From Pyrinomonadaceae bacterium (GTDB lineage Bacteria; Acidobacteriota; Blastocatellia; Pyrinomonadales; Pyrinomonadaceae), in contig JAVEDP010000026.1 in assembly GCA_030841085.1 (NCBI GenBank), positions 1-37,835 on the forward strand: DNA of 37,835 bases, given 5' to 3'. The notes under the pieces were generated by a model. The model searched no databases and was not told the origin of the DNA. It saw nothing but the letters and a program-made list of their open reading frames with translations. Position numbers and translations under genes: made by a program. Below are positions 1 through 37,835 of the stretch, piece after piece (within the stretch, counting starts at the first letter, position 1; each line of letters starts with the position of its first letter).

Positions 1-933
1 TTGCTGTTTCTGCTGCCCGTCATTCGCCCGTTTCTGCCACTGATGGCTTTCGCCGCCGATCCTTTCCATAAACTGTTTGACCGCTCGCGCACGAGGGAAC
101 AGGAACTGGCAACCGACGACGAGGACGAAGATGTAGACGCGACCGACGATATTCAGGCGCTGATTGATGTGGGTGAGGCTGAAGGCATTTTGGAGGAAGA
201 AGAAGGCGAACTGATCCATTCGATCATCGAGTTTGGCGACACGCGCGTCAGCGAAGTCATGACGCCGCGTCCTGACATCGTTGCTGTGCCTGCCGAAGCT
301 ACCGTTCGTGAAGCACGCGATGTCATGCTTGAATCGAAATATTCGCGTCTGCCGATCTATCGCGACCAGATCGACAACGTCGAGGGCATCATCTACGTTC
401 GCGATCTGTTGCAGCGCTGGGCCGACGGCGATGAAGATGGCAGTATCTCGTCGCTCAAGCGCGATGTTTATTTTGTGCCCGAGACGAAACCGGTCGCGGA
501 GCTGCTTGAAGAAATGCAGAAAGCCCACGTGCAACTTTCGATGGTCATCGACGAATACGGCGGCGTCTGCGGGCTGGTTACGGTCGAAGACATCCTCGAA
601 GAGATTGTCGGCGAAATTGAAGACGAAGACATTGGACGCGAAGAGTTAGAGGACATTGTCGAACAGGAACCGGGTTGTTATGAAGTGCTGGGCTCAACTC
701 AAATTGGGAAGATTGAGCGCCTGTTCGACATGGAGATTGAGGATGACGACTTCACCACGATCGCTGGACTGGTAATCAATCATTCAGGGAAAGTTCCGCA
801 GACGGGCGAACGCCTGACGTTTCGCGGATTGGAGGTCGAGGTGTTGGAGGCTGACGATCGGCGCATAGGCCGGCTGCTGGTGAAGCGCTCGGTCACGGAA
901 AATCAGGGTGAAGCACAAAGAACGAATGCCTAA
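1..933 (+). CDS. CBS-domain/CorC-HlyC family membrane protein, 5' partial
   Basis: This is the C-terminal part of a hemolysin-C/CorC-type protein, a family with an N-terminal DUF21 (CNNM) membrane domain, a pair of CBS domains and a C-terminal CorC_HlyC domain, linked to Mg2+/Co2+ transport or efflux. The first ~22 readable residues look like the end of the last DUF21 helix. They are followed by an acidic linker ([10 protein letters not shown]), the motif [12 protein letters not shown] that opens the CBS pair (about residues 85-210), and the CorC_HlyC domain (about 225-300). The open reading frame runs to the window edge, so the TTG at position 1 is not taken as a true start and the DUF21 domain should lie upstream. 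The stop overlaps the next gene by 8 nt, so the two are probably co-transcribed. Family is clear; the transported ion is not. Confidence 0.9.
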
Positions 934-2059
934 GAAGAAAAGCAAGTTTCTACAAGGTAGCAGAATCGATCCGGCGCCGATAACCAAGCGCACTACCATC
1001 ACGCAACTGGTTGACGAATCGTTTCTGGCGTACAACGGCGCGCGCCTGCGTGAAGCGTGCCAGTTGTTTACGCAAAAAATGCTGGAGCCGCAGGTTACGG
1101 TCGGACTTTCCATCACCGGCGCGTTGACCCCTGCCGGCCTGGGCACATCGGCGTTGATTCCACTAATCAAAGCAGGTTTTATCGATTGGATAATTTCGAC
1201 CGGCGCCAATCTTTATCACGATACCCATTTCGGCATTGGCCTGGCGATGCATCAGGGTAATGCGCAAATTTCCGATATCGTGCTGCGCGCTGAGGAAGTC
1301 GTGCGCATTTACGACATCTTTTTTGATTACTCAGTTTTGCTGGACACGGACGCCTTCTTTCGCAAGATGATTACCGGCAAAGAGTTTCAAAAGACGATGT
1401 CTACCGCTGAGTTTCATTATCTGGCCGGACGTTACGTGCACGAACGGGAGATCAAACTGGGCTTGAAAGATAAATCGCTGCTGGGTGTCGCGTACGAATA
1501 TGCCGTGCCGATTTACACGTCCTCGCCGGGTGATTCTTCGATCGGTATGAACGTCGCGGCCAAGGCGCTGCAAGGAAATAAACTAGCATTCGATCCATCG
1601 CTTGATGTGAATGAAACAGCGGCAATCGTCTTGTCAGCAAAACGAAATGGTGGAAAGAAGGCTGGTCGCGGCAAGCACAAAAAAGGTGAGTCGGCTGTTT
1701 TTATTCTCGGCGGAGGTTCGCCAAAGAACTTTCTATTGCAAACTGAGCCGCAGATTCAGGAGGTGCTGGGCATCGACGAACGCGGCCACGACTATTTTCT
1801 GCAAGTTACCGACGCGCGTCCCGATACTGGCGGACTCTCCGGAGCGACGCCGGGCGAGGCTGTCTCGTGGGGCAAGGTTGATCCCGATCGATTGCCCGAC
1901 GCTGTCGTGTGTTACGTCGATTCCACAGTGGCGCTTCCGATCATTACGGCTTATGCTTTAGCAACGCACGACGCGCGCGAGCCGCGGCGACTATATGAAC
2001 GTCGTCAGGAGTTCATGGATTTGCTGCTTTCCGAATACAAGAAATCGAAACGCCGTTGA
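926..2059 (+). CDS. Deoxyhypusine synthase-like protein
   Basis: Deoxyhypusine synthase (DHS) moves the aminobutyl group of spermidine, NAD-dependently, onto a lysine of eIF5A. Bacteria lack eIF5A, so bacterial relatives are thought to use another acceptor, for example a polyamine. The protein (377 residues from ATG 926) keeps the family's hallmarks: the segment [10 protein letters not shown] near the N-terminus, an [10 protein letters not shown] loop, and EAVSWGK near the C-terminus, whose lysine (about residue 317) aligns with the catalytic lysine of human DHS (K329). A GTG at 908 would add six residues; ATG 926 gives an 8-nt overlap with the CBS gene and is preferred, although neither start has a strong ribosome binding site. 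A basic insertion (about residues 240-255, [17 protein letters not shown]) is notable. Substrate is unknown; alternative roles include homospermidine formation. Confidence 0.87.
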
Positions 2060-2132
2060 GTTAGCGTTGAGGAAAGGCGACATTTCCGCACGCCGAGAAA
2101 ATTCGATTAAGAGACAGGGGCAATTAGCGAAC

Positions 2133-2549
2133 ATGGGTCTAACACCAGTCACCGGCCAGAAACCGAAGTATTACGATTGCGATAAATGCATCGCCTACTG
2201 CTGCTCGATCTATGATCGCGTCCAGGTAATACCGCGAGACATACGGCGATTAGCGGCCCACTTTGGAGTCACTCCGGAAGTGGCAAGTGCGCGCTTCACC
2301 AAAACGTGGGGCAAAGAACGAATTCTTCGCCGCCGTTCCGATAAGATGTTCGGCCAGGCGTGCATGTTTCTGGACCAGGAGACGCGCAAGTGCACCATCT
2401 ATCATGCGCGACCCGGTACCTGCCGCGAGTTTCCTACCACGGCTCGTTGCGCTTACTACGATCTAATTAAATTTGAACGCACCCAGCAGGACGATCCGGA
2501 TGTGCTGCCGCTGGTGAAAATTACTTTCAGGAACGGGAAAGGAAAGTAG
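2133..2549 (+). CDS. YkgJ-type CxxCxxxCC cluster-binding protein
   Basis: A 138-residue protein with an N-terminal cysteine cluster DCDKCIAYCCS (C16, C19, C23, C24) and later cysteines in GQACMFLD, RKCTIYHARPGTCREFP and TARCAYYD. This is the signature of the YkgJ/UPF0153 family, proposed to bind zinc or an iron-sulfur cluster; no enzymatic role is established. The open frame extends upstream to 1995 inside the previous gene, but ATG 2133 places the cysteine motif close to the N-terminus as in relatives, so the shorter form is chosen. It lies 73 bp after the DHS-like gene on the same strand and could be part of the same transcript. Function is inferred only at the level of metal binding. Confidence 0.82.
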   Translation: MGLTPVTGQKPKYYDCDKCIAYCCSIYDRVQVIPRDIRRLAAHFGVTPEVASARFTKTWGKERILRRRSDKMFGQACMFLDQETRKCTIYHARPGTCREFPTTARCAYYDLIKFERTQQDDPDVLPLVKITFRNGKGK

Positions 2550-2571
2550 CGCGCGGCGCTGCAAACGCGAT

Positions 2572-2678
2572 GTAAAGCAAACTGTTAGTTTGCGGTCGTT
2601 CGCTGCAGATGACGTTGCTGGCGTTTTGCAACCCACGTTTGAGTTTACAATCCACCGCAAACTAACAGTTTGCTTTAC
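2572..2678. repeat. Palindrome family 1, inverted pair (copy A)
   Basis: Two 24-bp arms (2572-2595 and 2655-2678) are perfect inverted copies around a 59-bp spacer. Each arm is itself a hairpin with core GCAAACTGTTAGTTTGC (7-bp stem, GTT loop). The same arms recur at 3944-4078 and 29749-29831 with unrelated spacers. The right arm ends 18 bp before the start of the next small gene. Confidence 0.93.
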
Positions 2679-2696
2679 GAAGTAAGGAAGATCGAC

Positions 2697-2918
2697 GTGG
2701 AACGTTTATTAACTGGTTATATTGGAAAGAAGTTGGATGTCTATTGCGGCGGAGCCTCAAGTCTGCGTGGTGAGGCCTTGCAAGTTGAAGATGGCGTGCT
2801 TCACCTCAAGGATAACGACGGCAAGATATGTTTCATAGCGATAGATAAGATCGTAGTGGTGTGGGAAGGTCGAGAAGACGAGCACCGCGCTGGATTTGTC
2901 TCGTTCACCGAAAAGTAG
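2697..2918 (+). CDS. Small conserved protein, DUF6897/MM0924-like
   Basis: A 73-residue soluble protein beginning at GTG 2697, which has a good ribosome binding site (TAAGGAAG) six bases upstream. A TTG at 2670 is also in frame but lies inside the family 1 palindrome and would translate repeat sequence, so it is rejected. The sequence has the look of a small beta-barrel: IGKKLDVYCGGASSLRGEALQVEDGVLHLKD followed by a short strand-rich stretch with IDKIVVVWE, split here only for description. This pattern resembles the small MM0924 family (DUF6897), whose function is unknown; that assignment is from memory of the motif and is moderate. The gene ends 20 bp before a bidirectional terminator shared with the convergent NlpC/P60 gene. 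Confidence 0.72.
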   Translation: MERLLTGYIGKKLDVYCGGASSLRGEALQVEDGVLHLKDNDGKICFIAIDKIVVVWEGREDEHRAGFVSFTEK

Positions 2919-2938
2919 TCAAGGCTATTTATTAAACA

Positions 2939-2974
2939 GAAACGCCGGCACCCGAAAAGGGTCGCCGGCGTTTC
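2939..2974. terminator. Bidirectional intrinsic terminator
   Basis: A hairpin with stem GAAACGCCGGC / GCCGGCGTTTC and an inner ACCC/GGGT extension lies between the convergent ends of the small DUF6897-like gene (2918) and the NlpC/P60 gene (2995). Short A- and T-runs border it, so it could end transcription in both directions. Confidence 0.75.
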
Positions 2975-2994
2975 CGTTTACACATACTGTTCTA

Positions 2995-3603
2995 TTAGTC
3001 CGTGGTGGCGGCTTTAACCGGCACCGGAACCTGACGGAAGCCGTCGATGCGCGCGAGCCAATAATCATTGAAAGGCGAATAAACGACGCCGTGATGGCGC
3101 GAGGCGTGATAGAAGCCATGCTCATCAGCGACCACGCCGACGTGCGCAAGGTTGCTAAAGAATACGAGCGTACCGAATTTGTATTGTTCGCTTGGCGCGG
3201 GAGCGGTGAAGCGACTCCACAACGTTCGAGCACTGCCGCGCTCAAAATCAATACCAGCCGACTGGTAAATGCTCCAAACAAAACCTGAACAATCATATGC
3301 CGAAGGGCCTGTCGCTCCCCACACATAGGGAGAACCAAGCCGCTGATCGATCGCCGCAGTCATCAATTGCTGAAAATGATTTCCCGAGGGCGCCGTGACG
3401 AGGGTCACTGCCTTGATATCTTCAGCGGACGCCAGGGAAATTATGACTGGGTCGTCGTCGGCAATCGGAAGATTCGAGACAGCATTTGCTTTGGCTAGTT
3501 GATGCAGACTTATATCTGCACTTTGCGCCAAAGCGGTTTGGGCAATCATGCCGAGCGAAAGGCAGGCCGCTAGCGCATAGGGGAACAGTCGTTTAGAAAA
3601 CAA
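2995..3603 (-). CDS. Secreted NlpC/P60 family cell-wall hydrolase
   Basis: A 202-residue exported protein with an N-terminal signal peptide (hydrophobic stretch 8-25, cleavage likely after ALA near residue 26) and a C-terminal NlpC/P60 domain. The catalytic triad is visible: C105 in YDCSGFVW, H154 in LAHVGVVAD and H166 in GFYHASRH. Enzymes of this fold cut gamma-D-glutamyl-diaminopimelate bonds in peptidoglycan stems. The start is TTG: a ribosome binding site (TTTAGGAGA) lies about 9 bases upstream and no in-frame ATG precedes the signal peptide. About 75 residues between signal and domain have no recognised fold. It is monocistronic, with a roughly 340-bp leader upstream and a terminator just downstream. 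Confidence 0.9.
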   Translation of the reverse strand: MFSKRLFPYALAACLSLGMIAQTALAQSADISLHQLAKANAVSNLPIADDDPVIISLASAEDIKAVTLVTAPSGNHFQQLMTAAIDQRLGSPYVWGATGPSAYDCSGFVWSIYQSAGIDFERGSARTLWSRFTAPAPSEQYKFGTLVFFSNLAHVGVVADEHGFYHASRHHGVVYSPFNDYWLARIDGFRQVPVPVKAATTD

Positions 3604-3943
3604 AGGGGAACTTCTCCTAAATTTTATTATTGCCGCAACTACTCTAGTGAGGAGCTACTCGGGAGGGCGAAACCATAATAATGGGCCGGAAATCATTGAA
3701 CAAGCGGCAATGTGACTGTTTCGTGACGAATCACAAACGTGCGCAACACTGCGACCCAAAAGAGGTCACGAGGATATTTTTTTGAAAGGGAGATGTGTGA
3801 GTGAATGCGTCCAAAATGTCTGACAGAAAATATAATCAGTCAATGTGAACCCTTATTAGTTGGCGCGGTGCAGCAGGCGACAGAGATTAATGGCGAATAA
3901 AAGAGTGAGTGCAAGAGTCATGGGACAAGCTCCCGCATGATCC
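3604..3943. other. Long upstream region of NlpC/P60 gene, no gene seen
   Basis: No convincing open frame. Read towards the NlpC/P60 gene it holds small hairpins (GTGATTCGTCAC; GACC...GGGTC) and an AT-rich stretch near 3828-3835 that could contain a promoter. I compared it by eye with c-di-AMP and c-di-GMP riboswitches, which often precede such hydrolases, and did not find their conserved cores. Confidence 0.4.
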
Positions 3944-4078
3944 GTAAAGCAAACTGTTAGTTTGCGTCGTCGTTGGCAATCGAGTTGATACGAAGAAAAG
4001 AGATTGAATCGGTGGTGAGTTCCGTAAAAGACGAAGCGAGATTCTAGCCAACCACCGCAAACTAACAGTTTGCTTTAC
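3944..4078. repeat. Palindrome family 1, inverted pair (copy B)
   Basis: Arms at 3944-3966 and 4055-4078 match those of the copy at 2572-2678; the 88-bp spacer does not. On the minus strand the arm begins one nucleotide after the TAA stop of the ATP-grasp gene. Confidence 0.93.
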
Positions 4079-4079
4079 G

Positions 4080-5147
4080 TTAACTGCCTTGATTAGCAGC
4101 CTGGTAGTTCATTCCGACTGTCATAATTTTTTGCAGTAACTGATCGTAAGGAAGTCCGCTGTGCGCCGCTGAATCGGCGAAGTCTTCATTTTCAGCAATC
4201 TGCGGATTGGGATTGGCCTCGAGCAGATAGAACTGGCCTTCTTCAGTCAGCCGATAATCAAGCCGTGCATAACCGCTCAAAAACATGTAACGGTAAATTC
4301 GTTTTGATAAGCGCTCGAGCATCTTGTGTTGCTCAGGAGTCAGTTCGGCCGCGCGTGTCTTGACGCCCACTTTCTCCTGGTAGGCAGGATCCCACTTTAC
4401 TTTGAGGGTGGCGATATTTTCCGACCCTTCCGGCAGTTTCTCCATCACGAGTTCCCACGGCGAATACGTCTGAATGTTCGTGTTTCCAATTACGCCCACG
4501 TAAATCTCCCGGCCTTTTATGTATTGCTCGGCGATGGCTGCGGTCCTGTTTTGGCGGTGAATAAACTCGACGCGCTGGCTCAGTTTCTCGTCGTCGTGAA
4601 CGATTGAAGCCTGGGCAATGCCAACTGAACCCTCCTCGCTAATCGACTTGACCAGCAGGGGGAACTTCAAACGCTTTGGCCGACGGACCTTGCGATTCAT
4701 GGGAAACACCGCAAAATTTGGCACCTGAATGCGGTGATAACTGAGAATCATTTTCGTGAGGGCCTTGTCGTGGGCCAGGGTCAGACCGCGCGGATTGCAA
4801 CCGGTATAGGCCTGCTTCATCAGTTCGAGATAGCTGACGACATGCTGATCGTAAAGCGGATAACCGTGAAACTCTTCCAACAGGTTAAAAGCGATGTGGG
4901 GTTTATGTTCGAGCAACGCATTGCCAATCGCATTGAGCTGATTGTAGAGGCCGACTGGATAAACCTCATGCCCCATCTTCTTCAGAGTTGAGATTACGTC
5001 GTACTCAGTTTTGATCTCGATCTTTTCCTTGTCGCTGAGGCCGTCGAGGGTCTCGGGCGGCACCAGATCCTGATGGACCAGGACAATGATGCGCAACTTC
5101 TTCTTCGGCTCGAAAATCTCCTTCTTCTTTTTTGATTTAGAAGTCAT
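4080..5147 (-). CDS. D-Ala-D-Ala ligase-like ATP-grasp enzyme
   Basis: A 355-residue ATP-grasp ligase. Such enzymes activate a carboxylate with ATP and join it to an amine; the closest fold is D-alanine-D-alanine ligase. Visible features: basic N-terminus (residues 1-18), N-terminal Rossmann-like part, AHDKALTK (125-132), the ATP-binding lysine in FPLLVKS (K167), the flexible glycine loop EEGSVGI (171-177), EQYIKGREIYVGV (207-219), and the metal-binding residues D297 (ARLDYR) and E310/N312 (LLEANPNP). The start at 5147 forms an ATGA overlap with the stop of the upstream metallopeptidase, which indicates translational coupling; a longer frame to 5267 is not used. It is unlikely to be the housekeeping Ddl because of this context and an atypical N-terminus. 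Substrate unknown. Confidence 0.87.
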   Translation of the reverse strand: MTSKSKKKKEIFEPKKKLRIIVLVHQDLVPPETLDGLSDKEKIEIKTEYDVISTLKKMGHEVYPVGLYNQLNAIGNALLEHKPHIAFNLLEEFHGYPLYDQHVVSYLELMKQAYTGCNPRGLTLAHDKALTKMILSYHRIQVPNFAVFPMNRKVRRPKRLKFPLLVKSISEEGSVGIAQASIVHDDEKLSQRVEFIHRQNRTAAIAEQYIKGREIYVGVIGNTNIQTYSPWELVMEKLPEGSENIATLKVKWDPAYQEKVGVKTRAAELTPEQHKMLERLSKRIYRYMFLSGYARLDYRLTEEGQFYLLEANPNPQIAENEDFADSAAHSGLPYDQLLQKIMTVGMNYQAANQGS

Positions 5148-6163
5148 ACGGCGATGCGATGATAACCCGAATGCAACACGTTCATGACCTGAACTGTCAA
5201 GACAATCATCAGGCGGCGGCGCGCTTCGCGTGGCGGAATGGCGACGCGCAGCTTTAAATCCTGGCAACGATCGATCATGTTTTCGATGACATGATCGATA
5301 GTGTACTGGTGCACGCCGGTGCCATCGGCGACTATCTGACGCAACTCGCGCCGCACGCTGCGGATGAAGCTGGCAGCGGTTGGCTTGGCACGATGCTTGG
5401 GATCGTCCGAGAAGATGCGCCGCAAATCACGATCGTAAACAGCGGGCCAATCAAAGTCGTAACGCTCACGCTTGCGGCGGTAATGCTCACGCAGCGTGAT
5501 GCGTATTTCGGAAAGCGGTTCAACTTTCGTGCGCGCGCGATTGCGCGGTTTGGTGCCGGCGAGCTCGGTCATCGATTCGTCGATGTATTCAAGTTTCCTT
5601 AACGCCGGCCAACCCTTGTAACGCCGCCGCCAGCGCGAACGGGGCTGCAGCCACACAGCAAACGTTTCTGCAAAGTCTTCAGCCGGATGCGCCTGGGCAT
5701 ACCATGCGCGCAGGTGCAACACGTAGTTTCGACTCTTTGGCTTTGGCTTATAGAAATCCGGATACCGTTGCGCAAACGATCCAAACAGTTCGCGCCAGCG
5801 CGCCTTGAAGTGCAGCCGAAAGGCGGTGTCGAGCGCGTGGCCGGCTTCGTGCCGAAGAATCCGCATACACTCGGTATCGGTTCCGCCCTCGACTTCCAGC
5901 ATCTGCTTGCGTTCGAGTTTCATCAGCCGCGGATGGGCCAGGTAAAAGGGAATGGCGATGCCGGGCACACCGTCGGGCGAAAACCATTCTTCCGACAGCC
6001 AGACGTGGGGCTTAAAGCGGATGCCGCGGTCGTTGAGTTCGCTGTAAAGCCGCTTGATGTGAGGTTCGAGAAACGAGCCTTTGATCTTCAGCGCCAGGTC
6101 GCAAATGCGCAGATCGAGCAGATGCTCGTCGGCCAGCCGGTACCAGGGAAAGCGGTAGCTCAC
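5144..6163 (-). CDS. HExxH zinc metallopeptidase-like protein
   Basis: A 339-residue protein with the zinc motif HEAGH (105-109) followed by HPAEDFAETFAVWL, where E162 or E166 is the probable third ligand. This resembles the family of putative zinc-binding metallopeptidases (gluzincin-like) found beside ATP-grasp ligases. The N-terminal ~100 residues have no signal peptide, so the protein is probably cytoplasmic. The C-terminal third is basic and rich in arginine. GTG 6163 is chosen because GGAGGAA lies 8 bases upstream; the frame also has TTG at 6181. It forms a two-gene unit with the ATP-grasp ligase (ATGA overlap), suggesting that one makes an amide or peptide bond and the other acts on the same product, which is inference. 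Confidence 0.8.
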   Translation of the reverse strand: MSYRFPWYRLADEHLLDLRICDLALKIKGSFLEPHIKRLYSELNDRGIRFKPHVWLSEEWFSPDGVPGIAIPFYLAHPRLMKLERKQMLEVEGGTDTECMRILRHEAGHALDTAFRLHFKARWRELFGSFAQRYPDFYKPKPKSRNYVLHLRAWYAQAHPAEDFAETFAVWLQPRSRWRRRYKGWPALRKLEYIDESMTELAGTKPRNRARTKVEPLSEIRITLREHYRRKRERYDFDWPAVYDRDLRRIFSDDPKHRAKPTAASFIRSVRRELRQIVADGTGVHQYTIDHVIENMIDRCQDLKLRVAIPPREARRRLMIVLTVQVMNVLHSGYHRIAV

Positions 6164-6386
6164 GCGCAATTCCTCCAACAAAACGGCCGGTTTCGGCCGA
6201 AAAAGTTGAAACTGCGTAATACTAGCGGCAACCGGTTCGTGGCTGGCATGCGTGGCGGCAGAAGGCTGTCGGGGCTATTCAGAATTAGGGAACGGCGCTC
6301 ATTCTAGCGGTGATTGCCGCTATCTGCCAGACGAGCGCCAAAAGGATTGCGTTCGCCTTGAATGATTAGCACTGTGGCGGAGCGAG

Positions 6387-7049
6387 TTAGCTCCCGGGCA
6401 TCACCCCGGTTTTAAGAAACGACGATGGGCAATGCTTTTCGACTACGCACTGATCGCACAACGGATTGCGCGCCTTGCAAATCGCGCGACCGTGCGCAAT
6501 GAGCAGATGCGAAAAGATGACCCAGTCTTTTTTCGGCACCAGCGTTATCAAATCGTTTTCAATCTTTTCCGCTGTCTTCTCGGCGGACAAACCCAGTCGG
6601 TGCGACAGCCGCGTAACGTGCGTGTCCACCACCACGCCCGAGGCAATTCCAAAAGCATTACCCATGACGACGTTCGCAGTTTTCCGCGCCACGCCCGGCA
6701 ACTCAAGTAGTTGCTCGATCGTCTCCGGAACTTTGCCGCCGTACTGTTCGGTCAAAACTTTTGCCGTGCCCTGAATCGATTTTGTTTTGTTGCGAAAAAA
6801 ACCGGTGGTGCGAATGTCGCGCTGCAGTTCTTTCTCGGAAACTTTTAGATAGTCTTCCGGCTTGCGGTACTTGCGAAAGAGATCCTGCGTGACAATGTTC
6901 ACGCGCGCGTCCGTGCATTGCGCGGAGAGGATGGTCGCAATCAGTAACTCGAAAGCATTCGAGTGATTCAGCGAACACTTTGCGCCGGGGTATGCCTTCT
7001 TAAGCAGGCGGATAATCTTGCGCGCGCGTGTTTTGAGTTCTGTAAGCAT
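6387..7049 (-). CDS. nth: Endonuclease III
   Basis: Endonuclease III is a bifunctional DNA glycosylase/AP lyase that removes oxidised pyrimidines in base-excision repair. The 220-residue protein shows the helix-hairpin-helix LPGVARKTANVV with catalytic K123, the catalytic aspartate D142 in VVDTHVTRLS, and the four-cysteine iron-sulfur loop C191-x6-C198-x2-C201-x5-C207. These match the E. coli enzyme in spacing and length. No clear Shine-Dalgarno precedes ATG 7049. Upstream lies a nested palindromic repeat (7085-7242), downstream about 200 bp without a gene before the metallopeptidase gene, so it is probably transcribed alone or as a distal gene. Confidence 0.96.
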   Translation of the reverse strand: MLTELKTRARKIIRLLKKAYPGAKCSLNHSNAFELLIATILSAQCTDARVNIVTQDLFRKYRKPEDYLKVSEKELQRDIRTTGFFRNKTKSIQGTAKVLTEQYGGKVPETIEQLLELPGVARKTANVVMGNAFGIASGVVVDTHVTRLSHRLGLSAEKTAEKIENDLITLVPKKDWVIFSHLLIAHGRAICKARNPLCDQCVVEKHCPSSFLKTGVMPGS

Positions 7050-7084
7050 TTTTTCTGCCGCGGATTAACGCGGATGTTTCAGTG

Positions 7085-7242
7085 CAGAACCGCGAGCGGT
7101 AGCGACCGGATGCTAAAGTCAACCCGAACCGGTTTACCCGGATTGAATGCTCATTTACCCGCAATTGAATGCAGCATCCGGTCGCATCCACCACCCCCCG
7201 CGGGCTGCCCGCGCGGGGGCCCCGGTCCGCTCGCGGTTCCGC
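7085..7242. repeat. Palindrome family 6 pair with a second repeat nested in it
   Basis: Left arm 7085-7113 carries the core AGCGGTAGCGACCGG that also flanks the RAYT gene at 27517-27551 and 28123-28157. The right arm is split: 7174-7185 and 7227-7242 are its two halves, separated by about 41 bp (7186-7226) that form a very GC-rich hairpin (GCGGGCTGCCCGC flanked by C5/G5). A related motif CCGCGGATTAACGCGGAT lies just before it at 7060-7077. Confidence 0.8.
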
Positions 7243-7246
7243 ATGA

Positions 7247-8512
7247 TCATCTTTTGCCATTGGCGATTTTCGCCGCTTCAGGCAAGCCGCGCAAACGGAG
7301 CATCGCCAGCACCCCCAGAAACGGTCCCGGCGCGAGTATCGTAAACGCATAACGCCAGCCGACCAATTTCACGAAGGTAGGAACCAGTTGAATCGAAAAG
7401 CTGGTTAGCAGAAAGCCGATGCTGGTTTGAATCGTCAGAGCCGTGCCCATGTATTGGCGGTCTCCCAACTCGGTGATGCAGGCAGAAAACTGTGGCGAGT
7501 CGGCAATTACGGTAATACCCCAAACGGCTGACACGGCCAACAACAGAAACGGATTGGCGCCGAAAAGAAAACCCACCAGCAAACAACAGGTGCCGCTGAT
7601 GGCCATGGCCCACGAAGTGACGGCAGTTCTTCCGACCCGGTCAGCCAGCAGCCCGCCGCCGACACAGCCCAGCGCCCCGCAACCGATAATCAGAAACGAG
7701 GAAAACTCGGCCAGCTCCGATGTGGTCTGTCCGGCAAACACCATCGGGGTGTTTCGCGCTGCAAGACTGGCCCGAATCATTACCGGGATCCACGCCCACA
7801 TCGCGTACAGTTCCCACATGTGTCCGAAGTAACCAAAACTTGCCAGCCTGACACCACGATTACGGAAAACTGCAAACGCCTGTTTCCAATCAAAGCGAGC
7901 GGGCGGCAAGGCGTATGGTCCATCGTCAACGAAAAGTAAGACTATCAAACCACCCACAATCGCGAGCAGCGAAATGAAAAAGACATTCACGCGCCAATCA
8001 GCACTGCCCAGTCCATTCACGAGATATGGCGAAGCTTTGCCCAATGTTAAAGCTCCAACGAGCACGCCCAGCGCCATGCCCCGGCCACGTTGAAACCAGG
8101 TCGCCATGATTTTCATTCCCGGCGGATAGACCCCGGCGAGAAACATTCCAGTCAGGAAGCGCAGCGAGATTCCCATCTGTGGTCCATGCGCGTAAGCGCC
8201 GAAAGCAGCATTCGCCAGCGCCCCGCCCAGGGCGGAAACGGCAAACACGTAGCGAACGCTGATCAGATCCGGCAAATTGAGAAAGGCGCTGAGCAATGTT
8301 CCGAACACGAAGCCGAGCTGGACTGAAATCGTCAACCAACTCGCCGCCGTTTCGCCCAAATGCCATTCAGCGCGCAGGGCAGGCACAACTGCCGAAGCGC
8401 TGAACCAAAGCGACATGCCTAGCAATTCGGCAAGTGACAATAAAGCCAACGCGCGCCAGCGAGCTGACGAGGGCGTTACTTGTGAGGTTGCGGATTGTGT
8501 TGGTGACGGCAT
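7247..8512 (-). CDS. MFS transporter
   Basis: A 421-residue major facilitator superfamily permease with about twelve hydrophobic segments. The opening AELLGMSLWFSASAVVPAL is typical of MFS carriers of the nitrate/anion or unknown-substrate type, and LLADRVGRTAV between helices 8 and 9 is the second-half copy of motif A. The first-half copy is weak (LNLPDLISVRY), which is common in divergent members. The ~16-residue N-terminus is soluble and Ser/Thr-rich. The TGA stop lies only 5 bp beyond the family 6 palindrome. Substrate cannot be predicted from the sequence. Start ATG 8512 has no obvious ribosome binding site. Confidence 0.88.
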   Translation of the reverse strand: MPSPTQSATSQVTPSSARWRALALLSLAELLGMSLWFSASAVVPALRAEWHLGETAASWLTISVQLGFVFGTLLSAFLNLPDLISVRYVFAVSALGGALANAAFGAYAHGPQMGISLRFLTGMFLAGVYPPGMKIMATWFQRGRGMALGVLVGALTLGKASPYLVNGLGSADWRVNVFFISLLAIVGGLIVLLFVDDGPYALPPARFDWKQAFAVFRNRGVRLASFGYFGHMWELYAMWAWIPVMIRASLAARNTPMVFAGQTTSELAEFSSFLIIGCGALGCVGGGLLADRVGRTAVTSWAMAISGTCCLLVGFLFGANPFLLLAVSAVWGITVIADSPQFSACITELGDRQYMGTALTIQTSIGFLLTSFSIQLVPTFVKLVGWRYAFTILAPGPFLGVLAMLRLRGLPEAAKIANGKR

Positions 8513-8583
8513 CGGTGTGCGACAGAGAATACTACACAGGAAGAGAGGAAACCCGCAGACGAGGGTACCAGGATGGCCGCGTA

Positions 8584-8616
8584 CTGGGATCGCGGGCGGG
8601 ACGCCCGCGATCCCAG
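8584..8616. repeat. Palindrome family 3, single perfect hairpin
   Basis: A 33-bp perfect palindrome with core GCGGGCGGGACGCCCGC and flanking CTGGGATC/GATCCCAG. The same core recurs at 24495-24614 and 31697-31802. It lies between the divergent MFS gene and the glucan synthase gene, so it may sit in both leaders. Confidence 0.88.
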
Positions 8617-8718
8617 TTCGTGATATTCTGATGTAATCAAAATCACTTTAATAACTTTGCTCGCGCCGGATGCGCGGCAAGGCCGACCAACGAAAGCTGG
8701 TAATATTTTCAAACATCG

Positions 8719-11700
8719 ATGAGTGAATTTCTGGGATCACTTTCTGAAAGACTTGCCAAAGCCTCACGTTACGAGGACGAGCAACCGTTGAGTGCCGAGC
8801 TCTTCAGCGTTGAGCGGTTGGAGCAATACGCTAAAGTTCTCGCCCGCGAACATAAAACACTCCGCAAAAAAGGCCGCGCCCAACTGCTGCCACGGCTGGA
8901 AGACAATGGTCGCAAACTGATTGCCGCCTATCGTTCGCTGGTCGAGGCCATCCGCGGCGGCCGCGGTATTTCTCCAGCGGCAGAATGGCTGGTCGACAAT
9001 TTTCATCTCGTTGAAGAGCAATTGCGCGAGATCCGCGAAGACCTCCCCAAAAGTTACTACTACGAATTGCCAAAGCTCGCCGATGGTGAGTTGAAAAACT
9101 ACCCGCGAATCTATGCGTTGGCCGTTGCCCTGATCGCACACACGGATTGCCGGCTGGATACGCACACGCTCCGCCGTTTCATCGCTGCCTATCAAACCAT
9201 TAGCCCTTTATCCATCGGTGAACTGTGGGCCGTTGCCATCACGCTGCGCCTGGCACTAGTCGAGAACCTGCGTCGGCTCGCAACACAAATCGTGGGCTCC
9301 CGTGAAGAACGCGAACGCGCCGACAAACTCGCCGACCGCTTGTTGGAGACCGCGAAGCGCCAGCCTGACGCTCTGGTGCCGATGATTTCTGAACGGATAG
9401 GCAAGCGCGAAAAAATTCCCTTTACCTTCGTGGTCCAGATCACGCAACGGCTGCGCGAGCAGGATCCGGCCGTGATGCCGGTGACTGAGTGGTTGGAAGT
9501 ACAGCTGGCGCGCTGGAACACCAACATCGAACAGGTCATTCATGCCGAGCACCAGCGGCAAGCCTCTACCCAAGTGACGGTGGGAAACATCATCACCAGC
9601 ATGCGGCTGCTTTCGACGTTGGACTGGCGCGACTTTTTTGAAAGCGTCAGTCTGATAGAACCTTTGCTTGGAGAGGATCCCGCCGGCGCATATTTGAAAA
9701 TGGATTTCGCGGCACGCGACCGTTATCGCCATGTGATTGAGCGCATCAGCAAACGCGCGCTTGCAGACGAGCTGGCGGTGGCGCGCGCCGCTGTGAAACT
9801 TGCGGCGGCGACCAGCGCCGGCGGTGCCGATCAAAAATCCAGTTATGAGTCGCACGTTGGCTATTACCTCGTCGACGAAGGCCTGGCGCAACTCGAGACG
9901 CAATTCGACTATCGGCCGAGACCAGTCGAGCGAGCTCGACGATTCGTTCTGCATCATGCGACTTTCGCCTATCTCGGCACTTTGATTTTATTGACAGGCT
10001 TAATCCTGACGGTGCTCATCGCGGCCTTTACCGTGGCCGGCGCCGGCTGGCCCTTGCTCGTCATCGCAGTGCTGGTTGGCTTGGTTCCTGCCAGCGATCT
10101 TGCCGTGACGGTCATTAATTGGGACGTCACCCACGTCTTTTCACCTCGTCTTCTGGCAAAGATGGAAACTGCTTCAGGCATTCCCGCCGAGGCAGCGACG
10201 ATGGTGGTAGTACCGACAATCTTTTCAAGGGAAGAGCAGGTTAAGGAGTTGCTCGGCCGGCTTGAAGTCCATTACCTCGCCAATGAAGACCCGCATATTT
10301 ACTTCGCCCTGTTAGGTGATTTTCCCGACGCCGACTCGGAGCATGCTGCGGGCGATGTGCTGCTGCTCGAGGCGGCTGGAAACGGTATTGAGGAACTGAA
10401 TCTCCGCTACAGCAAAGATAAATCGCCGCGTTTTTATCTCTTTCATCGGCGGCGGTTGTGGAACGCAAGCGAAGGCCGCTGGATGGGTTGGGAACGAAAA
10501 CGCGGAAAACTGGAAGAGTTTAACCGGCTGTTGCGCGGCGCAAGCGATACGAGTTTCATTGTGAGGACAGCGGCTGAGTCTTTGCTGGCCCAAATTCGTT
10601 ACGTGATAACGCTTGATTCCGACACACAACTTCCTCGTGATGTCGCCCGCAAGTTGATCGGCGCCGCGGTTCATCCGCTCAATCGCCCGGTGCTCGATCC
10701 GCAAACCCGTCGAGTCACCCGCGGCTACTCGATTCTCCAGCCTCGAGTCAGCATATCGCTCGAAAGCGCGTCTCGTTCCAGGTTTGCGCGCATCTTTTCC
10801 GGCAACACCGGAATTGATCCCTACACGACCGCGGTTTCCGATGTCTACCAGGATCTTTTTTGCGAAGGGAATTTTACCGGCAAAGGTTTGTATGACGTCG
10901 ATGCCTTTGAAGCGGCGCTCGCGAATCGAGTCCCGGAAAATTCTTTATTGAGTCACGATCTGTTCGAGTCTTTATTCGCGCGCGCGGCGTTGACGACGGA
11001 CATCGAATTGCTCGACGACTATCCGGCGGTTTACGACAGTTACGCCAAACGGCAGCACCGCTGGACGCGCGGCGATTGGCAAATTCTTCGCTGGCTGTTT
11101 CCGTTGGTGCCGGATGCGGCGCGCCGCAAGATGCGAAACCCGCTGCCGCTGATTGCGCGCTGGAAAATTTTCGATAATCTGCGCCGCAGTCTGGTAGCGC
11201 CGTCGCTGTTTCTCTGGTTGCTTGCCTGCTGGACCATCTTTCCCGGCTCAGGATGGATCTGGAGCTTGTTCGCTCTAATTACGATTGCCTTTCCCGTCTA
11301 TCTGCATGTCACGACCAGCCTGCTGATTCATCCGCGCGGCATTCCCTGGACCAGTCACTTTTGGAGTCTGTGGGGCGACGTACGCACCAACACCGCGCAG
11401 GTTTTCTTGTCGGTGCTGCTGCTGCCGCATCAGGCTTACCTGATGAGCGATGGAATTCTGCGGACGGTTTATCGAAAACTGATTTCGCGAAAGAAACTGC
11501 TCGAATGGGTCACCGCCGCCGACGCCGAACGGACAGCGCGAAATGACCTGGGTTCGATGTTTCGTTTTATGTGGCCCGCTGAGCTGCTTACTTTGCTGGC
11601 GATCGTGCTGACTTTCATTGTTCACCGCGCGGCACTGCCGGTTGCCGGCGCCGTCGGACTCGTGTGGCTTACGGCGCCGGCGATTGCCTGGTGGGTCAGC

Positions 11701-14700
11701 AAGCCGCGGCCGAGCGAGCGGAAACTGCTGAACGCTGAAGATATGAAACTCGCGCGCACGATCGCGCGGCGCACCTGGCGTTTCTTCGAAGCGTTTGTCG
11801 GTCCCGAAGACAATTGGTTGCCGCCCGATAATTTCCAGGAAGATCCAACGCCGGTGATTGCGCATCGCACCTCGCCGACAAATATCGGCTTGCTGTTGCT
11901 TACGACTTCTGCAGCGCACGACCTCGGCTACGTCGCCTCGCTGGAATTCGTCGAGCGCCAGGAGTTGACCTTTAGCACCATCGCGAAGCTCGGAAAGTTT
12001 CACGGTCACCTGTTTAATTGGTATGACACAACGACCCTTGAGCCGCTGAACCCGCAATATATCTCAACCGTTGATAGCGGAAATCTTGCGGGCCATTTGC
12101 TCGCGGTTAAGCAGGCTTGCATTGAGTTGCCCGACACAAAACTTTTCGACGAGCGGATCGTGAATGGCCTGCGAGATACCGTCGACGCGATTTCGTTTGA
12201 AGCGGCGAAGCTCGGCGCTGTGCGGCAACGAACCGACGTGGTTACTGTCAGCCAACTGCGCAATGAGATCGAGGCCTGCCGCACTGTGCTGGTAAACGAT
12301 GCGACCCGCGATCTGCTGGGTTGGACCAGTTTGTTTGAAGCTTTGCGGCGACGGGTTTTGGAGATCGAGGACATCCTTAATGCGCTGGCGCACGAGCACG
12401 GAGAAGTTAATTTCAAGGAACTGCGTTGGTGGCTGGCGGCATTGGACCATCAGGTGAGTTCGTGCCGGCGGGATGCCGAGGCACTCACCGGCTGGAGCCG
12501 TTTCATCCCTCAATTACCCGCTAAGACGACGGCGGAATTTGCGGAAGAGAATACGCCAATCGCATCCCTGACATCGTTGCTTAGCGAAGTGCCGACACTG
12601 GCAGCCGTGCCGCAGTTGTGCGATAGCGCCTTGGTCGAACTCGCGGCGATTAATGAAACGACAGCGGAAAATTCGGCACTCACTCACGCGTTGGAACAAG
12701 CCGCGGCCGCAGCCGGAGATGTTCTCTCTCGGCTCAGCCGGCTCGCGGCGAACTGCGATCAGGTTTTTGAGCAAATGGATTTCAAGTTTCTGCTGGACCC
12801 CGAGCGCAAGGTCTTTACTATCGGTTACAACGTTTCGGCCCAACGCGCTGACAATTCCTTCTATGACCTGCTTGCCTCCGAAGCCCGGCTCGCCAGTTTT
12901 GTAGCGATTGCCAAAGGCGATGTTTCGCAGGAGCATTGGTTTCGCATGGGCCGCCAACTGACTTCGGTTGACGGTGGCCGCGCGCTGATTTCGTGGACCG
13001 GGACGATGTTTGAATACCTCATGCCGCTGCTGGTTATGCGCAATTACAACGGCACGCTGCTCGACGAAACTTATCGCACCGTAGTTAAGCGGCAAATCGA
13101 ATATGGCCAGGAGCGCGGCGTGCCCTGGGGCATTTCTGAGGCGGGCTACAACGTTCGCGATCTGCAACTGAATTATCAATATGGACCATTCGGTGTTCCC
13201 GGCCTGGGGCTGAAACGCGGGCTGATTCAGGACCTGGTGGTTTCGCCTTATGCAACCTTGCTTGCGGCTGAAATCAATCCGCGCGCGGCCATGGACAACC
13301 TGCGGCGTCTGGAGAAGACGGGCGCACTCGGCGCTTTCGGCTTCTACGAGTCAATCGATTACACCGCCGAGCGCTTGCCGCAGGGACAAAGTTTCGTTTT
13401 GATTCGTACCTTCATGACGCATCACCAGGGCATGAGCCTGATCTCGCTAAGCAATCTGATGCAGGACGATCGCATGGAAAGACGTTTCCATGCCGACCCG
13501 TTGGTCCAGGCGACCGAGTTGCTGTTGCAGGAACGCGTCCCGGTCGGCGTTCCGGCCGTGCATCCGCGCGCGGAAGAAGTACTGATCGGGCACGTAATCC
13601 AGTCCTTGCCGCGAATGATCACACGCGTTTACGACACGGCCAGTCTCGAGACGCCGCGAACGCAACTGCTTTCAAACGGCACCTACAACGTCATGGTGAC
13701 GACCGCGGGCGCGGGCTATTCAAACTGCGGACCGAATGCCGTAACCCGCTGGCGCGAAGACGTGACGCGCGACAATTGGGGCACATTTATTTATCTGCGC
13801 GATGTTCGCAGCGGCGCCGTCTGGTCCGCCAGTCATCAGCCGATTCAAAAGCGCCCGCAAAAGTATGAAGTCGCATTCTCGGAAGACAAGGCCGACTTTT
13901 GGCGCAACGACGCGGGTTTGGTCACGCACATGGAAATCGTTGTTTCAGCGGAAGACAACGCCGAGGTGCGCCGCGTTTCGCTGACAAATAATTCGACACG
14001 CATGCGCGAGATCGAACTGACCAGTTACGCAGAAGTTGTGCTGGCAACGCCGCAAGCCGATCTGGCCCATCCGGCATTCAGCAACCTTTTCATCGAGACT
14101 GAATTCTTTGCCGGTGAAAATGCAATTCTGGCGCACCGACGTCAGCGCTCCAGCGACGACGAACCAATTTGGGGCGTGCACGTCGTGGTTGCCGACGGCG
14201 AGTTGGTAGGGACCACGCAATATGAAACCGACCGCGGGCGTTTCCTGGGCCGCGGTCACACGCCTGCCAATCCCATCGCCGTGATGGAAGATCGCCCGCT
14301 CTCAAACACTGTAGGCGCGGTGCTCGATCCCGTTTTCAGTTTGCGCCGCCGCGTTCGCGTTCGCCCGAACGAAACTGTGCGTTGCTCGTTCAGCACCATC
14401 GTGGCACGCACGCGCGAAGAAGCGGTGAGGCTGGCGGACAAGTATCACGACCCTAACACCTTTGAACGCGAGCTGCGTTTGGCATGGACCAAGGCGCAGG
14501 TGGAAATGAGTCACCTGAACATCGACGCTGACGAAGCGCACATGTTTCAACGTCTGGCGGCTCGCATTCTTTATTCCGATCCGTCGTTACGTCCTCGGCC
14601 GCACGTGCTGGCGCTGAACACAAAAGCACAGTCGAGTTTGTGGGCTTATGGAATCAGCGGAGACCTGCCGATAATTGTGGCGCGAATTGATAAAGCCGCG

Positions 14701-17547
14701 GATCTGCCGACGGTCCGCAAGCTGGTGCGCGGCCACGAGTATCTGCATTACAAGGGACTGAAAATCGATCTCGTAATTCTCAACGATAATCCAACTACTT
14801 ATCTGCAGTCGCTCCAGAAAGAATTGGAGACGATGGTTCGCACCAGCGGGCTGGGCGGTCTTCAGGACAAGCCGGGCGGCGTCTATTTACGACGCGCCGA
14901 TCACTTGCCCGAAGCCGATCGCATTCTGCTACACGCCGTCGCCCGCGTTGCGATCGTTTGCGATCGCGGCTCGCTCGAAGATCAATTGGAACGTCCGCAC
15001 GTGGAAGAGCCGTTACCCCCGCCGTTCGTTGCGCGCCTGCCTTCGCAAACCTATCCCGAGGCCACTGTGCCGCCGCCGGAGCTGACCTTTTTTAACGGTC
15101 TTGGCGGATTTCACCAGGGCGGGCGCGAGTATGTGACGTTGCTGGGCGCGGAACAGTGGACGCCGGCGCCGTGGTCCAACGTGATTGCCAACAAGAAAGA
15201 TTTTGGTTTCCAGGTTACCGAAACCGGCGGCGGTTACACCTGGTCCATCAACAGCCGAGAGAACCGGCTGACGCCCTGGACCAATGATGCGGTCAGCGAT
15301 ACGCCCGGCGAGATCGTCTACCTGCGCGATGAAGAGACGGGCACAGTCTGGTCCACGACACCGCTGCCGATTCGCGAGGCTGAGCCTTATGTTGTTCGGC
15401 ACGGCCAGGGTTACACCGTTTTCGAACACGTCAGCCACGGAATTTCCCAGGAGTTGTTGCTGTTCGTTCCCCTCGACGGTCCGGTGAAAATTTCTCTATT
15501 GCGTTTGCGCAACCGAAGCGCGCGCAAAAGAAGAATTACCGTGACTTCATACAACGAACTTGTGCTGGGCGTGCAACGGTCGAGCACTGCTCCCTATGTC
15601 ATCACCGAAATTGACAAAGACGCCCGAACGATATTTGCGCAGAATCCTTTCAACAATGAATTTGCGACGCGCATCGCGTTTCTGGCCACGAATGAGCCGC
15701 TGACGAGCGCGACTTGTGACCGAAAAGAGTTTCTCGGTCGCAACGGCGCTCCTGACCGCCCGGCAGGTTTGCGTCGCACAACTCTTGCCGGCCGCGATGG
15801 AGCGGGACTCGATCCCTGCGCGGCACTGCAAACAACGATCGAGCTTGCGCCGCAACAGGCACGCGAGGTGATGTTTGTTTTTGGTGAAGCGGAATCGAAA
15901 GCAGAGGCGCAGGCGCTGGCGGCCAAGTACACAACTTTCGGCACTGTCAACGACGCGTTCGAAGGCGTGCTTAGCCACTGGGACAAATTGCTGGGCACAG
16001 TTGAAGTGAAAACGCCTGATGCCGCTCTCGACACGATGCTCAATCGCTGGCTGCTTTATCAAACGTTGTCCTGTCGCATCTGGGCGCGCACCGCGTTCTA
16101 TCAATCGGGCGGCGCCTTTGGTTTTCGCGATCAATTGCAGGACGTGATGGCTCTTGTTTACAGCAGTCCGGCGGTTGCGCGCGAGCAAATTGTCAGGGCG
16201 AGCAGCCGGCAATTCAAAGAAGGCGACGTACAACACTGGTGGCATCCGCCGAGCGGCCGCGGAGTGCGGACGCGCTTTTCCGACGATCTTTTGTGGTTGC
16301 CGTTTGTTACCGCTTTCTATTTGACTGTGACCGGCGACCTGTCGGTGCTGGACGAAACAGTTTCATTTCTCGAGCAGCCGTTGCTGAAACCGGAAGAGCA
16401 GGAAATGTACATGCAGCCGGAAATTTCGCAGGAATCGGCTTCGGTTTTTGAACACTGCGCGCGCGCTCTCGATCGCAGTTTGACTGTGGGCCAGCACGGG
16501 CTGCCGTTGATGGGCTCCGGTGATTGGAACGACGGCATGAACCGCGTGGGCCACCTGGGCAAGGGCGAAAGCGTCTGGGTGGGCTGGTTTCTCTACACGA
16601 CGTTGGCGGCTTTTGCGCCTTATTGCGATGAGCGAAACGAGAGCGCGCGCGGCAAGCAATATCGCGAACATCTTGAAAAACTGCAAAAGGGACTGGCCGA
16701 AAACGGCTGGGACGGCGATTGGTATCGTCGTGCCTTCTTCGACGACGGCACGCCGCTGGGCTCGGCGCAGAACGATGAGTGCCGCATCGATTCTATTGTG
16801 CAATCGTGGTCCGTCATTTCGGGCGGCGCGGAAAGTTATCGAGCAGTGCGCGCGATGGCAGCGGTTGAAGAGTATTTGATCCGGCGCGGCGACGGTTTGG
16901 TCATTCTCTTTACGCCGCCTTTCGACAAGAGCAATCTCGACCCGGGTTACATCAAAGGCTATGTGCCGGGCGTGCGCGAGAACGGCGGACAGTACACGCA
17001 CGCAGCGCTTTGGACATTGATTGCGTTTGCAATGCTGGGCGATGGTGAACGAGCGGGCGAACTTTTTTCTCTGCTGAATCCGGTCAATCATTCGTCGACG
17101 CGTGCCGGGCTGCACAAGTACAAGGTTGAACCTTACGTTGCCGTCGGTGATGTTTATGCAGTGCCGCCGCACACTGGCCGCGGTGGTTGGACCTGGTACA
17201 CAGGCTCAGCTGGTTGGATGTATCGCGCCGGTTTGGAATCGATTCTGGGATTCAAACTTGAAGGCGCGAGCCTGCGCATCGATCCCTGCGTGCCGCGCTG
17301 GTGGCGCGATTTTGAGATTACCTACCGTCGTGAGAAAACCATCTATCGGATCAAGGTCGAGAATCCGCTCGGTATCAGTCACGGTGTGGGTACTGTTGAA
17401 CTTGACGGGCAGGTGCTGGCCGATGATGTGATCACGTTGAGCGACGACGGCCAGACTCACAACGTGCGTGTGGTGCTTGGCGAAAAGCCGGCGCCGCAAA
17501 CTGCCGAAGCCGCCAACGAAACAAATCAAAAAGAGCAGATTCGTTGA
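8719..17547 (+). CDS. Cyclic beta-1,2-glucan synthase (NdvB/ChvB/Cgs type)
   Basis: A single 2942-residue protein that builds, cyclises and trims beta-1,2-glucan from UDP-glucose at the inner membrane. Domains in order: soluble N-terminal region (1-410); two membrane helices (about 413-470); GT84 glycosyltransferase with the DxD motif at D633/D635 (TLDSDTQLPRD) and QHRWTRGDWQ at 779-788; further membrane helices at about 818-996; a central domain (about 1010-1650, with GWGISEAGYNVRDL around E1474) that matches the cyclising GH189 domain of this family; and a C-terminal GH94 phosphorylase-like region (about 1650-2900) with two beta-sandwich segments and SGDWNDGMN at 2600-2608. Length is close to proteobacterial Cgs proteins (about 2800-2900). 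No NdvA-type exporter gene lies nearby. The whole frame is intact. ATG 8719 has only a weak ribosome binding site. Confidence 0.95.
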   Translation: MSEFLGSLSERLAKASRYEDEQPLSAELFSVERLEQYAKVLAREHKTLRKKGRAQLLPRLEDNGRKLIAAYRSLVEAIRGGRGISPAAEWLVDNFHLVEEQLREIREDLPKSYYYELPKLADGELKNYPRIYALAVALIAHTDCRLDTHTLRRFIAAYQTISPLSIGELWAVAITLRLALVENLRRLATQIVGSREERERADKLADRLLETAKRQPDALVPMISERIGKREKIPFTFVVQITQRLREQDPAVMPVTEWLEVQLARWNTNIEQVIHAEHQRQASTQVTVGNIITSMRLLSTLDWRDFFESVSLIEPLLGEDPAGAYLKMDFAARDRYRHVIERISKRALADELAVARAAVKLAAATSAGGADQKSSYESHVGYYLVDEGLAQLETQFDYRPRPVERARRFVLHHATFAYLGTLILLTGLILTVLIAAFTVAGAGWPLLVIAVLVGLVPASDLAVTVINWDVTHVFSPRLLAKMETASGIPAEAATMVVVPTIFSREEQVKELLGRLEVHYLANEDPHIYFALLGDFPDADSEHAAGDVLLLEAAGNGIEELNLRYSKDKSPRFYLFHRRRLWNASEGRWMGWERKRGKLEEFNRLLRGASDTSFIVRTAAESLLAQIRYVITLDSDTQLPRDVARKLIGAAVHPLNRPVLDPQTRRVTRGYSILQPRVSISLESASRSRFARIFSGNTGIDPYTTAVSDVYQDLFCEGNFTGKGLYDVDAFEAALANRVPENSLLSHDLFESLFARAALTTDIELLDDYPAVYDSYAKRQHRWTRGDWQILRWLFPLVPDAARRKMRNPLPLIARWKIFDNLRRSLVAPSLFLWLLACWTIFPGSGWIWSLFALITIAFPVYLHVTTSLLIHPRGIPWTSHFWSLWGDVRTNTAQVFLSVLLLPHQAYLMSDGILRTVYRKLISRKKLLEWVTAADAERTARNDLGSMFRFMWPAELLTLLAIVLTFIVHRAALPVAGAVGLVWLTAPAIAWWVSKPRPSERKLLNAEDMKLARTIARRTWRFFEAFVGPEDNWLPPDNFQEDPTPVIAHRTSPTNIGLLLLTTSAAHDLGYVASLEFVERQELTFSTIAKLGKFHGHLFNWYDTTTLEPLNPQYISTVDSGNLAGHLLAVKQACIELPDTKLFDERIVNGLRDTVDAISFEAAKLGAVRQRTDVVTVSQLRNEIEACRTVLVNDATRDLLGWTSLFEALRRRVLEIEDILNALAHEHGEVNFKELRWWLAALDHQVSSCRRDAEALTGWSRFIPQLPAKTTAEFAEENTPIASLTSLLSEVPTLAAVPQLCDSALVELAAINETTAENSALTHALEQAAAAAGDVLSRLSRLAANCDQVFEQMDFKFLLDPERKVFTIGYNVSAQRADNSFYDLLASEARLASFVAIAKGDVSQEHWFRMGRQLTSVDGGRALISWTGTMFEYLMPLLVMRNYNGTLLDETYRTVVKRQIEYGQERGVPWGISEAGYNVRDLQLNYQYGPFGVPGLGLKRGLIQDLVVSPYATLLAAEINPRAAMDNLRRLEKTGALGAFGFYESIDYTAERLPQGQSFVLIRTFMTHHQGMSLISLSNLMQDDRMERRFHADPLVQATELLLQERVPVGVPAVHPRAEEVLIGHVIQSLPRMITRVYDTASLETPRTQLLSNGTYNVMVTTAGAGYSNCGPNAVTRWREDVTRDNWGTFIYLRDVRSGAVWSASHQPIQKRPQKYEVAFSEDKADFWRNDAGLVTHMEIVVSAEDNAEVRRVSLTNNSTRMREIELTSYAEVVLATPQADLAHPAFSNLFIETEFFAGENAILAHRRQRSSDDEPIWGVHVVVADGELVGTTQYETDRGRFLGRGHTPANPIAVMEDRPLSNTVGAVLDPVFSLRRRVRVRPNETVRCSFSTIVARTREEAVRLADKYHDPNTFERELRLAWTKAQVEMSHLNIDADEAHMFQRLAARILYSDPSLRPRPHVLALNTKAQSSLWAYGISGDLPIIVARIDKAADLPTVRKLVRGHEYLHYKGLKIDLVILNDNPTTYLQSLQKELETMVRTSGLGGLQDKPGGVYLRRADHLPEADRILLHAVARVAIVCDRGSLEDQLERPHVEEPLPPPFVARLPSQTYPEATVPPPELTFFNGLGGFHQGGREYVTLLGAEQWTPAPWSNVIANKKDFGFQVTETGGGYTWSINSRENRLTPWTNDAVSDTPGEIVYLRDEETGTVWSTTPLPIREAEPYVVRHGQGYTVFEHVSHGISQELLLFVPLDGPVKISLLRLRNRSARKRRITVTSYNELVLGVQRSSTAPYVITEIDKDARTIFAQNPFNNEFATRIAFLATNEPLTSATCDRKEFLGRNGAPDRPAGLRRTTLAGRDGAGLDPCAALQTTIELAPQQAREVMFVFGEAESKAEAQALAAKYTTFGTVNDAFEGVLSHWDKLLGTVEVKTPDAALDTMLNRWLLYQTLSCRIWARTAFYQSGGAFGFRDQLQDVMALVYSSPAVAREQIVRASSRQFKEGDVQHWWHPPSGRGVRTRFSDDLLWLPFVTAFYLTVTGDLSVLDETVSFLEQPLLKPEEQEMYMQPEISQESASVFEHCARALDRSLTVGQHGLPLMGSGDWNDGMNRVGHLGKGESVWVGWFLYTTLAAFAPYCDERNESARGKQYREHLEKLQKGLAENGWDGDWYRRAFFDDGTPLGSAQNDECRIDSIVQSWSVISGGAESYRAVRAMAAVEEYLIRRGDGLVILFTPPFDKSNLDPGYIKGYVPGVRENGGQYTHAALWTLIAFAMLGDGERAGELFSLLNPVNHSSTRAGLHKYKVEPYVAVGDVYAVPPHTGRGGWTWYTGSAGWMYRAGLESILGFKLEGASLRIDPCVPRWWRDFEITYRREKTIYRIKVENPLGISHGVGTVELDGQVLADDVITLSDDGQTHNVRVVLGEKPAPQTAEAANETNQKEQIR

Positions 17548-17563
17548 GCGGATTTGTGAGCCA

Positions 17564-17623
17564 AGTGGCATAGACTTTAGTCTGTGTCTTCGTCGGCAGC
17601 CACAGACTAAAGTCTGTGCCACT
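17564..17623. repeat. Palindrome family 2, inverted pair
   Basis: Arms 17564-17586 and 17601-17623, each a hairpin with core AGACTTTAGTCT in flanks AGTGGCA/GTG, face each other around a 14-bp spacer. The element starts 17 bp after the glucan synthase stop. A same-sized 60-bp copy lies at 26873-26932. Confidence 0.92.
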
Positions 17624-17658
17624 CGAATATCACTGCTCTAGTTAGTTACAATCAATCC

Positions 17659-18891
17659 ATGAAGCGTTCCGGAGTTGCCGATCTACCTCTTCATGGCGGC
17701 CGCGTGCCGCCGTGGCTTGCCGAGCGCATGACGAAACTCGGCACAGCCATGACCGAAGCTATCGTTTACGACTATGGCACGTCGGCATTTCTCTCGCGTC
17801 TTAGCGATCCATTTTGGTTCCAGGCGTTCGGCTCAGTAATGGGAATGGATTGGCACTCGTCGGGCATCACCACTTCAGTAATGGGAGCGCTCAAGCGCGG
17901 GCTCGGTCCCCGAGCGGATGAATTAGGACTCTACATCTGCGGCGGTCGCGGTCGCTTTTCGCGAAACACGCCGGCCGAGTTGCGTTTGCTTGGCGAGCGG
18001 CGTGGGTTAGACGGTGAAGCGTTGGTACGCACCAGCCGCCTGACCGCGCGCATCGACAACAACGCGATTGCGGACGGCTTTCAGATTTACCTGCACAGTT
18101 TTGTAGTCGCTGCGAACGGGGAATGGGCAGTTGTACAACAGGGATTGAATGACAAGAGTGGCATGGCCCGGCGTTATCACTGGCACTCCGCGGCGGTAAA
18201 AGATTTCGTTGCTGAGCCGCACACCGGCATCGTCGGCGAGCATCAGGGAACGATCATGAATCTGGTTGACGCGCACGCCGGCGCCGCGCAAAACGCGATG
18301 CTTGAGATTGCACATGAGAATCCGGATAAGACACTAAGCGCGGCGCGCCCCCTGCGCCTGCCGTCGCATCACGAGGTGCGGCCTCAGAATGTAGATCTCA
18401 AGCGGCTGGGCGCCGTGCTCGCGATTGCATATGAACGCGACCTGCACGACTTTGCCGAGTTGTTGTTACTTGAGAAGCTGGGGCCGCGCAAGCTGCAATC
18501 GCTCGCATTGGTGGCGGAAGTTGTGCATGGTGCGCCCAGCCGTTTCAATGACCCGGCGCGTTTTTCTTTTGCGCACGGCGGCAAGGACCGGCATCCGTTT
18601 CCCGTTCCTCTAAAGACTTACGACGAATCTATCAACTTCCTGCGCGGCGCGCTCGACAAGGTCAGGAGCGGCGGCGGTAACGACCAGATTACTGGAAAAG
18701 AAAAACTTGATGGCTTTCGCCGGCTTGAGCGCTTTGCTCGCTCGGTCGAGACGCGTCTGCAACCGGAAGCGAACTTTGCAGCGGCGATTGCTCATGAAAA
18801 TGAAATCTCTCCGTCGCTCGACGGCCGTTCAGTGTTTGATGATCCGCCCGGTAAACGGTTCAACCTCAGCCGGCAACGCAGCCTGTTTTAG
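17659..18891 (+). CDS. DUF763 family protein
   Basis: A 410-residue protein matching DUF763, a family of unknown function shared by bacteria and archaea. Diagnostic stretches: HGGRVPPWLAERMTKLG near the N-terminus, RLSDPFWFQAFGSVMGMDW followed by HSSGITTSVMGALKRGL, and GLYICGGRGRFSRNTPAEL. The conserved central part has many histidines and aspartates (DWHSSG; RYHWHS; RLPSHHEV), which suggests a metal-dependent or nucleotide-related activity, but no catalytic role is established. No signal peptide or membrane segment. It lies 111 bp after the glucan synthase gene with a family 2 palindrome between; a functional link is not implied. ATG 17659 is the natural start because the conserved block begins within ten residues. 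Confidence 0.9.
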   Translation: MKRSGVADLPLHGGRVPPWLAERMTKLGTAMTEAIVYDYGTSAFLSRLSDPFWFQAFGSVMGMDWHSSGITTSVMGALKRGLGPRADELGLYICGGRGRFSRNTPAELRLLGERRGLDGEALVRTSRLTARIDNNAIADGFQIYLHSFVVAANGEWAVVQQGLNDKSGMARRYHWHSAAVKDFVAEPHTGIVGEHQGTIMNLVDAHAGAAQNAMLEIAHENPDKTLSAARPLRLPSHHEVRPQNVDLKRLGAVLAIAYERDLHDFAELLLLEKLGPRKLQSLALVAEVVHGAPSRFNDPARFSFAHGGKDRHPFPVPLKTYDESINFLRGALDKVRSGGGNDQITGKEKLDGFRRLERFARSVETRLQPEANFAAAIAHENEISPSLDGRSVFDDPPGKRFNLSRQRSLF

Positions 18892-18914
18892 AAATCCGCG
18901 TCCGCCAAGCGAAA

Positions 18915-19036
18915 AGTGGCACAGACTTTAGTCTGTGGCTGCGAGCGAAACACAGACTATGTGTATTCCACTAATTCAATTTTTCCGGACTTTGGTCTGT
19001 CGCTGCTAGCGAAACACAGACTAAAAGTCTATGCAA
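18915..19036. repeat. Palindrome family 2, two degenerate copies in tandem
   Basis: The first copy (18915-18972) has a perfect left arm with core CACAGACTTTAGTCTGTG and a decayed right arm. The second (18986-19036) has a decayed left arm and a recognisable right arm. Both spacers contain GCGAAA. Located between the DUF763 and lipoprotein genes. Confidence 0.82.
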
Positions 19037-19119
19037 CAAAAAACTTTTCTTTTCAGCAATCCAACCCTGCGTTATTCTCGCTGCTCGTCATTAAATCAAA
19101 ACCAGAGAGGGACAAATAC

Positions 19120-19923
19120 ATGTCGCACAGGAACAGGGAAGCGGTGATTGCGATTTTTCTTTTGGCGGTGGTGGTGCTCGCTTGCAAGAATTCCGGAAAC
19201 ACAAATTCTGCTCGCTCAGACAATTCAAATACAAATGTGTCGTCATCGTCCAAGCCTGACGCTGATGACGTGATCCATTCAGCTAACGGAGTGGAAAAGG
19301 AAAAGCCGGCTGCTGGCAAGGCGAACGTCCAGGGCAAAGTATTTTTCAACGAAAAGCCCGTTGCGGACATCGAGGTAAAGCTGTGTGAAAAATTCAATCG
19401 CTTTATCGGCGGCTGTGGCGGCGAGACCTTCACGACCAGGACTGATGCGAATGGAGAGTATCTAATTAAGAATGTTCCGGCGGGACTTTACGAAGGCCTG
19501 ACCGCGAAAGTCTTCAATACGAACTACTACGTGTTTGCGACCTCGGGCTTTGTGGGCTCGGCAAAATACGAGCTCGAAGCAGACCAGACTTTCTTTGCCC
19601 CGGACACAAATCTTTTCAAGAGTGATCTGAAATTGATTAGCCCCAGGGCGGGGTCGAAAGTCGGCGCCAACAATATTGAAGTGAAATGGGACGCATATCC
19701 TGATGCGGCTTACTACAAATTCAGTATTCACGCCGACAGCGACACAGACGCGAAGACCGAGTACGACTTCATTAATAAGCGAGTGGATGGAACGGCCTAC
19801 ACGTTGGAAAAACCACTAACGCCCGGCTCGTATACTTGCCAGGTGATCGCCTACAACGCGAACGATGTGAAACTGTCGGAAAGCGCCGATGACATCAAGT
19901 TCACTGTCACCGGCGAGAAGTAA
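19120..19923 (+). CDS. Lipoprotein with carboxypeptidase-regulatory-like domain
   Basis: A 267-residue predicted lipoprotein. The signal region ends in the lipobox LAVVVLAC (C22), followed by a Ser/Asn/Thr-rich linker. Residues about 67-135 (VQGKVFFNEKPVADIEVKL, then TTRTDANGEYLIKNVPAG) form a carboxypeptidase-regulatory-like beta-sandwich. The C-terminal part (about 165-262) has an Ig/fibronectin-like pattern (NNIEVKWDAYPDAAYYKFSI). Such modules bind sugars or proteins on the cell surface; no enzymatic motif is seen. ATG 19120 is chosen over longer upstream frames because it directly precedes the signal and has GAGAGGG about 8 bases upstream; the longer frame reads through the repeats. Ligand unknown. 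Confidence 0.83.
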   Translation: MSHRNREAVIAIFLLAVVVLACKNSGNTNSARSDNSNTNVSSSSKPDADDVIHSANGVEKEKPAAGKANVQGKVFFNEKPVADIEVKLCEKFNRFIGGCGGETFTTRTDANGEYLIKNVPAGLYEGLTAKVFNTNYYVFATSGFVGSAKYELEADQTFFAPDTNLFKSDLKLISPRAGSKVGANNIEVKWDAYPDAAYYKFSIHADSDTDAKTEYDFINKRVDGTAYTLEKPLTPGSYTCQVIAYNANDVKLSESADDIKFTVTGEK

Positions 19924-19967
19924 GAGCACCGATTCGCATTTTCGGCTATGCCGTCTGATGTGCGGCG

Positions 19968-20353
19968 GTGGCACAGACTTTAGGAAGTCTGATTAAGTTT
20001 CTTATGGGTAGTTGCCCGTAGCCCGCGGAGCGCGGCGATAGCGTAAAGCCTGGGGTGGAGCGAGGCTTTGCGAGCGGAACCCCAGGATCGGTGGAATACC
20101 AGGTTGCAGCCCGCGAAGTGGGCGACAGTCTATTCATCATCAGTGACTTGCGGCGTTTGCGCTATCGCACGCTTCGCGCGCTCGGAGTTTTTAACAACCG
20201 CTGTCCTGGGGTTACGCTTCGCTCCACCCCAGGGCGGGGTCCCCGGCCGAGCATCTCGGCTGGGGTGCTAGACTTTATGCCTTCACCCGCTACGCGGGTT
20301 GGGAAGCGCTAGCCCGCATTGACTTGCTCAGACCTTCCTAATGTCTATGCCAC
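19968..20353. repeat. 386-bp composite repeat region bounded by family 2-like ends
   Basis: Ends at 19968-19992 and 20328-20353 are inverted, both containing a variant hairpin with TAGG loop (CAGACTTTAGGAAGTCTG on the left). Inside are at least two further palindromes of another family (8): CCTGGGGTGG...CCCCAGG at 20051-20088 and CCTGGGGTTACG...CCCCAGG at 20206-20234, plus a GC-rich hairpin at 20230-20262. No gene is seen in this 450-bp gap (19924-20375). Confidence 0.75.
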
Positions 20354-20375
20354 TATGTCGCAGCGCCAACGACTC

Positions 20376-21536
20376 ATGACCAGGAATTACAAGGCCGACA
20401 TCGCAGTCATCGGCGCTGGCGTCTTTGGCGCCTGGACAGCGTATCAACTGCGCCGGGCGGGCGCCGACGTCCTGCTGGTCGACGCTTATGGACCAGCAAA
20501 CAGTCGCGCAAGTTCCGGTGGCGAGTCGCGCATTCTGCGGTTGGGTTATGGACCTGACGCGATATACACGCGCATGGCGCAACGCTCGTTTGTTCTCTGG
20601 CAACAGTTGTTTGAGCAGATTGCGCGGCCACAACTGTTTCAGCCGACCGGCGTTTTGTGGCTTGCTCGAGAGCATGATCCTTATTGCGAAGCCACTCTAA
20701 AAACGTTTCAGCAAAACGATGTAAAGTTTGCGAAGATTGAACGTGCCGAACTCAACATACGTTACCCTCAGCTTGAATTTGGTCCGGTAGCATGGGGCAT
20801 GCTTGAGAGCGACAGCGGTGTCTTGTTGGCGCGGCAGGCGGTGCAAGCCTTAGTCGCGGCCGCGCAATCAATGGGCGTGACTTACGTTCAAGCAGCCATC
20901 CGGCCACCGAAGAATGGAACGACGAGACTGCAGTTTGTTGAAACAACTGGGAGCACCAGGATTGTGGCTGACAAATTTGTTTTCGCCTGCGGGCCGTGGT
21001 TGCCAAAGCTATTTCCCCAGTTGCTTTCTGAGTTGATTCACGTTACCAGACAAGAGGTTTTCTTTTTGGGTGTGCCGGCCGGCGACAATCGTTTCCTGCC
21101 GGATCAGCTGCCGGCGTGGATCGACTTTAACGATCTCGTTTATGGCATTCCAAATCTGGACAATCGTGGAGTCAAAATCGCAATCGACGAACATGGACCA
21201 CCGTTTGATCCGGACACAGGCGAGCGTATAGTTCTGCAAGAGAGCGTTACGCGCTTGCGCGCTTATCTTGCTCGGCGCGTGCCGGCGCTGGCGGATGCGC
21301 CTGTGATCGAATCGCGCGTTTGCCAATATGAAAATACTTCCAACGGCGACTTCCTGATCGACCGCCATCCGGCGTTTGAAAACGCCTGGATAGTCGGCGG
21401 CGGTTCAGGCCATGGATTCAAGCATGGCCCGGCTATTGGTGAGCACGTCGCGTCGCTCGTTTCCGGCAGCGCCCAAGTCGAGCCTCGGTTTGCGTTGGCG
21501 ACTAAAGACAAAGTGCAAAAGCGCCAGGTTTACTAG
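20376..21536 (+). CDS. FAD-dependent oxidoreductase, monomeric sarcosine oxidase-like
   Basis: A 386-residue flavoenzyme of the DadA/sarcosine oxidase superfamily, which oxidises secondary amines or N-methyl amino acids with release of H2O2. The FAD-binding Rossmann motif is at the N-terminus (ADIAVIGAGVFGAWTAY), followed by a second FAD contact SRASSGGESRILRLGY. Near the C-terminus, RVCQYENTSNGDFLIDRHP contains C316, matching the cysteine that covalently holds FAD in monomeric sarcosine oxidase (C315), and GSGHGFKHGPAIGE is the typical closing motif. The start is uncertain: ATG 20376 puts the FAD motif at residue 10 and the cysteine at 316; earlier ATG 20355 or TTG 20319 would read repeat sequence. 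Substrate is not predictable beyond an N-alkyl amine or amino acid. Confidence 0.88.
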   Translation: MTRNYKADIAVIGAGVFGAWTAYQLRRAGADVLLVDAYGPANSRASSGGESRILRLGYGPDAIYTRMAQRSFVLWQQLFEQIARPQLFQPTGVLWLAREHDPYCEATLKTFQQNDVKFAKIERAELNIRYPQLEFGPVAWGMLESDSGVLLARQAVQALVAAAQSMGVTYVQAAIRPPKNGTTRLQFVETTGSTRIVADKFVFACGPWLPKLFPQLLSELIHVTRQEVFFLGVPAGDNRFLPDQLPAWIDFNDLVYGIPNLDNRGVKIAIDEHGPPFDPDTGERIVLQESVTRLRAYLARRVPALADAPVIESRVCQYENTSNGDFLIDRHPAFENAWIVGGGSGHGFKHGPAIGEHVASLVSGSAQVEPRFALATKDKVQKRQVY

Positions 21537-21627
21537 TCACAGGCAGTACAAATTAGAGTTGGATTTTAAGAGAACACAAGCCGCAGAGGCACGAACCTCA
21601 GGGCAAGGATTCAAGAAGAACAATCTC

Positions 21628-21765
21628 ATGGTCGGAAGCCGGGCATGCCCCCGCTCTTGCGTCCGTGGTATTCACCGAGCGGGGCATGCCCCCTTCCCAA
21701 CCACAAGCTTTGTTGCGCCCACCGAAACCAGCGGGGGGCCTGCCCCGTTCCCGACCACGAGCTTG
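21628..21765. repeat. Palindrome family 5, three arms
   Basis: Three related GC-rich arms: 21631-21657 (reverse), 21676-21707 and 21730-21763 (forward), with the core CGGGCATGCCCCCGCTC and a tail of the type TTCCCGACCACGAGC. Related arms are at 25829-25964 and 37800-37828. The 394-bp gap 21537-21930 holds no other structure that I can identify. Confidence 0.78.
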
Positions 21766-21930
21766 TCGTGCTCCTCCATTTCCTCTTCTACCAATTGCCA
21801 CTCAACCATCGCTTGTTTGCAACATTACCTTCCACCGCATAGGTCACAATTACCGGTTCGTTTCTCTCCCGCTGAGCCGGATGAATTGTGTCCGGAAAGG
21901 TTTATCCCAAACAAGTTTGAAGGAGTAAAT

Positions 21931-22875
21931 ATGAGGATTAATGAGAATTTTCGCCTGCCCAAGCTGATGATCGGGCTGGCCCTGTTATTCGCCATAACCC
22001 CGTTAGCTTATGGCCAGGCTGCAGCCCCCCAAACCACCGCGGTCGAGCGGAACATACAATCGATTCCAAACGGCGCAAAGCTGAAGTTCAAAGGTGTCGT
22101 CATCGCCCGCGAAGGTGAGACCTTCAGAATACGCGACCGCAATCGCACCGACTATCAAGTGCTCATAACCAATGACACCAGCGTCAAAGCCAACGGTGGC
22201 TTTCTTCGCAGCGGCAAAAGATATCCGGTGACTGAGATCCTGCGCGGCTTGATTGTGGAAGTTGAAGGTCGCGGCGATTCACAAGGCCAGCTGGTAGCCG
22301 ATAAAATCCGGTTTGATGAATCGGACATGCGGGCTGCGATTACGTCTGATACGCGCGTCACTCCGGTTGAAGAAAACCAGCAACGCATGGCCGGTCAAAT
22401 GGACGAGCTCTATGCCGTAGCTGCCGAAGCAAGGACGGAAGCGGCAAACGCCAACACACGCATTAACGATCTCGATGAGGTTGACGTACAGGAAAATGTC
22501 GCGGTGACCTTCCGGGTCAACAGCGCGGTGCTGTCGCCTGAAGCAAAGCAACAGCTTGATGAGTTTGCAGCCAAGGCGGCAAACGCCAAGGCCTACTCAA
22601 TCGAAGTTGCGGGCCATACGGATTCAACTGGCAGCGAAGCGAAGAACTTTCGGCTGAGCCGCGAACGTGCGGATGCGGTGGTCCAATACCTGGCCGTGAA
22701 TCATAAGATTCCGTTGCGCCGTTTTGTGACGCCAATGGGTTACGGCAAGACAGAAGCAGTGGCCGACAACACGACCGTCACAGGCCGCGCGCAAAATCGT
22801 CGTGTGGAAGTGAAGATGCTGCTCAATCGCGGTATGAGCCAGAGCCGTGCAACGCCGGCCAGCAACAAACCGTAG
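21931..22875 (+). CDS. OmpA-family protein with N-terminal DUF5666-like domain
   Basis: A 314-residue exported protein with a strong ribosome binding site (GAAGGAG, 5 bases before ATG 21931) and a signal peptide (residues 8-28, ending ALA-like YGQA). Residues about 50-130 form a beta-rich OB-like stretch (KLKFKGVVIAREGETFRIRD...ILRGLIVEVEGRGD) similar to DUF5666. A short helical linker (150-185, alanine-rich) precedes the OmpA peptidoglycan-binding domain (about 188-300) with HTDSTGSEAKNFRLSRERA, in which D231 and R246 match the diaminopimelate-binding pair. It probably tethers an outer-membrane or periplasmic structure to peptidoglycan; there is no beta-barrel. A longer upstream frame overlaps the previous gene and repeats and is rejected. 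An intrinsic terminator follows. Confidence 0.9.
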   Translation: MRINENFRLPKLMIGLALLFAITPLAYGQAAAPQTTAVERNIQSIPNGAKLKFKGVVIAREGETFRIRDRNRTDYQVLITNDTSVKANGGFLRSGKRYPVTEILRGLIVEVEGRGDSQGQLVADKIRFDESDMRAAITSDTRVTPVEENQQRMAGQMDELYAVAAEARTEAANANTRINDLDEVDVQENVAVTFRVNSAVLSPEAKQQLDEFAAKAANAKAYSIEVAGHTDSTGSEAKNFRLSRERADAVVQYLAVNHKIPLRRFVTPMGYGKTEAVADNTTVTGRAQNRRVEVKMLLNRGMSQSRATPASNKP

Positions 22876-22956
22876 TCGCCAGGACGGCGATGCTGTGTAA
22901 CGGCAGCTTCCCCGCGCGCTAACTGGAGCTCTGCCGATCATCAGGTTAACTTTGGA

Positions 22957-22983
22957 GGGCACGGTCGCGACCGTGCCCTTTTA
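22957..22983 (+). terminator. Intrinsic terminator after the OmpA-family gene
   Basis: Perfect 11-bp stem GGGCACGGTCG / CGACCGTGCCC (22957-22978) followed by TTTT. It ends the OmpA-family transcript before the VOC gene. Confidence 0.85.
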
Positions 22984-23034
22984 CATTTTGACCAATCAGT
23001 ATTTGAAGAATGGTTAATCCCATGGAGGAATGGC

Positions 23035-23418
23035 ATGTTCAAGGATACGAAAGCATTTTCCGGCTTTTCGGTTGATGATTTGCAAAAAGCAAAAGACTTT
23101 TACAGCCAAACGCTGGGGCTCGAGGTGGCCGACGCTCCAATGGGTTTGCTGCAACTGAACATTGCGGGCGGCGCGGTAATATTGATTTATCCCAAACCTA
23201 ACCATACGCCGGCAACGTTCACGATTCTGAATTTTCCAGTTGAGAATATTGAAGCTGCGGTAGATGAATTAACGAAACACGGTGTGCGTTTTGAACAATA
23301 TGACAATGCCGACATTAAGACGGACGAAAAGGGAATTCATCGCGGCGATGTCGGTCCCAAGATCGCCTGGTTCCAGGACCCCGCCGGCAATATCTTGTCC
23401 GTGCTTGAGGACGCGTGA
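23035..23418 (+). CDS. VOC (glyoxalase/bleomycin-resistance) family protein
   Basis: A 127-residue protein with the paired beta-alpha-beta-beta-beta modules of the vicinal oxygen chelate superfamily: [25 protein letters not shown] at the N-terminus (shown as two adjoining pieces of one module) and [16 protein letters not shown] at the C-terminus. The usual first-strand His is replaced by S in GFSV, so metal binding may be incomplete; the final glutamate (E125) is kept. It has a good ribosome binding site (GGAGG) before ATG 23035. Members include glyoxalases, dioxygenases and drug-binding proteins, so no substrate is assigned. It ends 10 bp before a heptamer repeat array. Confidence 0.85.
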
Positions 23419-23428
23419 ATCGTCAGTC

Positions 23429-23519
23429 GGAGGCCAGAGGTCAGAGATCAGAGGTCGGAGGTCAGAAGTCAGAAATCAGAGGTCGGAGGTCGGAGGTCAA
23501 AGGGCAGACGTCAGAGGTC
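23429..23519. repeat. Heptamer tandem array, left arm (13 units)
   Basis: Thirteen consecutive 7-bp units of the type RGAGGTC (for example AGAGGTC, GGAGGTC, AGAAGTC) keep perfect 7-bp phase although individual units differ at one to three positions. It begins 10 bp after the VOC stop codon and is inverted relative to the array at 23586-23669. Confidence 0.93.
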
Positions 23520-23585
23520 CAAGCCGGCGCTACCACGTAGATAGAGGAAAAAAAACTATTGCGCACCGGTCGCAAACGGTTCATC

Positions 23586-23669
23586 TTCTGACTTCTGACT
23601 TCTGACTTCTGACTTCTGAATTCTGACTTCTGACTTCTGACTTCTGACTTCTGACTTCTGACTTCTGGC
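23586..23669. repeat. Heptamer tandem array, right arm (12 units)
   Basis: Twelve 7-bp units TTCTGAC, ten of them identical (one TTCTGAA, last TTCTGGC). This is the reverse complement of the AGAAGTC unit type of the left array, 66 bp away, so the two arrays could pair over about 80 bp. It ends 11 bp before the GTG start of the 5' nuclease. Confidence 0.94.
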
Positions 23670-23680
23670 ATCCGACACCC

Positions 23681-24553
23681 GTGATCATCCATCTCATCGA
23701 CGGCACCTACGAACTCTTTCGTCACTTTTACGGCATCCGGCGCTTCAAGAAAACTGATCCGCCTTTTGGCGCTGTGTCCGGCGTGCTGCACATGGTCGCG
23801 AAAATGATCGAAGACGGCGCCACACACCTCGGCGTCGCCACCGATCACGTCATCGAATCCTTCCGCAACGATCTTTGGCCAGGTTATAAAACCGGCGCCG
23901 GCATCGAGCGAGCGCTGTGGGCCCAGTTTCATCCGTTGGAAGAGGCACTCACGGCGATGGGTATCGTGGTATGGCCCATGGTGGAATTGGAGGCCGACGA
24001 TGCGCTGGCTTCCGCGGCATATCTTGCCGCAAAAGATAAACGCGTGGAGAAGGTTTGCATTTGGACGCCGGACAAGGATCTGGCGCAGTGCGTTGTCGCC
24101 GATCGCGTGGTGCAAATCGATCGCAGAAAAAATGAGATTCGCGATGAAGCCGGGATTCGCGCGAAGTTTGGTGTAGCACCGGAGTTCATCGCTGATTATC
24201 TTGCGCTCGTTGGTGACGCGGCCGACGGCTATCCCGGAATTCCCGGGCTTGGAGCGAAGACCGCGGCGGCGCTTATCAACCGCCATGGTCACATCGAAGA
24301 CTTTCCTGCAGGTGTTCTAAAAGACGGTAACTTGGCCCCCGCGCTGCTGTTCAAGGACCTGGCAACCTTGCGAACCGACGCGCCGCTATTTCGCAAGGTT
24401 GACGAGTTGCGGTGGAAAAGACCGACCTCATCCTTTGCCGGATGGACTGAAAAGATTGGCGATGCGCGCCTGGCAGCGCGGGTGGAGAAATTATTGGGAC
24501 CGGGTGCGTCCCGCCCGCAATCACTGGGACCGCGGGCGTCCCGCCCGCAATGA
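23681..24553 (+). CDS. Stand-alone 5'-3' exonuclease (Pol I 5' nuclease domain family)
   Basis: A 290-residue structure-specific 5' nuclease like the N-terminal domain of DNA polymerase I, without polymerase. Metal-binding acidic residues are visible: D7 (HLIDGTYE), ATDH, ELEADDALA, TPDKDLAQ and GDAADGYPG, and the helix-3-turn-helix region IPGLGAKTAAALI. It probably removes RNA primers or flaps. GTG 23681 is the start by position of D7; no Shine-Dalgarno is present because the heptamer array ends 11 bp upstream. The last ~19 residues (LGPGASRPQ then SLGPRASRPQ) are encoded by two family 3 palindromes, so the natural C-terminus probably ended near VEKLL and the repeat supplied a new stop. The catalytic domain appears complete. 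Confidence 0.88.
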   Translation: MIIHLIDGTYELFRHFYGIRRFKKTDPPFGAVSGVLHMVAKMIEDGATHLGVATDHVIESFRNDLWPGYKTGAGIERALWAQFHPLEEALTAMGIVVWPMVELEADDALASAAYLAAKDKRVEKVCIWTPDKDLAQCVVADRVVQIDRRKNEIRDEAGIRAKFGVAPEFIADYLALVGDAADGYPGIPGLGAKTAAALINRHGHIEDFPAGVLKDGNLAPALLFKDLATLRTDAPLFRKVDELRWKRPTSSFAGWTEKIGDARLAARVEKLLGPGASRPQSLGPRASRPQ

Positions 24554-24614
24554 GCGCGCAGCGCGAACAGTTTGGACCATTCAACCATGTCTGGTAACGC
24601 AGCGCCGGCGGGCG
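24495..24614. repeat. Palindrome family 3, two direct arms plus a truncated right arm
   Basis: Arms at 24495-24518 and 24524-24548 (core GCGGGCGTCCCGCCCGC) lie inside the 3' end of the 5' nuclease gene. The following 50 bp, with AATGAGCGCGCAGCGCGAAC, is shared with the spacer of the intact copy at 31697-31802. The right arm survives only as GGCGGGCG at 24607-24614. Confidence 0.87.
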
Positions 24615-24620
24615 AATTTG

Positions 24621-24750
24621 GACTGCGGCGGCTTGACGCCGCTCTCAAGCTCGACTTGGCGACTTCGTTAAAGAAAACACTCGCACCTGCGTATCGTTAA
24701 AAGCGGCGTCAAGCCGCCGCGCCGGAAAGCGGCGTCAAGCCGCCGCAGTC
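24621..24750. repeat. Palindrome family 4, one left and two right arms
   Basis: The left arm 24621-24643 (core GCGGCGGCTTGACGCCGC) faces two right arms, 24701-24720 and 24726-24750, with the reverse-complement core GCGGCGTCAAGCCGCCGC. The first right arm looks like a tandem duplicate of the second. It directly follows, and seems to have cut, the family 3 element. Confidence 0.88.
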
Positions 24751-24767
24751 CATAGCTTAGCCTCATC

Positions 24768-24802
24768 TATTTACGATTTACGATTTACGATTCACGATTT
24801 AC
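24768..24802. repeat. Short heptamer array (5 units)
   Basis: Five 7-bp units GATTTAC (one TATTTAC, one GATTCAC) in perfect phase, ending 11 bp before the ATG of the downstream membrane-protein gene. The unit is the reverse complement of GTAAATC, the unit at 27462-27489. Confidence 0.88.
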
Positions 24803-24813
24803 CATACCTGTCC

Positions 24814-25386
24814 ATGGAAGAAGCCGCACGTTTACCACTCGCTGCCTGGGAAACTTTTTACGTCATCGTCGGTTCCTCCGGCGCGGCGTTAACCGGATTG
24901 CAGTTTGTAGTAATCGCGCTGGTTGCAGAGTCGCGAATGCAAGGTGGTGCTCGCGAGATTGACGCTTTTGGCACCCCTACAATCGTGCACTTCTGTTCCG
25001 TGCTGTTGTTGTCCGCAATTTTGACTGCGCCCTGGCGCGGCTTGGCGAGCGTTAGCGGCGCCCTGGGAATCATCGGTCTGGCGGGCGTTATCTACGGACT
25101 AATTGTGGTGAGACGGGCCCGACGGCAGACGGGGTACAAGCCTGTCTTCGAAGATTGGCTTTGGCATACGGTGCTGCCGCTGATCGCGTATGCGTTATTG
25201 CTGATAGCCGGATTCTTTCTTCGCACTTATCCGCGCCGCGTTCTGTTTATTGTCGCCGCGACGGCGCTTCTGCTGTTGTTCATCGGCATCCATAACGCCT
25301 GGGATACAGTTACCTACATCGCCGTTGAGCACATGCAGAAAAGAAAAGACGCTGACGAACCTGATCCAAACAATACCGAGGAATAG
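24814..25386 (+). CDS. Hypothetical five-helix membrane protein
   Basis: A 190-residue protein with five predicted membrane helices: about 15-37 (VIVGSSGAALTGLQFVVIAL), 54-74, 78-98, 114-135 and 142-160, then a charged C-terminal tail rich in D, E and N. The first helix with GSSGAALTGLQFVV is a recurrent start in small Acidobacteria and Proteobacteria membrane proteins of unknown role. No catalytic motif is seen. It lies alone between a heptamer array and a convergent small membrane gene; no ribosome binding site is obvious before ATG 24814. Coding is supported by the consistent hydrophobic pattern and length; function is unknown. Confidence 0.72.
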   Translation: MEEAARLPLAAWETFYVIVGSSGAALTGLQFVVIALVAESRMQGGAREIDAFGTPTIVHFCSVLLLSAILTAPWRGLASVSGALGIIGLAGVIYGLIVVRRARRQTGYKPVFEDWLWHTVLPLIAYALLLIAGFFLRTYPRRVLFIVAATALLLLFIGIHNAWDTVTYIAVEHMQKRKDADEPDPNNTEE

Positions 25387-25423
25387 TCTGTTTTGCCCCT
25401 GGGTTAGAAGTGGGGTCTCGTTG

Positions 25424-25714
25424 CTACCTGCCAAAGAATCCCGGGTCCATCAAATACCAGTTGACTAAGCCTGCGGCGAGCCCAATCACGAACACTATTA
25501 AGACAATTATTTTTTCTTTGGCAGTGTTGGGCTTTCCTCCCATTGCTGGGAAGAAGACTAGAAATAGCCCGCCCACCCCGAGCAGTGGCCCGAACGCCGC
25601 CAGCTTCAGCGAATAACTGCCGTCCTTTAACAATTGATGCCAGTTGAAATAGACCAGGCCAATCCCGAGAAGAATGAGGACGAAGCCAAGGATGCGCGCT
25701 TTTACACTTTGCAT
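25424..25714 (-). CDS. Small three-helix membrane protein
   Basis: A 96-residue protein with three hydrophobic segments (about 8-24 ILGFVLILLGIGLVYF, 36-56 LAAFGPLLGVGGLFLVFFP, and 67-87 KIIVLIVFVIGLAAGLVNWY). The ribosome binding site CTGGAG is 6 bases before ATG 25714 (minus strand). I do not recognise the family. It converges with the five-helix membrane-protein gene, leaving 37 bp between the stops and no visible terminator. No charged catalytic residues lie in the membrane segments; a structural or regulatory role is possible, but nothing in the context indicates which. Confidence 0.72.
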   Translation of the reverse strand: MQSVKARILGFVLILLGIGLVYFNWHQLLKDGSYSLKLAAFGPLLGVGGLFLVFFPAMGGKPNTAKEKIIVLIVFVIGLAAGLVNWYLMDPGFFGR

Positions 25715-25828
25715 AGCATCTCCAGTAAATTCTGATGAGATAAATAACCGCGTCGACTATATCTCTAAGGCGTTAACTTTAACTTATCAAGCAGTGTTGT
25801 CGCTGAGAAAAATATAAAAGGGCTGCTA

Positions 25829-25964
25829 AGAGCGGGGGCAAGCCCACCTTCCCGACCTCGAGCTGTTCATATTTCCGAGTTCATCGCCGCCGGACTGCTT
25901 TCAACGTAAAGTAATCGCGCGCCCAGGAACTCGAGGTCGGGAAGGCGGGCTTGCCCCCGCTCTT
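25829..25964. repeat. Palindrome family 5, inverted pair
   Basis: Arms 25829-25863 and 25930-25964 are near-perfect inverted copies (35 bp) around a 66-bp spacer, containing the core AGCGGGGGCAAGCCC followed by the tail TTCCCGACCTCGAG. It occupies the gap (25715-26056) between the small membrane gene and the acetyltransferase gene; beyond it I see only a decayed CCGCGGATAAACG-type motif near 26035-26050. Confidence 0.9.
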
Positions 25965-26056
25965 TTGGCGCGGCCAAGACACTTCTTGTGCAAAGTCATT
26001 TGGTTTCTAATTTGTTTCGTTTTCATCTTCGCGCATCTGCGGCTAATATTCTCGAC

Positions 26057-26827
26057 ATGTTGGACATTAAGGCTTACCTCGAACGCATCAACTATCGCGG
26101 CTCACTTGCTCCGACTGCCGAAACTTTGCGCACGTTACAAGTTGCGCATTTGTTGACCGTGCCTTTTGAGAATTTAAGCATTCACGCAGGACAACCGATT
26201 GTGCTCGAGGACGAGGCGCTGTTTACCAAAATCGTCACGAACAGGCGCGGCGGTTTCTGCTACGAAGCCAAGGGGTTGTTTGCCGCGTTGTTGCGGGCGC
26301 TTGGCTTCGACGTAGCAATGCTTTCCGCCGAAGTTGCTAATCCAGGCGGCTCGTTTGGGCCAGACTTCGATCACATCGCTCTTATGGTTCAGTTGGACCG
26401 GCGTTGGCTTGTGGATGTTGGTTTTGGTGATTCGTTCCTCGAGCCGCTCCTGTTGGATGAACGCGACGAGCAGCGACAGGGAACTCGTGCATACCAAATT
26501 GTCGCGGATGGGAATTATCTGGTCCTGATGCGTCGCGATCAAGATGAAGAGAAAGCGTGGAAGGCGCAGTATAGTTTCACTTTAACGCCACATATATTTG
26601 CCGACTACGCGGAGATGTGCCGCTATCATCAGACTTCTCCGGAATCACATTTCACCCGGGGCCGCATCTGCTCGCGAGCGACCGAGCAAGGACGGATTAC
26701 TCTCAGCGACATGCGTCTTATCACCACTTCCGACAGCGACGGCGAGCAAGTTCGCCAGGAGCGCACGTTATCAAGTGAAGAGGAATACGCTGAAGTCCTC
26801 CGCGAACACTTTGGCGTTGTCATCTGA
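26057..26827 (+). CDS. nat: Arylamine N-acetyltransferase
   Basis: Arylamine N-acetyltransferases transfer an acetyl group from acetyl-CoA to arylamines through a cysteine. The 256-residue protein has the Cys-His-Asp triad: C68 in NRRGGFCYE, H106 in DFDHIALMV and D120 in RRWLVDVGFG. Length and order match bacterial NATs. ATG 26057 is chosen because the canonical N-terminus MLDIKAYLERINY begins there; an upstream ATG at 25988 would add 23 residues of unrelated sequence. No strong ribosome binding site is visible. It converges with the DinB-like gene, with a family 2 palindrome between. The physiological substrate in such soil-type bacteria is unclear. Confidence 0.94.
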   Translation: MLDIKAYLERINYRGSLAPTAETLRTLQVAHLLTVPFENLSIHAGQPIVLEDEALFTKIVTNRRGGFCYEAKGLFAALLRALGFDVAMLSAEVANPGGSFGPDFDHIALMVQLDRRWLVDVGFGDSFLEPLLLDERDEQRQGTRAYQIVADGNYLVLMRRDQDEEKAWKAQYSFTLTPHIFADYAEMCRYHQTSPESHFTRGRICSRATEQGRITLSDMRLITTSDSDGEQVRQERTLSSEEEYAEVLREHFGVVI

Positions 26828-26872
26828 AGTCGAAAAATTGTCTTTGGCGCGGGTTCGGATGATTCCTTTTTG

Positions 26873-26932
26873 AGTGGCATAGACTTCAGTCTGTGGCCTC
26901 GTTAGCAGCCACAGACTGAAGTCTATGCCACT
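26873..26932. repeat. Palindrome family 2, inverted pair between convergent genes
   Basis: A 60-bp element with perfect inverted 23-bp arms (26873-26895, 26910-26932; core AGACTTCAGTCT). It differs from the 17564 copy by a T to C change matched in the opposite arm, consistent with selection on, or copying of, the paired structure. It ends 6 bp before the DinB-like stop codon and could serve as terminator for both genes. Confidence 0.92.
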
Positions 26933-26938
26933 CAAGCT

Positions 26939-27451
26939 CTACCGAAACTGATTGTCGTCGGCGGATGGTCCATAAATGGCCGGGACCTTCGCGCCGAGCA
27001 AACGCAAATAGACGGTCATTTGACCGCGATGATGCGCCCAATGATTGAAGGTGTCCTGAATCATCTGGTAACGCGGCGCTTCCATTACCACTTGCCCGCG
27101 AGCAAGTAGACGCCAATTAGTCATTAGGTGCTCGTCCGTCGTCTTCTCAAACGCCGAACGTGCGACAGCTGCGGATTTGTCGAGTGCCGCGATCAACTCC
27201 GCGCTTGTGTCCATGCGTTTGTGTTCCATTTTCGACTCACCTGGAGCAGGTGCAACATCCAACTCGGCATCCGTGATTTGCAGACCTATCCAGTTAGGAA
27301 TCGTTGCCACCATGTTTGCCAGGTAGCCGAGAATCATCGACTTCTCGTGTGGCTTCCACTCGTACTTGCCTTCGGGCATTTGTTCCAGCGCGCTGCGCGA
27401 ACGCTCCACCTCGCGGTCCAGTTCTGCTTGTAGGAATTCTGTTAGTTTCAT
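26939..27451 (-). CDS. DinB-like/YfiT-type four-helix protein
   Basis: A 170-residue four-helix-bundle protein of the DinB/YfiT superfamily, whose members include thiol transferases and metal-dependent enzymes. The C-terminal ligand motif NHWAHHRGQM is present, and EWKPHEKSMILGYLANMV matches a common subfamily pattern. The first helix ligand, usually His in LAxHVAxxPxW, is Met here (LANMVATIPNW), so metal binding is likely changed; this variant is seen in one DinB branch by my recollection. Start codons ATG 27451 and ATG 27460 are both possible; the shorter is preferred because MKLTEFLQ opens the first helix. No ribosome binding site is clear. The heptamer array at 27462-27489 sits directly upstream. 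Confidence 0.85.
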   Translation of the reverse strand: MKLTEFLQAELDREVERSRSALEQMPEGKYEWKPHEKSMILGYLANMVATIPNWIGLQITDAELDVAPAPGESKMEHKRMDTSAELIAALDKSAAVARSAFEKTTDEHLMTNWRLLARGQVVMEAPRYQMIQDTFNHWAHHRGQMTVYLRLLGAKVPAIYGPSADDNQFR

Positions 27452-27461
27452 GGAAAGCATA

Positions 27462-27489
27462 GTAAATCGTGAATCGCGAATCGTAAATG
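27462..27489. repeat. Short heptamer array (4 units) upstream of DinB-like gene
   Basis: Units GTAAATC, GTGAATC, GCGAATC, GTAAATG in perfect 7-bp phase, 10 bp upstream of the DinB-like ATG 27451 (2 bp from the alternative ATG at 27460). The unit GTAAATC is the reverse complement of GATTTAC at 24768-24802. Confidence 0.85.
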
Positions 27490-27516
27490 GCGCCAGGATT
27501 AGCCACTGTGGGTCGA

Positions 27517-28157
27517 CGAATACGGAACCGGAAGCGGTAGCGACCGGGTCGTTGTCGGCCCGGCATGAAACAACCAGGAAACCTGATCTCAGGGCAGCGG
27601 TTCGCCCTGCTCATATTCTACGTACACTATGGCGTTGATGATGTCCGGTTCCGTCCACAAATATTTCTTAGTACCCTTCTCAACCCAGGGGCTTCTGCTT
27701 GAATTCCAACAACCCGCTTCCCTCAATTTTCGAGTTGCGTTCGCTTTGAAAGCGCTGAGGATTTTTTCCGGTTTGCACGCCGCTGACACCACGGTATGAA
27801 CGTGGTTAGTTCGTATATTAGTTACCCAAAACTCCCATTTGCGAATCTTGCAGGTCTCACGAATTGCTTCCTCGACAGCTTTTCTCTGGCGGCGACTCAA
27901 TTTCACGACGGGTGGCTGACTGAGCAAACTTCTATTGTATTTTTTCCACCGTTTGTTTTGAGCAATTCGTGGCGTGCCAAAGCGATTATGAAACCGATCG
28001 ATTGAGCCCCGCTCATCGCCATGAAGCCAGGTGCCATAACTACGAAAGGTGATTAGGTAACCGAGCGGAAAAACTTCATCTTGAGATTCGCGGCTCATTG
28101 CCGTAGTTCTATATCGCAGGTTCGACCCGGTCGCTACCGCTCACGGTTCTGTATTCG
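27517..28157. mobile_element. RAYT unit: transposase gene between 35-bp inverted palindromic arms
   Basis: Arms 27517-27551 and 28123-28157 are inverted and agree at nearly every position (about 32 of 35; three mismatches by eye). Each contains the hairpin core AGCGGTAGCGACCGGGTC. Between them lies a complete Y1-type transposase gene, 37 bp from the left arm and 24 bp from the right. A further copy of the arm without a transposase is at 7085-7242, consistent with mobilisation in trans. Confidence 0.85.
27589..28098 (-). CDS. REP-associated tyrosine transposase (RAYT, Y1_Tnp/IS200-like)
   Basis: A 169-residue HUH-superfamily single-strand transposase. The two metal-binding histidines form NHVHTVV (H99, H101), and the catalytic tyrosine is most likely Y159 in NAIVYVEYEQG at the C-terminus. 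The opening YLITFRSYGTWLHGDERGS is characteristic of the RAYT branch rather than classical IS200. RAYTs cut and join at short palindromic REP sequences and are usually single-copy, non-self-propagating genes. This one has an intact frame and key residues and is flanked by inverted arms, so it may be active. It likely mobilises family 6 palindromes; whether it also acts on the other families is unknown. Confidence 0.92.
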   Translation of the reverse strand: MSRESQDEVFPLGYLITFRSYGTWLHGDERGSIDRFHNRFGTPRIAQNKRWKKYNRSLLSQPPVVKLSRRQRKAVEEAIRETCKIRKWEFWVTNIRTNHVHTVVSAACKPEKILSAFKANATRKLREAGCWNSSRSPWVEKGTKKYLWTEPDIINAIVYVEYEQGEPLP

Positions 28158-28337
28158 TTTTGCCACAATGCAAGAAATTTGGCTAAGGCTGAATTTGGAT
28201 GAGCATCCTGACGGTAGTAGAAATCGGTTTCAGGCCAGCTAGGACTCTCTGGTGTATGATGTTGTAAATAAGAACTCTGCGGCAATTAAAAGCTCCTTTG
28301 ATGTGCACAGTTTCCTATCTCCACGCAACGACGTGAA

Positions 28338-29747
28338 ATGCTGATCCAACAGAACATCGCTCAGTCTTTCCATTCGCCGATTGTGTTGCTGGCGCTCGGC
28401 GCAATCGCGTGCGGACTGCTTTACGTGCTGTGGCGTGAAGTGAGAAAAATTCCTGCCAAGCTTTTCACGTTGATGGCCACGGCGTTCGTCGACATGCTGG
28501 GCCTGTTGATGATTATTCCGCTGCTGCCTTTTTATGTGAAGACGCTGGGCGGTGCGGGCGTCGATGTGCTGGGTATGCACATCGGCATCGGCCTCATCAT
28601 CGGCATCATCGTCGCCGCCTTCACGCTCGCACAACTGTTGAGCGCGCCGCTATGGGGTCATTTTTCTGACCGCGTAGGGCGCCGTCCCACTCTGCTCATT
28701 GCCTTAGGCGCCGCTGGCATTGCCTATCTTATTTTTGGTTTTGCTCACTCGCTGCTCTTGCTGTTCCTGTCGCGCGTCGTGCAGGGCGCAGGCGGCGGCA
28801 CCGTTGGCGTGATTCAGGCTTATGTGGCCGACTCGACCGATCCCAAAGATCGCGCGCGCGCGCTGGGATGGCTGTCGGCGACAACAAATCTTGGCGTGGC
28901 GCTGGGGCCGGTGCTCGGTTCTTTTGCACTTGCCCTGGGCAAACGCGACCTGATGCCGGGAGCGAGCACGTTGCACATGGGCCATGCGGCGCCGGGCATC
29001 ATGGCAGCGGCGCTTTGTCTGCTGAACATGGTCTTTGTGGCGCGCTATCTAAAGGAGTCGCGCGATTTTACGGAGAAGCCGAAGGCTGGTGAGATAGTTC
29101 AAACTTCGCGTCAGGCGATTTGGCGCGTCGTCTCGCATGCGAGCGAGCCGGCATCGCGCCTAATTTGGATCTACGCAATTGCCATCGGAGCTTTTCAGGG
29201 AAGTTTTTCGGTGCTCGCGCTTTTTTTGAATGCGCGCTTCCAAGTTACCGAACAAACTATCGGTTACTTCTTTATGTATGTCGGATCGATCTCAGTCTTC
29301 GCGCGCGTATTGCTGTTGGGCCGGGCCGTCGATTGGCTGGGGGAGGCAAATCTGTCGCGTCTGGGCCTCGCGCTGTTGGCCGCCGGCGTATTGGGCATGC
29401 CGTTGGCGCGAAATTTGGGAATGCTGGCGATCGCGGTGGCCTTGATTCCGTTAGGCACGGCCTTCACTTTTCCCTGCGTCACCGCATTACTGTCGCGCGT
29501 TATTAGTCAACGGGAGCGGGGTCTGTACATGGGGATGCAGCAAACGTATGGCGGAATCTCGCGCATCATCGCGCCGCTGTTTTTCGGTTGGGCGTTTGAT
29601 AGGCTGGGCGTGTCGTCGCCTTACTTTTTCTCAGCCGCATTCATTGTGGCCACGATTTTCCTCGGCTTCGGGCTGGACAAATATGCGAGGCCTGCTCGCG
29701 CTGCGGAGCGGGAGACAGCGGCCGCGACTCGAAAGCAGGAAGCTTAG
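28338..29747 (+). CDS. MFS transporter, tetracycline/multidrug efflux-like, with an extra N-terminal helix
   Basis: A 469-residue permease. Motif A is clear in LWGHFSDRVGRRPTLL between helices 2 and 3, and RVVQGAGGGTVGVIQAYVAD is the typical helix 4 region (GTVGVIQAYVADST), similar to Tet/TCR24 efflux carriers. An additional hydrophobic stretch (residues 15-34, VLLALGAIACGLLYVLW) precedes the canonical first helix that starts at LFTLMATAFVDMLGLL. Second-half features (DWLG, RERGLYMGMQQTYGG) are intact. The start ATG 28338 has no strong ribosome binding site; an internal start would remove the extra helix. It ends one nucleotide before a family 1 palindrome. The exported compound is unknown. 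Confidence 0.9.
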   Translation: MLIQQNIAQSFHSPIVLLALGAIACGLLYVLWREVRKIPAKLFTLMATAFVDMLGLLMIIPLLPFYVKTLGGAGVDVLGMHIGIGLIIGIIVAAFTLAQLLSAPLWGHFSDRVGRRPTLLIALGAAGIAYLIFGFAHSLLLLFLSRVVQGAGGGTVGVIQAYVADSTDPKDRARALGWLSATTNLGVALGPVLGSFALALGKRDLMPGASTLHMGHAAPGIMAAALCLLNMVFVARYLKESRDFTEKPKAGEIVQTSRQAIWRVVSHASEPASRLIWIYAIAIGAFQGSFSVLALFLNARFQVTEQTIGYFFMYVGSISVFARVLLLGRAVDWLGEANLSRLGLALLAAGVLGMPLARNLGMLAIAVALIPLGTAFTFPCVTALLSRVISQRERGLYMGMQQTYGGISRIIAPLFFGWAFDRLGVSSPYFFSAAFIVATIFLGFGLDKYARPARAAERETAAATRKQEA

Positions 29748-29748
29748 T

Positions 29749-29831
29749 GTAAAGCAAACTGTTAGTTTGCGTTGGTTAACTTCACTCAAGTTGAGTGGAA
29801 CTAGCCGCCGCAAACTAACAGTTTGCTTTAC
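29749..29831. repeat. Palindrome family 1, inverted pair (copy C)
   Basis: Arms 29749-29771 and 29808-29831 with the same sequence as at 2572 and 3944, but with a 36-bp spacer. The left arm begins one nucleotide after the MFS stop codon TAG (29745-29747). Confidence 0.93.
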
Positions 29832-29852
29832 GAATACTTGAGGCTACTAACT

Positions 29853-30012
29853 TGGCCGCGGATAAACGCCGATATGAAAAGAGTAGCAACCAGAAAATGT
29901 AATCGTGAATACGAGGAGTGATAGGTGAAAGGTTAAGGCGTGAGAAGTATTGCCTGGTGCTTTTTACCTTGTATTTTCCGATCCGCGTTTATCCGCGAAA
30001 ATTCGCGGCTAA
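29853..30012. repeat. Inverted CCGCGGATAAACG-type motifs around a degenerate heptamer run
   Basis: GCCGCGGATAAACGCCGAT (29854-29872) and its inverted relative GATCCGCGTTTATCCGCG (29980-29997) enclose about 100 bp in which 29905-29946 can be read as six 7-bp steps (GTGAATA, CGAGGAG, TGATAGG, TGAAAGG, TTAAGGC, GTGAGAA). The right motif runs into the holA stop codon. Single related motifs lie at 7060-7077 and near 26035-26050. Confidence 0.6.
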
Positions 30013-31025
30013 TTTCGTCCTAAAGCACAGATCAGCATTTCCAGTTGCAGCCTTGCGCCTTTCGGTCCGCCGCCTGCCAGTGAAGTCTTTAAGGCCAAAT
30101 CCGCGTCAGCGATCAGTTTGAGGTCGCGCGCAATGCCGGCCGCGTCGCGTCGTTGCAAGGTATTAAAAAACGCATCCTTCTTTTCGTACGATCCATAAAC
30201 CAGGCGACTCGCTTCGTCTCTGCGGCCTTGTCTCATCAACTCCTTAGCCAATGCCAAGCGGTGATAGTTGCTGGCAATCAAGCCTATCAACATTACCGGC
30301 GCCACGTTGTCTTCGATCAAGTGATGCAGCGTCATTAGCGCGCGCCGCCGGTCACCGGCGATTAACTGGTCTCCCAAGTCAAAATTCGATAGCTCGCGCG
30401 AGTGGCCGATCAAGTCGTCGACCATTTGCATTGTGATGGCGCGCGTTTCCAGTGCCGCTGCGGCGAGCTTCTCAAGTTCCGAGTTAAGCGTCTGCAAATC
30501 AGTGCCGCCTAAGCGAACGATTTCACTCAGCACGCGATCGTCTGCCGAAGTCTTCATTTCCTTCAAACGCGTTCGGGCCCACGCTTTTGCTTCCGCATCC
30601 TTGACGGCGGAGAAATCAATCACCGTGCAGGCGGTGAGCAGTGTCTTCGTCAGTTTTTTGCGCTTGTCCAAATCGTCGGCGATGAAAATCACCACGCTGG
30701 AAGGCGAAGGCTTATTCAAATAGCGAATAATAATTTCTTCGTCAGCCTCGCGCAGTTTGCCAAAGTCCCGAATTCGCACCACAACCCGCTCGGACATCAT
30801 GGGTAGTTGATCGGCTACCGCGATGGCGCCACTCGCGCTGTCGGAAAGCAAACTGAAAGACGATTCATTGAACTCGCGCAGCAGGGTACCGGCCAGCGCT
30901 GTTTCCGTAATCGCGCGAGCCGCCGCTTCGCGCAGGTAGACTTCGCAGCCGGTTAACAAATAAAGGGGCGCGATACGTCCGGCTTTGAGCGAGGTATCGA
31001 GTTGCGGGCGCGTGAGCGAAGTCAT
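30009..31025 (-). CDS. holA: DNA polymerase III, delta subunit
   Basis: The delta subunit opens the sliding clamp within the clamp-loader complex. The 338-residue protein fits the family in length and layout: an N-terminal AAA+-like region beginning PLYLLTGCEVYLREAAARAI, which lacks a functional Walker A as is normal for delta; a strand VVIFIADDLDKRKKLTK; and the C-terminal helical collar domain (VAPVMLIGLIASNYHRLALAKELMR). Similarity is modest in this family, so order, length and context count. The start overlaps the stop of lptE in ATGA, which indicates translational coupling, and lptE-holA is the same order found in many Proteobacteria. The stop falls within a repeat motif. Confidence 0.93.
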   Translation of the reverse strand: MTSLTRPQLDTSLKAGRIAPLYLLTGCEVYLREAAARAITETALAGTLLREFNESSFSLLSDSASGAIAVADQLPMMSERVVVRIRDFGKLREADEEIIIRYLNKPSPSSVVIFIADDLDKRKKLTKTLLTACTVIDFSAVKDAEAKAWARTRLKEMKTSADDRVLSEIVRLGGTDLQTLNSELEKLAAAALETRAITMQMVDDLIGHSRELSNFDLGDQLIAGDRRRALMTLHHLIEDNVAPVMLIGLIASNYHRLALAKELMRQGRRDEASRLVYGSYEKKDAFFNTLQRRDAAGIARDLKLIADADLALKTSLAGGGPKGARLQLEMLICALGRN

Positions 31026-31567
31026 TTTTTGATTTGTATGGCGTTGGTCAGGGTTGAGACGATGCTTTCCGCGAAGTTGCGGGCCATGCGTTCCACTGCC
31101 GGATCTTCTTCGTTGTAGAAATTGCGCGGGTCGTTTGCAAATTCGTATTCACCGCGAAAGACGAAGTTTTGATTGTCGTAGAGGACCTTATTTTCCGTCT
31201 GGTCGCGAACGGTGACGGCGGCTTCGATGGTTACTTCAAAGATTCGCGCGCGCCCTTTATCGTCGAGCAGCACGCCGCCGTAATTAAAGCTCTTGATGTA
31301 GCCTTCGATGACGGCGTCGGCGCCTTCGCGTTCACCCTGGACGCGCAACCCGCGGCCGCGATGAATCAGCTCGTTGACCACCGCGTTGGTAAAGCGCGAC
31401 GCGATCTTGTAACGCAACGCCTGCGGCCCCATCTGAAAAGCAGGCACGGCAACCGTCTTGATGCGCGCCGGCAACTGATTTTTCGTTATCGGCTTATAGC
31501 ACTCAGCAAAGCCGGAGACGAAGAGCAACGCAAGAAATAGGGCTGACAGGCGAAGAAATTTTGGCAT
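31022..31567 (-). CDS. lptE: LPS-assembly lipoprotein LptE
   Basis: LptE is the outer-membrane lipoprotein plug of the LptD/LptE translocon that puts lipopolysaccharide on the cell surface. The 181-residue protein has a signal peptide with a lipobox ending FAEC (C23), then the family pattern IKTVAVPAFQMGPQALRYKIASRFTNAVVNEL, here given as one continuous region of about residues 38-70, and DAVIEGYIKSFNYGG. The lipobox is not ideal (E before C). ATG 31567 is chosen; a TTG at 31579 would add four residues. The stop overlaps the start of holA. Presence of LptE indicates a diderm cell with LPS. Confidence 0.87.
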   Translation of the reverse strand: MPKFLRLSALFLALLFVSGFAECYKPITKNQLPARIKTVAVPAFQMGPQALRYKIASRFTNAVVNELIHRGRGLRVQGEREGADAVIEGYIKSFNYGGVLLDDKGRARIFEVTIEAAVTVRDQTENKVLYDNQNFVFRGEYEFANDPRNFYNEEDPAVERMARNFAESIVSTLTNAIQIKK

Positions 31568-31696
31568 TCGAATTTTCAAGCGAAAACGTTTGGCGAGTTA
31601 TTGTGAACGCTGCAAGCAACAAGTTCCAATCGATGTGTGATTCTCTCGCAGGAGTCACGGTTGAGGCAAGGATGCACGACGGCTTGCTGCCAAATG

Positions 31697-31802
31697 CTGG
31701 GACCGCGGGCGTCCCGCCCGCAATGAGCGCGCAGCGCGAACAATTCGACCACTCAAACGTTGTGGTAACGCAGCCAGGCGGGCGGGACGCCCGCGGTCCC
31801 AG
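31697..31802. repeat. Palindrome family 3, intact inverted pair
   Basis: Arms 31697-31721 and 31778-31802 are perfect 25-bp inverted copies (core GCGGGCGTCCCGCCCGC) around a 56-bp spacer. Much of the spacer is shared with the damaged copy at 24549-24601. It lies in the divergent gap (31568-31891) between lptE and the double-barrel gene, so it sits upstream of both; the rest of the gap shows nothing recognisable. Confidence 0.92.
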
Positions 31803-31891
31803 TGTACAAGTTCCAACACAATAGGAACTTGCTTGACTTCACCGATCTATGAACGTTAAGTTGCGGCGCTGGACGTTACGAAAGCTAACTC

Positions 31892-33196
31892 ATGTTTCAC
31901 TTCCGCGCTTTTCTTTGTGTCCTAACGCTGCTGGTCACTTATATAGGCATACGTGCGCAGCAAATAGAACCCTCGAAATTGGAGATTGGTGCGCAGTTTT
32001 CTTCGCTAACGCTCGCAGCGCCGGGCGTGAAGCGCGAGGTTGGCGCCGGTGGTCGCGTTACTTACAACCTTACCGATAATCTTGCTGTTGAAGCTGAGGG
32101 TAACTACTTTCCCAGTGGCTCGACGCGGGGCTTTACACCCGGCGGCAGTATTCTGCAGGGACAGTTTGGCCTGAAGGCCGGCAAGCGTTGGGATAAGTTC
32201 GGCATCTTCGCGAAAGCGCGCCCCGGGTTTGTCAGCTTTGATGGCACCTTTGCGCCGCGGCCCGCGGGCACCACGACAATCAACGGCATGCAATTTCCTG
32301 TCTACGATCTCGATCGCATTATTCGAACTACGCACTTCTCGATGGACCTGGGCGGTGTCTTGGAAGTTTATCCGTCGCGCCGGGTGATCGTGCGTTTCGA
32401 TGCGGGCGATACAATGATTCGCTATGGCGCGCACGACACGCTCGATTTTTCGCACACGCCTGAGTTCTTCCGTACGCAGGCACGGACGACACATAACTTT
32501 CAATTCAGCGCCGGCGTCAGTTTCCGTTTGGCGGCACACAAAGATGAAAGTGACGATGACACCGGCGGGCGCGGAGTGCCTATCCTCAGGAAAGCGACAC
32601 CGAAGTTTGAAGTGGGCGCGCAATTAACGTCGTTGACATTTAACCCGCCACGACAGTTGTCAGGCGATATTGTTTTCTTTGGTGAGAATCGGCCGCAGAC
32701 AGAAACCGGGCTCGGCGCCAGATTCACTTTCAATCTCAACCGTTTCGTTGGTTTGGAAGCAGTGATCAACTATTTTCCGACAGCCGATGGCGTTGCAGCC
32801 GGAGCGACGGGACGCGTGCTTCAGGGCCAATTCGGCATCAAGGCGGGCCGGCGTTTCGAACGCTTCGGATTATTTGGGAAGGTGCGGCCCGGATTCGTAA
32901 GCTTCAGTCGTTCACAGAATCTCGTCGGCACCAGACAACTTACGTTTGCCGGTTTCCCATTCGTGCAAGGCGATTTCGAATTCGCGCGACGAACGTTTTT
33001 TGCCAACGACCTGGGCGGCGTGCTGGAGTTTTACCCGACGCGTCGTTGGGCGCTCCGCTTCGACCTCGGGGACACGCTCATATATTACGGCGAGCGAAGT
33101 GTCCCGACTTTTCAGTTGCATCCAACCTTTGTCACTGCTCCATCCGAGCGGCGTCACAATTTTCAGTTTAGTTCCGGATTCTCGTTTAGGTTTTAG
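31892..33196 (+). CDS. Outer-membrane protein of two homologous barrel domains
   Basis: A 434-residue exported protein: signal peptide (about 1-22) and two copies of a ~185-residue beta-barrel domain (29-213 and 238-434) joined by an acidic linker with DESDDDTGGRG. The copies align throughout: KLEIGAQFSSLTL / KFEVGAQLTSLTF, ILQGQFGLKAGKRWDKFGIF / VLQGQFGIKAGRRFERFGLF, then ARPGFVSF / VRPGFVSF, and DLGGVLEVYPSRR / DLGGVLEFYPTRR, each ending in an aromatic strand (NFQFSAGVSFRL / NFQFSSGFSFRF). The repeating amphipathic strands and terminal Phe fit OmpA/OmpW-like 8-stranded barrels. Whether it makes two small barrels or one large pore is open. Function is unknown. It converges with folP, 10 bp apart. 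Confidence 0.83.
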   Translation: MFHFRAFLCVLTLLVTYIGIRAQQIEPSKLEIGAQFSSLTLAAPGVKREVGAGGRVTYNLTDNLAVEAEGNYFPSGSTRGFTPGGSILQGQFGLKAGKRWDKFGIFAKARPGFVSFDGTFAPRPAGTTTINGMQFPVYDLDRIIRTTHFSMDLGGVLEVYPSRRVIVRFDAGDTMIRYGAHDTLDFSHTPEFFRTQARTTHNFQFSAGVSFRLAAHKDESDDDTGGRGVPILRKATPKFEVGAQLTSLTFNPPRQLSGDIVFFGENRPQTETGLGARFTFNLNRFVGLEAVINYFPTADGVAAGATGRVLQGQFGIKAGRRFERFGLFGKVRPGFVSFSRSQNLVGTRQLTFAGFPFVQGDFEFARRTFFANDLGGVLEFYPTRRWALRFDLGDTLIYYGERSVPTFQLHPTFVTAPSERRHNFQFSSGFSFRF

Positions 33197-33206
33197 AGTT
33201 TGCTGC

Positions 33207-34073
33207 TTATGAATTTCTCAGCGCATTAGTAATGCGAACGGTTTCCAGCGCCGCCTTAACATCGTGGACGCGGACGATGCGCGCGCCTTTTAAGATGGCG
33301 GCGGTGATGGTGGCCAGGGACGCGTGAAGCCGTTCGTTTGCTGGCGCGGGGGTGCCGTTTTCATCAGCGAGGATGCGGCCGAGGAAAGATTTTCGCGAGG
33401 TTCCAATCAAGAAAGGGAAGTCGGGAAAGGCGGCGATAAGCTGATCGAGTTTCGCGATTAGTTCGATGTTCTGTTCCTGACTTTTGCCAAAGCCGATGCC
33501 GGGATCGATGACTATTGACTCGCGGTTCACCCCGCGACGTTCGGCCATCGCAATGCTGCTGCGCAAACTTTTCGTTACTTCGTGAAAGATGTCCGCGACC
33601 GGCGGCAGTTTATGCATCGTTGCCGGCGTGCCGCGCGAGTGCATCAACACCAAACCCGCGCCTGCCTTTGCCGCTTCGTCGGCAACATGAAAATCAAACC
33701 GCAAAGCGGAGACGTCGTTAACTATCGCGGCCCCGGCTTCCAGTGCAGCGCGCGCGACTTCGGCTTTGGTCGTATCGATCGAGATGGGGACGCTTGAAAG
33801 TTTGGCGAGCTGCTCGATGACGGGCAAGACGCGTTTCAGTTCTTCTTCGGCTGACACGATTGCGGCGCCGCCGGGACGCGTTGATTCACCACCGATGTCG
33901 ATGATGTCGGCGCCCTCCGCAATCATCTGCTCGGCGTGCGCCAGTGCTTTATCAGTTGAGAAAAATTCGCCGCCATCGCTGAAGCTGTCCGGCGTGACGT
34001 TCAGAATTCCCATCACCAGCGTGCGTTCGCCGATGGGAAGCATTTTGCCCGTTATCTGCCAGCCGCGAGACAT
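33207..34073 (-). CDS. folP: Dihydropteroate synthase
   Basis: Dihydropteroate synthase joins dihydropterin pyrophosphate and p-aminobenzoate in folate synthesis and is the target of sulfonamides. The 288-residue TIM-barrel protein has all signature motifs: GILNVTPDSFSDGGEF near residue 22, IIDIGGESTRPGG, the central PISIDTTKAEVA, VNDVSA, IDPGIGFGKSQEQN and GTSRKSFLG, and ends RIVRVHDVKA as expected. It is downstream of ftsH and in the same orientation, as in many bacteria, but a terminator stands between them (34270-34308), so it probably has its own promoter within 34074-34269. Confidence 0.97.
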   Translation of the reverse strand: MSRGWQITGKMLPIGERTLVMGILNVTPDSFSDGGEFFSTDKALAHAEQMIAEGADIIDIGGESTRPGGAAIVSAEEELKRVLPVIEQLAKLSSVPISIDTTKAEVARAALEAGAAIVNDVSALRFDFHVADEAAKAGAGLVLMHSRGTPATMHKLPPVADIFHEVTKSLRSSIAMAERRGVNRESIVIDPGIGFGKSQEQNIELIAKLDQLIAAFPDFPFLIGTSRKSFLGRILADENGTPAPANERLHASLATITAAILKGARIVRVHDVKAALETVRITNALRNS

Positions 34074-34101
34074 TTCGTGATGATACGTGAAGGAAGGAAA
34101 G

Positions 34102-34136
34102 ATTTACCATTCATCATTTGACAGTTTTCATTTGTC
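34102..34136. repeat. Heptamer array, left arm (5 units)
   Basis: Units ATTTACC, ATTCATC, ATTTGAC, AGTTTTC, ATTTGTC keep 7-bp phase despite strong divergence. It is inverted relative to the array at 34211-34252, 74 bp away. It lies in the leader upstream of folP. Confidence 0.75.
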
Positions 34137-34210
34137 ATTGAAGAAAGGACTTCTTGTTTCGAGAGGTTTGCGGTCTCAAAAATTCCCTGCAAACGCGAGA
34201 AGAGTTTGAG

Positions 34211-34252
34211 CAGGAATGGCAAATGGCAAATGTAAAATGGCAAATGGTAAAT
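34211..34252. repeat. Heptamer array, right arm (6 units)
   Basis: Units CAGGAAT, GGCAAAT, GGCAAAT, GTAAAAT, GGCAAAT, GGTAAAT in perfect phase. The last unit, GGTAAAT, is the exact reverse complement of ATTTACC, the first unit of the array at 34102-34136. Confidence 0.85.
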
Positions 34253-34269
34253 CTTCTTTACGCTCGCAC

Positions 34270-34308
34270 AAAAAAAAGGGAAGCAGGCATACACCTGTTC
34301 CCTTTTTT
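34270..34308 (-). terminator. Intrinsic terminator after ftsH
   Basis: Stem GGGAACAGG / CCTGCTTCCC with one bulge, flanked by A- and T-runs of six to eight on both sides. Read on the minus strand it follows the ftsH stop by 44 bp and ends in a run of Ts, so it should end ftsH transcription before folP. Confidence 0.85.
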
Positions 34309-34325
34309 AACTTTTCCCACGATCT

Positions 34326-34350
34326 GGACAGACAGGAATGTCTATCCTAC
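34326..34350. repeat. Palindrome family 7, single arm abutting the ftsH stop
   Basis: On the minus strand GTAGGATAGACATTCCTGTC starts one nucleotide after the ftsH TAA; its hairpin is AGACA-TTCC-TGTCT. The TTCC loop and GTAGGA lead are shared with the palindrome inside tilS (36591-36610). Confidence 0.7.
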
Positions 34351-34351
34351 T

Positions 34352-36298
34352 TTACGCCGGCGCCGGATTGCCTCCGGTGATTGGCGGCAGAATCGGTTTC
34401 AGCGGTTTGGCTGAAGGCTCTTTCAACTGCGGCCGTTCGTCATCACTGCCGAGATCGGCAACCGGTTGAGCGTCGTCCAGCGGCAAGCCCGCGATGATGC
34501 GGCGAATCTCAACGCCGTCGAGCGACTCGCGCTCAAGCAAACATTCCGCCAATCGCACCATGGTATCGCGATTGTCTTCAATGATGGCCTTGGCGCGATC
34601 GAATTGCGCCGTGACGATCTTCTTCACCTGCTCGTCGATCCTGATCGCAGTCTCTTCCGAAAAGTCGCGATGTTGTGCAATCTCGCGGCCCAGGAAAATC
34701 TGCTCTTCCTTTTTGCCGAAAGTAAGCGGTCCCATTTCCGACATACCGTATTCGCAAACCATCGCGCGCGCGAGTTCAGTTGCGCGCTCGATATCGTTTG
34801 ATGCGCCGGTCGTGATGCTGCCGAGGAAGGCATCTTCGGCAATACGCCCGCCCATCAGGATCGCAATCTGGCCCAACAAATATTCTTCGCTGTAGTTATG
34901 CCGATCGCCTTCCGGCAATTGCTGCGTCACACCCAGCGCCATGCCGCGAGGAATGATTGTGACTTTGTGAACCGGATCAGCGTTGGGAACTTTCAAACCA
35001 ACCAAAGTGTGGCCGGCTTCATGATAAGCGGTAACGCGCTTCTCTTCGTTGGAGATGACCATGCTCTTGCGTTCGGCGCCCATCAGCACTTTGTCTTTAG
35101 CTAACTCAAAATCGTTCATCGCCACCAACTTCTTGTTGTAACGAGCAGCGTTCAGCGCCGCTTCGTTAACAAGGTTCGCGAGATCCGCGCCGGTAAAGCC
35201 GGGCGTGCCGCGCGCGATGACGCTGATGTCGACGTCTTCGCCCAGCGGAATCTTGCGCGTGTGAACTTTCAAAATGCCTTCGCGCCCGCGCACGTCGGGT
35301 CTGGAAACGACGACACGACGATCAAATCGCCCTGGCCTTAATAATGCCGGATCCAAAACGTCGGGCCGGTTAGTAGAAGCGATCAGGATCACGCCGTCGT
35401 TTGATTCAAAGCCATCCATCTCAACGAGGAGCTGGTTCAAAGTCTGCTCGCGTTCGTCATGTCCGCCGCCCAGGCCGGCGCCACGATGACGGCCAACTGC
35501 GTCAATCTCGTCGATGAAGATGATGCAGGGCGCATTCTTCTTGCCCTGTTCGAACAAGTCGCGAACGCGCGAGGCGCCGACGCCAACAAACATTTCCACG
35601 AAGTCAGAACCGGAAATCGAGAAGAACGGAACGTTGGCCTCGCCGGCAATTGCGCGCGCCAGCAAAGTCTTGCCGGTTCCCGGCGGGCCCATCATTAAAA
35701 CGCCCTTAGGAATGCGGCCGCCCAGCTTCTGAAATTTTTGCGGCTCCTTCAGAAACTCAATAATCTCCTGAAGTTCTTCCTTGGCCTCTTCAACTCCGGC
35801 AACATCTTTAAAGGTCACGCGCTTCTGCTGGTTGTTCAAAAGTTTTGCGCGCGATTTGCCAAAGGAGAGTGCTTTGTTGCCGCCCGACTGCATTTGTCGC
35901 AGCATGAAAACCCAGATGCCGATAATAAAGAGGAGTGGCGCCCAGGTGATGAGCATCGGCCACCATAAACCACTGGTGCCGGAGTCGTCTTCAAACTTTC
36001 CAACCTTAGCCGTCCCGTCAGCGTTTCTTTCGTTCGCTTTCTTGAACAGTTCGTTCTTCATCTGCTCGTTTGTGAGCTGGACGCGGAATTCGTTGTTCTG
36101 TTGGTCAACCGCGGTCGTCTCATTTTGTTTGACGGTCAACTGCTTGATTTCGCCCTTCTCGATTCTCGAGTAAAGCGAGGTCAGATCCGTCGGCTGGACG
36201 TTCTTTCCCGACGGGTTGACGAGCTTATAAAGCAGCAGCGCGCCGGCAATGATCAGTAACCAAAAAACTATTTGTCTGGCTGTAGAACTCAAAGTCAT
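34352..36298 (-). CDS. ftsH: ATP-dependent zinc metalloprotease FtsH
   Basis: FtsH is the membrane-bound AAA+ protease that degrades misfolded membrane proteins and regulators such as LpxC. The 648-residue protein has two membrane helices (about 8-26 and 112-133) around a periplasmic domain, Walker A GPPGTGKT at 204-211, Walker B FIDEID at 261-266, the second region of homology [20 protein letters not shown] at 308-327, and the zinc motif HEAGH at 426-430. The C-terminus ends in a Pro-rich tail with no recognised domain. GGAGG lies 5-6 bases before ATG 36298. It keeps the common order tilS-ftsH-folP, without the hpt gene often found between tilS and ftsH. Confidence 0.98.
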
Positions 36299-36493
36299 TA
36301 ATGCCTCCGACTGCGATCATACCTTATCCGGCAGGCTTTGTCGCTGGGCTAAGCGAACCGGATTACATCAATAAAAGGACAACTTCACCGCTCTCGTTGG
36401 ATGCGTAGCGCCGTTCGGCCGGTTGTGTTGCCCTTGTTTTAGAACCCGTGCAGGGGGACAGGTTCCCCGCCGGACTTCTTCAATAACTCGCCC

Positions 36494-36529
36494 GCAAAAA
36501 GCGAAAACCGCCGTCTTTTCCCCGGCGGT
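36494..36529 (-). terminator. Intrinsic terminator directly after tilS
   Basis: On the minus strand, stem ACCGCCG / CGGCGGT (36507-36529) begins one nucleotide after the tilS stop and is followed by TTTTCGCTTTTT. It separates tilS from ftsH, so ftsH should have a promoter in 36299-36493. Confidence 0.82.
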
Positions 36530-36530
36530 G

Positions 36531-37703
36531 TCAACGCCTTGAAAGTTTAGAGGCGGCCGCGCGCTTTTTCAATGGCTTTTTCCGAGGTAGGACAGGCTTT
36601 CCAGCCTGTCGCATCTTGGGCGCTGCTGATTCGGAATTGAAAACTTTCAAAAACTGCCCATTTCGCGTCACTCTAAAACTACCCGGCAGCTCAACAATGC
36701 TACCGCCGCGGCCGGTGAGCAGTTTTTCAACTGCCAGCAGATGGCTCATTTCGAGCCTTTGCAAATCTCCCCGGGCCTCGCCGAGCCACTGTCGCAACGC
36801 CCGCCGCCGCACCGCCGCCGGTGATTGCAGTAGAACCTTTACGTTTAGGGCCGGCAATTTGGTTTCAATATTCTCCGGCTGCTGATTTGTCGCGGCGCCC
36901 ATCGCCAGCTTGAGCAACTCGCCAGCCTGGTGGGATAGAACAGTTGCATCTTCAGCCAACAGACTGGCCGTGCGGCTCAAGGCTTCAACGATGCGATTAT
37001 TGAATGACTCCATCAGCGGTAACAATTGTTTGCGAATTCTGACCCGCGAAAAAGTTTCGTCGTCGTTCATCTCGTCAACTCGAAACGCCACGGCCAGGAT
37101 GCGGCAATACTCTTCTGTATCGCTGCGTCTGGCCCATGAAACTAGTGGGCGCGCCAGCTTAACTGATGATCCATCCTTTATCGGCCGGACCGCCAAGGTG
37201 CCGCTCAATCCTTCCGCGGCACTGCCGCGCAGCAGACGCAGCAAGACCGTTTCCGCTTGGTCGTCCAGAGTATGCGCGGTCAGAACGATCTTCGATTTGT
37301 TCTGAATTGCGGTTCTGAGAAGAAAGTCGTAGCGCTTTAGTCGCGCCGCCTGTTCGAGGTTTGCGACCGGTTTGCCCGCTGCAGTTTTGAGTTGGGCCTT
37401 ACCGACTACAACTTTGTGTCCGAGCTCCATTGCCAGTTCTGTCACCCAGCGAGCATCAGCGACAGAGCTTTCCCGCAAACCGTGATCGAGATGAGCGACC
37501 ACAAGCTTCAGCTGCAGCTTGTCGTTTTTGATCAACTCGTCCAGTGCCAAAAACAGCGCGGTGGAGTCAGCGCCGCCGGACACGCCGACGACGACAGTCG
37601 CGTTGTCAGTTGGTAAAGCCATCTCTTTCCAGGCCGCGCGCAAGTTTCTGGCGAACTTTGTAAGTGCAGGTCGCCGCACTTGCGAACCTTCTTGTGATTT
37701 CAT
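36531..37703 (-). CDS. tilS: tRNA(Ile)-lysidine synthase
   Basis: TilS attaches lysine to C34 of tRNA-Ile(CAU) so that it reads AUA codons; it is essential in most bacteria. The 390-residue protein has the PP-loop motif VSGGADSTALF (SGGADST at 42-48), HLDHGLRESS, and AHTLDDQAETVLLRLLRGS in the catalytic domain, followed by the C-terminal substrate-binding part (GGSIVELPGSFRVTRNG). ATG 37703 is chosen because AAGGAA lies 5 bases upstream; a GTG at 37718 adds five residues. The last ~28 residues are very basic and begin with a stretch (KMRQAGKPVLPRK) encoded across a family 7 palindrome, so this tail seems to be repeat-derived. Catalytic domain appears intact. Confidence 0.96.
   Translation of the reverse strand: MKSQEGSQVRRPALTKFARNLRAAWKEMALPTDNATVVVGVSGGADSTALFLALDELIKNDKLQLKLVVAHLDHGLRESSVADARWVTELAMELGHKVVVGKAQLKTAAGKPVANLEQAARLKRYDFLLRTAIQNKSKIVLTAHTLDDQAETVLLRLLRGSAAEGLSGTLAVRPIKDGSSVKLARPLVSWARRSDTEEYCRILAVAFRVDEMNDDETFSRVRIRKQLLPLMESFNNRIVEALSRTASLLAEDATVLSHQAGELLKLAMGAATNQQPENIETKLPALNVKVLLQSPAAVRRRALRQWLGEARGDLQRLEMSHLLAVEKLLTGRGGSIVELPGSFRVTRNGQFLKVFNSESAAPKMRQAGKPVLPRKKPLKKRAAASKLSRR
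36591..36610. repeat. Palindrome family 7 inside the 3' end of tilS
   Basis: GACAGGCTTTCCAGCCTGTC: an 8-bp stem with a TTCC loop, in frame within the last 30 codons of tilS and followed by CCTAC on the minus strand. Confidence 0.85.
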
Positions 37704-37799
37704 TTGTTCCTTCGTCACGCCACCCGATTGTCTTGGTTGCTCTGCATTTGAGTCAACCCAACCTCAGGTTCCCAGAATTCACTTAGGCAAAAAATATCA

Positions 37800-37828
37800 G
37801 GTTAGGAAGGGTGGCTTGCCCCCGCTCT
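37800..37828. repeat. Palindrome family 5, single arm at the window edge
   Basis: GGCTTGCCCCCGCTCT with the preceding GGAAGGGT matches the right arm of the family 5 element at 25930-25964. Its partner, if any, lies beyond the window. Confidence 0.75.
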
Positions 37829-37835
37829 GCTTGAA

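Follow-up and report, generated by a model that had tools for sequence, protein, structure and literature searches.

A putative class 3 RAYT gene between inverted hairpin arms in an acidobacterial genome, and its probable role as a resident REPtron

The window is the whole stretch of 37,835 nucleotides analysed here from a Pyrinomonadaceae bacterium, and its features are listed in Table 1. The main feature is a RAYT gene of the Y1 nuclease type, the protein of which matches the Pfam Y1_Tnp family with 27.4 bits, above the cut-off of 23 (E 4.1e-6), and scores far under the cut-off of the NCBIfam IS200/IS605 model (26.1 against 55). An intact HVH (H99 and H101) and a plausible Y159 had been described in the initial annotation, and all three residues are present. 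In the aligned relatives, His occupies the H99 column in 29 of 30 rows and the H101 column in 30 of 30. Column 159 of the 30-row alignment holds Tyr in 27 of the 28 rows bearing a letter, and column 164 holds Gln in all 27 such rows. The Y----Q motif of the class 3 TnpA-Y1 enzymes thus follows the HUH motif in this protein (Y159, Q164). A search of solved structures gave no relevant chain, and one IMG/VR scan gave no relative. The AlphaFold model, built from a two-row alignment, had a pLDDT of 37.8 and was dropped.

Table 1. Features of the window and their positions
Feature	Positions	Strand	Remarks
Palindrome GCAAACTGTTAGTTTGC / AAAGCAAACTGTTAGTTTGC	2571-2681, 3940-4083, 29744-29835		Frames Y1-like gene C29:106310 (L048)
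Type A REPIN without gene	7083..7243		Left arm 7085-7109; right arm 7178-7243 with GC-rich loop insertion
Palindrome GGGACCGCGGGCGTCCCGCCCGC	8589-8617, 24489-24572, 31692-31804		Two inverted copies frame Y1 gene C35:33284 (L040)
Palindrome CACAGACTnnAGTCTGTG	17564-17627, 18915-19023, 26870-26935		Copies on both sides of Y1 match C23:21298 (L045)
Palindrome AGCGGGGGCAWGCCC	21619-21657, 25828-25964, 37790-37828		Inverted copies frame Y1 gene C16:111114 (L039)
Type B arm, 3' side of gene	27504..27551	+	Foot CGGA 27523-27526; hairpin 27528-27547, apex GC-GGTA-GC
Class 3 RAYT / TnpA-Y1 gene, type B arms	27589..28098	minus	ORF, 169 aa; H99-V-H101, Y159----Q164
Type B arm, 5' side of gene, inverted	28123..28170	minus	Foot CAGA and hairpin, 28151-28127

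The gene is flanked by two inverted arms of 48 nt with 83% identity. Inverted arms of 35 bp had been noted at this place and are real; the best-scoring part spans 36 nt (27516-27551 and 28123-28158), and the full arms are somewhat longer. The flanking inverted repeat scored 57, compared with a maximum of 24 in 183 shuffles, and is beyond chance. The feet CGGA and CAGA of the two hairpins both have the 5' CnGA form of class 3.

The 16-mer core of the arm (GAGCGGTAGCGACCGG) has 81 matches with at most two mismatches in the 4,688,395 bases of the source genome G000 (4.69 Mb, 43 contigs); the reversed control gave 13. Arms that are not repeated elsewhere in the genome, an outcome that the initial annotation had set against its own reading, are thereby excluded. 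Forty-six core places were read, 44 in the genome and two in the window. They comprise 32 two-arm elements, two three-arm places and twelve single arms, among which L053, L060, L068 and L082 may be chance matches. All the two-arm elements are convergent (+-) with the foot outward, and 31 of them are shorter than 300 nt, with core-to-core distances of 72-241 nt. The 32 include the unit of the window gene itself, and a second RAYT gene (C6) lies at one of the three-arm places. The locus therefore shows the layout of a REPtron with its REPINs, a RAYT with flanking repeats that are dispersed as inverted pairs.

Two arm subfamilies were recognised in the source genome, namely type A (TGCAGAACCGCGAGCGGTAGCGACCGGATGC) and the longer type B (GTGGGTCGACGAATACAGAACCGG...GGGTC). 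The 32 two-arm elements comprise 13 AA pairs, 17 BB pairs and two in which one arm is unclassed; in one of the latter (L078) the left arm combines features of A and B. None of the pairs is clearly A/B. The genome has two such RAYT genes, which are 66% identical in DNA and have different arms. Type B arms flank the window gene; type A arms flank the second, which is frameshifted ahead of the Tyr motif. Because of this frameshift, the type B enzyme may act on the type A population as well, or that population may be dying. The relative G011 keeps some type A arms, though it has no gene at the position orthologous to the type A unit; its 28 distinct arms comprise 4 of type A by the strict rule, 11 of type B and 13 unclassed. 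A gene-free copy at 7085-7242 had been reported to share the hairpin core of the window gene. The common core is real (21 of 23 nt); the copy belongs to the sister subfamily, type A, and not to the type B of the window gene. Moreover, a GC-rich insertion of roughly 25-40 nt was observed at one fixed loop point of type A arms, at 7178-7243, in L089 and in L205, L207, L210, L214 and L215 of G011. Type A arms with this insertion, found in two species, are a third arm variant.

Four other palindrome families of the window were also observed, and each frames another Y1-like gene of the source genome (Table 1). The 20-mer of the palindrome framing L048 has 303 genome matches with two mismatches (control 0), many of the listed ones in inverted pairs about 60 nt apart; the Pfam score of L048 is 19.9, under the cut-off of 23. 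The palindrome GGGACCGCGGGCGTCCCGCCCGC has 75 genome matches (control 0). The genome counts cover these two families, and the apparent framing by CACAGACTnnAGTCTGTG and AGCGGGGGCAWGCCC is judged by vicinity, which may be due to chance. One copy of CACAGACTnnAGTCTGTG lies inside the N-terminal extension of the L045 open frame, and copies of AGCGGGGGCAWGCCC also adjoin L043 and L035. A fifth family, GCGGCTTGACGCCGC, frames none of the 16 Y1 loci. Among the other Y1 genes of the genome, L033-L037 have ends that read like YI.NQ..HH, and L038 is truncated. Inverted repeats built from other palindromes surround L033-L036 and L038 (scores 52-120); L037 has no such frame (22). L033-L038 resemble a class apart, with repeats of its own. 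At 23426-23681, 7-nt tandem arrays (CTTCTGA-like and the complement) run towards one another, forming a long but imperfect inverted repeat.

The named relatives are one Blastocatellia MAG and one Pyrinomonadaceae MAG, which bears out the acidobacterial host presumed earlier. RAYT homologues at E <= 1e-10 were found in 32 of 97 genomes, and the arm core at one mismatch in 47 of the 97 (own genome included in both). The nearest protein is that of G011 (82% identity); that of G005 is in two pieces (74% and 80%), and the remaining listed homologues that cover most of the length share at most 64%. Among 15 genus relatives, ten have the gene plus at least 10 core matches. G003, G010 and G015 are without the gene and have few or no core matches (3, 0 and 0); G007 has the gene only, and G013 has the repeats only (55 core matches, and no RAYT match in an assembly that is 62% complete). 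Phylum-wide, a profile match at 1e-15 was found in 31 of 396 genomes, own included. A part of the loci found was pooled as 91 distinct RAYT loci from 50 genomes; 10 of 101 had been dropped as repeats, nine as the same place sampled twice and L301 as a near-identical gene of another genome. Of the 90 loci with enough flank, 82 are framed by an inverted repeat that outscores all 450 shuffles; the exceptions are L113, L119, L298, L302, L308, L330, L336 and L342, which lack a repeat of this score.

The flanks were searched for hairpins by pairing only; an outer stem of 4 bp (a single G-T pair was tolerated) and an inner stem of 2 bp were required, and foot and loop were left free. This search gave 697 matches, compared with 219-263 in five shuffles. 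The commonest feet were CAGA, CAGT and CGGA; CnGT is also present in relatives. The loop was GNNA in 98 of the 126 distinct hairpins with a CnG[AT] foot, compared with 22 of the 402 with other feet, many of which are the reverse strand of CnG[AT]-footed ones. For the covariation analysis, 175 distinct arms were chosen by foot, loop and G/C letters with pairing not imposed, and 35 with a 7-nt 5' side were excluded from the count. At the four outer positions, Watson-Crick pairs fill 406 of the 560 cells (mean 241 and maximum 272 in 1000 permutations), and in 33-43% when slid; the inner stem is Watson-Crick in 115 of 140 arms (permutation maximum 80). These permutation figures, like the Mantel figure below, overstate the evidence because related sequences are non-independent. 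The stronger point is the variety of compensated stems, seen as CCGC/GCGG, CCAC/GTGG, CCAT/ATGG, CCGT/ACGG, GCCC/GGGC, ACAC/GTGT and ACGC/GCGT. The layer above the outer stem is GA/GA in 45 and CT/GG in 22 of 99 well-folded arms.

Protein distance and arm distance are correlated (Mantel r 0.434, reached in 0 of 2000 permutations), which owes something to shared ancestry; the test used 63 of 76 loci with arms, after short or stop-bearing proteins and poorly folded arms were dropped. The protein-arm specificity is not one-to-one, because three pairs, each within one genome, share an identical best arm despite proteins that differ by 21-50% (L103/L336, L105/L334 and L287/L310).

These data suggest an arm model with a CnG[AT] foot, one nucleotide (mostly A) and an outer stem of 4-5 bp that changes by compensation. 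Above this stem the model places a tandem G.A/A.G mismatch (alternatively C:G plus T.G), then an inner stem of 2 bp and a loop that is mostly GNNA. The d(cGNNAg) loops are unusually stable in DNA. GNNA as a strict loop rule was rejected; type B arms also have AGTA, CGTA and TGTA, and L097 has CTTA. A hairpin of the whole element, with the left arm paired to the right, was set aside by inspection as a conserved structure because changes in one arm are often unmatched in the other. The sequence next to the arms showed no cleavage dinucleotide that is conserved, and the TC or AC predicted from the foot found no support.

G011 has the window gene in the same position, flanked by ORFs 26939-27460 and 28338-29747, which we take to encode a DinB-like protein and an MFS protein, respectively. 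The orthologous junction in G015, G003 and G004 is about 60-85 nt long and empty, with flanks of 69-74% identity. G005 and G014 were left out of this comparison because the left neighbour is damaged in the former and the neighbours are in another order in the latter. A complete lack of empty sites among the relatives, which had also been named as evidence against a mobile unit, is therefore excluded as regards unoccupied orthologous junctions; a base-precise empty site was not found. The comparison with G011 covered 1,077,716 bases, and 12 of the 46 places could be judged with both flanks aligned. The sequence is kept at four of them (L050, L053, L069 and the window gene) and absent at eight (L051, L054, L072, L075, L081, L089, L090 and window 7085-7242); L056, with one flank, and L076 were left out of the count. 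The alignment at L053 runs for 2 kb free of gaps, and this place may reflect a chance match inside a gene. One flank of L078 lies in another G011 piece, and the arm is kept there. No base-precise empty site was found among the eight junctions, which are decayed. For example, an arm-end-like GCGGTTCTGCA remains in G011 at the place of 7085-7242, and the alignment resembles a deletion over CGCGG; this state looks like a loss rather than a pre-insertion site. A GGTTCTGCATT end likewise remains in G011 at the place of the type A gene. It is in the short two-arm elements (REPINs) that G000 and G011 differ.

From the sequence comparisons, the feature is very probably a REPtron, that is, a resident gene for a HUH/Tyr single-strand DNA nuclease (class 3 TnpA-Y1) between inverted copies of the hairpin that its product would recognise. 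The proposal that the gene is a RAYT with predicted cognate arms, repeated genome-wide, is supported. The "complete mobile unit" of the initial annotation is not supported, since the two genes of the source genome are only 66% identical, G011 shares the site and none of the 75 within-genome RAYT pairs compared exceeds 80% identity over 200 nt. The window gene is better read as a resident REPtron, with the small two-arm elements as its dispersed part. The protein may bind the arm when it is single-stranded and folded, probably on the template of the lagging strand, and might read its apex and foot. It would then cut beside the arm through Y159 and move or copy the short two-arm element to new sites, and the gene itself would be inherited in place while the REPINs spread.

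The feature might instead be an IS200/IS605-like insertion sequence, in which the entire unit, gene included, moves by transposition, with the short elements as its internal-deletion derivatives (MITEs). The gene does lie between the same inverted ends, in the same orientation, as the short elements, the type A gene unit is absent at its orthologous place in G011, and the Y----Q of class 3 resembles the Y---Q of class 1 (PMC6006769). This explanation is nevertheless unlikely, as near-identical RAYT copies within a genome, which IS200/IS605 elements have in multiple, were not found among the pairs compared. Among 75 within-genome RAYT pairs from the 50 genomes, only four gave a blastn match longer than 200 nt, the best at 79.9%. 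For each repeat type the source genome has a single full-length gene that stays in place: one intact type B gene, at the same site in G011, and one type A gene, now frameshifted. Three orthologue pairs of G429 and G460 (94-97%) also suggest inheritance in place, as judged by identity with synteny unaligned. Moreover, nine pairs taken from the most closely related ones show purifying selection, with dN/dS of 0.03-0.19 (dS approaches or exceeds 1 in four), and no gene remnant was recognised by eye in the spacers of the short elements. That the repeats are host-used sites (terminator, mRNA 3' end or protein binding) with a RAYT nearby by incident, as the RNA roles discussed for GTAG REPs (PMC3733652) might suggest, is very improbable, as the arms flank the gene at most of the pooled loci and co-diverge with the protein, and as the arm is made strand-specific by its foot and the pairs have a fixed orientation.

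The REPtron reading was compared with known systems. The kind is already known, because class 3 and acidobacterial Y1 genes with inverted repeats, including RAYT-like genes with repeated arms, are described in PMC6006769 and PMC3733652, the only relevant reports found on REP/REPIN in Acidobacteria. Class 3, as outlined by Quentin et al. 2018 (PMC6006769), has the Y----Q motif and CnGA foot and occurs in Planctomycetes, Acidobacteria and Proteobacteria, with about 600 copies in Solibacter; it was built from 10 members and enlarged to 24, and the choice between IS and REPtron was left open by its authors. Set against this description, the window unit fits a REPtron of class 3 TnpA-Y1 by its Y159----Q164, CnGA-type foot and acidobacterial host. 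Flanking 5' CnGA-foot hairpins, dispersed repeats and a conserved N-terminal part are likewise common to both. The features here that differ from that outline are the CnG[AT] foot, the covariation-backed hairpin with its mostly GNNA apex and tandem G.A, the convergent REPIN pairs and the two co-resident arm subfamilies. The covariation, the GNNA apex and the two-subfamily pairing were not found in print; the supplementary REP table of PMC6006769, which perhaps holds part of this, and most subscription papers lay outside the scope.

The TnpAREP enzymes with GT[AG]G REPs of E. coli and Stenotrophomonas, as covered in PMC8266576 and PMC6006769, share the HUH/Tyr enzyme, the REPtron layout, inverted REP pairs and a gene type tied to the repeat type; foot, bulge and loop are recognised by TnpAREP of other groups in the account of PMC8266576. 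The window arms are without GT[AG]G directly at the hairpin foot, in contrast to these REPs, and the Tyr motif is Y----Q; GTAG occurs within the apex, and GTGG outside the foot (27508, and 28166 on the minus strand). The TIRYT genes of Acidobacteria, described by Di Nocera et al. 2013 (PMC3733652), are also Y1 genes between terminal inverted repeats, and one case (Koribacter) belongs to a repeated family. Their TIR motif GGGGWSAS is absent from the window arms. The IS200/IS605 elements (TnpA class 1) have the HUH/Tyr family and hairpins near the ends in common with the window unit, whereas here there are no recent gene copies in the loci compared, and gene-less REPINs with the same arms are dispersed.

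Class 3 might tentatively be regarded as a separate REP grammar, although the odds are somewhat against it. A near-constant apex (a 2-bp stem closing a GNNA-type loop above the tandem G.A mismatch) and the CnG[AT] foot would serve catalysis, and the covarying outer stem and tail would be an address that separates co-resident REPIN populations, with several RAYT-REPIN pairs in one acidobacterial cell. If this is true, the co-evolution of enzyme and hairpin could be tested by swapping arms between the pairs. The 91 loci point to REPtron behaviour for class 3 and provide a compensated hairpin model of its substrate, and the natural enzyme-arm pairs are usable for direct binding and cleavage tests. 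The partnership is a known one, of which the window holds a member that has been little studied; hairpins from related genomes suggest by which structural rules the enzyme would recognise its arms.
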